From the NCBI RefSeq assembly GCF_002156875.1, contig NZ_NCSY01000005.1:62001-126000 (forward strand): a DNA stretch of 64,000 nt, given 5' to 3'. The notes beneath the pieces are model-generated. The model was not told the origin of the DNA and searched no databases. It saw only the letters and a program-made list of their open reading frames with translations. The stretch is from Bacillus sp. EAC (GTDB lineage Bacteria > Bacillota > Bacilli > Bacillales > Bacillaceae_G). Shown piece by piece: positions 1-64,000 of the stretch. How positions within the stretch are numbered: the first letter of the stretch is position 1; every line of letters begins with the position of its first letter. The translations under genes and the position numbers were made by a program.

Positions 1-369
1 TGGATGCTCTTTGGAACTTTACCATTTTATCCTTGTAGTGATGAAGAAAATGAATTAGAAATCATACAAAGATTATATAATAGCAAAAATGTAACTCTAC
101 GAAACGACCCGGATGGACGATCACGATTAAACGTAAATATATTTGATGGAAGTATTATTGTAACTGATTTTGGCGATGTTCCACACCTTGGGAATATAAA
201 AGATAACACACTTCAATATGCATACGACAAATGGATGGAATCTAAAACAGCAAAAGAATTGAGCTGTCACTGTCCTGCTGTAAAATGTTTAGGACCTAAT
301 ATACTAGTTAAAAATAGCTATTATCCTACGACTGATTTTACGACTAAAAATACAAAGCTTACTTTCTAA
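1..369 (+). CDS. yfkAB: YfkAB-type radical SAM protein, C-terminal part only
   Basis: Reading frame 1 is open from the window edge and ends at TAA 367-369, so only the last roughly 122 residues of a longer protein are visible. The diagnostic element is the CxCxxxxC motif (CHCPAVKC) near the C terminus, typical of the Bacillus radical SAM/CxCxxxxC protein YfkAB. The radical SAM core with its CxxxCxxC cluster site would lie upstream, outside the window. The location next to yfkD and a YfkE/ChaA antiporter matches the B. subtilis yfkA-yfkE neighbourhood and supports the call. The biochemical function of the family is not established. The in-frame ATG at 4 is very unlikely to be the true start because the family is about three times longer. 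Confidence 0.8.
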   Translation, partial: WMLFGTLPFYPCSDEENELEIIQRLYNSKNVTLRNDPDGRSRLNVNIFDGSIIVTDFGDVPHLGNIKDNTLQYAYDKWMESKTAKELSCHCPAVKCLGPNILVKNSYYPTTDFTTKNTKLTF

Positions 370-387
370 AATAAAATAATCTATTTT

Positions 388-444
388 AAAACATCTCAAA
401 TTGTTAGACGTAAAGCCTAATAATGCGAGGTGTTTTGTTTTTTT
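388..444 (+). terminator. Rho-independent terminator after yfkAB
   Basis: An inverted repeat AAAACATCTC / GAGGTGTTTT (388-397 and 427-436, one G-U pair) is followed by a T run. It lies about 20 nt after the yfkAB stop and separates yfkAB from the small peptide gene downstream. Confidence 0.75.
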
Positions 445-610
445 ACAATTTTTACATTTTTATGTAATATTTTTAATAAAATGTGAAAAAAAGCACTGTT
501 TTAACTTGTCGAATGAATGTAAAATAGCATAAATAGTGTAGAAATATGTATTAAGCACATTGGCATCTTTGATTATCTTCTACTATTTCTAAATCAGTCA
601 CCAACAGATC

Positions 611-638
611 TTGCATACATTTCACTTATTAATATACT
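611..638 (+). promoter_or_regulatory. Candidate sigma-A promoter for the Tat-signal peptide gene
   Basis: TTGCAT at 611-616 and TATACT at 633-638 are spaced by 16 bp and lie just upstream of the ribosome binding site of the small gene at 667. The match is moderate (4/6 and 5/6), so this is a plausible rather than firm promoter. Confidence 0.4.
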
Positions 639-666
639 AATATTTTTATAATTGAGGTGGCAATTA

Positions 667-885
667 ATGCATTCAAATCAAACCTCACCTAAGACTGACA
701 CAGTAGATAGAAGACATTTTTTAAAAACATTATCATTATTCCTTATCGGTTTCACAATCGTAACTCCATTTCATAATCCTTTTCATTCTGTAAAAGTAAT
801 GGCAAAGGAAAAAAAGAGTGGAATTACTTGGGGACAACTAGAAAATCTAACTTGGGAACAAATCCAAAATCTAAATCAAAAATAA
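667..885 (+). CDS. 72-residue twin-arginine-signal small protein with tryptophan repeat
   Basis: ATG at 667 is preceded by GAGGTGG with about 6 nt spacing, whereas the TTG at 652 overlaps that ribosome binding site, so 667 is chosen. The protein is 72 residues. Residues around 18-40 carry a Tat-like signal: DRRHFLK followed by a hydrophobic stretch (TLSLFLIGFTIVTPF). The short remainder is lysine-rich and ends in two imperfect copies of one motif, TWGQLENL and TWEQIQNL. If the signal is cleaved, the exported part would be only about 25-30 residues. It has its own candidate promoter and terminator, so it is an independent unit between yfkAB and yfkD. I do not recognise a family. The Tat assignment rests on the RR-x-F-L-K pattern; a Sec-anchored small membrane peptide is the alternative. 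Confidence 0.65.
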   Translation: MHSNQTSPKTDTVDRRHFLKTLSLFLIGFTIVTPFHNPFHSVKVMAKEKKSGITWGQLENLTWEQIQNLNQK

Positions 886-919
886 AAGAATGCCTCTTAA
901 CAAGATGGCATTCTTTTTT
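886..919 (+). terminator. Rho-independent terminator after the small Tat-signal gene
   Basis: The inverted repeat AAAGAATGCC / GGCATTCTTTT (arms about 886-894 and 907-916) begins directly after the TAA stop at 883-885 and ends in a T run. Confidence 0.8.
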
Positions 920-1035
920 AATTTTTCTACTATGCATTTCTAAAACGACCGAAATGAAAGATCAAACCTATCATAAAGTAAGTTTGTTCTTATGGATTTT
1001 ACTATTTATTTATTGAAAATTTTTCAAAAGAAACA

Positions 1036-1839
1036 CTATCTTGGATGCACTGATGTCACATAGCCAAATGATACGTAATCTTGTACTGGGATCCATGCTC
1101 CAATTCCTTGAGAAATGACATTTTTTACTTGTAATGATTTCTTATTGCCTTTTAAAATTAGATAGACTTCTCCAAAAGTAACTTTTCCTTTTTCATTTAC
1201 TGCTGGTGCATAAGTATATAAGTAGCCAAGTCTCTTCGGCGGTACATTATAAACTCTTTCATTTTTAGTCCCTGCACCTATGACCGTTTGAAATGCCAAT
1301 GGTAATGTTGTTTTTTCTGAGGCATCATGCATCATTAAATTTATTACGTCATCTGCATCTCTTACTTTTGATGTTAAACCACCACGAATGATGAGTTGTG
1401 AATTTTGATAGTATTTTACTTGTTTATAATTTTTTTCTCCTCGGTTATCGAGAAAGTTAGTATTTACCTTTTTATATTGCCAATTTATTGTTGTTTCATT
1501 TGATTCGTAATTTAAAGGCCATACACCTAGAAAAATCTTTGCATTATAACCAACTGCAAATGGTGCTTTTCCAACTGAAGACTCATTAAACATGCGAATT
1601 AAATTGGGATTTTCAATTTTAACATTCGATGAATCTAGTAATTGCTTTGCTAATTCACCTGGTTGCAATTCTGGTAAATCTTGAGATGGATTTGGATACG
1701 TATTTTCTTTTGATACATTTGAAGCAAAACCTGGAACTCTTAGATCAGATTTTGCAGCAAAAGATTTTTGTGAATTAGTTAAAGAAATTGATAAGAAAAC
1801 TATATTTAAAAGTATGAATGATTTCATCCATTTAAACAT
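1036..1839 (-). CDS. yfkD: YfkD-family exported protein
   Basis: A 267-residue protein beginning MFKWMKSFILLNIVFLS, a Sec signal peptide ending near ...QKSFAAKS, so it is predicted to be secreted or held at the wall side. It matches the YfkD family of Bacillus, whose function is unknown. Conserved-looking stretches include VGKAPFAVGYNAKIFLG and GIGAWIPVQDYVSFGY. The start at 1839 is chosen because AAAGGAG sits 7 nt upstream. The in-frame ATG 6 nt earlier is too close to that site, and the longer upstream extension has no ribosome binding site. As in B. subtilis it neighbours yfkAB and the YfkE/ChaA antiporter. Confidence 0.85.
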   Translation of the reverse strand: MFKWMKSFILLNIVFLSISLTNSQKSFAAKSDLRVPGFASNVSKENTYPNPSQDLPELQPGELAKQLLDSSNVKIENPNLIRMFNESSVGKAPFAVGYNAKIFLGVWPLNYESNETTINWQYKKVNTNFLDNRGEKNYKQVKYYQNSQLIIRGGLTSKVRDADDVINLMMHDASEKTTLPLAFQTVIGAGTKNERVYNVPPKRLGYLYTYAPAVNEKGKVTFGEVYLILKGNKKSLQVKNVISQGIGAWIPVQDYVSFGYVTSVHPR

Positions 1840-1980
1840 GTACATGCTCCTTTCGTAAATAAGGAAATTATTTATTCTTAGCATGAACATTTTTTGTAAA
1901 TATATGTATTTTCAAATCTCTCTTTTTAACTTAATTGACGGATCTGTATTAACAGAGCCTAATTGAAAAAAGAATCCTAC

Positions 1981-2586
1981 TTATGAATTGAGTTTAGCAT
2001 ATAAATTTTCAATGGGAATTCTTACTCTTTGAAGAATAGGTCCAATACTAAATGTAATTAATACTGTTCCGATTCCTATAGGACCATGTAAGATAAACGC
2101 CAATACTAGTGCAAATACTTCACCAATTGTTTTAGCAATCCCTAAACTTACTCCAAAACGTCTATTTAATGAAATCATTAAATCGTCAATGGGGCTCAAC
2201 GGAAATTTAGCTTGCAAATATATTGCAATCCCAAGTGTCATACAAAAGATAGACAAAATTAATTGTATATATCTCATTATGACATTCCCTGCAAATAGTT
2301 GATCTACACCTATGTATAACCATAAATCAAGAAATCGACCGATTAATATAAACGTAATAGCAGCAAGCCAATCTGGTCTCTTTTTTTGTAAAAATGCATT
2401 TACGAACAAAAGTATTGATGAGTTTATAATAATCCAAGTACCAACTGATAGACCAAATGTAGTCGATTCACCAACCGCTAGTGCATCCCAGGCACTTGCT
2501 CCTAAACCCGCTCTAATAGCTAAACTTATACCTAATGTTAAAATTAGTAACCCAATTACATAAAATAATATCCGTATTACTTTCAA
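1981..2586 (-). CDS. YczE/YitT-like membrane protein
   Basis: A 201-residue integral membrane protein with about five hydrophobic segments, resembling the YczE/YyaS family of Bacillus. Family-like features are the N-terminal GISLAIRAGLGASAWDAL stretch and the central KFPLSPIDDLMISLNRRFG loop. YczE in B. subtilis influences secondary metabolite production, but no biochemical role is known. The start is TTG at 2586, supported by GAAGGTGG 6 nt upstream. It lies 24 bp downstream of chaA on the same strand, so the two are probably co-transcribed, with a separate yfkD further along. Confidence 0.7.
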   Translation of the reverse strand: MKVIRILFYVIGLLILTLGISLAIRAGLGASAWDALAVGESTTFGLSVGTWIIINSSILLFVNAFLQKKRPDWLAAITFILIGRFLDLWLYIGVDQLFAGNVIMRYIQLILSIFCMTLGIAIYLQAKFPLSPIDDLMISLNRRFGVSLGIAKTIGEVFALVLAFILHGPIGIGTVLITFSIGPILQRVRIPIENLYAKLNS

Positions 2587-2610
2587 GTATTACCACCTTC
2601 AATTCAACCG

Positions 2611-3669
2611 TTATAATAAATAGAAACCGATTCCCATAATAACATATGCGCCTAAAAGTGTTAACCCTTCAAACCAGTTTGTATCACCATCATTCATAAT
2701 TGCAATCGTAAGGAAAACGGATGTAACCATGGCAACTAATTCAGGTGTTGAAAAAATTAATGGCATTCTACTTCCCATAAAAAGTGAACAAATGACTAAA
2801 ACTGGAGCAACGAACATTGCAATTTGCAAAGATGATCCAACTGCAATTTCTACCGCAATGCCAACTCTATTTTTATATGCCATCACAATTGCCGAAGCAT
2901 GTTCTGCAGCATTACCAACAATCGCTACGATAATAATACCTATAAATAACTCAGACCAACCAAATTTGTCACCAACTGTTGTAAATGTATGGACTAGTTT
3001 CTCAGATACATACCCTACTGCAATAGTAGCTAGAGCTAAAATTATTATTGCTTTCCACTTACCCCATTCAGCTTCTTCATGCTCTGCTACATCCTCAGTC
3101 TCTTTCGTTACATAAACTCCTCGATGAGTAACTAATTTAAAATATAAAGCTGCCAAATACAATACCATTAAGATGATAGAAACACCTACACTTAGTGTCA
3201 TCGTCTCACTTTTCGTCATTTTCACTGCGAAGATTGCTGGTACAACGAAGGCTAGTACAACTGCAAATATTAACAAACCTGAGTTATGTCTCGCATCATA
3301 CACATTAAAACTTTGACGCTTAAACTTTAATCCCCCTACAAAAAATGATAACCCACCAACTAGTAACAAATTTCCTATTACAGAACCAGTTAATGAAGCT
3401 AGTACTACTTCAACTAAACCATTTTGTAATGCAATAATAGCTATAATTAACTCTACTGCATTCCCAAAAGTTGCATTTAATAATCCACCTATTCGCGGGC
3501 CAGCAACAATTGCTAAACTTTCAGTCGCTCTACCCATAATTCCAGCCAATGCAATGATTGTTATACAAAATACTGTAAATAATAATATTTCATTCCAATG
3601 CATCATACTCCCAATAATTGAAATTGGAACGCCAATAAATGTAATGATAAAAAATAAACGATGAGCCAT
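2611..3669 (-). CDS. chaA: Calcium/proton antiporter (CaxA/YfkE family)
   Basis: A 352-residue membrane protein of the Ca2+/cation antiporter superfamily, expected to export Ca2+ in exchange for H+. Both inverted signature repeats are visible: GNAVELIIAIIAL near residue 70 and GNAAEHASAIVMA near residue 255. The two Asn-Ala-x-Glu elements form the ion site in this family. An acidic loop (TEDVAEHEEAEWG) separates the halves, as is usual. Length is normal for YfkE. The start ATG has AGGAGG at ideal distance. The gene leads a short leftward operon with the YczE-like gene. Confidence 0.9.
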   Translation of the reverse strand: MAHRLFFIITFIGVPISIIGSMMHWNEILLFTVFCITIIALAGIMGRATESLAIVAGPRIGGLLNATFGNAVELIIAIIALQNGLVEVVLASLTGSVIGNLLLVGGLSFFVGGLKFKRQSFNVYDARHNSGLLIFAVVLAFVVPAIFAVKMTKSETMTLSVGVSIILMVLYLAALYFKLVTHRGVYVTKETEDVAEHEEAEWGKWKAIIILALATIAVGYVSEKLVHTFTTVGDKFGWSELFIGIIIVAIVGNAAEHASAIVMAYKNRVGIAVEIAVGSSLQIAMFVAPVLVICSLFMGSRMPLIFSTPELVAMVTSVFLTIAIMNDGDTNWFEGLTLLGAYVIMGIGFYLL

Positions 3670-3835
3670 TACGAACCTCCTAAATATTTTTCCTTATTTA
3701 CTATCATATGCAAAAGAACTAAAAAAATAGGTTTAAATCAAAATCAATTAACAAACACTTAATGTGGAGGTCACTCACACAGACCCGACAATTATAAATT
3801 AGAATTCATGTATTAAGCAGAAAGGAGTTAAATAA

Positions 3836-4249
3836 ATGATACAAGAGAACATTATGAAAGTTTTAAAAGCAAAACAGTTAGGTATATTTACTACAATCCG
3901 AGAAGATTTTCCCCATAGTTGCTTTATGATATTTTTCTTTCGTGGATTAACACCCTATATTGCAACCAACAAAAATTCAAAAAAAGTAGATGATATTAGT
4001 AACAATCCTAATGTACATTTACTTTTAGGGCATGATGGAGACCGTTTAGACGATAATTTTGTTGAAATGTTTGCCAAGGCAGAGATCATTGAAAACGCTG
4101 ATTCAGAAGAAAAGGTATGGACGAATGAATTAGCAAGATGGCTTGAAGGTCCAGACGATCCTAACTATGTATTAATAAAGATGAATCCAGTTAAGATCGG
4201 TTATGTTGATAAAGCTGGAAGTGAACCTACTTTTATGACATTAAAATAG
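3836..4249 (+). CDS. Pyridoxamine 5'-phosphate oxidase-like protein (general stress protein 26 type)
   Basis: A 137-residue protein with the split-barrel flavin-binding fold expected of small PNPOx-like proteins. It has an N-terminal GIFTTIREDFPHS strand pair, IATNKNSKKVDDISNNPNVHLL in the middle, and the C-terminal LIKMNPVKIGYVD element. Family members usually bind FMN or F420 and several are general stress proteins (YdaG/GSP26). The substrate cannot be deduced. AAAGGAG lies 7 nt before the ATG. The gene stands alone between two terminators. Confidence 0.75.
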   Translation: MIQENIMKVLKAKQLGIFTTIREDFPHSCFMIFFFRGLTPYIATNKNSKKVDDISNNPNVHLLLGHDGDRLDDNFVEMFAKAEIIENADSEEKVWTNELARWLEGPDDPNYVLIKMNPVKIGYVDKAGSEPTFMTLK

Positions 4250-4258
4250 TAAATGTGT

Positions 4259-4290
4259 AAAAAATCTTATCTTTTTAGATAAGATTTTTT
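4259..4290 (+). terminator. Rho-independent terminator after the PNPOx-like gene
   Basis: AAAAAATCTTATCT / AGATAAGATTTTTT is a near-perfect hairpin with a TTT loop and a T run starting 10 nt after the stop codon. Confidence 0.8.
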
Positions 4291-4314
4291 AAATTTGAAT
4301 GGGAATACTTATTC

Positions 4315-4339
4315 AAAAAGGACATATGTCCTTTTTTTG
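4315..4339 (+). terminator. Second palindromic hairpin with T tail
   Basis: AAAAGGACAT / ATGTCCTTTT is a perfect palindrome followed by further Ts, about 70 nt before the Crp/Fnr gene. It could be a second terminator or, because the palindrome has no loop, a protein-binding operator for the regulator downstream. Confidence 0.4.
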
Positions 4340-4407
4340 TTTAACAAAATGTATTTTAATAAACATATCGTTCTTTTAACTAGTTGATGGGGGATTGGGG
4401 ATTGAAA

Positions 4408-5106
4408 ATGAAAGAAATCGTTAGTGAAAATCTTTTAAATAAATTTGTAAGTAAATATGACTTAGATCAAATATTTGATAAGACTGTCTTTAGCGAAATG
4501 AAATTATTTCAATTAGACAGTGGGGAAATTCTTTGTAGAAGCGGAGAGATATTAGATAGATTATTTATCTTGGTTGAAGGAAAATTTAAAATATCTATTT
4601 CTCTACCAAACGGGAAGTCCTTATTATTAAGGTTTAACAATCCGTTAGCTTTAATAGGCGATGTAGAATTTATTAATCATTCAGAAGTAAGAAGCAATGT
4701 GGAAGCAGTTAATAGAAGTTTAGTAATTGGGATTAGTAATCGAATTTTACACGAAACACTTTCCAGTAATTCAGCCTTCTTAAAATTTCTTCTTAAAAAT
4801 GTTAGTTACAAACTCTATACATTTTCAAATTTTTCAAGTATAAATCTACTTTTCCCTGTTGAAAACCGCTTTGCAAGTTACCTAGTATCCACATTATTAG
4901 CAGACGACGCTTCTTCATTTGCCAATGAAATAAAGACCTCAAAGCTTACAGAAATTGCTGAATTACTTGGAACTAGCTACAGACATTTAAATAGAGTCGT
5001 AAATAAATTTAGTTCTGAGAATATCATTGAACGAAAAAATGGTAGTTTACATGTTAAAGACGTTAAAAAGCTAAAGTCATTAGCAAAAGGAAGTATTTAT
5101 GAGTAG
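4408..5106 (+). CDS. Crp/Fnr-family transcriptional regulator (YeiL-like)
   Basis: A 232-residue regulator. Residues about 20-125 form the cyclic-nucleotide-binding-type beta barrel (GEILCRSGEILDRLFILVEG and following). Residues about 165-225 form the winged helix, with recognition helix region LTEIAELLGTSYRHLNRVVNK. No cysteine cluster typical of Fnr is present, so an iron-sulfur sensor is unlikely; the ligand is unknown. ATG 4408 is chosen because GGGGA lies 7 nt upstream. An upstream in-frame TTG at 4384 lacks a site. Fourteen bp separate it from the DMT transporter gene, suggesting that it is co-transcribed with that exporter. The YeiL likeness is from overall recognition only. Confidence 0.75.
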   Translation: MKEIVSENLLNKFVSKYDLDQIFDKTVFSEMKLFQLDSGEILCRSGEILDRLFILVEGKFKISISLPNGKSLLLRFNNPLALIGDVEFINHSEVRSNVEAVNRSLVIGISNRILHETLSSNSAFLKFLLKNVSYKLYTFSNFSSINLLFPVENRFASYLVSTLLADDASSFANEIKTSKLTEIAELLGTSYRHLNRVVNKFSSENIIERKNGSLHVKDVKKLKSLAKGSIYE

Positions 5107-5120
5107 GGGGAGAAATTAGT

Positions 5121-5549
5121 ATGCAGGGTATCATCTATTCGATTATTGCAGGTATTTTTATAAGTATACAAGGGGTTTTTAATGCTAAGGCTAGTGATAA
5201 AATCGGACTCTGGCAAACCAATGCATTAGTCCATGGATTAGGTTTTATCGTATCATTACTCATTTTAACAATGGTTAAAGACGGTTCCTTCAGTAAAATT
5301 ACTGAAACTAATAAATTATATCTTATTGGAGGAGCATTAGGAGTTGTAATTGTTTATAGCGTTATGAAAGGAATCACTTCGATTGGTCCAGCCTACTCCG
5401 TTTCAATCTTACTAATCTCACAGTTAATAATAGCTTTACTAATTGATACATTTGGGTTGTTTGGCGTTGAAAAAGTTCCATTTAGTACACCGAAAATGAT
5501 TGGGATTGCAATGATGATATCCGGAGTATTAGTATTCAAAATTAAATAA
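5121..5549 (+). CDS. Small DMT-family transporter (YdcZ/DUF606 type)
   Basis: A 142-residue, very hydrophobic protein with about five membrane segments. It starts MQGIIYSIIAGIFISIQGVFNAKASDKIG, characteristic of the YdcZ branch of the drug/metabolite transporter superfamily, in which half-size proteins often act as pairs. It is probably an exporter or a small-molecule permease; the substrate is unknown. GGGGGAG precedes the ATG. It follows the Crp/Fnr gene by 14 bp and probably shares its transcript. Confidence 0.75.
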   Translation: MQGIIYSIIAGIFISIQGVFNAKASDKIGLWQTNALVHGLGFIVSLLILTMVKDGSFSKITETNKLYLIGGALGVVIVYSVMKGITSIGPAYSVSILLISQLIIALLIDTFGLFGVEKVPFSTPKMIGIAMMISGVLVFKIK

Positions 5550-5573
5550 AAGCTGATCAATTCTTAAAGAAAT

Positions 5574-5607
5574 AAAAAGGCATTGAACTAATAGCAATGC
5601 CTTCTTT
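5574..5607. terminator. Bidirectional terminator between convergent genes
   Basis: AAAAAGGCATTG / CAATGCCTTCTTT forms a hairpin between the DMT gene (plus) and the VanZ gene (minus). A/T tracts on both sides suit termination in both directions. Confidence 0.7.
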
Positions 5608-5623
5608 ATGACTAATTATTTTG

Positions 5624-6115
5624 TTATTTACGAGATTTTCTATACAAGAATAAAAATATACTAGCGCCAATAATAGCTCCACAGGAATCAATTATTACAT
5701 CCTGAACTAATGGTGTACGATCCGCAGTAAAGGATTGATGAAACTCATCTAAAGCAGCATAAAGTATTGTTAACACTAATCCTAAAGCAAAAAATTTCTT
5801 TTTGTATAGACTTACTAATCTTGTTGTAAAAAAAGCTAGTAATAAAAATACTGAAAAATGCGCTAGCTTACGAATAAAAAACTCACTAAATCCTGCAACT
5901 CCAAGTTCATCTATACTTATTACTTTACCAGCATATGTGAAATGAATAAAATCAAAGTGGTCAACTATTCGATAGATACTATCAAGCTGATTTAATTGTG
6001 GCCTAATATCTTGATCCTTATATGGTGTTGATGATGAATAAAATATACCACCAGCAATCAAAAGAACCGGAATCCAGTAACTAATAAAAATATTTTTTCG
6101 TAATATTATTCTCAA
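5624..6115 (-). CDS. VanZ-family membrane protein
   Basis: A 163-residue membrane protein with an N-terminal membrane segment and the VanZ signature: RKLAHFSVFLLLAF, then DEFHQSFTADRTPLVQDVIID, then a C-terminal membrane helix. VanZ proteins are small membrane proteins of unclear chemistry, sometimes linked to glycopeptide tolerance and often found near cell-surface polysaccharide genes. It is separated by only 11 bp from the GalU-like gene upstream on the same strand, so the two form a likely operon at the edge of the surface-polymer region. Confidence 0.8.
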   Translation of the reverse strand: MRIILRKNIFISYWIPVLLIAGGIFYSSSTPYKDQDIRPQLNQLDSIYRIVDHFDFIHFTYAGKVISIDELGVAGFSEFFIRKLAHFSVFLLLAFFTTRLVSLYKKKFFALGLVLTILYAALDEFHQSFTADRTPLVQDVIIDSCGAIIGASIFLFLYRKSRK

Positions 6116-6126
6116 TCCTCTTGTTA

Positions 6127-6972
6127 TTATTTTTGACTTACTTGCATTTCTTCTATTTTCATTTCCATAAATGAAATGATATTTTCTCTTAGTTCATCTC
6201 TTTGCAAAGCAAATTCAATAATCGTATTAATATAACTTTGTTTTGTACTGACTTCATAACTTTTGCCATTAAATTCATAGGAATAGACTCTTTGAATTTC
6301 ATTTAATTTGTTGATTGCATCTGTTAATTCGATATATTCCCCACCTTCAGTTTGCTGTTCATTCAAGAATGTAAATATTTCTGGAGTTAAAATATATCTT
6401 CCCATTATCGCTAGATTAGATGGCTGTGCTCCAAGAGAAGGTTTTTCAACAAAGCTACGTACTTTATATAATAAATCAATTTTCTGAAGTGGGTCAATGA
6501 TTCCAAATTTATTCGTTTCATTTTCGCTTATACTTTTTACGCCAATTATACTAGTCATCATTTTTTCATAGATGTTTATAAGTTGCTTCAAGCAAGGCTC
6601 GCCAGATTTAATGATCACATCGCCTAATAAAACTGCAAAAGGTTCATCACCAATAAATTTCCTTGCAGTCCACACGGCATTTCCAAGTCCTTTAGGTTCG
6701 TTCTGTCGGACAAAGTTTATTTCTACATTTGAATAAATTTCAAGAATATCGTGTTTTTGAATAAAATCAAAATGATCTTCAATCGCATGATTTCCACCAC
6801 TTGTGACAATAATGATATCTTCTATACCAGATTCGATTGCTTCTTCTACTACGTACTGAATAGTTGGTTTATCAATAATTGGTAACATTTCTTTTGGCAT
6901 AGCTTTTGTTGCTGGTAAAAAATTAGTATCGAAACCAGCTGCTGGTATAATTGCTTTTCTAATCTTTTTCAA
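6127..6972 (-). CDS. GalU-like nucleotidyltransferase paralog with altered active-site motif
   Basis: A 281-residue homolog of UTP-glucose-1-phosphate uridylyltransferase, clearly related to the canonical copy at 38628-39494. The nucleotide-binding signature has changed: canonical [12 protein letters not shown] is here GFDTNFLPATKA, losing the key arginine and a glycine. [12 protein letters not shown] is here SGGNHAIEDHFD, GLGHAVW is GLGNAVW, and [10 protein letters not shown] is STKQSYINTI. A segment of about 12 residues after EDHFD is also missing. The LLGD aspartate and the EKP segment remain. The frame is intact, so it is either a pseudo-enzyme (regulatory or structural) or an enzyme with changed specificity. 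It probably shares a transcript with the VanZ gene. Confidence 0.75.
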   Translation of the reverse strand: MKKIRKAIIPAAGFDTNFLPATKAMPKEMLPIIDKPTIQYVVEEAIESGIEDIIIVTSGGNHAIEDHFDFIQKHDILEIYSNVEINFVRQNEPKGLGNAVWTARKFIGDEPFAVLLGDVIIKSGEPCLKQLINIYEKMMTSIIGVKSISENETNKFGIIDPLQKIDLLYKVRSFVEKPSLGAQPSNLAIMGRYILTPEIFTFLNEQQTEGGEYIELTDAINKLNEIQRVYSYEFNGKSYEVSTKQSYINTIIEFALQRDELRENIISFMEMKIEEMQVSQK

Positions 6973-7203
6973 TTGATTTCCTCTTTTCTACGTCATCTAA
7001 GATGTTTTTGTTAAAATTCAACTTTTATAAACCAATTACAATCAGTTACAAAGAACTTAAAGATCAATAAACTTTCTATTCTTTATATCGTAATAAATCT
7101 GTCATTTCTTTAACTAAAAATAGGCGATTACGTTGATTTATCGATAAAATTATATGTATACTTAAGTTTGGAAACTACATATCCAGCAAAAGGAGTGAAA
7201 ATA

Positions 7204-8031
7204 ATGCTCAATAAATATCAAAGTATCCATACTACATTCGAAAATATTGAAGAATTAAACTTATCTGGAACTACTCCGTTCATCCTTTCAATCGATTGGG
7301 ATAATGTAAAATATGAGTTCTTAATTAGAGCCAACTCATCTTCTAATGAACTACTTGTATTTGGTTCTGGTGCATATGATCCTGCTAAAATGAAGCCACC
7401 AATTTTCCAACGACACTCTTGGACTGAACACTTTGATTCAAATATGATTTATTATAATGATCCTACACTTTATTTAGGTGAAATGAGTTTAGGGTGGGGA
7501 CACGGTAATGATGAGACGTTCTTCTTAGAAAGAATGGCTAAAATCATTGAAAAATTAATGAAGAAATTAACTGTTAAGGCAGAAGAGACATTATTTTACG
7601 GTTCATCAGGTGGTGGATTTATGTCGATGATTCTTGCTGGTTTTATAAAAGGTTCTAAGGCTTTAGTAAATAATCCACAAACGATTATTCCAAATTACTA
7701 TCAGTCACATGTAAATCGATTACTTGAAGCAGCCCATCCAACAATTTCGACTGAAGAATCAGTAAAAAAATATGCGTCTAGATTAAGTGTGCTCGAGTTC
7801 TTTAAAGAAATTAATTATGTGCCATATGTCTTTTATCTACAAAACACTGCGTGTGATCATGACATTGTAAAACACTTCATGCCATTTGTTAGAGGATTAA
7901 ATACACTTAAAGATACTGTAGCTTACAACCGCTTAACTATAGAACTATATTCAAATAAAGAACAAGGACATAACCCATTAGAACTCGAAGATACGATTGT
8001 CTATATAAATAAAGTTAGAAATATGAAGTAA
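7204..8031 (+). CDS. Alpha/beta-hydrolase-like protein in a glycosyltransferase region
   Basis: A 275-residue cytoplasmic-looking protein with no signal peptide. It has a nucleophile-elbow motif YGSSGGGFMSM near residue 136 and a C-terminal EQGHNPLE that could supply the catalytic histidine, suggesting a serine hydrolase or acyl-transfer fold. Similar serine-triad proteins occur beside surface glycosyltransferases (for example the Asp2 type in accessory secretion loci), where they modify sugars. That parallel is inference. ATG 7204 is chosen for its AAAGGAG site 8 nt upstream, against an upstream TTG at 7168 without one. It converges with the two giant glycosyltransferase genes. Confidence 0.55.
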   Translation: MLNKYQSIHTTFENIEELNLSGTTPFILSIDWDNVKYEFLIRANSSSNELLVFGSGAYDPAKMKPPIFQRHSWTEHFDSNMIYYNDPTLYLGEMSLGWGHGNDETFFLERMAKIIEKLMKKLTVKAEETLFYGSSGGGFMSMILAGFIKGSKALVNNPQTIIPNYYQSHVNRLLEAAHPTISTEESVKKYASRLSVLEFFKEINYVPYVFYLQNTACDHDIVKHFMPFVRGLNTLKDTVAYNRLTIELYSNKEQGHNPLELEDTIVYINKVRNMK

Positions 8032-8063
8032 CTTTAAAATAAAAAACAAAAGAGCATAATCAA

Positions 8064-8091
8064 AAAAGGAACCCTATAGGGTTCCTTTTCT
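8064..8091. terminator. Bidirectional terminator
   Basis: AAAAGGAACCCTA / TAGGGTTCCTTTT is a perfect hairpin between the convergent hydrolase-like gene and the giant glycosyltransferase gene. T tracts are present on both strands. Confidence 0.85.
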
Positions 8092-8103
8092 TTAAGACTA
8101 AAT

Positions 8104-10887
8104 TTATACATTTATTAATTCGGTTTCAGTTACTACGTACTCGTTATATATTCCTTCAAAATCACGCTTCTCAGCTAATTTTGAAAAACGTAGAATTTCA
8201 GGATCGATTGGGTCGATATAGTTTTTGTAAATATCCCAAATACTGCATAGAATTTCAATTGATTCCATTGCATCAGTTTCTTTTATTTTCTTTAATTTCG
8301 CTAAATACCAATTTTTGAAGTAGTATTCAAAACGTTTCTCTAAGTATTCGTCTAAAATCTCATACTTTTTCAACGCTTCGATTCTTTCAACTTCTAGGAT
8401 TTTAAACTTTCTAAAGAAATTCTTTGTTATCGTATTAACAGTTGAGCCAGATACCGCTGCATAGTAAATGTGAATGTCTAAATTAATTAATTTAACATTA
8501 TTAGCATTTAGTAATAATTCGTGGAAGAAAAGTGTATCCTGACCTGCTGCGCCTTCTACCATTCGTAAATTATTATCTGTAATTAATGACTTTTTAACAA
8601 GTAATGCTTGAATACTAGCTGCTTTAAATGAAGAATCAACTAATACTTTTTTCGTATTATTACTGATCACATACTGTTGATTGTTCACATCCTTCACAGC
8701 ATTTACATAATTCAAGCGTACTTCTCGATCAGATACCCTATAAATATTCCCTACAACAAAATCAAATTTATTTCCTTCGATTTCTTTGTATAGCTCAGCA
8801 TATCCATCATTTACTGCTTCATTGTCAGGATCTAAGAAAGTAATATAATCTGTTGTACTCATTTCAACACCTTTGTTTCGAGGTCTAGAAGCTGTTCCAC
8901 TACCTCCATCAGCATAGAAATAAGTCGTTACATTAGAGTACTCTCTTTCAATTCGTTTAATAACTGTCGGTGTATATGAATCAGTTGAACCGTCATCAAC
9001 AATAATGATTTCCATCTCTTCAAACATCGTACTTCTTCTTAGACTATTGAAGCATTTGTTTAATAAGTATTCTCCATTATTGTAAGCTGGAATAATAACT
9101 GAAAACTTATAATTCTTTTTAGCACGTTGAACTTGTTTAATTTGGTTATTGAATTCAAAATGATCTACACTATATCCATTCACAAGTGCGATTTCACCAT
9201 TCATATCAATTAAATTATTTACACTAAATAATTCAGCCCAGAAAAGTGTTCGGTACTTGTCTTTCATGACTGAAACGTAATCATGCTCTATTCCATCAAT
9301 TAAGTTTTCACCATCGTAAAAACCATCTTTTGTTATATACGTACTGTTTGTATATTTAAAAGCATTAATCATATCTTCTAAATAATACTCAAAGTAGTCT
9401 TTCTCTTCATGGAAAAATGCAATAATATCATATTGATCTTTTACTGCTTCTGTAAACTCCCCAATTGTTAATAAATGTTTATTTTCATATGATTGATAAT
9501 CAAACATCTCTTGAATCTTATCAGTTTTTTCTTCAACGACTACTGCAACTGAGCGCTGATATGGATTATGTGGAAAACCTACAAATTGAAGGAGTTTCTC
9601 CAAACGCTGTACAGTTGTTTCATGAGTCATTACTTTTCGAATTCCTTGTACTTGTTGCTTATATAACTCATCATTTGAATAGCCTTTAAGAATATGTTCA
9701 ATTTCATTTGAATCATGAACGATAAACACGTTCGGGAATTTATTATTAATCGACATACTGTAATTCGATAGCATTAAGTTTCCAAGTGCTTGTAATTCAA
9801 AAACTCGGTTCGCAAACATTGTTGGACTATACTTTACAGAGTTCAAGTTAAGTGACCAATCATATAGCTTATGAATTTTTTGCAAATCTTCATGATTTAT
9901 GGAAGGAGAAATATAATTCACATATTTTTTCGGGAAAAAATGTTGTTCTAAAAACAAATTATAATTTCGATCAATAAGCTTTAATTTATAACCTGCGTTA
10001 ATAACCCCATCAAATATCGTTTTAGAATCCTTTTCACGTTGTGGATATTTTTTGTACCAAGAACCAGCAAAGAATACTTCTTTCTCTCTACGATATTTCT
10101 TGAAACCAATCGGATTATGATATAAAGGATTTACACCGAACTTAAGTACGTCAACTTTTTCGTTGTTACAATCAATTTTGTATTGATCCACAACCTCTTC
10201 AGCTGTCGTTAAAATATAGTCCGTTTTTTGAGCAATCTCAATAAAACGATCGTAGTTAACTGGATCTTCTTTTGAATAAAAAACCGTTTTAATTCCATTC
10301 GATTTATAGATGTCAATAATTTTGAAAAGTTCTTCCCTTACTGTGCGGTTATTTGCAACAGCAATACCTTTCCATTCATTATTCAATCCCTTCCATGCGG
10401 AAGCAACGATAAATACATCTAATGTATTCACATATTCCATATAGTTATCTTTTGTTATATAAACAAAATTAGCTATACCGTTAAATGAATTAAATAAAAA
10501 TTCATCAGCAATAATACCAATATTTGCGTTTATTCCAGGATAATAACGACTACCATTACTCACAGGAATCTTATCAATTAATGGTTTGACCTCATCATAA
10601 TACCCTTTATCACTATTTTCTTTAAGGAAGTTAATATATTCTGCCTTTTCTGCTGCTGTCATGTTACGTTGTTTAGTACTTTTATTATTTGTATTTGTTC
10701 CGCCTTTAAGCTTCTTCTTTAAGACTGGAATAATTTGACCATTATTAATTAACTGAACAGTACGGATTGATTTTCGTACAACCTTTTTAAGATTAATTAA
10801 TAGTGGACTATCCGTTTTCGGATCAATCTCAAGTGATCTCTTCACTTTCAGTTTAAGTTCAGAGTTCTTTTTCTGATTATCAGACAA
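8104..10887 (-). CDS. Giant two-domain glycosyltransferase (CgeB-like plus GT2), copy 1
   Basis: About 927 residues. After a basic N-terminal tail, residues about 90-450 resemble a CgeB/GT4-like glycosyltransferase region (GVNPLYHNPIG, FANRVFELQALGNLMLSNY). A linker follows, then a GT2 domain from about 590: SVIIPAYNNGEYLLNKCF, VDDGSTD, and the DxD-like LDPDNEAV near 686. This suggests one protein that adds two sugars or makes a repeating polymer. TTG 10887 is chosen because GGGGGAG lies 5 nt upstream; an upstream TTG at 10965 has no clear site but cannot be excluded. It is a tandem paralog of the next gene, with the C-terminal half best conserved. The acceptor is unknown. Confidence 0.75.
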   Translation of the reverse strand: MSDNQKKNSELKLKVKRSLEIDPKTDSPLLINLKKVVRKSIRTVQLINNGQIIPVLKKKLKGGTNTNNKSTKQRNMTAAEKAEYINFLKENSDKGYYDEVKPLIDKIPVSNGSRYYPGINANIGIIADEFLFNSFNGIANFVYITKDNYMEYVNTLDVFIVASAWKGLNNEWKGIAVANNRTVREELFKIIDIYKSNGIKTVFYSKEDPVNYDRFIEIAQKTDYILTTAEEVVDQYKIDCNNEKVDVLKFGVNPLYHNPIGFKKYRREKEVFFAGSWYKKYPQREKDSKTIFDGVINAGYKLKLIDRNYNLFLEQHFFPKKYVNYISPSINHEDLQKIHKLYDWSLNLNSVKYSPTMFANRVFELQALGNLMLSNYSMSINNKFPNVFIVHDSNEIEHILKGYSNDELYKQQVQGIRKVMTHETTVQRLEKLLQFVGFPHNPYQRSVAVVVEEKTDKIQEMFDYQSYENKHLLTIGEFTEAVKDQYDIIAFFHEEKDYFEYYLEDMINAFKYTNSTYITKDGFYDGENLIDGIEHDYVSVMKDKYRTLFWAELFSVNNLIDMNGEIALVNGYSVDHFEFNNQIKQVQRAKKNYKFSVIIPAYNNGEYLLNKCFNSLRRSTMFEEMEIIIVDDGSTDSYTPTVIKRIEREYSNVTTYFYADGGSGTASRPRNKGVEMSTTDYITFLDPDNEAVNDGYAELYKEIEGNKFDFVVGNIYRVSDREVRLNYVNAVKDVNNQQYVISNNTKKVLVDSSFKAASIQALLVKKSLITDNNLRMVEGAAGQDTLFFHELLLNANNVKLINLDIHIYYAAVSGSTVNTITKNFFRKFKILEVERIEALKKYEILDEYLEKRFEYYFKNWYLAKLKKIKETDAMESIEILCSIWDIYKNYIDPIDPEILRFSKLAEKRDFEGIYNEYVVTETELINV

Positions 10888-11005
10888 AATTTCTCCCCCA
10901 TTCAAATGGTTAATCAAGTTGTTGAGGTATTTATATTTTCTCCTCTTTACATTACTCTTATACAATTGGCATCATTCTATAAGACTGTTCTATTTCTTTA
11001 GTCAA

Positions 11006-13672
11006 TCATTTTGCACTAACAAATTCATCTACAATTTTGTCATACTCTTTTAGTTTACTTAGTTCTGCAAATCTTGCAACTACTGGTTCTGTAATATTTA
11101 CATAATCTTTATAATAGTCCCAAATTTGAATGGAATATTTAACAGCTTCGAGCGCATCATCATGTTTTACTTGCATTAGTTTTTTCAAAATCCACTCTTT
11201 GAAATAATACTCAAAACGTCTTTCAGCATACTCCGTGAATAAAGATTGTTCTTTCAAAAATTTGACTTGATAAGGTTGAACCAAATAGTACTTTTTGAAA
11301 AAATTCGCTGTTATTGTATTTACTACTGACCCCTCAACATCTGCATAATAAATATGTATGTCTTCATCAACTAGTTTTATTTTCTTAGAAAAAATAACTA
11401 GTTCCTTAAAGAATAGAGAATCCTCACCAGCAGCTCCTACAACCATTTCTAAATTATTATCTATAATGAGCGATTTACGAATTAGAAGTGCTTGGATACT
11501 CGCAATTTTAAAGGCTGCTTCTATGAAGACTCTTCTTGTATCTTCAATGACATCCTGCTGATTATTTACAGTTTTCAATGCACTTACAAAGTTTAATCGC
11601 ATTTCACGATCAGATACTCGATAGATATTTCCTACCGCCATATCAAAATCATTTGTTGAAATTTCGTCATACAATTTTGCATAACCATCATTAACCGCTT
11701 CATTGTCTGGATCTAGATAAGTAATAAATTCTGTTGTAATCAGTTCGATTCCTTTATTACGTGGACGAGAAGCACTTCCGCTTCCTCCATCATTAAAGAA
11801 GTAACATCTTACGTTTTCATATTGCCTATTAAGTCTTTTAACAATATTTGGTGTGAAATTATCTGTTGATCCATCATCAATAATTAATATTTCCATTTCA
11901 TCAAACATACTACTTCGCTTTAGGCTCTGAAAACATTTATTCAATAAAAACAACCCGTTATTATATACCGGAATAATCATTGAAAATTTATATTTTTTAT
12001 TGGCAATCTTATTCTGACTAATAGTTCTTTTTTCAAATTCAAATGGATCTATCATATAGCCATTCGATAAAGCCGCACCATTTTCTAATGTTACTAGAGA
12101 AGATAATGAGAATGATTTTGCCCAAAATAACGTAGCGTATTTATCACTCAGAACATTTACATAATTGTGTTCAGCTCCACTTGGTTCATTCCCTTTTATC
12201 TGTTTAGAATCCTTTGAAATGTAGTCACAAAATGTATATTTAAACCCATTTACTAAGTCTTCTAAGTAAAATTCACCGTATTGATATTCATCATTAAAAA
12301 ACGCAATCATATCATACTGATTATCTATGTCCTTTGTTAATTCAGATTCTAATATGAGTTCTTTATAAGGATACGTTTGATAATTAAACATTTCAACAAC
12401 ATGCTCTGTTTTTGCTTTTGTAATAACAGCTATTTTTCGTTCTCGTTTAATGAAATCAATATTCAGGATTGAGCATAACTCTTCAAAACGTTCGAACACT
12501 GTATCTTGTTTGAAAATATTTCGTACTCCAGCCATTTGATTTTCATAAATATCATTATCACTATACTTACTTAAAATTTCCTTAATTTCTGTTTTAGAGT
12601 AACCCAAATACACATTTGGATAGCGGTTATGAATATCTGAATGATAATTAGTAATAAGCGTATTACCTAATGCCATGAATTCCATTAAATTACGATTAAA
12701 TGGGAAGTATTTCTCTTTATATTCATTAAACATATAAATTGATTGAAAGAACTTTAAGTATGAATATTTATATTCGTAATTAACAGTAGGTGCAAGAAAT
12801 CCTTGAAGCTCCTTTGGAAAAATGGTTGTTTTATCATTTTTATCTAGCAATGAATCATATAAAATAACTTCATTTTCACTATTTACTGCACTTGTAAAGA
12901 AAGAATTTAACGTATTTTTACGTCTTTGATTTTTTGGATCCCAATATTCGTATAGAGCTACCTTATTCTTATATTTATGAAGTCTTGTACCAATCGGATT
13001 ATGAATCACCGGATTGATCCCTAACTTTAAAACGTGAACATTATTATGTAAATTTTCAGATATGAAATAATCTGCACTGCTTTTTTGGATCGTAAGAACG
13101 GCGTCAGTTTCTGGAATAACAGAATTGACTCTCTTATAAATTTCTGATTCATCTAAAGAATAATAAATCACCCTAGTTGACTGTTTTTTAAAGTGATTAA
13201 TTAATTTAACTAATTTATTACGAACCGTATCTGAAGTAGAGCTACCTAATCCATTCCATTCCTTAGGTAGATTTTCTAAATCAAAAGCAATTAAAAGAAC
13301 ATCGATTCGTTTATCCAAAGTTTGATAATTCTTTTCATCTACTTTTACCGTATTTGCTACAGGTTCATATGTACGAAAAAATTGTTCACCTGAAAGAATA
13401 CCTAATGTAAGGTCATGTCTTAAATAATATTTGCTCCCATTACTAATAGGAAATTCAGAAAGCCATTTTTTATGATTACTGTATGAACTTTTCTTTAGAG
13501 CCTCATCTTCATATTTTAGATTAAAATCTTTCATATTAAATGTAGGTTCTGTTTCGGTTTTGCTATTAATAATCCAACGTTTTTCTTCATTACGATTTTT
13601 CGTATTTAATACCAAAGAACCAGTAGCTTTTTTAAGTATATTTTTCGTTCTATTAAAAAACGTATTACTCAT
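11006..13672 (-). CDS. Giant two-domain glycosyltransferase (CgeB-like plus GT2), copy 2
   Basis: An 888-residue paralog of the adjacent copy with the same architecture. It has an N-terminal region with INPVIHNPIGTR and FNRNLMEFMALGNTLITNY, then a GT2 domain from about 560 (SMIIPVYNNGLFLLNKCF, IDDGSTDN, LDPDNEAV). Long blocks of the GT2 half are nearly identical between copies (GSGSASRPRNKG versus GSGTASRPRNKG), whereas the N-terminal halves have diverged. This suggests different donors or acceptors after duplication. ATG 13672 is supported by GGAG 7 nt upstream. It lies just downstream of the tagGH terminator hairpin and may be reached by readthrough. It probably helps build the polymer exported by TagGH. 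Confidence 0.75.
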   Translation of the reverse strand: MSNTFFNRTKNILKKATGSLVLNTKNRNEEKRWIINSKTETEPTFNMKDFNLKYEDEALKKSSYSNHKKWLSEFPISNGSKYYLRHDLTLGILSGEQFFRTYEPVANTVKVDEKNYQTLDKRIDVLLIAFDLENLPKEWNGLGSSTSDTVRNKLVKLINHFKKQSTRVIYYSLDESEIYKRVNSVIPETDAVLTIQKSSADYFISENLHNNVHVLKLGINPVIHNPIGTRLHKYKNKVALYEYWDPKNQRRKNTLNSFFTSAVNSENEVILYDSLLDKNDKTTIFPKELQGFLAPTVNYEYKYSYLKFFQSIYMFNEYKEKYFPFNRNLMEFMALGNTLITNYHSDIHNRYPNVYLGYSKTEIKEILSKYSDNDIYENQMAGVRNIFKQDTVFERFEELCSILNIDFIKRERKIAVITKAKTEHVVEMFNYQTYPYKELILESELTKDIDNQYDMIAFFNDEYQYGEFYLEDLVNGFKYTFCDYISKDSKQIKGNEPSGAEHNYVNVLSDKYATLFWAKSFSLSSLVTLENGAALSNGYMIDPFEFEKRTISQNKIANKKYKFSMIIPVYNNGLFLLNKCFQSLKRSSMFDEMEILIIDDGSTDNFTPNIVKRLNRQYENVRCYFFNDGGSGSASRPRNKGIELITTEFITYLDPDNEAVNDGYAKLYDEISTNDFDMAVGNIYRVSDREMRLNFVSALKTVNNQQDVIEDTRRVFIEAAFKIASIQALLIRKSLIIDNNLEMVVGAAGEDSLFFKELVIFSKKIKLVDEDIHIYYADVEGSVVNTITANFFKKYYLVQPYQVKFLKEQSLFTEYAERRFEYYFKEWILKKLMQVKHDDALEAVKYSIQIWDYYKDYVNITEPVVARFAELSKLKEYDKIVDEFVSAK

Positions 13673-13722
13673 TTCGTCACTCCATTTCAAAACAGGTTAC
13701 TGCAATAAAGCATTTTTTATGA

Positions 13723-13786
13723 AAAAACACTCTAACTATTGATAAGCGATCTGCTCAAATTTGTTCAATAGTTAAAGAGTGTTTTT
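13723..13786 (-). terminator. Long hairpin terminator after tagH
   Basis: Arms AACACTCT-AACTATTGA and TCAATAGTT-AAAGAGTGTT pair over about 17 bp with one bulge around a loop of about 22 nt, flanked by A/T tracts. It lies between tagH and the second giant glycosyltransferase on the same strand, so it can limit but perhaps not abolish readthrough. Confidence 0.7.
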
Positions 13787-13846
13787 AGTGCAATATATAA
13801 AAGCGGCGTGTATCAGTAATTAAAACTATTTGAGATGTAATTGATA

Positions 13847-14695
13847 TCACTTTTTAAATATATCAAATAATCCTTTTTTAGTATTAACATCATTTGTCAT
13901 CAGTAATCCATGACTATTTTCTTTTAATTGTTCTGCTTTAAATTGCAAGCGTTCTTCTGGCGTCATTTGTTGATAATCAGCTAAGAATTTTTGATATTGT
14001 GCAGTTACAGGCAGTACATCACCGTAATCTTTAATTTTACCGTAATGAACCCAAATCGCTTTCGTACAGAATGATTTTACCTGAGCAAGTGAGTGACTAA
14101 TAAAGAAAATCGTTTTTCCATTATCTTTAAATTCATTCATTTTATCAAGACATTTCTGTGTAAAAGTAGGGTCACCAACAGATAGTGCTTCGTCAATAAC
14201 TAGTATATCAGGGTCAATATTAATAGAGATAGCAAAGCCAAGACGAGATCTCATACCACTTGAATAATTTTTAACAGGTTGATTAATAAATTTACCAACC
14301 TCAGCAAACTCAATTACTTTCGGTGTGATTTCTTGAATTTGTTTTTTGCTTAACCCCATCATTAAGCCTTTTAATTCAATATTTTCTAAGCCAGATAATT
14401 GACCATTTAAACCTGCAGAAATTGCAATGAGTGAAGCAGTACCATTCACATTTACTTCTCCCTCATTAGGCATTGTCACACCAGAGATTAAATTGGACAT
14501 GGTACTTTTACCAGAACCATTTAAACCAATTATCCCAACGATTTCACCAGAATCAACTGTAAATGAAACATCACTTAAAGCATAGTGAAAATCTCCACTT
14601 TCTTTAGACGTGAACAAATCCTTTAACTTCTCAGTTTGTCGAGTGTACATCTTATATTTTTTAGTAACATTTTTAAATTCAACTTTTATACTCAT
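13847..14695 (-). CDS. tagH: Polysaccharide/teichoic acid export ABC ATPase (TagH type)
   Basis: A 282-residue ABC ATPase. Walker A GLNGSGKST is near residue 65, the signature is YSSGMRSRL, Walker B is ILVIDEAL, and the switch histidine is in FFISHS. The sequence ISAGLNGQLSGLENI is typical of the TagH/RfbE-like polymer exporters. It is much shorter than the 527-residue B. subtilis TagH: after the nucleotide-binding domain there is only a tail of about 55 residues. ATG 14695 is chosen because AGGTGA is 6 nt upstream, while the ATG two codons earlier is too close. It is 12 bp from tagG and energises that permease. Confidence 0.85.
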   Translation of the reverse strand: MSIKVEFKNVTKKYKMYTRQTEKLKDLFTSKESGDFHYALSDVSFTVDSGEIVGIIGLNGSGKSTMSNLISGVTMPNEGEVNVNGTASLIAISAGLNGQLSGLENIELKGLMMGLSKKQIQEITPKVIEFAEVGKFINQPVKNYSSGMRSRLGFAISINIDPDILVIDEALSVGDPTFTQKCLDKMNEFKDNGKTIFFISHSLAQVKSFCTKAIWVHYGKIKDYGDVLPVTAQYQKFLADYQQMTPEERLQFKAEQLKENSHGLLMTNDVNTKKGLFDIFKK

Positions 14696-14707
14696 AGGCA
14701 TTCACCT

Positions 14708-15514
14708 TTACAAATAATCCACGAAATTTCGTCTAAACTTAATATGCAATGTCGTACCTAAGACAAACATTACTAATACTAAGCCCCAGAAATAAAGTGT
14801 ATATGAAGTTAAGAATAACGATGTGTCATCGTATATTAGCGCGGAACGATAACCTTCTACAACGTAGAAAAACGGATTTAGCTTCATTAGATTTAATAAT
14901 AATTGTGGAGCCTTGTCGCTTGGCTCCCATAATACCGGTGTTAAATAAAGTAATAACCTTGTAATTTGTTGAATTAATAGATGTATATCTCTCATCATAG
15001 TTGATATCGTCGAAGTAATAAACGACAATGCTACTAAGAAGCAGAAGCTTGAGAAAATAAAATAAATCAATTCAAAAATATGAATATTACTTATACCAAC
15101 AGAAAGTGACACAATAGCTATTGCTAAAATCATTAATACTAAATGTGTATAAAGCTGGGCAACTATTACATACGTCGGTGTAATACTAAGAGGGAAATTC
15201 ATTCGGGCTACAGTGTTTATTCTTTGATAGATTGCATTCGAACCTTGCATGATCGATGCGCTTATAAAAAACCAAGGTATCAAACCACAAACCATCCAAG
15301 TAAAATAAGGAATACCATGCACTGGTGCTCCTCCACGTATACCTAGCCCAAATGTTACACCATATACTGCAATTTGTATCATCGGATTTAAAAATATCCA
15401 TATACCGCCAAGAAAACTGTTTGCATAGAGCTTTTTAAGCTCATATGCAGACAGTCTACCGATCATATAAATATTATTAAATTGTTCGGATAATACAGTT
15501 TTTATCGAATTCAT
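14708..15514 (-). CDS. tagG: Polysaccharide/teichoic acid export ABC permease (TagG type)
   Basis: A 268-residue ABC-2 family permease with six hydrophobic segments and family markers such as LKKLYANSFLGGIWIFLNP, VARMNFPLSITP and NPFFYVVEGYR. It flips an undecaprenyl-linked polymer across the membrane together with TagH. Its ATG overlaps the stop of the upstream dehydrogenase gene (ATGA), so translation is coupled. This ties the exporter to synthesis of UDP-ManNAcA rather than to the tagAB/tagDEF genes usual for poly-glycerol phosphate. The substrate is therefore inferred to be an acidic, ManNAcA-containing polymer. Confidence 0.85.
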   Translation of the reverse strand: MNSIKTVLSEQFNNIYMIGRLSAYELKKLYANSFLGGIWIFLNPMIQIAVYGVTFGLGIRGGAPVHGIPYFTWMVCGLIPWFFISASIMQGSNAIYQRINTVARMNFPLSITPTYVIVAQLYTHLVLMILAIAIVSLSVGISNIHIFELIYFIFSSFCFLVALSFITSTISTMMRDIHLLIQQITRLLLYLTPVLWEPSDKAPQLLLNLMKLNPFFYVVEGYRSALIYDDTSLFLTSYTLYFWGLVLVMFVLGTTLHIKFRRNFVDYL

Positions 15515-16791
15515 ACCGTAACCTTTTTAGAGTTTACTACTTTATACAAGTTACCGAAGTTCACAAATTGCATTTTTCCCTCATTTGTTTTCACACAATT
15601 GCGAGTATCGAATAGTACTGGATTAGCCATTTTTTCTGCTAATTCATCAGTATTCATTGTTTTAAATTCATCATGATCAGTTAGTACTAAAAGAACATGA
15701 GCATCTTTAACCGCTTCTTCAGCAGATAATAATTTAAATGTGTCTGATTCAACATGTGGATCATGAACTGCTACTTCTAAACCTTCATTACGAAGAATAT
15801 CAATAATATCCATTGCTGGACTTTCACGCATATCATCAACGTTTCCTTTGTATGTTACGCCGAAAGCTGCGATTTTTGGATTTTCAACTCCGCTAACCAT
15901 TTCTTTTACATTATTAACTACGTACTCAGGCATTGAAACGTTAATACCACGAGCTAAGTTAATCATTTGTGCTTGTTCTGGTGCTTTTGCAACGATGAAG
16001 TAAGGGTCAACAGCTAAACAGTGTCCACCAACACCAGGTCCTGGAGAGTGTAAGTTTACACGTGGGTGCTTGTTTGCCATTTGAATTACATCTAATACGT
16101 TAATTTCAAGCACATTACAAATTTTTGTTAATTCATTTGCTAATGCAATGTTTACATCACGGAAAGTATTTTCCATTAATTTAGACATTTCAGCTGTTTT
16201 TGCATCAGTTTTGATAATTTCGCCTTCTACAAATAAACCGTAAACTTTCGCACCAGCTTCTGAACATGCTTCTGTTACTCCACCAACGATACGGTTGTTG
16301 TGGATTAATTCATGAAGAATTTGACCAGGTAAAACACGCTCTGGACAGTGTACTAAGAAAATGTCTTCACCAACTGTAAAACCAGCTGCTTCAACAAGTG
16401 GTTTAACATGATCATCCATACTACGAGGAGCAATTGTTGACTCAACAATAATTACATTACCTTTTTTTACGAATGGCAGTACAGTTTCTGTTGCTTTTAG
16501 TACATAGCTTAAATCACATGATTTATACATATCGTCATTATTAGGTGTTGGTACTGCGATAATGAATGCATCAGCTTCTTCAGGAGTTAATGAAGCTCGG
16601 AAGTTTCCTTTTTCAACAACATCTTTTACAACTTCACCTAAACCTGGCTCTTCGATATGGATCTGACCGTTATTTAATTTATTAACTACTTCTGGAAATA
16701 GGTCTACCCCGACAACTGTTGCACCATACTTAGCAAACATTGCTGAAGTAGGTAATCCAATATATCCTAAACCCATAGTACAAATTTTCAT
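15511..16791 (-). CDS. wecC: UDP-N-acetyl-D-mannosamine dehydrogenase
   Basis: A 426-residue NAD-dependent nucleotide-sugar 6-dehydrogenase that oxidises UDP-ManNAc to UDP-ManNAcA. The N-terminal Rossmann motif is MGLGYIGLPTS, the middle domain has the KLMENTFRDVNIALANEL helix, and the catalytic cysteine is in GVGGHCLAVDPY near residue 257. The C-terminal domain has FGVTYKGNVDDMRESPA. The sequence is closer to WecC than to UDP-glucose dehydrogenases. ATG 16791 has GAGGGA 7 nt upstream, while the upstream in-frame codon does not. It supplies the acidic sugar together with the 2-epimerase at 21213-22322, and it heads the wecC-tagG-tagH operon. Confidence 0.85.
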   Translation of the reverse strand: MKICTMGLGYIGLPTSAMFAKYGATVVGVDLFPEVVNKLNNGQIHIEEPGLGEVVKDVVEKGNFRASLTPEEADAFIIAVPTPNNDDMYKSCDLSYVLKATETVLPFVKKGNVIIVESTIAPRSMDDHVKPLVEAAGFTVGEDIFLVHCPERVLPGQILHELIHNNRIVGGVTEACSEAGAKVYGLFVEGEIIKTDAKTAEMSKLMENTFRDVNIALANELTKICNVLEINVLDVIQMANKHPRVNLHSPGPGVGGHCLAVDPYFIVAKAPEQAQMINLARGINVSMPEYVVNNVKEMVSGVENPKIAAFGVTYKGNVDDMRESPAMDIIDILRNEGLEVAVHDPHVESDTFKLLSAEEAVKDAHVLLVLTDHDEFKTMNTDELAEKMANPVLFDTRNCVKTNEGKMQFVNFGNLYKVVNSKKVTV

Positions 16792-16875
16792 TATAAATTC
16801 CCTCACATTCGATTATTTTCATTGTCTTTTTCTTCGACAAATATATGTGAAATTACTAGCTAATCGCCATATTAC

Positions 16876-16904
16876 ATTCTATCTCTAATCTACTTATACT
16901 TCAA
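16876..16904 (-). promoter_or_regulatory. Candidate sigma-A promoter for wecC-tagG-tagH
   Basis: On the minus strand TTGAAG and TAGAAT are separated by exactly 17 bp, about 85 nt upstream of the wecC start. Both hexamers are 4-5 of 6 matches. No PhoP-box-like hexamer repeats were seen here. Confidence 0.4.
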
Positions 16905-16968
16905 ATATTTTTATACTCGATTTACTTATATTTGTATTATGTTCATATAATTTTTAATTATCATTGAA

Positions 16969-18270
16969 TCAAAATAACATCCTATAAATGTTGATGAAGA
17001 TTTTCTTCTCTTCATTCCAATTATACTTTTCTCGAGCGATAAGACAGTTTTTACTCATTTCATCGCGTAGCTCAGGGTGATCCAATAAATAGTTCACACC
17101 ATCTGCGATCGAATCAGGATTATGTGAATCTACACATATCCCAGTTTTTTCTTCTTCTACAACTTTTTGAATTTCAGGGAAACTACACGCTATTGCTGGA
17201 ACTCCGCTCATCATATACTCAAAAAGTTTATTCGAGGATGCAGAATAATGGTTAAAATTTATATTATTTAATACTTGAAAACCTAAGTACGCATTTCTTG
17301 TATAGTTCAACAATTCGTCTACAGGCACTTTATCAATAAATTTTACTCGATCATGTAATTGTAACTCGTCCACAAGTTTTATCAAATTCGGTTTTATTTT
17401 TCCATCTCCAATAAATACTACTGTTCCTCGTTTATATTTTGGTGCGGCTTGGATGATTTGCTCTAAGCCACGCCCTTTTTGAATGCCACCTTGATATAAA
17501 AGGATTGGTTCATCTTCAGAAATGCCAACTAGTTTATGTAAATTCACTGAGTGGCTTTCTTCTGGGTGTGAAACGAAAGGATAGTTGTGAATAACTTCTG
17601 GATAAGGAATATTGTATAAGTCTTGAGTAAACTTCGCACGAGTGTCATTTTCATGAATCATAATATCAATAAATTTAATTAGAAATTTTTCGATTTTACC
17701 AAAGATTGGATTTTCGTAACCAGAACGACTCGATTGTACTTCATGAGAATCATAAACTAGCTTTTTACGTCGAAATAACTTTGCACCGACAATAGCTTGT
17801 GGTAACGTATTTAAATCATTCGCATGGTAAATATCATAGTTTCTTCTTACACCATAAAAAGTCATTTCAAGTATCGAATAAGCTCTTCTGCTGGCAACCT
17901 TAACAATTCTATGGCTAAACAACATCAATAAGATGACAGTTATAATAGTAGTTATAGGTGCGGAAATCAAACAAATTAACACAAGTATTAATGATAGGAT
18001 TTTGGTAATAACATTAATCGCAAAAATATTTTTAACAAACTCTGCGATTATGAATGGCCATCTTAAAATCATTGGTAAACGATCATTCACTCGAATGACT
18101 CTAAATCCTTCTTTTCGCTGCTCTTTTTTAGGTAAGTCCTTCATTTCAAAATTATGCAGTGCAATTAAATCTACTTCATATCCTGCTTCTACTAACGCTG
18201 AACATTCTCTAAGTACACGTGCATCATTTGTAAAATGATTAAATACAAATGCACAAACTTTTTTATTCAT
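16969..18270 (-). CDS. GT4-family glycosyltransferase with internal membrane segments
   Basis: A 433-residue glycosyltransferase. It opens with MNKKVCAFVFNHFTNDARVLRE, a GT4 nucleotide-sugar enzyme N terminus. The C-terminal donor domain shows LLYQGGIQKGRGLEQII, VVFIGDG and SSNKLFEYMMSGVPAIAC, where the glutamate (in KLFEYM) is the usual donor-binding residue. Unusually, residues about 80-122 form two hydrophobic segments inserted between the N-terminal strands, probably tethering it to the membrane. It overlaps the next upstream gene by 8 bp and so is translationally coupled with it. The linkage formed cannot be predicted. Confidence 0.8.
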   Translation of the reverse strand: MNKKVCAFVFNHFTNDARVLRECSALVEAGYEVDLIALHNFEMKDLPKKEQRKEGFRVIRVNDRLPMILRWPFIIAEFVKNIFAINVITKILSLILVLICLISAPITTIITVILLMLFSHRIVKVASRRAYSILEMTFYGVRRNYDIYHANDLNTLPQAIVGAKLFRRKKLVYDSHEVQSSRSGYENPIFGKIEKFLIKFIDIMIHENDTRAKFTQDLYNIPYPEVIHNYPFVSHPEESHSVNLHKLVGISEDEPILLYQGGIQKGRGLEQIIQAAPKYKRGTVVFIGDGKIKPNLIKLVDELQLHDRVKFIDKVPVDELLNYTRNAYLGFQVLNNINFNHYSASSNKLFEYMMSGVPAIACSFPEIQKVVEEEKTGICVDSHNPDSIADGVNYLLDHPELRDEMSKNCLIAREKYNWNEEKKIFINIYRMLF

Positions 18271-19474
18271 CGATGTCCTCCATCGCTTTTTCTAGCACAT
18301 GAATGTTGGTTTTCCATCTTAGTTGTTCATATGCATATTGATAACCATTTTGTCCAAGTTCACTGCATAGCTCTTCGTTACTCGCTAGCTTTAAAATATT
18401 ACTTGCTAAATCATCTACGCTATTCTCTTTTGAGACAATCCCACAATTTGATGTATTAATAATCTCACTAGCATAACCTGAAACATCACCAATTATCGGT
18501 TTTCGCACGCACATATAATCAATGATTTTGCCCGGTAAAACTGTTTTGAATACATCTTTATCAACTAGACTAACATAAGCAATATCAGCATCAGCTACTA
18601 AACGTAATGTATCGTTTCTTGATCGAGCTGATTGAAGATTTATATTACTTAAGTTTTTCTCTTTAATCACGTTTTCTAATTGATTTAAATGATATCCATA
18701 ACCTACGATTGTAAATTGAATTTCTTTTTCATCTTTTAATTTTTCAGCTACTTTTATTAGCTTTTGTATATCTTGAGCGAGACCTAAATTCCCTGTATAA
18801 ATTACAGTTTTTTTAGTGTCTTTGATCTTTTTAGCTACTTCAATACTTAATTCTTCTTCAGTTAAGGAATTTGGCATAAAGTATATCTTTTCTACTGGTA
18901 CATTTTTTGAGCTCATATATTTAATAAAGCTACGACTATTTACAATAATCTTTGTTGCTTTGCGATATAATAAGTCCTCAAGTTTAAATGCAGTAGACAG
19001 AATAATTGGATTTGAAAAGACACCAACACCAATAATGGATTCTGGCCATAAATCTCTTATATCCAAAATAAGCGGAGCTTTTAATTTCCATTTAGCAATT
19101 AAACCTGCAACACCGACAAAAATTGGTGGTGAAGTAACAAAAACATAATCTACATCTTTTTTATATCGAAGGATCTCTATAATAAAACGAAACATTACTT
19201 CTAAATAAAGAAATAATCGTTTTATAATGCTCGTTGAATGTTTTTTTACAAGTGGTTCAATTCGAATAACATCTTCTTCATTTAAATCACTATCCCAGAA
19301 TCGTTCATTCTCATATAACTCTTTACTAGGATAACGAGGCTCTAATGTTAACACTTTTACATCGTAACCTTTTGAATGTAACTCTAAATATATATTCTTC
19401 ATTCGGTTTGCTGCACTACCGATTTCAGGATAAAAATGCTGAGATATTAAGAGAATTCGTTTTTTTGATGACAT
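18263..19474 (-). CDS. GT4-family glycosyltransferase (WbuB-like)
   Basis: A 403-residue glycosyltransferase of the WbuB-like GT4 group. It starts KKRILLISQHFYPEIGSAANR and has DIRDLWPESI in the acceptor domain, VIYTGNLGLAQDI at the start of the donor domain, and VLPGKIIDYMCVRKPIIG at the donor site. WbuB-type enzymes usually add ManNAc, FucNAc or related N-acetyl sugars, which would fit the UDP-ManNAc genes nearby; this is inference. ATG 19474 is chosen 11 nt after AGGAGG; the in-frame GTG at 19486 is too close to that site. It is the first gene of a two-gene glycosyltransferase operon. Confidence 0.8.
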   Translation of the reverse strand: MSSKKRILLISQHFYPEIGSAANRMKNIYLELHSKGYDVKVLTLEPRYPSKELYENERFWDSDLNEEDVIRIEPLVKKHSTSIIKRLFLYLEVMFRFIIEILRYKKDVDYVFVTSPPIFVGVAGLIAKWKLKAPLILDIRDLWPESIIGVGVFSNPIILSTAFKLEDLLYRKATKIIVNSRSFIKYMSSKNVPVEKIYFMPNSLTEEELSIEVAKKIKDTKKTVIYTGNLGLAQDIQKLIKVAEKLKDEKEIQFTIVGYGYHLNQLENVIKEKNLSNINLQSARSRNDTLRLVADADIAYVSLVDKDVFKTVLPGKIIDYMCVRKPIIGDVSGYASEIINTSNCGIVSKENSVDDLASNILKLASNEELCSELGQNGYQYAYEQLRWKTNIHVLEKAMEDIDE

Positions 19475-19670
19475 AATCGACTGCACCTCCTTCAGCTGAC
19501 AAAAGTCGAAAGTCTATCAATTCCAAATCTACATTTTACAACGTTCTACAAAATGCTACAAAACAAAATAATTTTAGCATAAATTATGTGGATAATCTAT
19601 TACCTTATGAATACACTTGTGTTAAATTTAGGATGCATTTGTAAACTTTGTTGCTATTTAATAGGTTTTT

Positions 19671-19858
19671 GGTGGATTTCTGTTCCAGGTTACTCGCTTT
19701 TCGTGGAGTCGATCTGAGTCTCCTGGGCCCACACGATGTGGGTCATGCATGCGTTACGACAGGACGTCGACGTATTAGCATGCCTACCTTTTTGACCACT
19801 GCGGGGTCTCACCTGTCCCGTTGCTCCAGCAGGAGATTATCACTTTCTCCTACGAATA
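19671..19858 (-). repeat. Family A interspersed repeat, copy A1, carrying the shared hairpin module
   Basis: A 188-bp element in reverse orientation in the 650-bp gap between the GT4 gene and the epimerase gene. Outer arms match copy A2 at 49933-50123 (GCGGGGTCTCACCTGTCCCG, CTCGCTTTTCGTGG, GGATTTCTGTTCCAGG). The centre, 19725-19796, is the same roughly 70-bp module found in A2 and in family B units, with hairpins around GTTACGACAGGACGTCG and GGGCCCACACGATGTGGG. The ends are more decayed than in A2. A long open frame across it is fortuitous. The rest of the gap is AT-rich and holds the upstream region of the epimerase gene, including a small TCCAA-CAATA-TTGGA hairpin near 20017. Confidence 0.8.
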
Positions 19859-20124
19859 AAATTGTTTAGTAACCATTTGCTTAATGCTATAAAAACAACA
19901 TTCTTTTAGGTAAAAGCCTAAATACGTATCTATATATTAGTATGAACAATGAAATGTCATTCTAGAAGAAGGATGTTCACCATTTATATACCGTTCGTTT
20001 GAAATATCTTTCTACATCCAACAATATTGGATAAATGGATTAATACTCCTATATTATGGTAAGATGAAATTATAAAGGTAACGACTAAGTCAATTGAAAG
20101 TTTATATATTAGAGGAGATTCATC

Positions 20125-21054
20125 ATGAAAAAAGTAATTGTTACTGGCGGAGCTGGCTTTATTGGTTCAAACCTAGTACAAGCATATAAATCTAATGGAT
20201 TTGAAGTAATAATCATTGATAATTTAACAACTGGCAAAATAGATAATATTCCTAATGACGTCACATTTTATGAAATGGACATTCGAAGTCCACAATTTAT
20301 AGAAGTCGTTTTAAAAGAAAAACCAGACATAATAAATCATCATGCCGCTCAAATAGATGTACAGTTCTCTATTCAAAATCCAGTAGAAGATGCAAGTATA
20401 AATATACTAGGTACAATTAATGTACTCGAATCTTTAAGACAGCTTAAAGAAGAGAAGGATGCTGTATTGGTTTACTCGTCCTCTGCAGCAATTTACGGGA
20501 ATCCTAATTATTTAGGAGTAGATGAGGAACACTCTACAATACCAATCTCATTTTATGGCGTTTCAAAACTTGCACCTGAAATGTATATTAAAAATTATCA
20601 TGATTTATATGACATTCCTTATTCAGTCTTCCGTTATGCGAATGTATATGGGATAGGTCAAGATCCTAAGGGTGAGGGTGGCGTAATAAGTATACTTGTG
20701 GATCGAATTGTAACGAATTCTGTATTTACAGTATATGGAGACGGAAAACAAACAAGAGATTTTATTTTTGTAGATGATATTGTACACGCTAACTTATTGG
20801 CAAGTGAGCATCCAATAAATGATACATGCAATATTAGTACGAATATCCCTACAACACTTCATGAACTTATAGAGACTGCAGAAAAAGTAATCGAACAGAA
20901 AATTGAATTAGAATATGAAGAAGAACGTCCAGGAGATATTAAGTATAGTTATCTAACTTGCGATAAAGCCGAAAAACTATTGAAGTGGACACCTCAATAT
21001 TCTTTGTTTAATGGACTAGAGAAAACAATTAATTATTATAAAAATAAAAGCTGA
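20125..21054 (+). CDS. NAD-dependent nucleotide-sugar epimerase (GalE-like)
   Basis: A 309-residue extended SDR enzyme. It has GGAGFIGSN at the NAD-binding N terminus, HHAAQIDVQFSI, catalytic serines in SSSAAIYG, and YGVSK as the catalytic Tyr-x-x-x-Lys near residue 150. The C-terminal substrate domain has YGDGKQTRDFIFVDDIV and EERPGDIKYSY. This pattern fits a UDP-glucose/UDP-GlcNAc 4-epimerase, but hexose versus N-acetylhexosamine specificity cannot be told. It is alone on the plus strand among leftward polymer genes, with a strong site (AGAGGAG) and its own terminator. It probably supplies UDP-galactose-type donors. Confidence 0.8.
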   Translation: MKKVIVTGGAGFIGSNLVQAYKSNGFEVIIIDNLTTGKIDNIPNDVTFYEMDIRSPQFIEVVLKEKPDIINHHAAQIDVQFSIQNPVEDASINILGTINVLESLRQLKEEKDAVLVYSSSAAIYGNPNYLGVDEEHSTIPISFYGVSKLAPEMYIKNYHDLYDIPYSVFRYANVYGIGQDPKGEGGVISILVDRIVTNSVFTVYGDGKQTRDFIFVDDIVHANLLASEHPINDTCNISTNIPTTLHELIETAEKVIEQKIELEYEEERPGDIKYSYLTCDKAEKLLKWTPQYSLFNGLEKTINYYKNKS

Positions 21055-21085
21055 TCATTGTATAAAAACAGTGACCAGCTTTTTT
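21046..21085 (+). terminator. Terminator overlapping the end of the GalE-like gene
   Basis: AAAAGCTGATCATTG / CAGTGACCAGCTTTTTT forms a hairpin whose left arm includes the stop codon. It directly abuts repeat B4, which starts at 21087. Confidence 0.7.
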
Positions 21086-21086
21086 A

Positions 21087-21210
21087 TTGTCTAGCTTCAC
21101 GCGTTAGTAGCTCGAGGTCAGAATCAAATGTCCAAACAAAAGTTAAAAACACCCTTTATCTAACCTAGTCTTATGCTTGTCGCTGTTGGACAAACACCTT
21201 CCGCATTTCG
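21087..21210 (-). repeat. Family B interspersed repeat, single diverged copy B4
   Basis: A 124-bp element in reverse orientation that aligns end to end with the 125-bp unit at 48201-48325. Exact shared blocks are GACAAGCATAAGAC, TGACCTCGAG and CTAGACAA, with CGAAA at the start. Read on the minus strand it begins 2 nt after the UDP-GlcNAc 2-epimerase stop codon, and its far end touches the GalE-like terminator. It may act as the 3' end structure of the epimerase mRNA. This copy lacks the 70-bp hairpin module. Confidence 0.75.
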
Positions 21211-21212
21211 TT

Positions 21213-22322
21213 TTATTTATTAAAATGGTTAATAATCGCTTCAACAATTCGACGTGATGCTTCTCCATCACCATACGGATTCGAAGCTTTCGACATTTTT
21301 GCATGTGCTGTTTCATCAGATAATAGTTCATCAGCTAAAGAGAAAATTACTTCTTCCTCAGTTCCAGCTAATTTTAACGTTCCAGCTTCAATACCTTCTG
21401 GGCGTTCAGTTGTATCACGTAGAACCAATACTGGAACTCCTAATGAAGGTGCTTCTTCTTGTACGCCACCTGAATCTGTTAAAATTAAGTGCGATCTAGC
21501 AGCGAAGTTATGGAAGTCAATAACATCTAAAGGCTCGATTAAATGAATACGGTTATCTTCACCTAAAATTTCATTCGCAATTTCACGAACAACAGGATTC
21601 ATATGAACAGGGTAAACAACTTGAATATCATTATGTTTTTCTACTAATCGTTTAATCGCTTTAAACATATTACGCATAGGTTCACCAAGGTTTTCACGAC
21701 GATGAGCGGTCATTAATACTAAACGATCATTTCCAACTGTATCGAGTACTGGATGTGAATATTCTTCTTTTACAGTCGTTTTTAACGCATCAATTGCAGT
21801 ATTACCTGTTATAAAAATTGTATTTTCTTTTTTATTTTCAGCCATTAAGTTTTGAGCAGATTTAGTAGTTGGAGCAAAATGCATATCTGCCATAACACCT
21901 GTTAATTGACGGTTCATTTCTTCTGGGTAAGGTGAATACTTATCCCAAGTACGTAAACCAGCTTCAACATGACCAATTGCAATTTGATTATAAAATGCAG
22001 CAAGACTCGCAATAAAAGTAGTAGTCGTATCACCATGTACTAAGACAATGTCCGGTTTCACATCTTGCATTATTTTATTTAAACCTTCAAGTCCGCGAGT
22101 TGTTACATCTATTAATGTTTGACGATCTTTCATTATATTTAAATCATAATCAGGCGTAATTTCAAATATCCCTAATACTTGATCAAGCATTTGACGATGC
22201 TGAGCTGTAACCGTAACAATTGATTCAATTTGTTCTGGATATTTTGCAAGCTCAAGAACAAGTGGAGCCATCTTAATCGCTTCAGGTCTTGTCCCAAAAA
22301 TTGTCATTACTTTAACTGTCAT
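21213..22322 (-). CDS. wecB: UDP-N-acetylglucosamine 2-epimerase (non-hydrolysing)
   Basis: A 369-residue enzyme interconverting UDP-GlcNAc and UDP-ManNAc (MnaA/WecB family). The start FGTRPEAIKMAPLVLE is diagnostic. HVEAGLRTWDKYSPYPEE, MTAHRRENLG and LTDSGGVQEEAPSLGVPVLV are the conserved UDP and allosteric-site elements. AAGGAG lies 9 nt before the ATG. It provides the substrate of the wecC dehydrogenase at 15511-16791. The gene stands between the LCP gene and a family B repeat that starts immediately after its stop. Confidence 0.92.
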   Translation of the reverse strand: MTVKVMTIFGTRPEAIKMAPLVLELAKYPEQIESIVTVTAQHRQMLDQVLGIFEITPDYDLNIMKDRQTLIDVTTRGLEGLNKIMQDVKPDIVLVHGDTTTTFIASLAAFYNQIAIGHVEAGLRTWDKYSPYPEEMNRQLTGVMADMHFAPTTKSAQNLMAENKKENTIFITGNTAIDALKTTVKEEYSHPVLDTVGNDRLVLMTAHRRENLGEPMRNMFKAIKRLVEKHNDIQVVYPVHMNPVVREIANEILGEDNRIHLIEPLDVIDFHNFAARSHLILTDSGGVQEEAPSLGVPVLVLRDTTERPEGIEAGTLKLAGTEEEVIFSLADELLSDETAHAKMSKASNPYGDGEASRRIVEAIINHFNK

Positions 22323-22429
22323 TTTTCAATTCTCCTTTTTTCACGATAAATAGGTAGATCACTTATGTACCTACCTATCATAACTTACTTCGTAAAGAAT
22401 TACATTTATAAATGTAAAGTAAATGAATT

Positions 22430-23395
22430 TTATTTAGTTCCTGTAGTATTTGTATCATTTAAACCAAGGTTATTTTTCAGCTCGGCTTTTACATAATTTT
22501 TTTCTTCATCAGAAACTATTAGATAATAAATCCCGTTTATTTTTGTTCCCTTACCTGTAATTTGAATTTCATCAATTTTATTTGCCGCGTCTCGATAATC
22601 TTTTTGAATTGAAATCATCTCATTTAAATTTAAATTCGTAGATACATTTTTTTCGATTGCTTTTAAAATATCCTGATAATTTCCTAAAGATGAAACGTTA
22701 GCACCTCTTTTAATTACAGCTTCAATTACCTGACGTTGACGCATTTGACGTCCAAAATCTCCTCTTGGATCTAACTTACGCATACGAGAGTATTTTAAAG
22801 CTAACTCCCCATTTAAATGAAGTGGACCTTTTTTAAAATGTGTTCCTTCGTAAGTAAAATCCATATCATTTACAACATCAACGCCATTAACTGCATCAAC
22901 GATATCTCTGAAACCTTCCATATTAACTTCTAAATAATAATCGACTGGAACATCTAAGAAATTTTCAACTGAATCAATTGTCATTTGCACGCCACCAAAT
23001 GCGTAAGAATGATTTAATTTATCTACTTTTCCCTTACCTACTATTTCTGTACGAGTATCTCGTGGAATACTAACCATTTTTGTTGTTTTCTTTTCTGGAT
23101 TAACAGTTAATAAAATCATCGAATCTGCACGGCCTACATCACCTTTACGATGGTCCACACCCATTAATAAAATTGAAAATGGTTGTTTCTTCTCAACATT
23201 GACTTGTTCTTCACGTTTATCAGTCTTTTTAATATCTTTATGAATTTTCTCTGAAGTTTTATTTACATTATTATAAATTGTATAAGCATAAACACCTACT
23301 CCGGCAACAATTAATACCAACACAGTTAATATGCTTATTAAAACTTTCTTTGTTGTAGACATTTTATTTTTTGAATGTTTTTCTCTTCTAGACAA
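22430..23395 (-). CDS. LytR-CpsA-Psr (LCP) family polymer-peptidoglycan ligase
   Basis: A 321-residue membrane-anchored enzyme with a short basic cytoplasmic tail, one membrane segment at about 17-40 and an extracellular LCP domain. Signature elements are ILLMGVDHRKGDVGRADS, VSIPRDTRTEI, DKLNHSYAFGG and the arginine-rich YSRMRKLDPRGDFGRQMRQRQ, which bind the polyprenyl pyrophosphate. LCP proteins transfer teichoic acid or capsule from lipid carrier to peptidoglycan, matching the polymer genes on both sides. The TTG start is supported by AAGGAG 7 nt upstream. B. subtilis TagU is the nearest named type. Confidence 0.88.
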   Translation of the reverse strand: MSRREKHSKNKMSTTKKVLISILTVLVLIVAGVGVYAYTIYNNVNKTSEKIHKDIKKTDKREEQVNVEKKQPFSILLMGVDHRKGDVGRADSMILLTVNPEKKTTKMVSIPRDTRTEIVGKGKVDKLNHSYAFGGVQMTIDSVENFLDVPVDYYLEVNMEGFRDIVDAVNGVDVVNDMDFTYEGTHFKKGPLHLNGELALKYSRMRKLDPRGDFGRQMRQRQVIEAVIKRGANVSSLGNYQDILKAIEKNVSTNLNLNEMISIQKDYRDAANKIDEIQITGKGTKINGIYYLIVSDEEKNYVKAELKNNLGLNDTNTTGTK

Positions 23396-23493
23396 AACGA
23401 TTCTCCTTCATTTATCCTTAATTTTTGTAAACTAACATGACTATTTTACTATATCTAACTATTCCCTGTATATTTTCTTTGAATTCTCAATAA

Positions 23494-24813
23494 TCAAATT
23501 ACACTGTTGTGTTTTTTATCCATGTTCAATAATAGAGCATAAATGATAAGTGCGATTGGGAAATAAACATAAATAACAGCATTTATTAAACTGATAATTG
23601 GATAACTGGCTAAAAAAACAATTAATCCTTTAATAAAACTTGAGTTATACTTATTGCTTAAAAGCCCGTTAAGACCTTTAAATAAGACACAGATAATTAT
23701 TATTTGTACCATTACATAGATAACTATTCCAACATTTGCAAAAATAAATAAAAAATCATTATCGATAAATAATTGCCTTGAAGGTACGACTCCAGAACCA
23801 AATAATATATGTACAAAATCTATTTCTATTTGGTTAAACACTTGATGATAGCCAATTGTGCGACTATATAAAGTACTAAAATTAAAATTTGTAAATTTAG
23901 TACTTAATAAATTAATAAAAATTTCTGCCGAAGTAACAAATATAAAATTAAAAATAATCATACTTAAGTAATAAATTTTAACTATCTTCACTTTAAAACT
24001 AGAAACTGATTTCAAAAATATTAATAAGATTATCAAACATAAACCAGTTAAATAAATATTCCTCGTGATAGTCATAAAGGAACAAAGCAGTGTAACAAAA
24101 ATAATGAATAGACTAATTAACTTTTCAAATTTTCTTTTCGAAAAAACAGTATAGAAGTAACCACTAAAAAGAGCTAGTGAAAACAAGCCAAGTGTTAAGC
24201 CACTGTCAGTTAATCCAAAAGCACGAACTTGCGCCCCCATATAATAAAGGATGTCGTTTGCAGAGCTAATTCCATTTAAATAATAAATTGTATTTAATAA
24301 TGGTTCACCTTTATAAGTGGTTATTACAAACGGTTTTCTAAGAACATATTGCATGATTCCTAAAAAACACTGTGCAAGGATATATATTCCAAACATTTTT
24401 TTAACATTTACTTCCTCGATAAAGGTAATTTTCATTCCATAAAACATAAAAAATAATGCGATCCAATAATAATAAAATACTTCGTCAAAAAATTTCTTAA
24501 CACCAAGATTATTCGTAAAAGCTAGTATAAAAATAGATAAAACGAAAATTAGTATCAGATATATAGCGAGCAGTGTTTTTTTTGTGATAAATAAATTTCG
24601 TCTTAAGAATAATATTGTCGTTCCTATTAGTGATAAAAACGCCAATAATATAATCCTTTCCTTTGATAAAATCCCAAATTTCCGTTCCCCTAAAAGTAAA
24701 AATAATTCGGTTATTGTTTTATTACCTGCAACCAATAGAATTGAAGTAACAAAATAATATGTGTAAATTTTTACTATAATATTTTGATTTATACTTGTAC
24801 TATTTTCTTTCAT
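23494..24813 (-). CDS. Wzy/O-antigen-polymerase-like membrane protein
   Basis: A 439-residue polytopic membrane protein with about ten to twelve hydrophobic segments and a large extracellular loop in the middle (around FVITTYKGEPLLNTIYYLNG). A TRNIYLTGL element and a late GSGVVPSRQLFIDNDFL loop resemble the arginine-containing loops of Wzy polymerases and O-antigen ligases. It is very AT-rich and weakly conserved, as usual for Wzy. It is the only polymerase candidate in the window, so it probably polymerises the repeat units flipped by the Wzx at 33736-35001, although it lies about 9 kb away beyond the rml genes. A ligase role is the alternative. Confidence 0.65.
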   Translation of the reverse strand: MKENSTSINQNIIVKIYTYYFVTSILLVAGNKTITELFLLLGERKFGILSKERIILLAFLSLIGTTILFLRRNLFITKKTLLAIYLILIFVLSIFILAFTNNLGVKKFFDEVFYYYWIALFFMFYGMKITFIEEVNVKKMFGIYILAQCFLGIMQYVLRKPFVITTYKGEPLLNTIYYLNGISSANDILYYMGAQVRAFGLTDSGLTLGLFSLALFSGYFYTVFSKRKFEKLISLFIIFVTLLCSFMTITRNIYLTGLCLIILLIFLKSVSSFKVKIVKIYYLSMIIFNFIFVTSAEIFINLLSTKFTNFNFSTLYSRTIGYHQVFNQIEIDFVHILFGSGVVPSRQLFIDNDFLFIFANVGIVIYVMVQIIIICVLFKGLNGLLSNKYNSSFIKGLIVFLASYPIISLINAVIYVYFPIALIIYALLLNMDKKHNSVI

Positions 24814-25193
24814 CCGAACATCATTCCAAACATCCTTTTAATTTATGCTAATAGTTAGTTCATTTTCACTATTTAATTTCGATCTATTTTAGGTATATAC
24901 TTTGTTTATTATTACGAAATTAGACAATTTTCATTAAAAAACCTTCGTCATTTTAATATTACAAAAAATGGAAATCCTTTAAGATTCCACTCTTATTATT
25001 ATAATGTAAAAATAACTTTATAGTTATTTTTGAATAGTTAAATATATTTAGGTTTTTCAGATAATGCACTCTTATCTTTCCCTAATAATAATAACTTTAC
25101 TTACAATATAATATTTGAGATAAAATAACCTTTATTTTTTTCAAATAATACATATCAATCTCTTAAAATTACAATTATAGGTGAGGCATAAAA
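24814..25193. other. 380-bp AT-rich intergenic stretch without recognised genes
   Basis: The gap between the divergent Wzy-like and beta-helix genes is extremely AT-rich. It must contain both promoters, but no convincing -35/-10 pair, operator, repeat or small gene was identified. Confidence 0.6.
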
Positions 25194-26723
25194 ATGAGCT
25201 CTAAAAAAACTTCAAATTTAAAAATGAATTATTGGGTTGAAACAGACAATTTTAGTTTAAGAGAGATTGTTGAAAATTTTGTAAAGATTGATAATGAATT
25301 CGGCGACCGTGGCATTAATGTTAAATGGTTTGGTGCCAAAGGCGATGGTATAACAGACGATACCGAAGCTATTAATAAAGCAATTTCATCTGTCTCCCCT
25401 TCAAAAGGAGGTTCAGTATTTTTTCCATTTGGTTACTATAAAGTAACTGAAATTAAACTAACTTCTAAAGATGTTCACCTCTTTGGTAATGGTACGATTC
25501 TCGATGGTTGCATTGTTGTTGGTGATCAGAAAAATGTAAATGATTTAGATTTTCGTATAGAAGGACTAACGTTTCGAAGATATTCTATATCAAAGAATAA
25601 AAATGCAATCGAATTACAGAACGCAAGAAAAGGGCGTATCTATAATTGTACATTTTTCAATTACGATAAATGCATTTATGTACGACCAAAACCTATTGAA
25701 CAACACACATCTAGAGTCCTAATTAGTAACAATGTTTTCCATTCAGCAAATTATTGTTTATACATTGATAGTGACAATTTTTTCCAATCCGGACGCTACT
25801 ATTCAATAGGAGATTTCCAATTTATCAATAATCAAGCTGATTCAGGCATAAATTATTCCCATATATACGGTAAAGGTGTTGACGGCTTAATTGTTAAAGG
25901 GAATACTTTCTTCTTTTCTAGTCACACAAGTAAAAATCAAACTAAATTAAATAATATAAATATTGACTTCGGAAACTTCGTTAATATAATAGGTAACAAC
26001 CTATTTGAAGCAGGTACGGAAGCAATTATATTAAAAAGAATTAACAATTTTCTTATTTCAAATAATAATATTCCATGGAGTGGTCAACGTGTACCGTCCC
26101 CTGCCATTTCAATTCAAAAAGGGGATATTTTCGAAAAAACAAATGAAATGATTGGAAACATTTCTAATAATACAATACAAAATCCTAGTATGACTGGTAT
26201 TCATATTGGCTCAGGAACAGCGAATATAAATATATCATGCAATATTATTACTCAGGTTGGTCAAGCAGATCATTATTATGGTAATAATTCTTTATCTTCT
26301 ATTAAAAAATATGCCATAAAAGTTGATGAATCTTCTAAAAATATTTATGTAAATAATAATCATGCCCCGAATTCAATCTATTCATTAGAAGGTGATTGTA
26401 CATCAACAAATAATATAGATAAAAACGGGCTAAATACAATAAATAACGTTACAAAAACTATTACAGATAATCCGAACTTTATAGAAGTAGATGGTTTGAA
26501 TCAATTTAATTTATATCCAACTGAAACAATGGAAATAAAAGGCTTTTCTGATACTTTTAGTGGTAATGAAGTAACAATAATTGCATTCAATAATAATGTA
26601 AAAATAAAAAATAGCTCCGAACTAATATTAAAAAACTTTACTAATACATCACTCCCAAAATTCGGTTTAATAAAATTTCGGTTTACTACTGGAAAATGGT
26701 TCGAAGTGTCTCGTAATTATTAA
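25194..26723 (+). CDS. Right-handed beta-helix protein of the pectate-lyase/GH28-like superfamily
   Basis: A 509-residue protein. Residues about 40-85 hold the INVKWFGAKGDGITDDTEAI start typical of pectate-lyase-3/GH28-related beta-helices and tailspike depolymerases. A long series of parallel beta-helix coils rich in Asn ladders follows (for example NNTIQNPSMTGIHIG) and then a small C-terminal domain. There is no signal peptide, which is unusual for a protein expected to act on an external polysaccharide. It could act on lipid-linked repeat units inside the cell, as a lyase or epimerase, or leave by another route. GTGAGG precedes the ATG. It is transcribed against its neighbours inside the polysaccharide locus. 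Confidence 0.7.
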   Translation: MSSKKTSNLKMNYWVETDNFSLREIVENFVKIDNEFGDRGINVKWFGAKGDGITDDTEAINKAISSVSPSKGGSVFFPFGYYKVTEIKLTSKDVHLFGNGTILDGCIVVGDQKNVNDLDFRIEGLTFRRYSISKNKNAIELQNARKGRIYNCTFFNYDKCIYVRPKPIEQHTSRVLISNNVFHSANYCLYIDSDNFFQSGRYYSIGDFQFINNQADSGINYSHIYGKGVDGLIVKGNTFFFSSHTSKNQTKLNNINIDFGNFVNIIGNNLFEAGTEAIILKRINNFLISNNNIPWSGQRVPSPAISIQKGDIFEKTNEMIGNISNNTIQNPSMTGIHIGSGTANINISCNIITQVGQADHYYGNNSLSSIKKYAIKVDESSKNIYVNNNHAPNSIYSLEGDCTSTNNIDKNGLNTINNVTKTITDNPNFIEVDGLNQFNLYPTETMEIKGFSDTFSGNEVTIIAFNNNVKIKNSSELILKNFTNTSLPKFGLIKFRFTTGKWFEVSRNY

Positions 26724-26734
26724 CTAACTAATGA

Positions 26735-26787
26735 AAATGACTAATTTAAGGCAACCAATTTCGGTAGACTTAAATTAGTCATTTAAT
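26735..26787. terminator. Bidirectional terminator
   Basis: A perfect 16-bp inverted repeat (AAATGACTAATTTAAG at 26735-26750, complement at 26769-26784) with T tracts on both sides lies between the convergent beta-helix gene and rfbB. Confidence 0.85.
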
Positions 26788-26792
26788 TTTGT

Positions 26793-27815
26793 TTATTGAA
26801 TTTTATATTGATTTTCAAAGTAGTTCTTGTACTCACCACTTATGATTTGTTCCCACCACCACTTATTATCCAGATACCATTCAATTGTTTGTTTAATACC
26901 TGTTTCAAATGAATAAGTTGGTTTCCATCCTAATTTTTCTAATTTTGTTGGATCGATGGCATAACGTCTATCATGGCCTAATCGATCGGTTACAAACTCA
27001 ATTAAATCTTCGGACTTTCCTAATGCTTCAATGATAGTCTTAACTACTTCTAAATTAGTTTTTTCATTATGACCACCAACATTATAAACCTCACCATTTA
27101 CACCTTTGTGTAATACTAAATCAATTGCTGCACAATGATCTAATACATGTAACCAATCACGGATATTTTTTCCGTCTCCATAAACTGGTACCTTCTCTTC
27201 ATTTAATACACGAGAAATTGTAAGTGGAATTAATTTTTCTGGAAAATGGAATGGGCCATAATTATTAGAGCAACGTGTTATATTCATCGGTAATCCAAAT
27301 GTTTCGTGATATGCACGGACTAATAAATCCGATGACGCTTTACTCGCGCTGTACGGGCTATTTGGTTGTAATGGTGTCTCTTCTGTAAAAAATGTTGTTG
27401 GATCGAAATCTAACTCACCATATACTTCATCTGTCGAAACATGAACAAATTTTGAAACTCCGTGTTTTTTAGAAGCATCTAATAAAACTTGTGTTCCTAG
27501 TACATTTGTTTGTACGAAAATTTCTGGATGAGTAATCGAACGATCAACATGGCTTTCAGCAGCAAAATGCGTTACAAAATCAAATTTTTCATTTTCAAAT
27601 AATGTCATTACTGCTTCACGATCTGCAATATCAACCTTCACAAAATGATAGTTATCTCTTTGCTCGATTTCTTTATGCTTCGTTAAATCGCCCGCATAAG
27701 TTAGTAAATCTAAATTGAAGATGTCGTAGTTTGGATATTTTTCAACCATGTATTGAACAAAGTTCCCACCAATAAAGCCGGCTCCACCAGTTACTAATAC
27801 TTTTTTCTTTGTCAT
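26793..27815 (-). CDS. rfbB: dTDP-glucose 4,6-dehydratase
   Basis: A 340-residue extended SDR enzyme, the second step of dTDP-L-rhamnose synthesis. It has GGAGFIGGNFVQ at the cofactor site, HFAAESHVDRSI, the catalytic STDEVYGEL with Asp-Glu, and YSASKASSDLLVRAY with Tyr-x-x-x-Lys near 160. NNYGPFHFPEKLIPL is the usual RmlB substrate element. Length is normal. It is the last gene of rfbA-C-D-B and lies 3 bp after rfbD. Confidence 0.95.
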   Translation of the reverse strand: MTKKKVLVTGGAGFIGGNFVQYMVEKYPNYDIFNLDLLTYAGDLTKHKEIEQRDNYHFVKVDIADREAVMTLFENEKFDFVTHFAAESHVDRSITHPEIFVQTNVLGTQVLLDASKKHGVSKFVHVSTDEVYGELDFDPTTFFTEETPLQPNSPYSASKASSDLLVRAYHETFGLPMNITRCSNNYGPFHFPEKLIPLTISRVLNEEKVPVYGDGKNIRDWLHVLDHCAAIDLVLHKGVNGEVYNVGGHNEKTNLEVVKTIIEALGKSEDLIEFVTDRLGHDRRYAIDPTKLEKLGWKPTYSFETGIKQTIEWYLDNKWWWEQIISGEYKNYFENQYKIQ

Positions 27816-27818
27816 TTT

Positions 27819-28673
27819 TCATTTCACCTCATGTGTTAATTCCTTGATGTAGTGCTTCATAGCCTCTTGCCATGATGGTAGTTTTTTAAATCCGTTAACA
27901 ATTAATTTTTGCTTAGATAATCGAGAATTCTTCGGACGAATGGCACGGGTCGGATACTCTTCTGATGTAATAGAATTTACTTTTACATTTCTATTTGCTT
28001 CATTAAAAATTGCTTTTGCGAACTCAGCCCAGTTACAATAGCCTTCATTAGTTGCATGGTAAATTCCATATTTCTCACTTACAATCATCTCAATTAATAA
28101 TTGAGACAAATCATACGTATATGTTGGTGAACCAAATTGATCACCAACTACATTCAATTCATCTCTAGTTTCAGATAACTTCAACATCGTACGAATAAAA
28201 TTATTTCCATTTATTCCAAATACCCATGAAATACGAACGATGAACCATTTTTCCAAAAGTTCTTGAACAACTTTTTCACCCTCATACTTCGTTAAACCAT
28301 AGTACCCAATTGGACTAGGTAAATCTTCTTCAGTAAAAGGCTTTTCACCTTGACCATTAAATACATAATCAGTACTAATGTACATAAATTTTGCGTTATG
28401 TTTTTCAGCAGCTTTTGCTAAGTATCTAGAACCCTCAACATTCACATTCCAACAATTTTCTTGATCATCTTCAGCTTTATCAACTGCTGTATATGCAGCA
28501 CAATGGATAATTGCATCTGGCTTTACACTATCTACGAATTTATATACATCTTGTTCATTTGTAATATCTAATTCTTCTCTACCTATTCCGATCATTTCTA
28601 AACCAACACGTTTACCTGTATGGAAAACATCAAATCCAAGTTGACCATTATAGCCTGTAACGATTATTTTCAT
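27819..28673 (-). CDS. rfbD: dTDP-4-dehydrorhamnose reductase
   Basis: A 284-residue SDR enzyme that performs the last step to dTDP-L-rhamnose. The N terminus MKIIVTGYNGQLGFDV, CAAYTAVDKAEDDQ, STDYVFNGQGEKPFTEED and the YGLTKYEGE catalytic pair identify RmlD. Its start overlaps the rfbC stop by 4 bp (ATGA), so the two are translationally coupled. It is followed at once by rfbB. Confidence 0.95.
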   Translation of the reverse strand: MKIIVTGYNGQLGFDVFHTGKRVGLEMIGIGREELDITNEQDVYKFVDSVKPDAIIHCAAYTAVDKAEDDQENCWNVNVEGSRYLAKAAEKHNAKFMYISTDYVFNGQGEKPFTEEDLPSPIGYYGLTKYEGEKVVQELLEKWFIVRISWVFGINGNNFIRTMLKLSETRDELNVVGDQFGSPTYTYDLSQLLIEMIVSEKYGIYHATNEGYCNWAEFAKAIFNEANRNVKVNSITSEEYPTRAIRPKNSRLSKQKLIVNGFKKLPSWQEAMKHYIKELTHEVK

Positions 28674-29239
28674 TCACTTTTATCTCCATATGAAAAATTC
28701 ATTTCTGCATCTTTTAATAAAGGAGCTTTTTCATCTTTTTCAGATAATACTGGTTGAATATCAATAGGCCACTCGATTCCAATCGATGGGTCATTCCAAA
28801 TAATTCCTCGGTCACAATCAGGAGCATAAAGTTCATCTACCTTATATTGAACTTCGACATCGTCCATTAATGTCATAAATCCGTGCGCAAACCCTTGAGG
28901 TATAAGCAGTTGTTTTTTATTTTCTGCTGAAAGTTCAATTCCAAACCACTGACCGAATGTTGGGCTTCCCTTTCGTATATCAACTGCTACATCAAAAATC
29001 GACCCTCTAGTACAACGAACTAATTTCGATTGAGCTTTTGGGTTTAATTGATAATGCAAACCGCGTAAAGTCCCTTTTGTTGCTGAAAATGATTGGTTAT
29101 CTTGAACAAAAGTTAAATTAATACCTAACTCAGTAAACTTTGATTCACTATAAGTTTCCATAAACCAACCTCGATGATCCCCGAATACATTTGGTTCAAG
29201 TACAAATAAATCTTTTATTGGCGTTTCTGTTTTTTTCAT
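28670..29239 (-). CDS. rfbC: dTDP-4-dehydrorhamnose 3,5-epimerase
   Basis: A 189-residue cupin enzyme. VFGDHRGWFMETY, TLRGLHYQ with the catalytic histidine, KLVRCTRGSIFDVAVDIRKG and IPQGFAHGFMTL are the RmlC signature elements. It converts dTDP-4-keto-6-deoxyglucose to the L-rhamno form. It lies 25 bp downstream of rfbA and overlaps rfbD by 4 bp. Confidence 0.95.
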   Translation of the reverse strand: MKKTETPIKDLFVLEPNVFGDHRGWFMETYSESKFTELGINLTFVQDNQSFSATKGTLRGLHYQLNPKAQSKLVRCTRGSIFDVAVDIRKGSPTFGQWFGIELSAENKKQLLIPQGFAHGFMTLMDDVEVQYKVDELYAPDCDRGIIWNDPSIGIEWPIDIQPVLSEKDEKAPLLKDAEMNFSYGDKSE

Positions 29240-29264
29240 TGATTCATTCCTCGCTATCCCTGAA

Positions 29265-30143
29265 TTAATATTTAATTTCTCCGTTTGCTACCTTCATTAA
29301 ATATTGTCCATAGCCAGTTTTACTTAATGATTCACCTGCTTCAAGTAATTGCTCTCTACTAATCCATCCATTGATAAATGCTATTTCTTCAAGAGCAGCA
29401 ATTTTTATTCCTTGATGTTCTTCTACAGTTCTAACAAAGTTTGTCGCACTAACAAGACTTTGATGAGTCCCTGTATCTAACCATGTGTATCCACGACCTA
29501 GTAGTGATACTTCTAACTCACCAAGTTTTAAATACGCTTCGTTTACAGCAGTAATTTCTAATTCACCGCGCTCAGATGGTTTTACATTTTTCGCAATCTC
29601 TACGACACGGTTATCATAAAAATATAAGCCAGTGATTGCGTAATTTGATTTTGGCTTTTTTGGTTTTTCTTCAACACTTAATACTTTGCCATTTTCATCA
29701 AATTCAACAACACCAAAACGTTCTGGATCATTTACGTGATAGCCAAAAACTGTTGATCCACTTTCTTTTTTAGCAGCATTTAATAAAATTTTACGCATTC
29801 CACTACCATAATAAATATTATCTCCTAGCACCATCGCAACTGGATCATTACCAATAAACTCTTCACCAATAATAAAGGCTTGTGCTAATCCATCTGGACT
29901 TGGCTGTACTTTGTACTGCAATGAAAGTCCAAATTGAGAACCATCTCCTAATAGTGCTTCAAATCGTGGAGTATCTTCAGGTGTTGAAATAATTAAAATT
30001 TCTCGAATGCCCGCTAACATTAATGTAGAAAGAGGATAATAAATCATTGGTTTATCATAAACCGGTAATAATTGTTTACTTGTTACCATCGTTAATGGGT
30101 ATAAGCGAGTTCCACTTCCCCCAGCTAAAATAATACCTTTCAT
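29265..30143 (-). CDS. rfbA: Glucose-1-phosphate thymidylyltransferase
   Basis: A 292-residue nucleotidyltransferase producing dTDP-glucose. [17 protein letters not shown] with [17 protein letters not shown] is the RmlA signature; VLGDNIYYG holds the metal-binding aspartate and [21 protein letters not shown] follows. ATG 30143 is chosen because AGGAG is 8 nt upstream; upstream in-frame starts overlap that site or the preceding gene, and the result matches the normal RmlA length. It is the first of the four rhamnose genes, directly downstream of the rhamnosyltransferase-like gene. Confidence 0.95.
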
Positions 30144-30177
30144 CTGCATATCTCCTAGATGTCTTATTTTTTCAATT

Positions 30178-31335
30178 TTAGTTATTAAGGAATACTTCCT
30201 CATATTCAGAAATAATTTTACTCCATGAATATTCTTCTTTTATTCGTTTTTTTGCTTTTGATTCTAAATCTGAAATTTCTTCTTTTGAAAATCGTTCGAC
30301 CTTGTTTACTAAATCCGCCAAAGAATTTTCTTCTTTCGTAAAATAAACTGCTCCAACCGAGCCTACTTCTCTATTGAAGATTACATCTAATAGTAGGTTA
30401 AGCTGTGTAGATGCTAACGCCTCTAACAATGAAGGGTTCGTACCACCAACCTCGTGTCCATGGAAATAACCAAATGCTTCTTCACGAATTTTTTTTAACA
30501 GTTCTTGGTCATATACAGTACCAACAAATTTTATACGTGAATCAGTATCAAATTTTGTTCTAGCGAGTAGACCTTCGTAAAAATTATTTTTTTCTACATT
30601 AGAAATAATTGCAAGGTTCTTAGTTGAATTAGATTTCATAAATTCACGTATTACTAATTCGTAATTATTCTCAGGTACAAATCGTCCTACAATTAAATAA
30701 TATTCATCATTTTGTAATCCTTTTTTCTTAAACCAATCGATTAGTTTAGTATCATCGTCATGAAGTGACGAAACACTTGTATCTGCACCATAAGCGATAA
30801 ATGTTGTTTTAGGCGAAAATTCTTTATAATCATTTTGGATATACGTTTCGATCCCTTTTGAATCACAAATGATTAATTCAGAATGTTTGACCATTAATTT
30901 CTCTGATACTTTCCAGTACTTTTGAATAGCCTTATTCCATTTACTTCGTTTCCATTCATGTCCATCTGGATTAATGTAAATTTTTGCCCCTAATGAAGAT
31001 AATTTCTTTTTATAGTATGGTAAAAACGGTCCTATTCTACAAGCTAGGATATAAATTATTGCATTTTGAATCTTATTTTTTTCTATATATTCAATACAAC
31101 TCTTTAAACTTTTAATATCATACAAAACAGCACGAGCAGGACCAATGTTTGGCACAGCTACATTGAAACATCTTGCACCGTTATGCTCAAATTCTTTATT
31201 ATCTTCTGCTAAACATGCTACATGATATTTTAGTTGGGAACTTACTTTTCTTTCCGTTAAAAATTCTACGAAGGTTTCAAATCCTCCATAGTTTGCCGGA
31301 ATACCCTTTGACCCAATAATAAATATATCCTTCAT
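30178..31335 (-). CDS. Rhamnosyltransferase-like GT4 enzyme (Cps2T/DUF1972 type)
   Basis: A 385-residue glycosyltransferase. The N terminus [20 protein letters not shown] is the DUF1972 hallmark of streptococcal beta-1,4-rhamnosyltransferases such as Cps2[26 protein letters not shown] and [16 protein letters not shown] (donor-site glutamate) follow. Rhamnose transfer from dTDP-L-rhamnose fits its place right before rfbACDB. Typical job: adding the second sugar of the repeat unit. AAGGAG lies about 12 nt before the ATG. Confidence 0.85.
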
Positions 31336-31350
31336 TCTGATATAAGCTCC

Positions 31351-32709
31351 TTAACTTTTGTAAAATGAAATCATTTCTTTCGCATGGTGAACCATACTAA
31401 AATTAAATTCCAGTTCTACTATATGTTGATTCATTTTTTGTAGTATATTCCTATCAATAATGATACTTTTTATTTTATTTAGTAAGTCAATTTGGCTTCC
31501 ATCATAAATCATCCCAGTTTCGTTACTTAAAACATCTTTAAAACCAACTGTATTCGATACTAATACTGGAACACCGTGTGTCATTGCTTCTAAACCTATA
31601 AACCCAAATGTTTCTTTCCACTGGCTTGGAATTATTAATAAATCAATTTCAGAAAAGATTCTTTCTAATTCAGAGTAGTTAAATCTTCCCTTAAAGGTGT
31701 AATAATTTTTTTCTAAACTTTCGATTACGCGGTCATCTCCATATATATTTAAATGCCATTTTTTATTTTGAAGTTTCAATTTCTCTAAACTATTAATTAA
31801 AAAATGAAATCCTTTATATGAATCCATTGGCCCTATGTAACCTAGCTGTAGTGGTTTATCTTTATCAAAGTTCTTAACTATACGATTGTCTCGAATATTT
31901 GAATGGCTTATTGGAATATATTTTCCTTTTGGAGTGAGATATTTTTGATATTCATTCATTGTAATTGTGCTGTTATAATGAATATCATCAATCAGATTTA
32001 ACATTTCAATATAATAATTCCTCAAAAATTTATATTGTTCTGCAAGTCCCTCATCTACTTCATCATTTTGTGAATCAGATTTATCCAATTCAAGCATTTC
32101 GCTTTTTTGACTTTTTTTCTTTTGTCTCAATTGTTTTACCAAGGAGTTGTCTTTTAAATATCGGTAAGGATATGATTGCATCAAGAACACCATTGGCATA
32201 CTAAATCCATTCGCATTGCATGAAATACAACCTTTACCCTCTTCAAAATTTTCACAAACTTTTCCATTACTGTTTAACAGATTAACTGTAGGACATATTC
32301 CAAAATAATCATGAGTTGTAAATACAGTCTTAATTTTTAATTGTTTACACGCCTCAATAAATTCTTTATTTAAACCCATTAACGTATGAATATGAACAAC
32401 ATCAGGTTTAATTTTTAATAAGAAATCAACAAATACCTCAACTTTTGTTTTTTTCATAAATAGTTCTGGAACTTTTACACCATTTAATAGAGGGATAGGT
32501 AAGGGGTTTATCAGCTCGTACACCTTAATTTGATTGTAGGGTTTATTCTTAATAATTCTTTGATTAGGATTAATGGAATATTTACCGGGATATAGTAACA
32601 AAACTTCATTTTCTAAATCTTGTTGTGTATTCATTAAATCTAGAGAATACTTTGTAAGACCACCGGACCGAAATGGTGGTAAACCCAAAGAGTAATGGAG
32701 TATTTTCAA
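31351..32709 (-). CDS. GT4-family glycosyltransferase
   Basis: A 452-residue glycosyltransferase of GT4 type with KILHYSLGLPPFRSGGLTKY at the N terminus, VVHIHTLMGL, then LGYIGPMDSYKGFHFLI and IIPSQWKETFGFIGLEAMTHG at the donor site. A distinctive insertion around residues 140-235 has four cysteines (CP, CENFEEGKGCISC), perhaps metal-binding, followed by a charged low-complexity segment (KKKSQKSEMLELDKSDSQND). TTG is the start, with AAAGGAGG 6-7 nt upstream. It sits 16 bp before the rhamnosyltransferase-like gene. Donor and linkage are unknown. Confidence 0.8.
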   Translation of the reverse strand: MKILHYSLGLPPFRSGGLTKYSLDLMNTQQDLENEVLLLYPGKYSINPNQRIIKNKPYNQIKVYELINPLPIPLLNGVKVPELFMKKTKVEVFVDFLLKIKPDVVHIHTLMGLNKEFIEACKQLKIKTVFTTHDYFGICPTVNLLNSNGKVCENFEEGKGCISCNANGFSMPMVFLMQSYPYRYLKDNSLVKQLRQKKKSQKSEMLELDKSDSQNDEVDEGLAEQYKFLRNYYIEMLNLIDDIHYNSTITMNEYQKYLTPKGKYIPISHSNIRDNRIVKNFDKDKPLQLGYIGPMDSYKGFHFLINSLEKLKLQNKKWHLNIYGDDRVIESLEKNYYTFKGRFNYSELERIFSEIDLLIIPSQWKETFGFIGLEAMTHGVPVLVSNTVGFKDVLSNETGMIYDGSQIDLLNKIKSIIIDRNILQKMNQHIVELEFNFSMVHHAKEMISFYKS

Positions 32710-32825
32710 AGTTCTACCTCCTTTCGATATTTTCTTATTTAAAAATCACATTTCAAAGACCTGCCACGGAGATCCAAATATAAGCTTTATCAATAAATAC
32801 TTTCATTTCGAATACAATATATTTA

Positions 32826-33749
32826 TCATTTCTTATTAATTATTCTAATAACATTTTTCGCACTAATTAAAGAGCCCTTCACAAAAAATATTAGCCTTCT
32901 ATTGCGTAATGTTCTTAATGCATGTCTACGATAATTGTGAAAACTTGCTAACAAAATCATCTTTTTACTATTTTTTTCAACTTCGTAAACATACTCACTT
33001 TGACTATTTAGAAAGATTTTATAACGTCCAAAACCTACTTCACCAAAAGTATCGAATGATAAATCATGATTAATATCTACATCTAAACAATAAACTAAAT
33101 ATCCTTTTTTCCACATTGCATAGTAAGTATAGTAATCTAAGTAATCGATTGGAAAGTTTTCATTAAACCCATTCAATTCTTTAAGAACGCCAACATTTAT
33201 TATCGAACAACTATTAATTGCGGAAAATCTTTGAGTTAACAAACCAGATGGTTCTTGATCTGCCATATCAAAACTATCTCCAAAATATTTTCTGTTTACT
33301 TTTAAAGGAGAAATTATATGGTGTTTACCATAAATTCTTGGCACATATGATCCGATTTTAGAATTATTTTGATACTCATTATAAAAAGCTTCAATATATT
33401 CTTTCGTTAATTCAGTATCTTGATCAAGTATAAGAAGCCATTTCGAACTTAAATCAAAACGTGTGGAATTATCCTCACTAATCATTTTTAAAACTGTATT
33501 ATACGCTTTAGCAAGTCCTACATTATTAAAAAGCGTAATATATTTGATAACATCCAATTGTTGAGCATTTATAAACTGCTGATTATGTTCTCTTATATCT
33601 TTATCTGTTGAATTATCAAATATATATACTTTATGAATATGTTCAGCTTTGGTTTCAGAAAGAATGTGTTCAACACCGATATATGTTGGACACTCTTCGA
33701 TTTTTTTATTGTATATTACGATGATGGCATTCAAGTTAATCGACGACAA
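32826..33749 (-). CDS. GT2-family glycosyltransferase (rhamnosyltransferase-like)
   Basis: A 307-residue GT-A fold enzyme. INLNAIIVIYNKKIEE, LFNNVGLAKAYN, and LLILDQDTEL with the metal-binding DxD identify a GT2 enzyme, most like RfbF/WbbL-type rhamnosyltransferases. A C-terminal basic stretch (RRHALRTLRNRRLIFFVKG) probably associates with the membrane. The TTG start overlaps the 3' end of wzx by 14 bp, so the two are coupled. Rhamnose as donor is inferred from family and from rml genes in the operon. Confidence 0.75.
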   Translation of the reverse strand: MSSINLNAIIVIYNKKIEECPTYIGVEHILSETKAEHIHKVYIFDNSTDKDIREHNQQFINAQQLDVIKYITLFNNVGLAKAYNTVLKMISEDNSTRFDLSSKWLLILDQDTELTKEYIEAFYNEYQNNSKIGSYVPRIYGKHHIISPLKVNRKYFGDSFDMADQEPSGLLTQRFSAINSCSIINVGVLKELNGFNENFPIDYLDYYTYYAMWKKGYLVYCLDVDINHDLSFDTFGEVGFGRYKIFLNSQSEYVYEVEKNSKKMILLASFHNYRRHALRTLRNRRLIFFVKGSLISAKNVIRIINKK

Positions 33750-35001
33750 TTTTTACACCGCCTTCCTTTTGTTTAACATAAGACACGATTGAAAAGTATT
33801 CATTTAGTACTACAGCTACTTCACACAATAGAATTGCGGTTGCTGTTCCAGGTGCATTAAACATCCATGATAGCAACATCCCTAAAGTTATATTAATTAC
33901 TCCACCTACTGTCACAGCGTTTCTTACTGATTTTGATTTTTTTAGAGGAATAAGCGTTTGAATTCCAAATAAATGTCCTAAGCTAATCAAAAAAGGAATA
34001 AAACTCATTATTCTTAATGTAAGTACTTGTGTGTTAGTTACTTGGGTACCAGTAATTATTTTTAATAGCAATGGAGCTAAAATCAAAATTAATATTCCAC
34101 CAATAAATGTACAAATATTCCACCAACCAAAATATTTGATTGATACTTTAATCTGTTCAATTTTCGATTCTTGTTTAACAATATATTTGCAAACTGTTGG
34201 ATAAACAGCTTGTGATACAGCATTTGTGATACTATTCACTAAACCAATCAATTTTTCACATGTTGCGTAAATACCCGCAGCATAACTTCCACCGAAAAAC
34301 GAAACAACTATTACATTTAATGATGTATATAAAACACCAACAATGTTTGAAATAAATATATCTTTACCCTCACTAATTTCAGTTATTATCGAATTACGAT
34401 TAATTCTCTTAAAATTTAATCCATGTTTTCTTCCAAGTATCTGTGCAACTATACAAGTCAACATAGTTGGGACTGCATATACTACTCCCAATAAAAAATA
34501 ATCACTTTTTTTTACGATTAACAAAAACATTAATAAAAGGGTTAATAGTTTCGATACAACAGTTAAAATTGACACATAACTTACTTTATTAATACCTCTA
34601 AACAACCATGAAGGAATCAACGATTGTGAAAGGAAAAAAAAGTAAAAGCCAATATGGAAGACGATCATTTCTTTATTTAAATCTAGGATAAAAAGTGTTC
34701 CGACCATTATAAATGCAATAAAAAGCGCCATTATCGCTTTATACGTATAGATGACACTTACTAATTTGCCATCAATTTTGTCATTCACAGCAATACGTTG
34801 TGTTGCTGTAAAAGTAAAACCATAATCAGAGAATATTAATAGAATTTGAACGATTGAAATTTCAACAGATATAATTCCATAATTTGATAAACCAATTGTT
34901 CGTAATAAATATGGGACTGTTATTAATGGAAATAAATAGTTAATCATTTGAATAAAGCCCATTTGAAGTATATTATTAACAACTATTTTATTTAGTTTCA
35001 T
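33736..35001 (-). CDS. Wzx-type polysaccharide flippase
   Basis: A 421-residue membrane protein of the MOP exporter superfamily with about twelve hydrophobic segments. It begins VNNILQMGFIQMINYLFPLITVPYLLRTIG, the classic Wzx N terminus, with FSDYGFTFTATQRIA and SFFGGSYAAGIYATCEKLIGL. It flips undecaprenyl-diphosphate-linked repeat units outward. GAGGTG lies 5 nt before the ATG. It works with the Wzy-like protein at 23494-24813 and the CpsCD regulators. A 190-bp AT-rich gap without a recognised gene precedes it. Confidence 0.9.
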   Translation of the reverse strand: MKLNKIVVNNILQMGFIQMINYLFPLITVPYLLRTIGLSNYGIISVEISIVQILLIFSDYGFTFTATQRIAVNDKIDGKLVSVIYTYKAIMALFIAFIMVGTLFILDLNKEMIVFHIGFYFFFLSQSLIPSWLFRGINKVSYVSILTVVSKLLTLLLMFLLIVKKSDYFLLGVVYAVPTMLTCIVAQILGRKHGLNFKRINRNSIITEISEGKDIFISNIVGVLYTSLNVIVVSFFGGSYAAGIYATCEKLIGLVNSITNAVSQAVYPTVCKYIVKQESKIEQIKVSIKYFGWWNICTFIGGILILILAPLLLKIITGTQVTNTQVLTLRIMSFIPFLISLGHLFGIQTLIPLKKSKSVRNAVTVGGVINITLGMLLSWMFNAPGTATAILLCEVAVVLNEYFSIVSYVKQKEGGVKIVVD

Positions 35002-35191
35002 TATTCACCTCTAAAATCACGTATCTAACTAAACTTTAAATAGTCACAAAAAACGTAATATTTTAAAATAACAGCTATTTCTAGAACAAATAAATATATC
35101 ACTAAATAAAAAGTTGCTTAAAACATGTTCAAGTATATCATTTAGAATTATTTTACTTTTTTATCTCTTGCTAGAAATTTGACTTGAATTT

Positions 35192-35602
35192 TTAATTTTT
35201 AATTAATACTTTGACATCTTTTTTTAAATCTTGCTTTATTTTTGTAGTTGAGATATTTGGTGTCCTTTTTAAATAGACAACATCACAATGGTCTTTTAAG
35301 AAGTCAAACTTCCCTTCCCAATCATCACCCATTACAAAAATATCTACATCATGTTCCATTACATCGGTTACCTTCTGTTCCCAATTATCTTCTGGAATCA
35401 CTTCATCAACATATTTTATAACTTCTAATATTGCTTTTCTGTGTTCATAGCTATAGTAAGATTTCTTACCCTTTAATTTATTAAATTCATCAGATGATAA
35501 TCCTACTATTAGGTAATCACCTAAAGATTTAGCTCTTTTCAATATATTAATATGACCGTAATGCAAAATATCAAAAGTACCGTAAGTAATTACTTTTTTC
35601 AT
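35192..35602 (-). CDS. tagD: Glycerol-3-phosphate cytidylyltransferase
   Basis: A 136-residue cytidylyltransferase that makes CDP-glycerol from CTP and glycerol-3-phosphate. YGTFDILHYGHINIL contains the HxGH nucleotide site, and RTPNISTTKIK is the second conserved element. Length is as in B. subtilis TagD. ATG 35602 is chosen, with GGGAG 7 nt upstream; the in-frame upstream codons lack a site. It is placed beside a CDP-glycerol glycerophosphotransferase gene inside the exopolysaccharide operon, so it probably feeds glycerol-phosphate decoration rather than a main wall teichoic acid. Confidence 0.9.
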   Translation of the reverse strand: MKKVITYGTFDILHYGHINILKRAKSLGDYLIVGLSSDEFNKLKGKKSYYSYEHRKAILEVIKYVDEVIPEDNWEQKVTDVMEHDVDIFVMGDDWEGKFDFLKDHCDVVYLKRTPNISTTKIKQDLKKDVKVLIKN

Positions 35603-35696
35603 CTCTCCACTCCCTTTATACATTTTTTAACATAAAGAAGTATTAAATTAGGAAATCATTTTATTTCTCTACGATACATTTTTCTAATATTAATGC

Positions 35697-36776
35697 TTAA
35701 GTTAATTCTTTTAATATTAACTTCCAAATTCTTTCAGCAGATTTACCATCTGGGTATTTATAATGATTTTCAAGGCATATTTTTCTTCTATTTACCCAAT
35801 AAGAATCTTGATATTTATTTTCAATCACATTATTCAGTTCATTTATTAATTCATCAACCGTCTTGACTACAACTCCAGGTGAAATCGATGAATCTAAGTA
35901 GTCAAATTCAATACCTCGTTCAACTTCATATTCTTCTTGATCAAATAAAAAGAATAACACTGGTTTTTTTAGTGGAAGATATTCAATTGCAATTGAACTA
36001 TAGTCTGATATTAAAGCATTTGAAATACATAATGTTTCAAATAAATCTATATCAATCGAACTGGATGGAATAATATTTTCTAGTTTAAGTTCTTCCAGAA
36101 TATCCCCATCAAACGTACCACCTAAAGGATGTGGTCTATATATTAAGTATCCATTGAGTTCTTTTAATAATTTATTTATTTTTATTAAATCGTTCTTTGT
36201 TATTCTTTCATTCCCACTTTTAAAATCTCTCCAAGTAGGGGCATAAACTACAATAAATTGATTATCTAAGAACCCTAACTTTTCTCTAATCTTTTTATTT
36301 GTATTTATTACATTCTTCTCATCGAAATAATAGTCGTTTTTAGGAAGACCTAATGATATATATTCATTATTAGAATATTGATCCAATATAGGATTTCTAT
36401 ATTCCAAATTGTTCTGTCTATCACTTGTAGTGACAAAGTAATCAGCTGATTTAACCGTTTTACTTAATTTGAGATTTTTTTTATGCTTTAATTCAGCGGT
36501 GGAAGGAAATCTTTTTATTGCAGTTCCATGCCCCATTGCAATACTGGTAGCTTTTTTATTCTCAAGAAGAGTTGTTGGATAATCAGAAACTATGGCATCA
36601 TAATTTCTAAATAATGTGTAATAAATTTTTTTAATATAATCTGTAGAAATTTTACTTTTTCCAGACTCTATTTTTATTAATTTTATCCATTTATCTAGTC
36701 CATTTTTTTTATAATAATCAATAAATGAATCCATATTTTTCAAATACATTGAATGTATAATAACCTTTTTTTTCAT
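35697..36776 (-). CDS. CDP-glycerol glycerophosphotransferase (TagB/TagF-like, short)
   Basis: A 359-residue enzyme of the CDP-glycerol:poly(glycerophosphate) glycerophosphotransferase family. Conserved elements are IAMGHGTAIKRF, VVYAPTWRDF, LIYRPHPLG and LISDYSSIAIEYLPLKKPVLFF. It is about TagB-sized and lacks the N-terminal extension of polymerising TagF, which suggests transfer of a single glycerol phosphate. With tagD next door, it probably adds a glycerol-phosphate side group to the polysaccharide repeat unit, as known in some pneumococcal capsules. Confidence 0.85.
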   Translation of the reverse strand: MKKKVIIHSMYLKNMDSFIDYYKKNGLDKWIKLIKIESGKSKISTDYIKKIYYTLFRNYDAIVSDYPTTLLENKKATSIAMGHGTAIKRFPSTAELKHKKNLKLSKTVKSADYFVTTSDRQNNLEYRNPILDQYSNNEYISLGLPKNDYYFDEKNVINTNKKIREKLGFLDNQFIVVYAPTWRDFKSGNERITKNDLIKINKLLKELNGYLIYRPHPLGGTFDGDILEELKLENIIPSSSIDIDLFETLCISNALISDYSSIAIEYLPLKKPVLFFLFDQEEYEVERGIEFDYLDSSISPGVVVKTVDELINELNNVIENKYQDSYWVNRRKICLENHYKYPDGKSAERIWKLILKELT

Positions 36777-36858
36777 ATTAAACCTTTCCTAAGTCAATAT
36801 CAGTTTTATATTCAATTGAAATCATATAGTTAATACACATTTTTTCTAATTAGTCTTA

Positions 36859-37860
36859 TTACCTAATATCTTTTCCAAGTTTACCTTCATATCCTTGACG
36901 AATCGATTTTATTATCGAAAGATACTTTTTAAACCCATTTTTATTTTTGGGCATATAAATAAATAAAACAAATACTAAATATGTGACCATATTTGCAAAA
37001 TAAATAATACTACTCTGAGTATTATATTTTTTTTCAAAATAGACCCTATTCCTAATATTCATTAACCCTCTATATGAATGTTCTGTTTTAAAGAAACTCA
37101 AAAACATAGGCTCGTGTTTTTTTCTAAACCAAGAACTTTCAAGATCGGTTATTGTGCTATTTACAACACAATATATTTTATATCCACTCTTTGTCATTCT
37201 GTAAGTGAACTCCGTGTCATCAACATATAAATAAAAATCCTCATTCGGTAATCCAATTTCGCTAACTATCTCTTTTGGGAATATCAAACCACCATAAGGA
37301 GCATAATCAAGATTTAAGAGATCAGAAACCTCAAATTCATCTTTTTTAATGTTTTGTTTATTAGAGTATTTTGACATTAACTTCTTAATTTTACTAACAA
37401 TACTGAATTGGAAAAAACTATTCATATTTAACTTTTGCCCTTTATTTTTAAGTAATTCTTTCCAATCTTTTCTATACAGGCAAAGTATATAGTTATCTTG
37501 ATTTTCTAATTTATAAGCTGCTTCCTTTAGATGCTCTATTGAATTTTCACTCGGTAAATTATCATCATCCAATAGCCATACCAGACTTCCTTTTTCCTGT
37601 AATGACCTTTCGATGCCTTTTTTAAACCCTCCAGCAGAGCCTAAATTCACTTCTGAACTTATTACAATGATTCTTTCAGAAAACTTATCAAATTCACCCT
37701 TAACATATTCTTTCACACTGTATGATGAATTATTATCAACAATAATTACTGATGTAACTTCATCAAAAGAACATACCCTATTGATGATTTCTCTAAGATA
37801 TTCCCACCTATCTCCATAAGTGACTGTTACTACGTTAATATTTCGTTCAGTAATCTCCAT
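36859..37860 (-). CDS. GT2-family glycosyltransferase (GlfT/rhamnosyl type)
   Basis: A 333-residue GT2 enzyme. INVVTVTYGDRWEYLREI begins the GT-A fold, SEVNLGSAGGFKKG binds nucleotide sugar, LLDDDNLPSE holds the acidic metal motif, and DFYLYVDDTEFTYRM is the catalytic-base region typical of galactofuranosyl and rhamnosyl transferases. One C-terminal membrane segment (IIYFANMVTYLVFVLFIY) probably anchors it. ATG 37860 is chosen, 6 nt after AGGAG. The donor is unknown; rhamnose is possible. Confidence 0.8.
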   Translation of the reverse strand: MEITERNINVVTVTYGDRWEYLREIINRVCSFDEVTSVIIVDNNSSYSVKEYVKGEFDKFSERIIVISSEVNLGSAGGFKKGIERSLQEKGSLVWLLDDDNLPSENSIEHLKEAAYKLENQDNYILCLYRKDWKELLKNKGQKLNMNSFFQFSIVSKIKKLMSKYSNKQNIKKDEFEVSDLLNLDYAPYGGLIFPKEIVSEIGLPNEDFYLYVDDTEFTYRMTKSGYKIYCVVNSTITDLESSWFRKKHEPMFLSFFKTEHSYRGLMNIRNRVYFEKKYNTQSSIIYFANMVTYLVFVLFIYMPKNKNGFKKYLSIIKSIRQGYEGKLGKDIR

Positions 37861-37917
37861 ATCCAACTCCTGTAATTATTCATCTAGATGCCCTAATACT
37901 TTACTAAACAAGTAATT

Positions 37918-38598
37918 TTAGAAAGCATTTTTAGAACCAAATAATACTTTTATTGTTTTAAAAATGATTGTTGCATCGTATATAATTGTTCGATTCTGAA
38001 TATACTCTAAATCCAGCTCTACCATTTCTTCAAATCCTACACTATTTCTAGCACTTACTTGCCAAAGGCCAGTACATCCTGGTGTTACAAGTAATCTTTG
38101 CATATCATAATTTGTATATTCACTTACTTCTCTTGGAAGTGGCGGTCTTGGTCCAACAAGCGACATATTTCCAATTAAAACATTCATTAACTGAGGTAAC
38201 TCGTCTATCGATGTTTTCCGAATAAACTTTCCGATATTCGTAATCCTCGGATCGTCTTTCATTTTAAACATAGCACCTGATACTTCATTGTATTTTAACA
38301 ATTGCTGTAATTTTTCTTCCGCATCAGTAACCATTGAGCGAAACTTATACATTTTAAATTCTTTATTATTTTTTCCAACACGGACTTGACTAAAAAATAT
38401 CGGTCCTTTTGGATCTTCAATCTTAATTAAAATTGCAACAATAATAAAAATTGGTAGCAATAATATAAGACCAACCAACGAACCGACAATGTCTAATAAC
38501 CTTTTTGAAATTACATAAAAGAAACTCTTCTCAATACTTTCATCCTTTAATAAAGGGTAATTATAATAAGGCGAATCTTGTACTTTAGCTGTCTTCAT
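37918..38598 (-). CDS. Priming undecaprenyl-phosphate sugar phosphotransferase (WcaJ/EpsL-type core)
   Basis: A 226-residue polyprenol-phosphate sugar-1-phosphate transferase. After a short cytosolic segment, KRLLDIVGSLVGLILLLP is the re-entrant membrane helix. The catalytic domain follows, with GPIFFSQVRVGKNNKEFKMY, KFRSM, the DDPRITNIGKFIRKTSIDELPQL acidic motif, and GCTGLWQVSARN. It starts repeat-unit assembly by loading the first sugar phosphate onto undecaprenyl phosphate. It lacks the N-terminal four-helix region of long WcaJ, as in EpsL/PglC-like short forms. It lies between galU and the GT2 gene. Confidence 0.9.
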   Translation of the reverse strand: MKTAKVQDSPYYNYPLLKDESIEKSFFYVISKRLLDIVGSLVGLILLLPIFIIVAILIKIEDPKGPIFFSQVRVGKNNKEFKMYKFRSMVTDAEEKLQQLLKYNEVSGAMFKMKDDPRITNIGKFIRKTSIDELPQLMNVLIGNMSLVGPRPPLPREVSEYTNYDMQRLLVTPGCTGLWQVSARNSVGFEEMVELDLEYIQNRTIIYDATIIFKTIKVLFGSKNAF

Positions 38599-38627
38599 CG
38601 ATGTTCCTCACCCTTTTGAAATTTTTC

Positions 38628-39494
38628 TTATTTACCAACTAATTTTGTTAAATAATCTAGTAATTCTTCTCTTAATTCATCATTTTTTAATGCGAACTCA
38701 ATCGTTGTTTTAATAAATCCAAACTTTTCCCCAACATCATGTCTAGTACCCTCAAAATCATATGCAAATACTCTCTGAATTTCATTTAACTTTTGAATTG
38801 CATCAGTTAGCTGAATTTCCCCACCAGCACCGATGTTTTGTTCTTCTAAAAACATAAAAATTTCAGGTGTAAATACATAGCGTCCCATAATAGCTAAGTT
38901 AGATGGAGCCGTACCTTTAGCTGGTTTCTCAACGAAATTTTTCACTTCGTATCTTCTTCCATTTTGAACAAGAGGATCCACGATTCCGTATCGATAAGTT
39001 TCATCTTCTGGAACAGTTTGTACACCAATCACTGAAGAATAAGTTTGATTATATTGGTCAATTAGTTGTTTTAAACCTGGTGTTTTCGCCTCAACAATAT
39101 CATCACCAAGCAAAACTGCAAATGGCTCATTTCCGATAAACTTTCGTGCACACCACACTGCATGCCCTAAACCTTTTGGTTCTTTTTGACGAATATAATG
39201 AATCTCAATGTTAGATGGGGCTTGTACCTCTTCTAGTAATGAGTATTTTTCTTTTTCTATTAAGTTATGTTCTAGTTCAAATGAATTATCAAAATGATCT
39301 TCAATTGCACGTTTTCCTTTACCCGTTACAATAATGATATCTTCAATTCCAGATTTAACAGCTTCCTCAACAATGTATTGAATAGTCGGTTTATCGACAA
39401 TCGGAAGCATTTCTTTGGGCATAGCTTTAGTAGCTGGTAAAAATCTAGTACCTAAACCCGCAGCAGGTATAATCGCTTTTCTTACTTTTTTCAT
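38628..39494 (-). CDS. galU: UTP-glucose-1-phosphate uridylyltransferase
   Basis: A 288-residue enzyme producing UDP-glucose, with a complete signature: [67 protein letters not shown] and [17 protein letters not shown]. It is therefore the functional reference for the damaged paralog at 6127-6972. ATG 39494 follows GGGAGG by 7 nt, and the in-frame upstream codons lack a site. It supplies UDP-glucose-derived donors in the exopolysaccharide operon. Confidence 0.93.
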
Positions 39495-39583
39495 CGCATT
39501 CCCTCCCATATTCAAATTAATTTTATTATTCAACGACATAAACACACAATTAGATTAACTACTAACTATGTGTTTAGAATTTG

Positions 39584-40357
39584 CTATAAGCCTAGTAAAC
39601 TTAGCAATTTATTTTGTTTTATTTTAATAGGTTCTTCTGGATAAATTACAATTCCATCTGAGATTGCCTGAACATTTTCTTTTAGCATGAATTCCGTTTG
39701 TGTTCCAAATTTATCACGAATCAATTTATATGCTTCTGTTAATTGGAAAACCCTATTTTTTGTATCATGGGCATCTGATGCAATGACATGTGCCAAATTA
39801 GATTCAATACATTTTAAAGAAAATTTTTGGATTGTTTTCCCAAACTGCCCTGTTATTGATGAAGCAGTTATTTGTGTCAACACACCTTTTTGTACTAGCT
39901 TATATAAACGATCTGGCTCGTTCAGTAAAATTTTATTTCGTTCTGGATGAACAAGTATCGGCTGAATTCGCTGAGCTTGTAATTCATAAAACATTTTGTC
40001 AGTAAATAATGGGATAGTAGAAGAAGGAAGTTCACACAATAAGTAACGATTCCCTTCATTCACTGTAACAATTTTATTATTCTGCAAGTCTTCAATTAAT
40101 TCCCCATAAAGTCTAACCTCTTGAGCAGGTAATATCGTTAAAGGAATCGATTCATTTTTTAAAACTTTATTAAGCTCGTCTACCTTCTGCAAAATAACAT
40201 TTCGTTCAGTCGTATACTGACCATTTTGATGATGAGGTGAAGCAAAGATTGTATGGATGCCATCTGCAACAGCAGTCCTTGCCATTTCAATGCTTTCTTC
40301 TATAGTTTTAGGACCATCATCAAGTCCGTATAAAATATGACAATGTAAATCAATCAT
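39584..40357 (-). CDS. PHP-type protein-tyrosine phosphatase (CpsB/YwqE family)
   Basis: A 257-residue metal-dependent phosphatase. MIDLHCHILYGLDDG, SPHHQNGQY, VHPERN and IASDAHD are the metal-binding motifs of the PHP fold. CpsB-type enzymes dephosphorylate the tyrosine kinase CpsD and so control polymerisation and chain length. The start overlaps the kinase gene stop by 4 bp (ATGA), matching cpsC-cpsD-cpsB order from the promoter. Confidence 0.92.
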   Translation of the reverse strand: MIDLHCHILYGLDDGPKTIEESIEMARTAVADGIHTIFASPHHQNGQYTTERNVILQKVDELNKVLKNESIPLTILPAQEVRLYGELIEDLQNNKIVTVNEGNRYLLCELPSSTIPLFTDKMFYELQAQRIQPILVHPERNKILLNEPDRLYKLVQKGVLTQITASSITGQFGKTIQKFSLKCIESNLAHVIASDAHDTKNRVFQLTEAYKLIRDKFGTQTEFMLKENVQAISDGIVIYPEEPIKIKQNKLLSLLGL

Positions 40358-41055
40358 TGTTCGTTACCATAGTAGTAATAAGTGTCCTTATTTTGCTCTA
40401 CCCCATTCAGAATGACACCAAGAATTTTTGCATTTACAATTTCTAATAGTTCTCTTGCTTTTTGCACTTTTTCTTTTTCTGTCTGATTACTACGAACAAC
40501 TAATACAGTTCCATCTACATTCTTCGACATAATCTGAGCATCCGTAACAGCAAGTACTGGTGGCGCATCAAAAAGAATCATATCGTACTCAGTTTTTAGA
40601 CTTTCTACTAATTTTTTCATTTTACTAGATGATAGTAATTCAGATGGATTCGGTGGAATCGGGCCTGATGTTAACACACTTAAATTTTCAATTTTCGTTT
40701 TCTGTGCTACATCCGACACTAGCTTATTTTGAACAATAACAGATGATAATCCTTCAAAATTCTCAACTTGAAATAAGGAGTGTATTTGCGGTTTTCGTAA
40801 GTCCGCATCAACTAATAAAACTTTATTTCCCTGATTCGCATAAGTCACAGCGAGATTGGCAATAGTAGTCGTTTTACCTTCAGATGGTTCAGAAGACGTA
40901 ACTAACATTGTGCGTAATTCTTTATCGATTGAAGAAAATTGAATATTAGTACGAACAGTACGATATTGTTCAGCACCTGGCGATTTAGGGTTTGTAAATG
41001 TAACAATAAATCGTTTTTTATTTATAGTTTTTTTCTTTTTAAACACCTTTACCAC
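40354..41055 (-). CDS. Capsular/exopolysaccharide tyrosine kinase (CpsD/YwqD family)
   Basis: A 233-residue BY-kinase. VTSSEPSEGKTTT is Walker A, VDADLRKPQIH Walker A', and ILFDAPPVL Walker B. The C-terminal tyrosine cluster (DTYYYYGNEQ) is the autophosphorylation site. It is activated by the adjacent transmembrane modulator (CpsC) and reversed by CpsB. The start is GTG; 41055 is used here, but a GTG three codons later (41046), better spaced from the AAGGG site, is equally possible. Either overlaps the end of cpsC. Confidence 0.92.
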   Translation of the reverse strand: MVKVFKKKKTINKKRFIVTFTNPKSPGAEQYRTVRTNIQFSSIDKELRTMLVTSSEPSEGKTTTIANLAVTYANQGNKVLLVDADLRKPQIHSLFQVENFEGLSSVIVQNKLVSDVAQKTKIENLSVLTSGPIPPNPSELLSSSKMKKLVESLKTEYDMILFDAPPVLAVTDAQIMSKNVDGTVLVVRSNQTEKEKVQKARELLEIVNAKILGVILNGVEQNKDTYYYYGNEQ

Positions 41056-41785
41056 CCTTTCTTAATCTCTCTAGAAGCGACTTTTTTGGTTGTGGTATTA
41101 GATTGTCCTCATCCATTTGTGAAATTACTCCTAGAACAGGCAATCCTAATAAATCTTCCAATTCCTTTTGATTTTTTATTGTGTTATCTAGATAATCTAA
41201 TAAATAGGCAATCCCTACTGAAAGCATTAGTCCTACAACTAGACCTATTAAAGTATTTAACTTTGTATTTGGTTTAATCGGATCTGGATGTTCACTGATT
41301 TCCGCTCTAGCTAAAACGCTTATATTATTTACACTCATAATATGTCCGATTTTTTTCGTAAATACGTAGGCAACCGTATTGGCAATATCACGAGCTTGTT
41401 CTGGGTCTGGATCCTGTACAGTAACTGCAAATACTTGTGAATCCTTCTGGCTAACTACAGTGATTTTTTCATTTAATTCTTTAGCTGTATAATCCAAGTT
41501 CATTCGTTGAATAACATCATCTAATATTGAAGGGCTTTTTATTATAACGTTGTACGTATTAATTAACTGTATATTTGTCTGGACTTGATTATTTTGATAT
41601 ATTGATGAACTATCTGTTTCTTTTTGGTTTACCAATAACTGTGTTGAAGATTCATAAATTGGCGTTAAAAACACCTTACTAATTAAACCAGCAGCTATAC
41701 CAAAAATTAATGTAATAATAATTATCATAATTAAACGTTTTTTTAATACGTTGAATAGTTCTTTTAAAGAAATCTTTTCTTCCAT
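41039..41785 (-). CDS. Wzz/CpsC-type chain-length determinant and kinase modulator
   Basis: A 248-residue protein with two membrane segments (about 19-39 and 180-200) around an extracellular Wzz domain starting LTPIYESSTQLLVNQKE. SEHPDPIKPNTKLNTLIG is the proline-rich segment before the second helix. The short cytoplasmic C terminus activates the CpsD kinase. It sets polysaccharide chain length. It is the first gene of the leftward exopolysaccharide operon with a strong AAGGAGG site, about 75 nt after a good promoter. Confidence 0.9.
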   Translation of the reverse strand: MEEKISLKELFNVLKKRLIMIIIITLIFGIAAGLISKVFLTPIYESSTQLLVNQKETDSSSIYQNNQVQTNIQLINTYNVIIKSPSILDDVIQRMNLDYTAKELNEKITVVSQKDSQVFAVTVQDPDPEQARDIANTVAYVFTKKIGHIMSVNNISVLARAEISEHPDPIKPNTKLNTLIGLVVGLMLSVGIAYLLDYLDNTIKNQKELEDLLGLPVLGVISQMDEDNLIPQPKKSLLERLRKGGKGV

Positions 41786-41860
41786 TGTTTCCTCCTTAAT
41801 AACTTCATTAAATCTATATTAAATTTTGTTAAAATATCATTAATTTCGCATACCTAAGAC

Positions 41861-41889
41861 ATTATAGCATCAAAAGTATTTGAAGTTAA
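41861..41889 (-). promoter_or_regulatory. Extended -10 sigma-A promoter of the exopolysaccharide operon
   Basis: On the minus strand TTAACT (41889-41884) and TATAAT (41866-41861) are spaced by 17 bp, with TGC directly before the -10 (extended -10). It lies 75 nt upstream of cpsC. The remaining gap up to 42219 is AT-rich and carries the upstream region of the BH0509-type gene. Confidence 0.65.
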
Positions 41890-42171
41890 TCTTTTTGTAG
41901 GTAAATACTCATAAATAATCATTAATATCCGAAGAAAAAAGCGTCAAAAAAAATTAGAAAATTCACTCTTCGTCAACAATTAAAAAATTTACATAGTACT
42001 TTAGTAATGATTTCATCATAAAATCAAATTATTCGATATTTATTATATCAATATAATAAAATAATAACATGAAATGATTTTTTTATATAGAAGTTAATTT
42101 TTAGTAATTTTTTTAAAAAAATATAGCACATTCTCTAATTTCTGTTATATAATAATTATTAATTAAATATA

Positions 42172-42185
42172 CTGTATTAATACAG
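42172..42185. promoter_or_regulatory. Perfect 14-bp palindrome, candidate operator
   Basis: CTGTATTAATACAG is a perfect palindrome about 20 nt downstream of a TATAAT (42148-42153) and 35 nt upstream of the BH0509-type start. The position suits a repressor site overlapping the transcription start region; the binding protein is unknown. Confidence 0.45.
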
Positions 42186-42219
42186 AGTAAACAAAACTAA
42201 TCTAAAAGGAGTGTTGAAC

Positions 42220-42366
42220 ATGAGTAGAGAAGAACGAAAAAACATGGTGCAATTTTTAGCGCAGGCGAGAGGACTTTCAACTGAAGATTTAGTTATTATG
42301 ACGGATGCAGATTTAGAGCATATTTATAACTCAACTTACACGTATATGTTACATCACGCAGAATAA
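42220..42366 (+). CDS. Small BH0509-family protein (48 residues)
   Basis: A short gene with ATG 7 nt after AAGGAG (42207-42212) and stop TAA 42364-42366. The product begins MSREERKNMVQFLAQARGLS, continues TEDLVIMTDADLEHIYNSTY, and ends MLHHAE. The MSREERKNM start and the (D/E)LEHIY element match the short BH0509 family known only from Bacillaceae, of unknown function. It is soluble, acidic and has no signal or membrane segment. A strong terminator follows and a perfect palindrome lies upstream, so it is a self-contained transcription unit. Confidence 0.75.
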   Translation: MSREERKNMVQFLAQARGLSTEDLVIMTDADLEHIYNSTYTYMLHHAE

Positions 42367-42423
42367 GGTAGTTAGCATCAGATTCACACTGTTTAAAGAT
42401 CAGTATTAAATAATATAGAAAAT

Positions 42424-42469
42424 AAAAGCTAATTGAATCCATTTGTAGATGGATTCAATTAGCTTTTTT
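42424..42469. terminator. Bidirectional terminator
   Basis: A 19-bp inverted repeat (AAAAGCTAATTGAATCCAT at 42424-42442 and its complement at 42449-42467) with A/T tracts on both sides separates the convergent BH0509-type gene and the chemoreceptor gene. Confidence 0.9.
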
Positions 42470-44294
42470 AGTTCACTTTAAATTTATTAGTTAATGTAGT
42501 TAATGAAAGTGCAACCGTATTTAATTGCTGACTATTTTCAAATGTCTGTTCCATCCGTTTCATCTGTTCATCTGATGCATCCATCATTTCTTCAGCACTA
42601 GCAAGTGTTTGTTGAGAAATTGAACCAAACTGAAGTGTCGTTTCTTCCATTAAAGGTAATGTATCTTTAAACTTCGAGAGTTCTTGATGCATATTTGCTA
42701 TTTTTGAGTTAATGTCGGAGATCGTTATTAATAAAGAATTAAATGCTGAGCGAGAAGTTTTAACTGTTTTCGTACTATTTTCCGATTCTTTTGCTAGATG
42801 ATTGAATTCCATAGTCACATTAGCGATCATATTCTCCATTATACTAATCGATTCAGCGATATCTTCAGTAGCTTCGGAACTTTGAATTGCGAGATTTTGA
42901 ACTTCTCTAGCAACTACGGCAAAACCTTTACCTGCTTCCCCTGCTCTTGCAGCTTCAATCGATGCATTTAAAGCAAGTAACTTAGTTTGATCTGCAATTG
43001 AACGAATCCAACCTACTACTTTCGAAATTTGAGCTCTATGGTTAGAAACTTCTTGAATCGTACTTTCTAATTGAGTACATTTTTGTTGAATTTGAAGAAA
43101 TGATTGTAATAATAAACTGACATTTTCTTCACCATCTTTTGCCGAGTTATTCATGATTACAGATGCTTCCATTACATTTTTCATTGTATGTAATACACTT
43201 TCAGATTCCTCTTTCATATTATGGAAGACGTTATTACTAGTAGTAGAACTACCTGCCGTTTCTTCTGCACCCATTTTTACGATTTTCATCGATTCTAATG
43301 AATTTTTCGTATAAAACAGAGAATGTTCAGCTGTTTGTTGTAATTCTTTTGACGTATTTACTAAAGATATAGTAGTTGTATCAATATTAGATAACATTTG
43401 TCTCATTTGCTCAATCATACTTTTAAAACTTTTAGTTAGTGAGACGATTTCAGGAATAGTTGAATTCGTATCGATTTCAATCGTTAAATCTCCAGTTCGA
43501 ACGACTCTCATCACATCTCTTAACTTCTCAAGTGGTTTAATTATTTTCTTAACAACAAAATATGTAGCAATTATCGTTATCAAAATACTGATAAATATTG
43601 AATAGATAAAGATTTTTTTCATATCATATATCTTCCACATAAACGAGTTATTATCAATGACTACTACATAATATCCTTTTAACTCACTAATTTTTGTATA
43701 TCCGTATGTAAATGACTTATTTTCAAAATCTAGTTGATTTACTCCGTGTTGATTTTTAGTTATATCTGTTTTTGCATTTTCTAAAATCTGACTATTTGCA
43801 TGAAGATTTACTTTATATGGTACAACCTGTTGATCTTCAGATATAAAAAATGCTGTAGCAGCTAATCCATCTTGAGCTAAATTGGCCATTTGATTTCTAA
43901 CAACTGTATTTAAGGCTTTTTGGTAGCCTTCTTCATTTCCTATGTATCGATATTGTAAGCTTTGAGAAATTTCTTTCATAATAGAAGCTTCTCGTTCAAT
44001 TCGACTATTCATTGTTGATATAGTTGTATCTTTAGCTTTTTGATAGGATATAACAGATACAACTGTCATGGATAAGGAAATTAAACATACAGTAAATAAA
44101 ACTAATCTAGATTGTAGTGTAAATCTTTCGATGAATACTTTCTTTAGAGTAACTACATTCGATTTCGTACGTTTTCGAAGTAGTCTTTTAAATAGATTAA
44201 ACAATTGTTTTTTAGCTTTAAAAACAGTTTCAACAATTTGCTTACTATCCATTTTAGATCTTTTACTTATTTTTTTTACATCATCTTCTTTCAC
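42468..44294 (-). CDS. Methyl-accepting chemotaxis protein-like receptor
   Basis: A 608-residue transducer. A basic N-terminal cytoplasmic tail of about 60 residues precedes the first membrane helix ([20 protein letters not shown]). The extracellular sensor region covers about 85-220, a second helix about 228-248, and HAMP follows from [20 protein letters not shown]. The signalling tip is [20 protein letters not shown] followed by [17 protein letters not shown]. The unusually long basic N-terminal tail is odd for this family. GTG is the start, with a weak site. No chemotaxis genes are nearby; the ligand is unknown. Confidence 0.85.
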
Positions 44295-44399
44295 TACTTA
44301 CACCACTTTTCTTCAATTTATTACAAGAAACTACAAGTGTAAGTATATTCAGACAATGTTTACCTGAAATTAATGGAATGTAAAGATAATGTGAATTTT

Positions 44400-44430
44400 C
44401 AAAAAAATAGCCCTTAAAAAAATAGGGTTC
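44400..44430 (-). terminator. Weak terminator after the OmpR-type regulator
   Basis: On the minus strand AACCCT / AGGGCT pair over 6 bp (one G-U) around an AT-rich loop, followed by seven Ts. It separates the regulator gene from the chemoreceptor gene. Confidence 0.5.
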
Positions 44431-44441
44431 TTTCCTATAAC

Positions 44442-45131
44442 TTAGATTGAGTAATCATGTTCAAAACGATATCCTTTCCCTTTAATCGTTCGAATAAATT
44501 TAGGGAAATTAGGAAGATCTTCTATTTTCGAACGCAATCCATGAATATATATATCGATCAATCTTTTGTTTTTATAAACAGATATAGCCTCCATCAATTC
44601 TTCTCTAGTTACAATTCTCCCTGACTTTTTTAACAAGTATAATAAGATAGCAAATTCTCTACCATTTAAATCAATTCTTGTTTTATTTCGATATACTTCT
44701 TCTCTGTTTAAATAAATTGTGATATCACCGAAATTAAGAATTGTTTCTTTTTCTTCCTCAAATTTCTCTTGATAACTTCTTCTCATTACTGCTTTTATTC
44801 TTGCAGATAGATCTCTAGGATGGATGGGATAAGCAACATATTCGTCAGCCCCAGCTTCTAGGCAAATCGCCGATTCAAACGAATCATACATATCCACTAA
44901 TAAAATAATAGGAACTTTTGTAACTCTTCTAATTCTCATTATTAATGGTATGAATTCATCTAGTGATCGACTTTTTTTCAAAATTAGACAACCTTTTAAA
45001 AATCCAAGATGTACCTCTTCTTTAAAATCTCTATAGGAATAGGTACATATTTTAAACAGCCCAAATTGCTTGCTTTGCTGAAGCACACTTTCAATCTCGT
45101 TTTTATCTTGTATGATAACAACCTGCTCCAC
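44442..45131 (-). CDS. OmpR-type winged-helix regulator with degenerate receiver domain
   Basis: A 229-residue protein. Residues about 130-225 are a good OmpR/PhoB winged helix (LNGREFAILLYLLKKSGRIVTREEL, DIYIHGLRSKIEDL, IRTIKGKGYRF). The N-terminal receiver-like domain keeps the fold but lacks the phosphorylation residues. The acidic pair is reduced to IQDKNE, the strand that should carry the phosphorylated Asp reads CLILKKSRS, and the conserved Lys before Pro is Tyr (VAYPIHPRDL). It is thus likely phosphorylation-independent, and no partner kinase is adjacent. GTG start, with GGGGAG 8 nt upstream. Its position next to pstS suggests, but does not prove, a link to phosphate. Confidence 0.8.
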   Translation of the reverse strand: MEQVVIIQDKNEIESVLQQSKQFGLFKICTYSYRDFKEEVHLGFLKGCLILKKSRSLDEFIPLIMRIRRVTKVPIILLVDMYDSFESAICLEAGADEYVAYPIHPRDLSARIKAVMRRSYQEKFEEEKETILNFGDITIYLNREEVYRNKTRIDLNGREFAILLYLLKKSGRIVTREELMEAISVYKNKRLIDIYIHGLRSKIEDLPNFPKFIRTIKGKGYRFEHDYSI

Positions 45132-45218
45132 CGTATTTCTCCCCTATTCGTAAATTGGTTTCTACTATTTTCTATTTATACGGTCATTTTAATTTGAAAT
45201 TTATAAAAAAGGGGTACT

Positions 45219-45268
45219 TTCACTATACATTTACAAATTCTTTACGTTCAGTTAAAAGCTAGTTAACT
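45219..45268 (+). promoter_or_regulatory. PhoP box upstream of pstS (five hexamers, 11-bp period)
   Basis: Five PhoP-like hexamers recur exactly every 11 bp: TTCACT (45219), TTTACA (45230), TTTACG (45241), TTAAAA (45252) and TTAACT (45263). This is the Bacillus Pho box arrangement TT(A/T/C)A(C/T)A with 5-bp spacers, ending 63 nt before the pstS start. It predicts activation by PhoP~P during phosphate starvation. Confidence 0.8.
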
Positions 45269-45331
45269 TTTCTCCTTTAAAGTAGGAAATGTAAGAAATA
45301 CAAACAACCATTTTTAGGGGGAAAACTTAAA

Positions 45332-46288
45332 ATGAAATTTATCAAAAAACCTTTATTAGTTTTATCAGCTGCAGCAGTCTTATCTTTAGCAGCTTGTGGA
45401 AATACAGACAAAACTTCAGGAAGCAATTCAGATAAAAAATTAACTGGAGATATCCTAATCGATGGTTCATCAACAGTTGCTCCTATTATGGAAGCAGTAT
45501 CTGAAGAGTATACTTCTTCTCAACCTGATGTACACGCTTCTGTAGGTATCAGTGGTACAGGTGGAGGATTTGAAAAATTCACTAAAGGTGAAACAGACTT
45601 AAGTAATGCATCTCGTCCAATTAAAGATGAAGAAGATGCAATTGCTAAACAAAATAAAATTGATTATATCCAATTAGAGTTAGCTTATGACGGATTATCA
45701 GTAGTTGTAAGTAAAGATAATGATTTCGTAGATCAATTAACAGTTGAACAATTAAATAAAATGTGGTCAGTTGATAGCAAAGTAAAAACATGGAACGATA
45801 TTAACCCAGCTTGGCCAAAAGAAGAAATTAAATTCTTCAGCCCAGGTACGGCTTCAGGAACTTACGATTACTTTAACGAAGCAATCCTAGAAAAGGCTGG
45901 TGAGCGTAAAGATGCTCAAATGTCTGAAGATGATAACGTACTAGTAACTGGTGTAGCTGGTGAGAAAAACGCTATTGGATACTTTGGTCATGCTTACTAT
46001 GAAGAAAACAAAGATAAATTAAAAATCGTACCTATCGTGAACCCAGAATCTGGTAAAGCAGTTATTCCAACAGAAGAAACAATTAAAGACGGAACTTATG
46101 CACCACTTTCTCGTGAAATTTTCACTTATGTAAACACAAAATCACTTAAACGTGCCGAAGTTATGGACTACTTGAAATTTGCTAACGAAAATGTTCCTAC
46201 TTTAGCTGAAGAAGTTGGTTATGTACCTTTACAAGATGCGAAATATGAAGAAAACCTTAAAAAATTAGAAGAAGCTTCTAAAAAATAA
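45332..46288 (+). CDS. pstS: Phosphate-binding lipoprotein PstS
   Basis: A 318-residue extracellular lipoprotein. The signal peptide ends in the lipobox LAAC (Cys22). Phosphate-site elements are IDGSSTVAPIMEA, GISGTGGGFEKFTKGETDLS with NASRPI, and SPGTASGTYDYF. It delivers inorganic phosphate to PstC/PstA. A PhoP box lies directly upstream, and GGGGGAAAAC precedes the ATG. A strong hairpin between pstS and pstC suggests higher expression of the binding protein than of the permeases. Confidence 0.95.
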   Translation: MKFIKKPLLVLSAAAVLSLAACGNTDKTSGSNSDKKLTGDILIDGSSTVAPIMEAVSEEYTSSQPDVHASVGISGTGGGFEKFTKGETDLSNASRPIKDEEDAIAKQNKIDYIQLELAYDGLSVVVSKDNDFVDQLTVEQLNKMWSVDSKVKTWNDINPAWPKEEIKFFSPGTASGTYDYFNEAILEKAGERKDAQMSEDDNVLVTGVAGEKNAIGYFGHAYYEENKDKLKIVPIVNPESGKAVIPTEETIKDGTYAPLSREIFTYVNTKSLKRAEVMDYLKFANENVPTLAEEVGYVPLQDAKYEENLKKLEEASKK

Positions 46289-46311
46289 AAAGAATTAAAT
46301 TGAAAAATAAA

Positions 46312-46346
46312 GAGAGGTAAGGACCCGGATGAAGCCTTACCTCTTT
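46312..46346 (+). terminator. Intra-operon hairpin between pstS and pstC
   Basis: GAGGTAAGG / CCTTACCTC (46314-46322 and 46335-46343) with a short T-rich tail lies 24 nt after pstS. It is probably a partial terminator or mRNA-end stabiliser that sets the PstS:PstC ratio, since pstC follows in the same direction without a visible new promoter. Confidence 0.6.
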
Positions 46347-46373
46347 CATTCATGAAAATAGGGGGTTTTTGAA

Positions 46374-47318
46374 ATGCTAGAAACAAAAAAAGCTTCACCT
46401 GTACGTCAAATTATTGCAGCGAATAAGAAGAAAAAAAATTCTACAGATATGATTTTAGAAAAATTAATGCCAAAAATATTTTTGGTTTGTGCTCTCGTAG
46501 CTATTTTCACTACATTCGGTATTGTATTTACATTATTCAGTGAAACGATCCACTTCTTTGACAAGGTCTCAATTAAAGAGTTTTTTACAAGTAAACAATG
46601 GCATCCTACTCTATCAAAACCTGAATACGGTATTTTACCACTTATATCAGGAACTTTATTGACTTCAATTATTGCGACAGTAGTAGCTGTTCCAATTGGT
46701 TTAACGTCAGCGATTTATTTAAGTGAATATGCAACTGATAAAACACGACGTACAATTAAACCAATTCTTGAAATTTTAGCTGGTGTTCCTACAATTGTAT
46801 ATGGTTTCTTTGCTTTAACTTTTGTTACACCACTATTGAAGACAATTATTCCTACATTAGGGATTTATAATGCACTAAGTCCAGGTCTAGTTATTGGAAT
46901 TATGATTATACCGATGATTACCTCTTTATCGGAAGATGCAATGAGCTCAGTACCAAATTCATTACGTGAAGGTGCATATGGTTTAGGTTCAACTAAACTA
47001 GAAGTATCACTTAAGGTTGTCTTACCTGCTGCTACGTCAGGAGTAATCGCGTCATTTGTACTTGGAATATCACGTGCAATCGGTGAAACGATGATCGTTT
47101 CAGTTGCTGGCGGTGCAAATCCAATATTTTCATTTGACCCGACCCAAGCCGTTCAAACAATGACAGCTTTTATAGCTCAAGTCAGCCAAGGTGATGTAGG
47201 CTATGGATCAATTGGTTACTATAGTATTTATGCAGTCGGTACTACGTTATTTATCTTCACACTAGTAATGAATATCATTGCACACTTTATTTCGAAGCGT
47301 TTTAAAGAGGAGGTATAA
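46374..47318 (+). CDS. pstC: Phosphate ABC transporter permease PstC
   Basis: A 314-residue membrane protein with six membrane helices after a basic N-terminal tail. PLISGTLLTSIIATVVAVPI, ILAGVPTIVYGFFAL and the ATPase-coupling loop SLREGAYGLGSTKLEVSLKV are PstC features. AISRAIGETMIV-like motif ISRAIGETMIVSVAGG is conserved. It overlaps no gene; pstA follows after 2 bp, with its ribosome binding site inside the pstC end. Confidence 0.94.
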   Translation: MLETKKASPVRQIIAANKKKKNSTDMILEKLMPKIFLVCALVAIFTTFGIVFTLFSETIHFFDKVSIKEFFTSKQWHPTLSKPEYGILPLISGTLLTSIIATVVAVPIGLTSAIYLSEYATDKTRRTIKPILEILAGVPTIVYGFFALTFVTPLLKTIIPTLGIYNALSPGLVIGIMIIPMITSLSEDAMSSVPNSLREGAYGLGSTKLEVSLKVVLPAATSGVIASFVLGISRAIGETMIVSVAGGANPIFSFDPTQAVQTMTAFIAQVSQGDVGYGSIGYYSIYAVGTTLFIFTLVMNIIAHFISKRFKEEV

Positions 47319-47320
47319 TA

Positions 47321-48199
47321 ATGAATTTCATAGATCATAATAAAGTTTCTGCTAAAATTGGTAAACGATTAACTAAAAATAAACTTAGCTCACAACTATT
47401 CTTTTTATCAACAATCTTCGGATTATTTGTATTAGCGGTCTTACTTTATCGAGTTGGAACGCAAGGATTTTCATTTATATCTGCAGACTTTTTCACTAAT
47501 TTCGCATCTCGTATTCCTGAGAGAGCCGGAATAAAAGCTGCCCTATACGGTACAATGTGGTTAATGGCTGTCGTAATTCCAGTTTCCTTAATACTAGGTG
47601 TTGGAACAGCAATTTACTTAGAGGAATATGCAAAGAAAAACTTTTTAACACGCTTTATCCAATTAAACATTTCAAATTTAGCTGGTGTCCCATCTATCGT
47701 TTTCGGATTACTAGGTTTAACAGTATTTGTTCGATTATTCAATCTTGACCGCAGTATTTTAGCTGGTGGATTAACAATGTCACTTGTTATCCTTCCTGTA
47801 ATCGTCGTTGCATCTCAAGAGGCAATTCGATCAGTGCCAAACCAACTGCGTGAAGCTTCTTATGCGTTAGGAAGCACAAAATGGAAAACAATTTATCGTA
47901 TCGTCTTCCCTAGTGCATTACCAGGGATTTTAACTGGAAGCATTTTAGCTTTCTCTCGTGCAATCGGAGAAACAGCTCCTTTACTTGTAATAGGCGCACT
48001 TTCATATGTAGCATTCGTACCTACTGATTTATTCTCTGGATTCACTGTAATGCCAATTCAAATCTTCAACTGGACATCACGTCCACAAGAAGCTTTCCAA
48101 TTCGTTGCAGCAGCAGGTATTATCGTATTGCTTGTCATGCTAATCATAATGAACGGAATCGCTGTCTGGATCCGTAACAAATTCCAAAATAGATACTAA
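47321..48199 (+). CDS. pstA: Phosphate ABC transporter permease PstA
   Basis: A 292-residue membrane permease. GIKAALYGTMWLMAVVIPVS, NLAGVPSIVFGLLGL, QLREASYALGSTKWKTIYRI and FSRAIGETAPLLVIGAL identify PstA. AGGAGGT inside the end of pstC serves as its ribosome binding site. Unlike the usual pstSCAB order, no pstB (ATPase) or phoU follows: a repeat array starts 1 bp after the stop codon and the next gene is on the other strand. The ATPase must be encoded elsewhere if the transporter works. Confidence 0.94.
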   Translation: MNFIDHNKVSAKIGKRLTKNKLSSQLFFLSTIFGLFVLAVLLYRVGTQGFSFISADFFTNFASRIPERAGIKAALYGTMWLMAVVIPVSLILGVGTAIYLEEYAKKNFLTRFIQLNISNLAGVPSIVFGLLGLTVFVRLFNLDRSILAGGLTMSLVILPVIVVASQEAIRSVPNQLREASYALGSTKWKTIYRIVFPSALPGILTGSILAFSRAIGETAPLLVIGALSYVAFVPTDLFSGFTVMPIQIFNWTSRPQEAFQFVAAAGIIVLLVMLIIMNGIAVWIRNKFQNRY

Positions 48200-48200
48200 T

Positions 48201-48712
48201 CGAAAAGTGGAAGCGCCTTGGTCAGCCCCGACAAGCATAAGACAAAGAACAGTAAAGGTTGCATTTCACCTTTATTGGGCTTTGGCTTATGACCTCGAGG
48301 GGCTAGGCGCTGGAACTAGACAATTCGAAAAGTGGATGCGCCTTGATCACAAAGGATGGCATGTTAAAACCACGACGTCCTGTCGTAACACATGCATGAC
48401 CCACTTCCTGTGGGCCCACAAGCAAAAGACAAAGAACGGTAAAGGTTGCATTTCACCTTTATTGGGCTTTGGCTTATGACCTCGAGGGGCTAGGCGCTGG
48501 AACTAGACAATTCGAAAAGTGGAAGCGCCTTGGTCACAAAGGATGGCATGTTAAAACCACGACGTCCTGTCGTAACACATGCATGACCCACTTCCTGTGG
48601 GCCCACAAGCATAAGACAAAGAACGGTAAAGGTTGCATTTCACCTTTTTGGGCTTTGGCCTATGACCTCGAGGGGCTAGGCGCTGGAACTAGACAATTCG
48701 AAAAGCGGAAGA
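48201..48712 (+). repeat. Tandem array of family B repeats, two units carrying the hairpin module
   Basis: Three direct units plus a truncated fourth: 48201-48325 (125 bp), 48326-48512 (187 bp), 48513-48698 (186 bp) and the first 14 bp of another at 48699. Each starts CGAAAAG and ends GGAACTAGACAATT. Within a unit, AGCGCC/GGCGCT, GCCCCGA/TCGAGGGGC and AAAGGT/ACCTTT can pair, so the RNA would fold into a long hairpin. Units 2 and 3 have GCCCCGA replaced by the roughly 70-bp module (about 48349-48419 and 48536-48605) with hairpins ACGAC-GTCCT-GTCGT and CCCAC-TTCCT-GTGGG. Open frames here are fortuitous. Confidence 0.9.
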
Positions 48713-48763
48713 AAACTTTAACATCATTTCTAAATTTGCTTCCCCTGCAAATTGAAAATATAC

Positions 48764-48800
48764 AAAAAGTCCCATAGCGATAGTCGCTATGGGACTTTTT
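48764..48800. terminator. Strong bidirectional terminator
   Basis: A perfect 17-bp stem (AAAAAGTCCCATAGCGA and complement) with a TAG loop sits between the repeat array and the convergent phosphotransferase gene. Confidence 0.9.
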
Positions 48801-48801
48801 A

Positions 48802-49776
48802 TTAACTTAGGTCAATGATTGTTTTATCGTTCATAATACGCTCTTTTAATTGCTCACAAAGTTCAATGACTCTTGGTGTTTTCTCTTTTCCTTCAAATTT
48901 CATTGTTAATACATAATATAAAGTATGATCTCTACATTTTAAAAACGCTGGAATTCTACTATACCATTCTTCATCTAATATATATTCTGTTTCGTAACCT
49001 TTTCTAAAAATAGAAAGTTGTTTTTTTGCAAACGCAGACTTCTCTTCAAATGATTCTTTACTTCCCCAGGCTGTATAGTAAAGGACAATTGCGATATCTG
49101 AAATAAAGTAATTATACTGTAAGTCATCGAAATCGAATGCTGTAATTTCACCTTCATCATTTACAAAGAAATTATGTAGATGTAAATCACTGTGAATTAA
49201 GCCATATGATTTTGAATTTCTTTCGTATTCGCCAATTTCCTCTAATAGCTTTTTAGTATATGGACCTATTTCTTCGTGGTTCAGCATTTCAACTAAATAC
49301 GCATCTTCATCCCACTGTTCTCTTGAATCTGTATTTGGATAATCAACTGTTAGCGCATGAAGCTTTCCGATTGTTTTTCCCCATGTAAACATTAAATGAT
49401 CGTTCCAAACATTAGGATTCGAACGATCAACTAATTGACCATCTGCCCATTCAAACATTGATGCAAAAAAGCTTGTTCCATCACTAGCTACATGTTCCTC
49501 AACTAAATTACCGTTTAATGAAAAAAGTGATCCCGCTGCATTCGCTCCATTTTCTCGAGCATATTTTAAAAATTTGAGTTCCCCTTCAATCGCATTTTTT
49601 GAGCGATGAGACGAATGTGTTAATCTCAAAATTCGTTGTACTCCATCTTCAGTTTTCCCTTTAAATAAGTAGTTTTCAAATTCCCCTACAGGCTTTTCAT
49701 CTACACTCAAACCAAATTGAGCAGCTGCATTTTGTAAAATTTCTTTTGTAAACACTCTTTCCACGGTTTGTTCCAT
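48802..49776 (-). CDS. APH-family phosphotransferase
   Basis: A 324-residue kinase-like enzyme of the aminoglycoside phosphotransferase/choline kinase superfamily. GLIHSDLHLHNFFVNDEG is the Brenner-type catalytic loop (HxDLHxxN) near residue 198. AFDFDDL supplies the metal-binding aspartates. The N-lobe has ENYLFKGKTEDGVQRILRLTHS with a plausible ATP-site region. Substrates in this superfamily range from antibiotics to homoserine and sugars, so resistance should not be assumed. GGAGG lies 8 nt before the ATG. It is a single-gene unit flanked by repeats on both sides. Confidence 0.8.
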   Translation of the reverse strand: MEQTVERVFTKEILQNAAAQFGLSVDEKPVGEFENYLFKGKTEDGVQRILRLTHSSHRSKNAIEGELKFLKYARENGANAAGSLFSLNGNLVEEHVASDGTSFFASMFEWADGQLVDRSNPNVWNDHLMFTWGKTIGKLHALTVDYPNTDSREQWDEDAYLVEMLNHEEIGPYTKKLLEEIGEYERNSKSYGLIHSDLHLHNFFVNDEGEITAFDFDDLQYNYFISDIAIVLYYTAWGSKESFEEKSAFAKKQLSIFRKGYETEYILDEEWYSRIPAFLKCRDHTLYYVLTMKFEGKEKTPRVIELCEQLKERIMNDKTIIDLS

Positions 49777-49845
49777 CTATTTGGACCTCCGAATTCGAAT
49801 TAATAGGTTAGTTATTATGGTTTTATTCTTTTATTTAAGCGATTT

Positions 49846-49916
49846 TTACTAAAAGACTGCTTTTTTAAATCAACTAAGGTTATTCTTATTTACTAAAAGC
49901 TTCTTTTTTTAAATCA
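49846..49916. repeat. Local imperfect direct duplication beside repeat A2
   Basis: TTTACTAAAAGACTGCTTTTTTAAATCA-like sequence occurs twice about 43 bp apart (49846-49873 and 49890-49916). The segment AAATCAACTAAGGTTATTCT inside it (49867-49886) recurs exactly at 50116-50135 on the far side of A2. Confidence 0.6.
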
Positions 49917-49932
49917 TTCCTTTGATGAAGAA

Positions 49933-50123
49933 GTTGATTGGAGCGGAAGGTGCTCGACTCCTGTGGGAGTAGCGGGACAGGTGAGACCCCGCAATAGTCA
50001 AAAAGGCAGGCATGCTAATACCACGACGTCCTGTCGTAACGCATGCATGACCCACATCCTGTGGGCCCAAGGAGGCTTCAGCGCCCGCCCACGGAAAGCG
50101 AGCATCCTGCAGCGGAAATCAAC
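49933..50123 (+). repeat. Family A interspersed repeat, copy A2, carrying the hairpin module
   Basis: A 191-bp element with short terminal inverted repeats (GTTGATTGGAGCGG at the left, GCGGAAATCAAC at the right). Arms hold GGGACAGGTGAGACCCCGCA and CCCACGGAAAGCGAGC. Between them, 50001-50069 is the shared module: AGGCATGCTAATACC, ACGAC-GTCCT-GTCGT, GCATGCATG and CCCAC-ATCCT-GTGGG. It lies in the 460-bp gap between the phosphotransferase and the YesN-like regulator genes, which holds no gene. Confidence 0.85.
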
Positions 50124-50237
50124 TAAGGTTATTCTAAAATAGGGAAAAATCTTCTCGAGAAGAGCCATCTTTATTAAATATTTCACAACACTACTAATAA
50201 ATCCTGCAAAAATCAGATAAGCTTTAGCTACTATTCA

Positions 50238-51815
50238 TTAAAGGTGAATTTGTTTTTGATTGATTTCATAATCTTTTCTAAACTCATTCGGAGTCATTCC
50301 GACCATTTTCTTAAAGATCTTCCTGAAATATTTATCATCTTGATATCCAATCTCTCCGGCAATTTCATAAATTTTTAAATTAGGAAATTTCAATAATTCT
50401 TTAGCTCTATTAATTCTCGTTCGAACAAGATAATCAGATAAATTTTCACCATATATTTGCTTAAACTTACGGGAAATATATTCTCTACTCAAATAAAACT
50501 TTTCAGAAAACTCTTGTAGTGAAATTTCTTCCGAATAGTTTTTTTGGATATAATAAGCAATCTCTTCTATTGTATTTAATTCTCTATTCGGTTGTCCCAG
50601 TTGAAGAAAAAGCGCACTAATTTTCTCTCTTTGAGCTGAGAAATATACTTTCAGTTCAAACTGACCCTTAATATTCCAAAATGTATCAATATCTAATTTA
50701 AGAAAACTCTGTAGTGATTTCAATTTCATCCATCTCGTAACTAATGAATTGTATTCTTGATCCCAAGTTTCTAATTGTGAGTATGAAAAATAATTTCTCT
50801 CTTTAATTTGATAGATGATACGATTTACGACTTCATCAAAGATGGAAATATCATGTTTTTCCATCATTTGATCTAATATTTTTATTAATTCTACAAAGTT
50901 TATTGATGAGTATTCCTCTATGTACTCTTTGTTTATAATTGGGGTTCCTAATGTTTCTAATAAATTGTACTCAAATAAGATACTATTTGCTTCATTATAT
51001 GCTTCTCTTAACTGCTCAATGGTATAATGTTTACTTTTTGAAATATGGAACGGAAAAGGTACTACTTTTGCGAGAATTTCCGCAATATTGTTTAAGACAT
51101 ATTCAGGGTTAGTTCCCCAATAGATGAGACAAATTTCTTGTTTAGCATGAATATTTCTAAAAGCTATACCCGCATTTAATTCTTGAAGGATTTCATTCAC
51201 AACATTTAAACTAGCAAAATAACAAAGATCCTCAGGCCATATTCCAGCGAAGGCATCGATATTTCTCATCTTAATAATAGAAACAACTACTTTGTTCGCT
51301 GCTGACGATTCAAGTTTCAGGAGCAAATTTTGATCATAGGAATTTCCATTTATCGCATTACTTAATTGTTGATCTCTATAAATTGGTAAAATTTCATATA
51401 ATTTTTGTAAATACTTATGGGACTCAATCCTATCATCTTCTTCTTTTCTCCACTCTTTCACCGCTTTAATAAATGTATCATTTAGTGAATCTGGATCAAT
51501 CGGCTTTAATAGATAATCTGATGCACCGTTTTGTATTGCTTCTCTCATAAATTGATAATCTTCATATCCAGTAATTACTATTATTTTACTCGTTAGCTTC
51601 TCTGACTTTATCCATTTCAATAATTCTCTTCCATCTACTTCTGGCATCATCATATCAGTAAAAATAACTTGTGGGCGCTCTTTTAAAATGATATCTTTAG
51701 CAATCTGTCCGTTTTCTGCTTCAAATATCTCTGTTGTATTTGCCATTTCCCAATTTGCTAATAATTTTATCCCTTCTCTCACGTGCCTTTCATCATCAAT
51801 AATTAACACTTTCAT
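50238..51815 (-). CDS. YesN-like response regulator with AraC-type DNA-binding domain
   Basis: A 525-residue regulator. The receiver is intact: Asp7-Asp8, phosphoacceptor Asp54 in FTDMMMPEVDG, Thr82 and Lys104 (YLLKPIDP). A long middle region of unknown fold follows. The C-terminal AraC/HTH_18 domain covers the last 100 residues (LQEFSEKFYLSREYISRKF, IYEIAGEIGYQDDKYFRKIF). The start overlaps the kinase gene end by 20 bp. It probably activates the neighbouring sugar ABC operons in response to an extracellular saccharide. Confidence 0.9.
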   Translation of the reverse strand: MKVLIIDDERHVREGIKLLANWEMANTTEIFEAENGQIAKDIILKERPQVIFTDMMMPEVDGRELLKWIKSEKLTSKIIVITGYEDYQFMREAIQNGASDYLLKPIDPDSLNDTFIKAVKEWRKEEDDRIESHKYLQKLYEILPIYRDQQLSNAINGNSYDQNLLLKLESSAANKVVVSIIKMRNIDAFAGIWPEDLCYFASLNVVNEILQELNAGIAFRNIHAKQEICLIYWGTNPEYVLNNIAEILAKVVPFPFHISKSKHYTIEQLREAYNEANSILFEYNLLETLGTPIINKEYIEEYSSINFVELIKILDQMMEKHDISIFDEVVNRIIYQIKERNYFSYSQLETWDQEYNSLVTRWMKLKSLQSFLKLDIDTFWNIKGQFELKVYFSAQREKISALFLQLGQPNRELNTIEEIAYYIQKNYSEEISLQEFSEKFYLSREYISRKFKQIYGENLSDYLVRTRINRAKELLKFPNLKIYEIAGEIGYQDDKYFRKIFKKMVGMTPNEFRKDYEINQKQIHL

Positions 51816-53628
51816 TTCCCATCAGTCCTCTATCTATATTTAATGGTAAATATATTGTGACTATGAAATTCTCATGTTGTTTACTCTCAATTTGAAACTT
51901 GCTATCTTCACCGTAATATAAATGAATCCGATCATATATATTTTTAAGCCCAATGCTCTCTTTTTTGTTCTTATCAACTTTACTTAAAGAATCTCTAATA
52001 CCCTCTAACTTTTGTTGAGAAACACCTGCACCATTATCGATTAATTTGATACAAATAGATTGCTGATCATATTGGAAAATATCAATTTCTAGTTTTCCGA
52101 ATTTCTGCATTGTTTCAAAACCATGCTTAAAATAATTCTCAACGATTGGTTGTAATATCATTTTAGGCATCAGGTTTGTATACAAATGCTCATCTACACT
52201 TAGTGTGAATGTAAACTTTCCATCGTATCGTTCATTTTGAAGTGATAAATAATCTTTTATATGATTAATCTCGTCTAGCACGGTTACAATATCATCATTG
52301 TTTCTCATACTATATCTCATAATTTTAGAGAGGGATGTTAAAAGCTTATAGACCTTCCTACCATCATTCTTTAATGACAATGTACCAATAGACTGTAGCG
52401 AATTATATAAAAAATGTGGGTTGATTTGAGATTGTAATACTTTAAGTTGATTCGTTTTATTTTCTATTTGAAGTTTATATTCTTTTATATATAAGTCATT
52501 GATTTTTTCAACCATAGAAGTAAAATGCTGGCCTAACTGCCCGAATTCATCATCACCAAGAGTGTCAAAAGAAACTGCTAATTCTCCTTCTTCAATTTTC
52601 TTCATATTTCGAATAAGAGTGTGGATCGGATTTGTAAATTTAACCGAAACGAGAATCGTTAAGAATATAACAAATAGAACTGATAGTGCACCAATTGTAA
52701 TATTTATGATTAAAATTTTATTAGCATCCTGATAAAGATTTGTGTTTGGAATACTTTTTATAATTGTCCATGTTGTGCCTCTACCTTTTACCTGGTCTGA
52801 AACATAGACTCCTTTAAAATGTTTGTTTTTCCCTTCAAAATCATATTGTCCTTTTTCTTCTTTCATCCCATTTAAATGTGAGTACCATGAGTTAGATAAC
52901 TTCTTTCCAATAAGTGTTTCATTTGATGAATAAAATACTTTACCATTCTCATCAAGAACATATAATTGCTCACGATCTTTATCATATATTCGATCGAAAA
53001 TTTCTTTTATACGGTCTAATCTAACATCAATTGAGAGAAAACCGAGTAATTGGTCAGTCGTAACATTCATTAAGCGATAATGGAATGATATGACCTGTTT
53101 AGCAGGTTTAACTCGAAAATCCGATAGATCATTATAGCTTCTAATCGAATGAGTCGATTCAATTTCAACAAACTTCTTATCTTTCATTAGAGTCTTATAA
53201 ACAGGAAAATCATTGAAGTTCAACAGCTTTCCTCTACCGCTCACCTTGGCATTGTAAACAGAATAATCATCTTTTCCACGCTCGATGTAAAGATGCATTT
53301 GTTCGATTTCTCTTCGGTTAAAGTACAAGTTTAGTAAATTCCTATTAATTTCAAATTGATTCTTGTCAATAAACTCAGTCGCACCATTTTCTAACACTTC
53401 AAGATACGGTCTATTAGTGTAAATAGATAATGGAATATTATTAATTTCATCAAAATAATTCTTTAAATCACTTCCACTTTTCTTAATCAAATCATGATTA
53501 TTTTTCACAAATCGACTAACTACCGAATTTTTTGTATAAATGTAAATAGATATAATTGAAATCCCAAATGGGATGATCGTGGCTGCTAACAAGAAAATAA
53601 TTAATTTAAATCGAATGCCTCTTTTCAA
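51796..53628 (-). CDS. YesM-like sensor histidine kinase
   Basis: A 610-residue membrane kinase. It has a membrane helix at about 9-30, an extracellular Cache-like sensor to about 290, a second helix about 300-322, then HAMP (FTNPIHTLIRNMKKIEEGEL). The His_kinase domain contains QSQINPHFLYNSLQ (phosphohistidine, near 400). The ATPase domain contains LQPIVENYFKHGFE, LIDNGAGVS and GLKNIYDRIHLYYG. This LytS/YesM architecture is typical of saccharide-sensing systems linked to ABC importers. It lies downstream of the SBP gene of cluster II, beyond a terminator. Confidence 0.92.
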   Translation of the reverse strand: MKRGIRFKLIIFLLAATIIPFGISIISIYIYTKNSVVSRFVKNNHDLIKKSGSDLKNYFDEINNIPLSIYTNRPYLEVLENGATEFIDKNQFEINRNLLNLYFNRREIEQMHLYIERGKDDYSVYNAKVSGRGKLLNFNDFPVYKTLMKDKKFVEIESTHSIRSYNDLSDFRVKPAKQVISFHYRLMNVTTDQLLGFLSIDVRLDRIKEIFDRIYDKDREQLYVLDENGKVFYSSNETLIGKKLSNSWYSHLNGMKEEKGQYDFEGKNKHFKGVYVSDQVKGRGTTWTIIKSIPNTNLYQDANKILIINITIGALSVLFVIFLTILVSVKFTNPIHTLIRNMKKIEEGELAVSFDTLGDDEFGQLGQHFTSMVEKINDLYIKEYKLQIENKTNQLKVLQSQINPHFLYNSLQSIGTLSLKNDGRKVYKLLTSLSKIMRYSMRNNDDIVTVLDEINHIKDYLSLQNERYDGKFTFTLSVDEHLYTNLMPKMILQPIVENYFKHGFETMQKFGKLEIDIFQYDQQSICIKLIDNGAGVSQQKLEGIRDSLSKVDKNKKESIGLKNIYDRIHLYYGEDSKFQIESKQHENFIVTIYLPLNIDRGLMGNESVNY

Positions 53629-53685
53629 TATTTCACCACCTTATCATCTATATTAAATTATAAACTAAAAATTATAAATAATTAG

Positions 53686-53730
53686 AAAAAAAGAAAGCTA
53701 ATGATTCTACTCATCAGCTTTCTTTTTTTT
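53686..53730 (-). terminator. Terminator between the sugar-binding protein and kinase genes
   Basis: AAGAAAGCTAATGA / TCATCAGCTTTCTT (one G-U pair) with flanking A/T tracts ends just after the SBP stop on the minus strand. Kinase expression would need readthrough or its own promoter. Confidence 0.8.
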
Positions 53731-53732
53731 GA

Positions 53733-55016
53733 TTACTTTTTATATTTACTTTTCCAAGTAGCATCAAATTCTTTTAACATTTGTGTTGAACTAGATTGTC
53801 CAGCAACATACTTTTGAATTGAAGCACCAAAATCATTCGTTGCGCCATCTGGGAATTTGAACCAGTTCCAAGTTAATGTTTTACCTGCAGCAGAGTACTT
53901 TTGAATATCGTCTGCAATCGGTCCTAAGTTTGTACCTTTAATTGTTTTTAATGCAGGGATAAACTTAAATTTCTCTACGATATACTTTTGTCCTGTTTTT
54001 GAAGTTACCATCCAGTTTAAGAATTTTTTAGCTTCTGTTTTATTTGAAGAATTTTTGTTAACAACCCAGTTATTTGGAACACCTACTGGTAATCTATCCA
54101 TCGCTTTTTTGTCATTGTTAATTGGCATTGGTAACACACCAATTTTCATATTTTTCTTAATGCCATCAATTGTTGTTTGAGTCCAGTTACCTTGTTGCAT
54201 CATAGCCGTTTGACCTTTAGCAAATTGAGTAACTTGCTTATTATAATCAGTTGTTAATGGATTTTTATTACCATATTTTACTGTTAAATCTAGTAACTTA
54301 ACCCACTCTTTAAACTTCTTATTATCAGAAATTTTTACTTTACCTGAATTTACATCTTTAATGAATTGGTCAGGATTTGATTGTTGTGCAAAAGGAATAT
54401 TAAGTAAATGAATTCCTAGTATCCACCATTCTGCATAGCCAATTGAAAATGCAGTGATGCCTTTTGCTTTAAGTTTTTTACTTGCTGATTCTAATTCTGA
54501 AATTGTTGTTGGTAAAGTTGTAATCCCAGCTTTTTTGAATAAATCTTTATTGTAGATAAAACCATAACCCTCAGTATTCATTGGCATACCATAAAGTTTG
54601 CCATTCATTGTCATTGGTTTTTCAGTACCTTTATAAAGATTTTTTACCCATGGTTCTTTTGATAAGTCTTCTAACTTATCTTTCCATGTAACTGCTTCTT
54701 GGAATCCTCCATTATTGAAAATATCTGGACCTTTTCCTTTAGCAAACTCAGCTTTAAGTGCAGCTCCATAATCCGCTCCACCACCAACAGTCGTTACTTT
54801 TACTGTTACGTTTGGATAAGCCTTATGGTAATCTTTTGCCATTGCTTCAAAGTCTTTTGCAATTTCTGCTTTAAATTGGAAAACATTTAACGTAACTTTT
54901 TTACCACTTGTTGCATTCGTTGTACTTTTTGCAAATGCTCCATTCGCACCTACTGAAGTTAAAAGTACAAATGACGCTGATAATGCTGCTAGAGTTTTGA
55001 TCGCTTTAATCTTCAC
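53733..55016 (-). CDS. Sugar ABC transporter substrate-binding protein lacking a lipobox (cluster II)
   Basis: A 427-residue extracellular solute-binding protein of family 1. The signal peptide ends near GANGAFA-KS and has no lipobox cysteine, so release by type I signal peptidase is predicted. FQFKAEIAKDFEAMAKDYHK, GMPMNTEGYGFIYNKDLFKK and DRLPVGVPNNWVVNKNS are shared with the lipoprotein paralog at 57902-59173, with which it is about two-thirds identical by eye. It lies directly after its permease genes. A cre-like site is 35 bp upstream of the start. The substrate is an unknown oligosaccharide. Confidence 0.88.
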   Translation of the reverse strand: MKIKAIKTLAALSASFVLLTSVGANGAFAKSTTNATSGKKVTLNVFQFKAEIAKDFEAMAKDYHKAYPNVTVKVTTVGGGADYGAALKAEFAKGKGPDIFNNGGFQEAVTWKDKLEDLSKEPWVKNLYKGTEKPMTMNGKLYGMPMNTEGYGFIYNKDLFKKAGITTLPTTISELESASKKLKAKGITAFSIGYAEWWILGIHLLNIPFAQQSNPDQFIKDVNSGKVKISDNKKFKEWVKLLDLTVKYGNKNPLTTDYNKQVTQFAKGQTAMMQQGNWTQTTIDGIKKNMKIGVLPMPINNDKKAMDRLPVGVPNNWVVNKNSSNKTEAKKFLNWMVTSKTGQKYIVEKFKFIPALKTIKGTNLGPIADDIQKYSAAGKTLTWNWFKFPDGATNDFGASIQKYVAGQSSSTQMLKEFDATWKSKYKK

Positions 55017-55050
55017 CTTAATACCCCCTGTTTCTTTTAAAGACAGAATA

Positions 55051-55064
55051 TGAATACGTTTTCA
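55051..55064 (-). promoter_or_regulatory. Putative cre (CcpA) site upstream of the cluster II binding protein
   Basis: TGAATACGTTTTCA differs from the cre consensus TGWAANCGNTNWCA at one position. It lies between the second permease gene and the SBP gene and would allow carbon catabolite repression. Confidence 0.5.
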
Positions 55065-55151
55065 TTATACATACTAATAGTTTCTAAGATAGATAGGTAA
55101 AATTGACCTAATGGGTGGAAAAAATTGATAAGATTTTCCCCTTTACTAGTT

Positions 55152-55982
55152 TTACTTAATCGAACCACTCGTAATTCCTTTAATAATATGTTTTTGTGCA
55201 GCAAAGAAAAAGATCAGTAGAGGAGTAACCCCTAAAATTAGACCAGCCAATGCTAGATGCCATTGCTTCATATATGCTCCAAAGAAATAGAAGGTAGCTA
55301 ATGGGATGGTTCGTTGATCTTCACCTAATATTAGAGATGGTAATAGAAAGTCATTCCATATCCATAAAGTATTTAAAATGACGATTGTTACCGTTATAGG
55401 TTTTAATAACGGGAAAATTACCCTCCAGAAAACCATAAACGGCGAACACCCATCGATAATCGCAGCCTCTTCTAACTCAATCGGAATACTTTTAATAAAC
55501 CCATGATATAAAAAGATTGATAACGCTGACCCAAACCCTAGATACATCACCACTAATCCATGACGACTATCTAGCAAATGTAACTTATCTCCTACTTTCA
55601 TCAATGGGATCATGATTGATTGAAACGGAATAACCATAGCAGCTACTAAAATAAAAAATAATAAACCTGAAATCTTACTTTTTGTTCTAACGAGTTTATA
55701 AGCGGCCATTGAACAAAAAATGACGATCACAACATTACTTGCAATTGTTATAATAATCGAATTAAGTAAGGATTTTCCGAAATGCATGATTTTCCATGCT
55801 TCTTTATAATTTGAAATATCAAGTGATTTTGGCAAAGCAGACGTATTTGAAAGGATATCCGAGAACGATTTAAACGAATTAACCAATACATAATAGAAAG
55901 GGACAAGGAAAACTAATGCGATTAAGATTGCGAGAATTTCTAATGAAAATAAATTGAATGTATATTTTTCCTTCTTCATCAC
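55152..55982 (-). CDS. Sugar ABC transporter permease, MalG type (cluster II)
   Basis: A 276-residue permease with six membrane helices and the ATPase-coupling EAA loop (LEEAAIIDGCSPFMVFWRVIFP). It is about 80 percent identical by eye to 59249-60079. The GTG start overlaps the MalF-type gene stop by 4 bp, with GGGAGG upstream. It pairs with the MalF-type permease; the ATPase (probably an MsmX-like shared protein) is not in the window. Confidence 0.92.
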   Translation of the reverse strand: MMKKEKYTFNLFSLEILAILIALVFLVPFYYVLVNSFKSFSDILSNTSALPKSLDISNYKEAWKIMHFGKSLLNSIIITIASNVVIVIFCSMAAYKLVRTKSKISGLLFFILVAAMVIPFQSIMIPLMKVGDKLHLLDSRHGLVVMYLGFGSALSIFLYHGFIKSIPIELEEAAIIDGCSPFMVFWRVIFPLLKPITVTIVILNTLWIWNDFLLPSLILGEDQRTIPLATFYFFGAYMKQWHLALAGLILGVTPLLIFFFAAQKHIIKGITSGSIK

Positions 55983-56923
55983 ATTTCAACCTCCCTTTTC
56001 TTAGATAAATACACTTGAACCATTGTAATAACAGCTACGACTACGAAAAATATAATCGCTTTTGCTTCTCCTATACCAAAATTATTATTAGTAAAGGCTT
56101 CTTTATAAATATTGTATGCTAGCATTTCAGTGGATCCAAAAGGTCCGCCACCTGTTAATGATAGATTCGTATCAAAAATTTTGAATGACCATGAAATCGT
56201 TAAAAATAAACAAACTGTAATTGCAGGTGCTACCATTGGTATCGTAATCTTCCTTAAAACTTGGAATCTACTTGCACCATCTACTTTAGCCGCCTCAATT
56301 AAATCACTTGGTACACCTTGCAATGCTGCTACGTAAATAACCATAATATAGCCCGCACCTTGCCATACAGCTACAATGATGATGGCCCAAAATGCTCCAT
56401 TCGCAGTACCGAGCATAGCAGTCTCTAAAAGTTTTATCTTTAATATACTTCCAAGTGAAATTAAGCCTTGGTTAAATATAAATTGCCAAATGAAGCCTAA
56501 TAATAAGCCACCAATTAGATTAGGCATAAAAAAAATCGTTCGCAAAATATTACGTGTCTTTAATGCTTGCGTAACTAATAAAGCCAATCCAAAGCCTACT
56601 ATATTCGTTAAAATAACAGCGTATAGTGTGTATTTTACTGTTAATTTAAAGGACTGTATAAAAGCTAAGTCCTCCTTAAAAATATACTTATAATTCTCTA
56701 AACCAACCATTTTTATATGACCCGTAATTCCATTCCAATCAGTAAATGAATAATAGATTCCCATAATAAATGGAACTAACACGATTGCAGCAAACACTAA
56801 ATAAACGGGACCAACAAAAGATAAGAAGCTAAGTGATTTTTTTAATTTTTTATTTTGCGTTATTTTTGTCTTATTATTACTTTTAATCTTTGATACACTG
56901 GAAACCTTATTCGTTTCTAGCAT
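55979..56923 (-). CDS. Sugar ABC transporter permease, MalF type (cluster II)
   Basis: A 314-residue permease with a basic N-terminal tail and six membrane helices. LTGGGPFGSTEMLAYNIYKEAF and the EAA loop SDLIEAAKVDGASRFQVLRKITIP are diagnostic. GGAGGTGATTT gives a strong ribosome binding site. First gene of cluster II, about 40 nt downstream of a cre-like site. It is closely related to 60080-61033. Confidence 0.92.
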   Translation of the reverse strand: MLETNKVSSVSKIKSNNKTKITQNKKLKKSLSFLSFVGPVYLVFAAIVLVPFIMGIYYSFTDWNGITGHIKMVGLENYKYIFKEDLAFIQSFKLTVKYTLYAVILTNIVGFGLALLVTQALKTRNILRTIFFMPNLIGGLLLGFIWQFIFNQGLISLGSILKIKLLETAMLGTANGAFWAIIIVAVWQGAGYIMVIYVAALQGVPSDLIEAAKVDGASRFQVLRKITIPMVAPAITVCLFLTISWSFKIFDTNLSLTGGGPFGSTEMLAYNIYKEAFTNNNFGIGEAKAIIFFVVVAVITMVQVYLSKKREVEM

Positions 56924-56964
56924 TAAATCACCTCCACTTTTATCTTAAATTACAGATGAAAATG

Positions 56965-56978
56965 TGAAAACGGAATCA
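56965..56978 (-). promoter_or_regulatory. Putative cre (CcpA) site upstream of cluster II
   Basis: TGAAAACGGAATCA matches the cre consensus at all but one position and lies 41 bp before the MalF-type start, a usual place for CcpA repression. The rest of the 419-bp gap holds repeat A3 and a terminator. Confidence 0.5.
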
Positions 56979-57127
56979 TTTGAACAGTAGGGTGGAATAT
57001 ATTGACTAGATTTAAAAGAAAGTACAAAAAAAAAGAATCTATAGGCTGAGGATGAGATATATAAGTGTTATGAATTTTAGGATTAGGAAGGTAAGAGATT
57101 ATTTATAAGCACATCCCAAATATTGAA

Positions 57128-57203
57128 GTTGATTGGAGCGAATGCGCCGAGGAGGCTCAGCGCCAGCCCCACGGAAAACGAGCATCCTCGAGTGGAAACC
57201 AAC
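57128..57203 (+). repeat. Family A repeat, short copy A3 without the module
   Basis: A 76-bp element with the same ends as A2 (GTTGATTGGAGCG left, GGAAACCAAC right) and the same right arm (GAGGAGGCTCAGCGCC, CCCCACGGAAAACGAGC). The left arm and the hairpin module are absent. It lies in the gap between cluster II and the DUF805 gene. Confidence 0.8.
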
Positions 57204-57286
57204 TACTTTCCGATTAAATAGCTACAAAGTTTACGAAAACAAATTTTTAGCAAAGAGCATTATCTTTAGTTCGAAATCAAACAAAT

Positions 57287-57316
57287 AAAAAAACCGCCCA
57301 TTTCATAGGCAGTTTT
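57287..57316 (-). terminator. Terminator after the DUF805 gene
   Basis: On the minus strand AAAACTGCC / GGCGGTTTT (one G-U pair) is followed by a T run, starting about 27 nt after the DUF805 stop. Confidence 0.75.
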
Positions 57317-57342
57317 AAAGATTACTCTTTCAAATCAATTTA

Positions 57343-57702
57343 TTAATAATCTAAACCAGTTCTTTTCGGATTTGGTCCGTACTGATTATCATATTCTTCA
57401 CTATCTAAACAGAAAAAGATAATAAGTATAATTGTACCAATAAAAGGAATAAGTCCAATTAATATCCACCAACCAGTCTTTCCTGAATCGTGTAGTCTAC
57501 GTACTCCTACCGCTAATGATGGTAGTAAAGTAAATAACCCATAAATTATTGTTAATACCCCATTCAGACCCAAGAAGCTCTCCAAAATTGAAAGTACGAT
57601 TGTAATAATAAAATTAAAAAGGAAAAACATCCAATATTCTTGACGCCTTGCTCTACCACTGAATCCTACATAATTCTTAAGTGCTTTTAAATACCATTCC
57701 AC
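57343..57702 (-). CDS. DUF805 membrane protein (YhaH-like)
   Basis: A 119-residue membrane protein. YVGFSGRARRQEYWMFFLFN opens the DUF805 domain, followed by three hydrophobic segments, with VGVRRLHDSGKTGWWIL between the second and third. The C terminus is acidic (DSEEYDNQYGPNP). Function of the family is unknown. GTG 57702 is chosen because GGGAGGG lies 7 nt upstream; the longer frame to 57735 has no site. It is a separate unit placed between the two ABC operons. Confidence 0.85.
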   Translation of the reverse strand: MEWYLKALKNYVGFSGRARRQEYWMFFLFNFIITIVLSILESFLGLNGVLTIIYGLFTLLPSLAVGVRRLHDSGKTGWWILIGLIPFIGTIILIIFFCLDSEEYDNQYGPNPKRTGLDY

Positions 57703-57833
57703 TGCTGATCCCTCCCTTGTTGAAAATAGAAACACATTGTTAGTTTATTCCTAACTTTAAATTAACATTATCTATTTTTAACGCTCCTCTAATTAATTAT
57801 TTAAAAAAATTGAAAGTTTAGATAATTTTAGAT

Positions 57834-57887
57834 AAAAAAGCTAACTCCAAATAATCATTTGACCGATCATTTTAAAGCTAGCCTTTA
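57834..57887 (-). terminator. Terminator after cluster I binding protein
   Basis: AAAAGCTAAC / GCTAGCCTTT arms pair with G-U pairs around a loop of about 30 nt, with a T tract on the minus strand, 15 nt after the SBP stop. Confidence 0.6.
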
Positions 57888-57901
57888 TGTTTTATAACAT
57901 T

Positions 57902-59173
57902 TTATTTTTTCTTCAGTTTATCCCATGAATCTTGTATTGATTGAAGTAATTGTTTTCCGTTCTTTTCTCCGCCAACATAAGCTTGCATTGCTGCACCAAA
58001 CTCATTTACTCCACCATCAGGATACTTGAACCAGTTCCAAGATAATACTTTATTCTCAGTAGCATATTTTTGAATATCATCAGCGATTGGTCCTAGACCT
58101 TTACCTTCAATTGTTTTGACTGCTGGAATGAATTTAAACTTTTCAACAATATATTTTTTACCCGTGTCCGAAGAAACCATCCAATTTAAAAACTTTTTAG
58201 CTTCTTCTTTATTTTTAGAGTTTTTATTAACGACCCAGTTATTCGGTACACCTACTGGTAAACGGTCCATTGCTTCCTTATCGTCATTTATAGGTATTGG
58301 TAAAACACCTAATTTCATATTTGGAGTAATTCCATCAATCATACCTTGAATCCAGTTACCTTGTTGAATCATTGCTGTTTTACCAGATGCAAAATTTGTA
58401 ACTTGCGTATTATAATCTGTAGTTAATGGATTTTTATTTCCATATTCAATTGTTAAATCAAATAACTTAAGAAACTCTTTAAACTTATCGTTATCAGGAA
58501 TTTTTACTTTACCTGCATTTAAGTCTGCAATAAATTTATCTGGATCTGGTTGTTGAGCAAATGGAATATTTAATAAATGAATTCCTAATATCCACCACTC
58601 AGCATAGCCAACTGAAAATGCCGTAATTCCTGCACCTTTAAGTTTTTTTACCGTTGCTGTCAGTTCACTAAGCGTTTTAGGTAACTCTGTAATTCCTGCT
58701 TTATCAAATAATTCTTTATTATAAATAAATCCATAACCCTCTGTATTCATTGGCATACCTAATAGTTTACCATCTACAGTCATCGGTTTTTCAGTACCTG
58801 GATACAAATCTTTTACCCAGTCTTGATCAGATAAATCTTCTAGCTTGTCCTTCCAAGTAATTGCTTCTTGGAATCCACCATTGTTGTATATATCTGGCTC
58901 GTTTCCTGATGCAAATTGTGCTTTAAGTGCTGCGCCATAATCTGATCCACCACCGACAGTTTGAACTTTAACTGTTACATTTTTATTTTCTTTTTCATAT
59001 TCTTTCGCCAAAGCTTCCAGGTCTTTTGCAATCTCTGCTTTAAACTGGAAAATATTCAATGTAGTTTTCTTTCCAGCTCCTCCGCCATTATTGTTGCTTT
59101 TATTATTACAACCTGTAAATAACAGCATTGTCGTAGATAAAACTGCTAACGATTTAAAAAGTTTTTTCTTCAT
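57902..59173 (-). CDS. Sugar ABC transporter substrate-binding lipoprotein (cluster I)
   Basis: A 423-residue family 1 solute-binding protein with a clear lipobox LFTGC (Cys22), then an Asn/Gly-rich tether. FQFKAEIAKDLEALAKEYEK, GMPMNTEGYGFIYNKELFDK and DRLPVGVPNNWVVNKNS are shared with the cluster II paralog. AAGGAG precedes the ATG. It is last in the order permease F, permease G, binding protein. It is probably the membrane-held receptor for the same or a similar oligosaccharide. Confidence 0.92.
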   Translation of the reverse strand: MKKKLFKSLAVLSTTMLLFTGCNNKSNNNGGGAGKKTTLNIFQFKAEIAKDLEALAKEYEKENKNVTVKVQTVGGGSDYGAALKAQFASGNEPDIYNNGGFQEAITWKDKLEDLSDQDWVKDLYPGTEKPMTVDGKLLGMPMNTEGYGFIYNKELFDKAGITELPKTLSELTATVKKLKGAGITAFSVGYAEWWILGIHLLNIPFAQQPDPDKFIADLNAGKVKIPDNDKFKEFLKLFDLTIEYGNKNPLTTDYNTQVTNFASGKTAMIQQGNWIQGMIDGITPNMKLGVLPIPINDDKEAMDRLPVGVPNNWVVNKNSKNKEEAKKFLNWMVSSDTGKKYIVEKFKFIPAVKTIEGKGLGPIADDIQKYATENKVLSWNWFKYPDGGVNEFGAAMQAYVGGEKNGKQLLQSIQDSWDKLKKK

Positions 59174-59248
59174 TTCTTAGTCTCCTTAATCATTAATAAT
59201 TTATCGATTTTCTCTTTTCTTTGGTCAAGCAATATCTCAAGGACATTC

Positions 59249-60079
59249 CTATTTAATTGATCCACTTGTAATCCCTCTAATAATTTGTTTCTGTGCGGCA
59301 AAGAAAAATATTAGTAGTGGCATTATACCTAGTACAAGGCCAGCAAGGGCTAAATTCCATTGTTTTGTATATGCTCCAAAGAAATAGAAAGTAGCAAGTG
59401 GAATTGTACGTAACTCAACATCTCTTAATACAAGTGAAGGTAATAAGAAATCGTTCCATATCCATAATGTATTTAAAATAACGACTGTGACGGTTATTGG
59501 TTTTAATAGCGGAAAAACAACTTTCCAAAAAACCATAAAAGGTGAACATCCATCAATGATGGCTGCTTCTTCCAGTTCAATTGGAATCCCTTTAATGAAT
59601 CCATGATATAAAAAGATTGAAAGCGCAGAACCAAACGCCACATACATGACGACTAATCCGAAATGACTATTCATTAACTGCAAAGTACTACCAACACGCA
59701 CAAGTGGAATCATAATTGATTGAAAAGGGATAACCATTGTCGCTACAAAAATAAAAAATATAAATGTTGCGATTTTATGCTTTGTCCGAACTAGTTTGTA
59801 AGCTGCCATCGAACAAAAGAGTACGAGAAATAAATTACTTGCGACAGTTACAATTAATGAATTTAATAAAGCTTTCCAAAAATCCATTACAACAATAGCT
59901 TGAGAATAATTCGTAAAATCAAACGACTTTGGAGGAGAAGATGTATTTTGTAAAATATCAGCAAAAGATTTAAATGAATTACCTAATACATAATAGAAAG
60001 GGATTAAAAAGATTAAAGCTAATATAATCCCAAATATCTCTAATAAAAGCGTTAAACCCGTATATCGTTCTCGCTCCAT
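59249..60079 (-). CDS. Sugar ABC transporter permease, MalG type (cluster I)
   Basis: A 276-residue permease with six membrane helices and EAA loop LEEAAIIDGCSPFMVFWKVVFP. Its ATG directly follows the MalF-type stop (TAAATG), so they are coupled. It is the counterpart of 55152-55982, with the same length. Confidence 0.92.
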   Translation of the reverse strand: MERERYTGLTLLLEIFGIILALIFLIPFYYVLGNSFKSFADILQNTSSPPKSFDFTNYSQAIVVMDFWKALLNSLIVTVASNLFLVLFCSMAAYKLVRTKHKIATFIFFIFVATMVIPFQSIMIPLVRVGSTLQLMNSHFGLVVMYVAFGSALSIFLYHGFIKGIPIELEEAAIIDGCSPFMVFWKVVFPLLKPITVTVVILNTLWIWNDFLLPSLVLRDVELRTIPLATFYFFGAYTKQWNLALAGLVLGIMPLLIFFFAAQKQIIRGITSGSIK

Positions 60080-61033
60080 TTATGCTTCGACCTCCCTCTT
60101 TTTAGTAATATAAACTTGTAGAATAGAAATTGCTGCAACTACAACGAAAAACACAATTGCTTTTGCTTCACCTAATCCATACCGATTGTTTACAAATGCT
60201 TCAGTATAGATATTTAATGCAAGCATTTCTGTGGATTTAAATGGACCTCCGCCTGTTAGCGATAAATTTTGATCAAACACTTTAAATGACCATGAAATTG
60301 TTAAAAATAAACAAACCGTTACTGCTGGTGCAACCATTGGTATGATTATTTTTCGTAAGGTTGTAAATCGATCTGCTCCATCAACTTGAGCCGCTTCAAT
60401 TAGTTCTTGAGGTACTCCTTGTAAAGCAGCTACATAAATAATCATTATGTAACCAGCACCTTGCCATATGGCCACAATAACGATTGCCCAAAACGCTCCG
60501 TTTGCAGTTCCCAATAATGACTGCATAAGTGAATCTAGCCCTAAAACTGCACCCAAGGAAGTTAAACCTTTATTGAAAATAAATTGCCAAATGAATCCCA
60601 ATAATAATCCGCCAATTAAATTAGGTAAAAAGAATATAGTTCTTAAAATGTTTCTTGATTTTAGTCCTTTAGTTACTAAAAGAGCCAATCCAAATCCGAT
60701 TAAATTTGTTAAAATAACAGCGAATATCGTGTATTTTGTTGTAATGACAAATGACTTCAAAAAATCCTTATCTTGCGTAAAGATATATTTATAATTATCA
60801 AAACCAACGTATTGGATGTTACCCATTACACCATTCCAATTAGTAAATGAATAATAAATACCCATAAAGAATGGGATAAGAACTAAAGCTGCAAATATAA
60901 GAAAGGCTGGACCAACAAACATTATGAAGCTACCGCTATTTCGAAGATTCTTTTTTCGAGACGTTTTAAAATTCGCTGCATCATCAACAATCGTTTTTAT
61001 TTCTTCATTTATTTTTTTATCAAGCTTCGCCAA
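60080..61033 (-). CDS. Sugar ABC transporter permease, MalF type (cluster I)
   Basis: A 317-residue permease with a charged N-terminal tail, six membrane helices, LTGGGPFKSTEMLALNIYTEAF and EAA loop QELIEAAQVDGADRFTTLRKIIIP. TTG start with AAAGGAG 9 nt upstream. First gene of cluster I. No cre-like site was seen in front of it, unlike cluster II. Confidence 0.92.
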   Translation of the reverse strand: MAKLDKKINEEIKTIVDDAANFKTSRKKNLRNSGSFIMFVGPAFLIFAALVLIPFFMGIYYSFTNWNGVMGNIQYVGFDNYKYIFTQDKDFLKSFVITTKYTIFAVILTNLIGFGLALLVTKGLKSRNILRTIFFLPNLIGGLLLGFIWQFIFNKGLTSLGAVLGLDSLMQSLLGTANGAFWAIVIVAIWQGAGYIMIIYVAALQGVPQELIEAAQVDGADRFTTLRKIIIPMVAPAVTVCLFLTISWSFKVFDQNLSLTGGGPFKSTEMLALNIYTEAFVNNRYGLGEAKAIVFFVVVAAISILQVYITKKREVEA

Positions 61034-61129
61034 ATGTTCTTTCTCCTTTCTTTTAGTTTTTCAATGATTAAGATCTTTTGCTAATTAAAATTCGTAATCA
61101 TTCACACATAAACATTATGTTAAAAAAAC

Positions 61130-61174
61130 AAAAAGCAACTCTACCTTATTATGAAAAGGTAGAGTTGCTTTTAT
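61130..61174 (-). terminator. Terminator after the EamA exporter gene
   Basis: AAAAGCAACTCTACCTT / AAGGTAGAGTTGCTTTT is a perfect 17-bp stem with A/T tracts on both sides. Confidence 0.88.
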
Positions 61175-61196
61175 TCAATCAGATATTTAATTAATA

Positions 61197-62141
61197 TTAT
61201 GATGCGCTCTTCATTTGATTATTCCGCTGATCTTTTTGATAATTCACGATAATAATTCCCGAAGTAACCATGATTAATCCAATAAAGACTAAATACGATA
61301 AAGCTTCATTAAGCATGAAAGAAGATAACATAACTCCAAATACAGGAACTAAAAATAAGTACATAGATACTTTTCCGACTTGATTATATTTCATTACATT
61401 ATTCCATAATATGAATCCAACAGCTGATAAAAGTGATAAATAGACTAACATGCCAAATGTTTTTAAGTCAAAATGGAATGGCATAAATCCCGCTGTGAAT
61501 CCACCAATAATAAGTAGCCCAAATGAACCAATTAGCATTTGATAGGCAGTTAAGTAAGCTACATCAACTTTCTTTGCTGCTTCTTTCGCTAACACATTCC
61601 CATAACCACCAAATGCCATTGCAATTAACAATAAAATTTCACCAATGCCTAAGTGTAGGGATAAAGTTCCTTTTGTCATATTAACGATAATGACACCCGC
61701 AAATCCAACTGACACTCCAACCATTTTACGAATTGATAATCGGTCATTTTTATACATAAAATGAGCAGCCAATAATTGAAAAAAGGATGTTGTACCAGCG
61801 ATAATTGAACCTTGAACACCTGTAGAATAGCTTAAACCAATATAAAAAAGTACATACTGTGAAAATGTTTGAAACAAACCTACTTTACCAACAGTTGTAA
61901 ATGTATTTCGCTGAAATGCTAACTTACGACCGATTAGCGTAAAAAAGATTAATATTAAAATCGAGGCTAAGAAAAATCGATAACCCGCAAATATCATCTG
62001 CTTCCAAATTTCCGTTTTCTCAATATTTAAATGTTCATAGCTAAGTTTAATAAAAGGGAATGCACTCCCCCATAAGAATGTAGTAATAATTGCTGAAGCG
62101 ATTACCCCTAATGGATGTGTAAAAAATTTTTTAGCAGACAT
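61197..62141 (-). CDS. EamA/DMT-family transporter
   Basis: A 314-residue membrane protein with ten hydrophobic segments in two EamA repeats. TTFLWGSAFPFIKLSYEHL opens the first, and GEILLLIAMAFGGYGNVLAKEA opens the second. Members export metabolites such as amino acids or sugars; the substrate is unknown. AGGAGGGG precedes the ATG. It is a single-gene unit divergent from the P-type ATPase. Confidence 0.88.
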   Translation of the reverse strand: MSAKKFFTHPLGVIASAIITTFLWGSAFPFIKLSYEHLNIEKTEIWKQMIFAGYRFFLASILILIFFTLIGRKLAFQRNTFTTVGKVGLFQTFSQYVLFYIGLSYSTGVQGSIIAGTTSFFQLLAAHFMYKNDRLSIRKMVGVSVGFAGVIIVNMTKGTLSLHLGIGEILLLIAMAFGGYGNVLAKEAAKKVDVAYLTAYQMLIGSFGLLIIGGFTAGFMPFHFDLKTFGMLVYLSLLSAVGFILWNNVMKYNQVGKVSMYLFLVPVFGVMLSSFMLNEALSYLVFIGLIMVTSGIIIVNYQKDQRNNQMKSAS

Positions 62142-62382
62142 TTTTCCCCTCCTCTTTGCTCTTTACTCTTTTCTCTTATTTTTGTAATGCTTAAAATCCA
62201 GCATGCCAAAGTAAATCTTACTACAATTCTCATAAAATAGAATAGAATATAGAATTATTTTTATTAATAAGCAAATTATTTCATCACACTAGACAGAATG
62301 TGGTAATATATATTTATTAAGAATTATTTTAATTAAGCTAACTTTTCTTACACATCTTAGAATTTAAATAAAAAATAGTTTA

Positions 62383-62434
62383 CTTATAAATGTACGCTGC
62401 TGTCCTCGGACGGCAGCTTTCGTCGTTTTATAAG
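62383..62434 (+). promoter_or_regulatory. Two-tier leader hairpin upstream of the metal ATPase
   Basis: An outer 8-bp perfect stem (CTTATAAA 62383-62390, TTTATAAG 62427-62434) encloses a GC-rich 10-bp hairpin (GCTGCTGTCC / GGACGGCAGC, one T-G pair, 62396-62417). It lies 54 nt before the ATPase start in the 346-bp gap, which otherwise is AT-rich with no gene. It may be a regulatory RNA element or a protein-binding cruciform; it matches no riboswitch that I recognise. Confidence 0.5.
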
Positions 62435-62487
62435 GGTAATGAATTTGATTATTTTTCTCAATTACTAAAATCGAAAGGGGTATTATT

Positions 62488-64000
62488 ATGGAAGCAAGTA
62501 CAAAAGTTACATCAATTCAAGCTACATATGAAGCCGAAAATGTAAGTTCATCAACCTTCCTTTCTAAACATGGTGAATTAATTGCAGCTTTAATTTCGGG
62601 CGCATTAACATTAATCGCTTCATTAATGAATGATCATAAGTCAATATTGGTGATTTTATTATATGTCTTAGCGTTTTGTATCGGAGGCTTTGCAAAAGCA
62701 AAAGAAGGAATAGAAGATACGATTGCTGAAAAAGAACTAAACGTTGAAATGCTAATGATTATAGCGGCATTAGGATCTGCAGCGATTGGATATTGGACTG
62801 AAGGAGCTGTCTTAATTTTCATTTTCGCTTTAAGTGGTGCTCTTGAAACTTACACTCTAAATAAAACCAATAAAGAAATTTCATCTCTTCTATCAATTCA
62901 ACCACATACAGCTATTCGTATTATTGATGATCTAGAAGAGGTTGTTAGTATTAAAAATTTAGAGATTGGCGATTATATTTTAATTAAAGCTGGTGAACGA
63001 ATTCCAGCAGATGGTCAAATCGTTAAAGGAGAAACGCTAATCGATGAGTCTGCCTTAACAGGTGAGTCAATTCCAGTTGTAAAAAACTTTAAAGATGAAG
63101 TCTTTGCCGGAACAATCAATATTAAAGGAACCTTAGTGGTAGAGATTACTAAGCATAGTGATGAAACACTATTTCAAAAAATAATTAAACTTGTGCAAAC
63201 AGCTCAAAGTGAAAAAACGCCTTCACAACAATTTATTGAAAAATTTGAAGGAGTCTATGTAAAAGGTGTCTTGATTACTGTTTTAATAATGATGTTTTTA
63301 CCACATTTTGTTTTAGATTGGTCTTGGACAACGACTTTTTATCGCGCAATGATATTATTAGTTGTTGCTTCCCCTTGCGCACTTGTTGCTTCCATTACAC
63401 CTGCTGTCTTATCAGCTATTTCTAATGGTGCTAAATCAGGAATTCTAGTCAAAGGTGGCATACATTTAGAACGCCTAGCAGTTTTAAAAGCAATCGCTTT
63501 TGATAAAACAGGTACATTAACTATAGGTAAACCTGAAGTTACAGGGTTTGAGATCATTGATGAACTTAACCAAACAGAATTATTAACACTAGTAGCATCA
63601 ATTGAAAAATATTCTACTCATCCGCTTGCGTCAGCAATTGTTGAGTTTGCGACAAAGCAGGGTATTGTGGTCTCAAATTCTTTTGAGCAAATAGATGACC
63701 ATGCAGGGTTTGGGGTATCTGCTATCGTTAATGGAATTGAATATCGAGTAGGTAAAAAAGAATTTGTAACTGCCAAATATAATCCATTAGCACAATTTGA
63801 AGAACAATGGGAAAACGAAGGAAAAACAATAGTTTATGTGGGATCAAATGAAAAAATTATTGCTATTTTCTCATTAAAAGATTTAGTGCGAACTGAAACC
63901 AAAAGTGCACTAAAAACTCTAAATAAATTAGGTGTACAAACGGTTATGATAACTGGTGACTCAGAACAAACAGCTAAAGCAATTGCCGCAGAAAGCAAAA
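62488..64000 (+). CDS. Heavy-metal P1B-type ATPase, cut by window end (ZosA/PfeT-like)
   Basis: ATG 62488 with AAAGGGG 7 nt upstream opens a frame with no stop to the window end (504 residues seen). No N-terminal metal-binding domain is present. ESALTGESIPVV is the actuator motif, ASPCALVASITPA has the SPC membrane metal motif, AFDKTGTLTIGK contains the phosphorylated Asp, and YSTHPLASAI (HP motif) and VMITGDSEQTA are in the nucleotide domain. SPC with no metal-binding domain fits the P1B-4-like Bacillus ZosA/PfeT (YkvW) type, which exports iron or related divalent metals. Specificity also depends on the missing C-terminal part. Confidence 0.88.
   Translation, partial: MEASTKVTSIQATYEAENVSSSTFLSKHGELIAALISGALTLIASLMNDHKSILVILLYVLAFCIGGFAKAKEGIEDTIAEKELNVEMLMIIAALGSAAIGYWTEGAVLIFIFALSGALETYTLNKTNKEISSLLSIQPHTAIRIIDDLEEVVSIKNLEIGDYILIKAGERIPADGQIVKGETLIDESALTGESIPVVKNFKDEVFAGTINIKGTLVVEITKHSDETLFQKIIKLVQTAQSEKTPSQQFIEKFEGVYVKGVLITVLIMMFLPHFVLDWSWTTTFYRAMILLVVASPCALVASITPAVLSAISNGAKSGILVKGGIHLERLAVLKAIAFDKTGTLTIGKPEVTGFEIIDELNQTELLTLVASIEKYSTHPLASAIVEFATKQGIVVSNSFEQIDDHAGFGVSAIVNGIEYRVGKKEFVTAKYNPLAQFEEQWENEGKTIVYVGSNEKIIAIFSLKDLVRTETKSALKTLNKLGVQTVMITGDSEQTAKAIAAESK

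Follow-up and report, generated by a model that had tools for sequence, protein, structure and literature searches.

The window analysed here is a stretch of 64,000 nt from the genome of Bacillus sp. EAC (contig NZ_NCSY01000005.1, positions 62,001 to 126,000). It contains four copies of a 67-nt module, which are located inside members of two families of repeats, here named A and B (Table 1). All four copies are full-length matches to the covariance model of Rfam family RF01690 and score above its gathering score of 35 bits. The module is Bacillaceae-1 RNA, and its sequence is therefore not new. All the copies listed in the original prediction were recovered, and their coordinates proved good to a few bases. 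That the module belongs to a catalogued RNA family had been overlooked there. The 15-mer ACGACGTCCTGTCGT has four occurrences in the window when up to three mismatches are allowed, against 0.25 expected. A chance or low-complexity match is ruled out by the cmscan scores, the excess of this 15-mer and the covariation described below.

Table 1. Copies of the module and of its host repeats in the window.
Feature	Position	Strand	Description	Basis
Module copy 1	48348..48414	+	Inside family B unit	cmscan, 74.6 bits
Module copy 2	48535..48601	+	Inside next family B unit	cmscan, 74.6 bits
Module copy 3	49999..50065	+	Inside family A; orthologous A in G010 without module	cmscan, 73.2 bits
Module copy 4	19728..19794	-	Inside minus-strand family A copy	cmscan, 64.6 bits
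Family A host of module copy 3	about 49932..50121	+		BLAST; comparison with same-genome A copies classed as empty
Family A host of module copy 4	19669..19835	-		BLAST, 84% to 49871-50130
Family B unit without module	48201..48325	+	About 125 bp; AGCCCCGA and TCGAGGGGCT arms both present	Sequence, BLAST
Family B unit with module	48326..48512	+	187 bp; GCCCCGA of 5' arm replaced, 3' arm kept	Repeat search, sequence
Second family B unit with module	48513..48703	+	End of array	Repeat search, sequence, BLAST
Family A copy without module	57128..57203	+	Most of left arm gone too	BLAST, sequence
Family B copy without module	21086..21210	-	Degenerate	BLAST, about 70% identity

Bacillaceae-1 was published in 2010 as a likely RNA that is probably not cis-regulatory (Weinberg et al., 2010; PMC2864571), and it is held in Rfam as an sRNA. 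The literature examined, as far as its accessible text goes, reports no tested function: the family is listed with no function given in one article (PMC9029176), and 10 motifs were counted in a single Brevibacillus genome in another (PMC5764928). When open papers, supplementary files apart, were searched by repeat sequence and by topic, neither the nesting of the module in other repeats nor its insertion next to rRNA genes was found described in their accessible text. No match was obtained in plasmids with one 73-base module query or in phages with one 67-base query, both searches being of limited sensitivity.

The two host families are unrelated, as had been proposed: in BLAST comparisons (E 0.01) the A and B queries overlap only at the module and a few adjoining bases. 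Family B forms a tandem of three units (48201-48703), the first without the module and the next two with it. In the filled units the module stands in for GCCCCGA, a piece of the 5' arm AGCCCCGA, exactly as had been read from the sequence. These units retain TCGAGGGGCT, which is able to pair with AGCCCCGA and is thus left as an orphan arm, and the filled B form is therefore taken as the derived one. Copies of both families without the module do exist, but two of those put forward earlier are weaker examples of empty sites than was stated, since the A copy at 57128-57203 has lost most of its left arm and the B copy at 21087-21210 is degenerate, with about 70% identity.

A search for the family over the whole genome to which the window belongs gave 55 matches, 53 of them over the 35-bit cut-off. 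Judged by BLAST of the flanks, 48 of the 55 copies lie in family A, all in one orientation (one of the 48 has a conflicting left-flank hit), and the other seven in family B. The genome of Gottfriedia solisilvae (G010) holds 26 matches. Seventeen of these are in family A in the same orientation as in the window genome (one placed by eye) and seven are in A with A reversed; the remaining two have no flank recognised by BLAST and look reversed by eye, and none of the 26 matched B. The usual linkers between A and the module are GTGGTCAAAAAGG in the window genome, CAAGCAAGG in the forward copies of G010 and CTCGAAAAAGG in its reversed copies. These differences in orientation and linker suggest that family A acquired the module at least three times.

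Among the A matches listed, together with the A copies beside modules, a script classed at least 26 copies of the window genome and at least 41 of G010 as empty. A small hairpin of the GGCGCGAATGCGCC type, with at least three pairs, occupies the position of the module in 20 of the 26 and 31 of the 41 copies listed, respectively. It lies between the left arm and GAGGAGGCT, which is the place of the module in filled A; such a hairpin segment is absent from 16 of the 67 empty copies listed. Two of the 41 listed "empty" copies of G010 contain what resembles the start of the module and appear to be partially deleted; deletion may therefore account for some of the copies without a module. At the A site of the window (49936-50120), the orthologue found in G010 between the same flanking genes is an A copy without the module, and the B array beside this site is wholly absent in G010. 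The fetched stretches of the two genomes have just two A sites in common, one of them filled in one genome and empty in the other, the second empty in both, and the A insertions themselves therefore look highly polymorphic.

In the rRNA operons of other Bacillales the module is present without either A or B. In G251 (eight copies read) and G060 (three) it ends at the 5' end of the 16S gene and is on the same strand, while in G229 and G154 (same genus) it is found at the same spot on the opposite strand. Several genomes have both kinds of operon among those read: three filled and five empty in G060, four filled and one empty in G272, one of each in G292, where the junction differs from the others, and six empty and one filled in reverse in G154. 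G229, also filled in reverse, displays yet another junction. The differences between 16S-leader junctions could in part be due to later decay. The empty operons of G060 carry a resident hairpin, ACAAAAC-TTCG-GTTTTGT, between the same flanks that bound the module in the filled ones; the direction of this exchange is unpolarised in the G060 group because the outgroups have neither. Elsewhere the module is located 10 nt after the 16S gene (G528), and between 23S and 5S or between 5S and a tRNA (G070). When 16S leaders and A sites with and without the module were inspected by eye, neither a target-site duplication nor terminal inverted repeats of the module's own were seen.

The module was detected in 197 of 397 genomes in a sample of the order and in 82 of 398 in a sample of the class, the two samples having 38 genomes in common. 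The flanks were read by eye at the best-scoring locus of each of 29 other genomes, which represent the best matches and not a random sample. Ten of these loci are of the B type and four of the A type (two with A reversed), three are in a TTCAGTGGGG hairpin repeat, four are in a GCCTCCGGCGGATG repeat and eight were left unassigned.

In the consensus structure of 38 diverse copies, an outer stem around one hairpin is followed by a second hairpin. Pairing is found in 97.4% of 646 cells and 15 of the 17 pairs change on both sides, giving a covariation score of 0.632 against 0.181 for shuffled alignments, a value reached by none of 500 shuffles. Further pair types, one of five covariation measures, were not above the shuffles (312/500), and the fold stability of the window copies is unremarkable in comparison with shuffled sequences (z -1.3 to -1.95). 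G-U pairs account for only one of the 646 cells; across the 74 copies of a wider set, the alignment of which was fitted to the structure, they make up 8 of 1218. In a control of 53 tRNAs from the fetched loci there are 81 G-U among 1153 pairs (7.0%); this control informs on G-U and not on A-C, because ARAGORN brackets permitted pairs only. More G-U pairs would be expected in an RNA made from one strand. Covarying stems with almost no G-U suggest maintenance as DNA, and the scarcity of G-U together with the occurrence of both orientations argues against a one-strand RNA.

An A-C mismatch on the plus strand corresponds to G-U on the other strand. In the other Bacillales, A-C outnumbers G-U on the plus strand by 25 to 8 (16 to 8 with the outermost pair left out), and in the window's genus the numbers, 36 G-U and 33 A-C, show no asymmetry. 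Selection as RNA of one fixed strand, for which these counts served as the test, was set aside; the other Bacillales lean to the minus strand and the window's genus is even. Any orientation bias relative to the neighbouring genes is weak, and no clear one is seen: among 81 copies, 34 are same/same, 22 opposite/opposite, 11 divergent and 5 convergent, a further 7 are inside a called ORF and 2 have one neighbour only.

The consensus loops are of 5 nt with a C-G closing pair, although the predicted fold of one window copy shrinks the second loop to 3 nt. Both loops and several unpaired stretches are kept across the order while the stems change. The conservation of the loops suggests that something recognises them, and template switching alone does not explain it. 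Read on the minus strand, both loops are intact, in the form CAGGA(U/A/C)G, in 29 of the 38 diverse rows and in 43 of the wider set of 74. In an alignment of 82 rows from the window's genus, in which one place is counted twice, both are intact in 14; the TCCT of the second loop is kept in 17 and lost in 65, and 44 rows have CATCGTG as the second loop, as does module copy 4 (19728-19794).

The original prediction regarded the module as a movable or recombining cassette, and the wider comparison supports this: the host repeats occur with it and without it, A contains it in either orientation, one pair of orthologous A sites is filled/empty, and single genomes have both filled and empty rRNA operons. 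Filled and empty sites, orthologous or paralogous, are thus available from the operons of G060, G154, G272 and G292 and from the A site in G010. When the genome and its relatives were searched, the module in the group as a whole was not confined to one fixed place of a single ancestral repeat. It sits in unrelated hosts and in both orientations, and at the sites compared local sequence has been exchanged. The explanation we prefer, with a probability of roughly 0.6, treats the module as a small, non-autonomous and mobile hairpin element which palindromic repeats and rRNA spacers have taken up repeatedly, in one orientation or the other. Its hosts would comprise A, B, at least two more repeats in other genera and the spacers of rRNA operons. 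At several sites it would have replaced a resident hairpin or part of a stem, and afterwards it would have been copied passively as the host repeat spread. We infer the separate acquisitions by movement, and likewise the mechanism. Since neither a target-site duplication nor a catalysing enzyme was identified, the word mobile refers to the distribution of the module and not to an observed jump.

As for the mechanism, extruded hairpins or palindromes would most likely provoke breaks or polymerase jumps, upon which the cassette would be copied in by repair or template switching, with no need for a dedicated transposase. Template switching would also preserve perfect pairing of the stems on either strand and so account for double compensatory changes with scarcely any G-U intermediates. 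Template switching in replication can indeed change both sides of a hairpin at once in a compensatory way (PMC8794818). If a protein uses the loops, CsrA being the best candidate, this role would be secondary. A stricter version of this scheme, in which the module spreads by hairpin replacement at the hairpin base, in either direction and with no transposase of its own, the stems being kept perfect by template switching, is put forward here as a doubtful proposition.

The main alternative to repair or template switching is a dedicated trans-acting enzyme, e.g., an HUH/Y1 single-strand transposase or a recombinase, which would recognise and insert folded single-stranded DNA. Such an enzyme could account for the order-wide conservation of both loops and several unpaired stretches despite the changes in the stems, and the presence of both orientations and of hairpin-rich sites fits it as well. 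It is nevertheless an unlikely agent, given that no target-site duplication was seen and that at several sites sequence was exchanged and not simply inserted. The earlier remark that no transposase is nearby also holds, none being present among the seven neighbouring ORFs scanned (Pfam, E 1e-8).

A different role was proposed in 2014, when the reverse complement of Bacillaceae-1 was noted to resemble CsrA-binding hairpins, the discoverers having been unsure of the strand (PMC4333381). Under this proposal the module would be a CsrA-binding RNA whose minus strand shows two AGGA loops, its dispersed copies would titrate CsrA and its spread would be selected. On the minus strand the two loops read CAGGACG and CAGGAUG, both of which agree with the CsrB repeat CAGGA(U/A/C)G (PMC7652899). 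According to the same source, an ANGGAN hexaloop is typical of high-affinity sites and 44 of 55 selected CsrA ligands have 6-nt loops, whereas the module has loops of 5 nt and no such hexaloop.

The distribution of csrA, which was found in 374 of the 397 genomes of the order, runs partly in favour of this proposal. Within the order, the module is present in 194 of the 374 genomes with csrA and in 3 of the 23 without it (Fisher p 0.0003). The corresponding figures are 79 of 233 and 3 of 165 for the class sample (p 1e-17), and 2 of 4 and 0 of 15 for the family to which the window belongs (p 0.035); all these p values are inflated because the genomes are related. Stratification by family, with six usable families, reduces the effect to 2 observed against 4.4 expected (z -2.4), which is not significant when the own family is left out (z -1.1). 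Among csrA-negative genomes, the best of 10 matches in G069 reaches 55 bits, compared with 65, 79 and 81 in three csrA-positive congeners, and G051 has two poor matches, one of them below the cut-off. Good copies are nevertheless found in G581 (seven, best 78 bits) and G070 (six, best 66 bits), neither of which gave a csrA hit, and the csrA-positive members G008 and G018 of the window's own family have no module.

The excess of A-C over G-U on the plus strand in the other Bacillales (25 against 8) is in the direction expected for a minus-strand RNA, but the even numbers in the window's genus (36 against 33) are not. That genus has csrA, yet just 14 of its 82 rows keep both loops intact and CATCGTG is the second loop in 44. 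Nor do the gene orientations give a clear bias (34 same/same against 22 opposite/opposite), and beside the rRNA genes it is the plus strand that is transcribed in G251, G060 and G070, with opposite orientations next to 16S among relatives. Taken as a whole, CsrA titration seems an improbable account of the module, while CsrA binding, as predicted from the minus-strand loops and from the lower frequency of the module where csrA is absent, keeps some support; the proposal does not exclude a mobile cassette, and CsrA may use some copies whichever mechanism inserted them.

The plus strand has been considered as well. If it were made as RNA, its UCCU loops might act in rRNA maturation or bind Shine-Dalgarno sequences, and the plus strand is in fact transcribed together with rRNA in G251 (8 of 8 copies read), G060 (3 of 3) and G070 (6 of 6). 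This is very improbable as the role of the module, because the orientation is reversed at the same 16S spot in G154 and G229, five of the eight G060 operons read do without it and rRNA turned up in none of the 122 merged module-holding stretches of the window genome and G010. The TCCT loops that had been noticed in connection with the Shine-Dalgarno sequence are thus there on the plus strand, but the function attached to them obtained no positive support. It may be added that relatives with the module at one and the same rRNA site transcribe different strands of it, that there is no clear bias in gene orientation and that the second-loop TCCT is kept in 17 of the 82 rows of the window's genus. 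Finally, one longer ancestral repeat that always held the module, with the module-free forms as deletions, would agree with the single orientation and place of the module in the A copies of the window genome and with the two seemingly truncated copies of G010, but it is hardly credible given the two unrelated hosts, the reversed orientation in G010, the GGCGCGAATGCGCC-type hairpin at the module's place in 51 of the 67 empty A copies listed, the orphan arm of B and the solo copies in rRNA leaders.

As a mobile hairpin cassette, the module would have to be re-annotated, and compensatory changes that were once read as a sign of RNA would call for another interpretation. Should hairpin replacement prove true, it would be a mode of genome mobility unlike transposition that lands in nested repeats and in rRNA leaders, and Bacillaceae-1 would count as a DNA element instead of a gene for an sRNA. 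The genome with three filled and five empty leaders offers a testable system for the movement of a small hairpin element. The pattern of csrA occurrence likewise makes the CsrA-binding proposal of 2014 directly testable in harmless Bacillales.

Among the known systems, REP/BIME elements are small palindromic repeats of high copy number which are mostly intergenic and occur in both orientations. The module likewise has many copies and is mostly intergenic, palindromic and present in both orientations (compare PMC2817692). Unlike REP/BIME, it is nested in other repeat families through local sequence exchange. MITEs such as bcr1 of the Bacillus cereus group are small, dispersed and insertion-polymorphic. 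The module shares these properties with bcr1-type MITEs and differs from them in having, as judged by eye, neither terminal inverted repeats of its own nor a target duplication. Bhal-1 and Bhal-2 of B. halodurans are stem-loop families of 74 and 76 bp with dozens of copies, Bhal-2 being noted as containing CRISPR repeats (PMC2267715). By their published description they are similar to the module in size, copy number, stem-loops and occurrence in Bacillales (PMC2267715). With the CsrB/CsrC/RsmZ sponges the module has in common paired hairpins and CAGGANG loops, here on the minus strand (PMC4333381; PMC7652899). Unlike in those sponges, as far as they are described there, its loops are of 5 nt, it is dispersed in repeats with no clear strand preference and its second loop is altered in most rows of the window's genus. 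Bacillaceae-1 itself has the same sequence and structure as the module (RF01690; PMC2864571); there it is presented as a likely RNA, whereas here the module behaves as a cassette that is nested within repeats and rRNA spacers in both directions and works like a small non-autonomous mobile repeat.

A larger MITE-like element may in turn enclose family A, one of the repeats that host the double-hairpin module, and the levels of nesting would then number three. When up to 6 differences are allowed, a GGCTCTTTTCTAAAAGATTGTTG-like outer end flanks 39 of the 65 family A copies in the genome of Bacillus sp. EAC and a AGCAACAAAGTTTACGAAAACAGCC-like outer end flanks 30 of the 65, the corresponding counts in the random-piece control being 32/1220 and 13/1220. 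Among the 59 family A copies of the relative Gottfriedia solisilvae (G010), the two ends were found at 8 and 1, respectively. Two tandem copies in this genome (G010_C11_265116-268174) were classed as empty; of the module they contain just the start (AAAGGTAGGCAT...), a pattern resembling loss of the greater part.

A transport permease gene precedes the family B array (48200-48715), which starts right at that gene's stop codon. The array is absent from G. solisilvae, where the end of the permease gene is directly followed by the shared downstream sequence.

An additional repeat, GCCTCCGGCGGATGCC ... AAATCTGGGCGCAAATACGCCAAGGCGCATTTGAT, was recognized by eye as a host of the module in four genomes; its initial letters had no match in the literature searched. 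At three loci from other genera, two modules are found on opposite strands, either adjoining (L100 and L104) or approximately 100 bp apart (L092), and larger palindromes are thereby formed. At another locus (L090), the module and the RNase P RNA gene are on opposite strands, 88 nt apart.

Features and loci referred to in the text
Feature	Location	Position	Basis
Outer-end-like stretches flanking family A	window	19624-19660 and 19895-19920	by eye
Transport permease gene	window	47321-48199	Pfam PF00528
RNase P RNA gene and module pair	L090	1017-1412 and 1501-1567	
GCCTCCGGCGGATGCC ... AAATCTGGGCGCAAATACGCCAAGGCGCATTTGAT host repeat	L085, L088, L096, L105 (other Bacillales)		

No match to csrA was obtained in 15 of the 19 genomes of the window's family (G000-G018). 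This scarcity is unusual for the order, as csrA is present in 374 of the 397 genomes of an order-wide sample.
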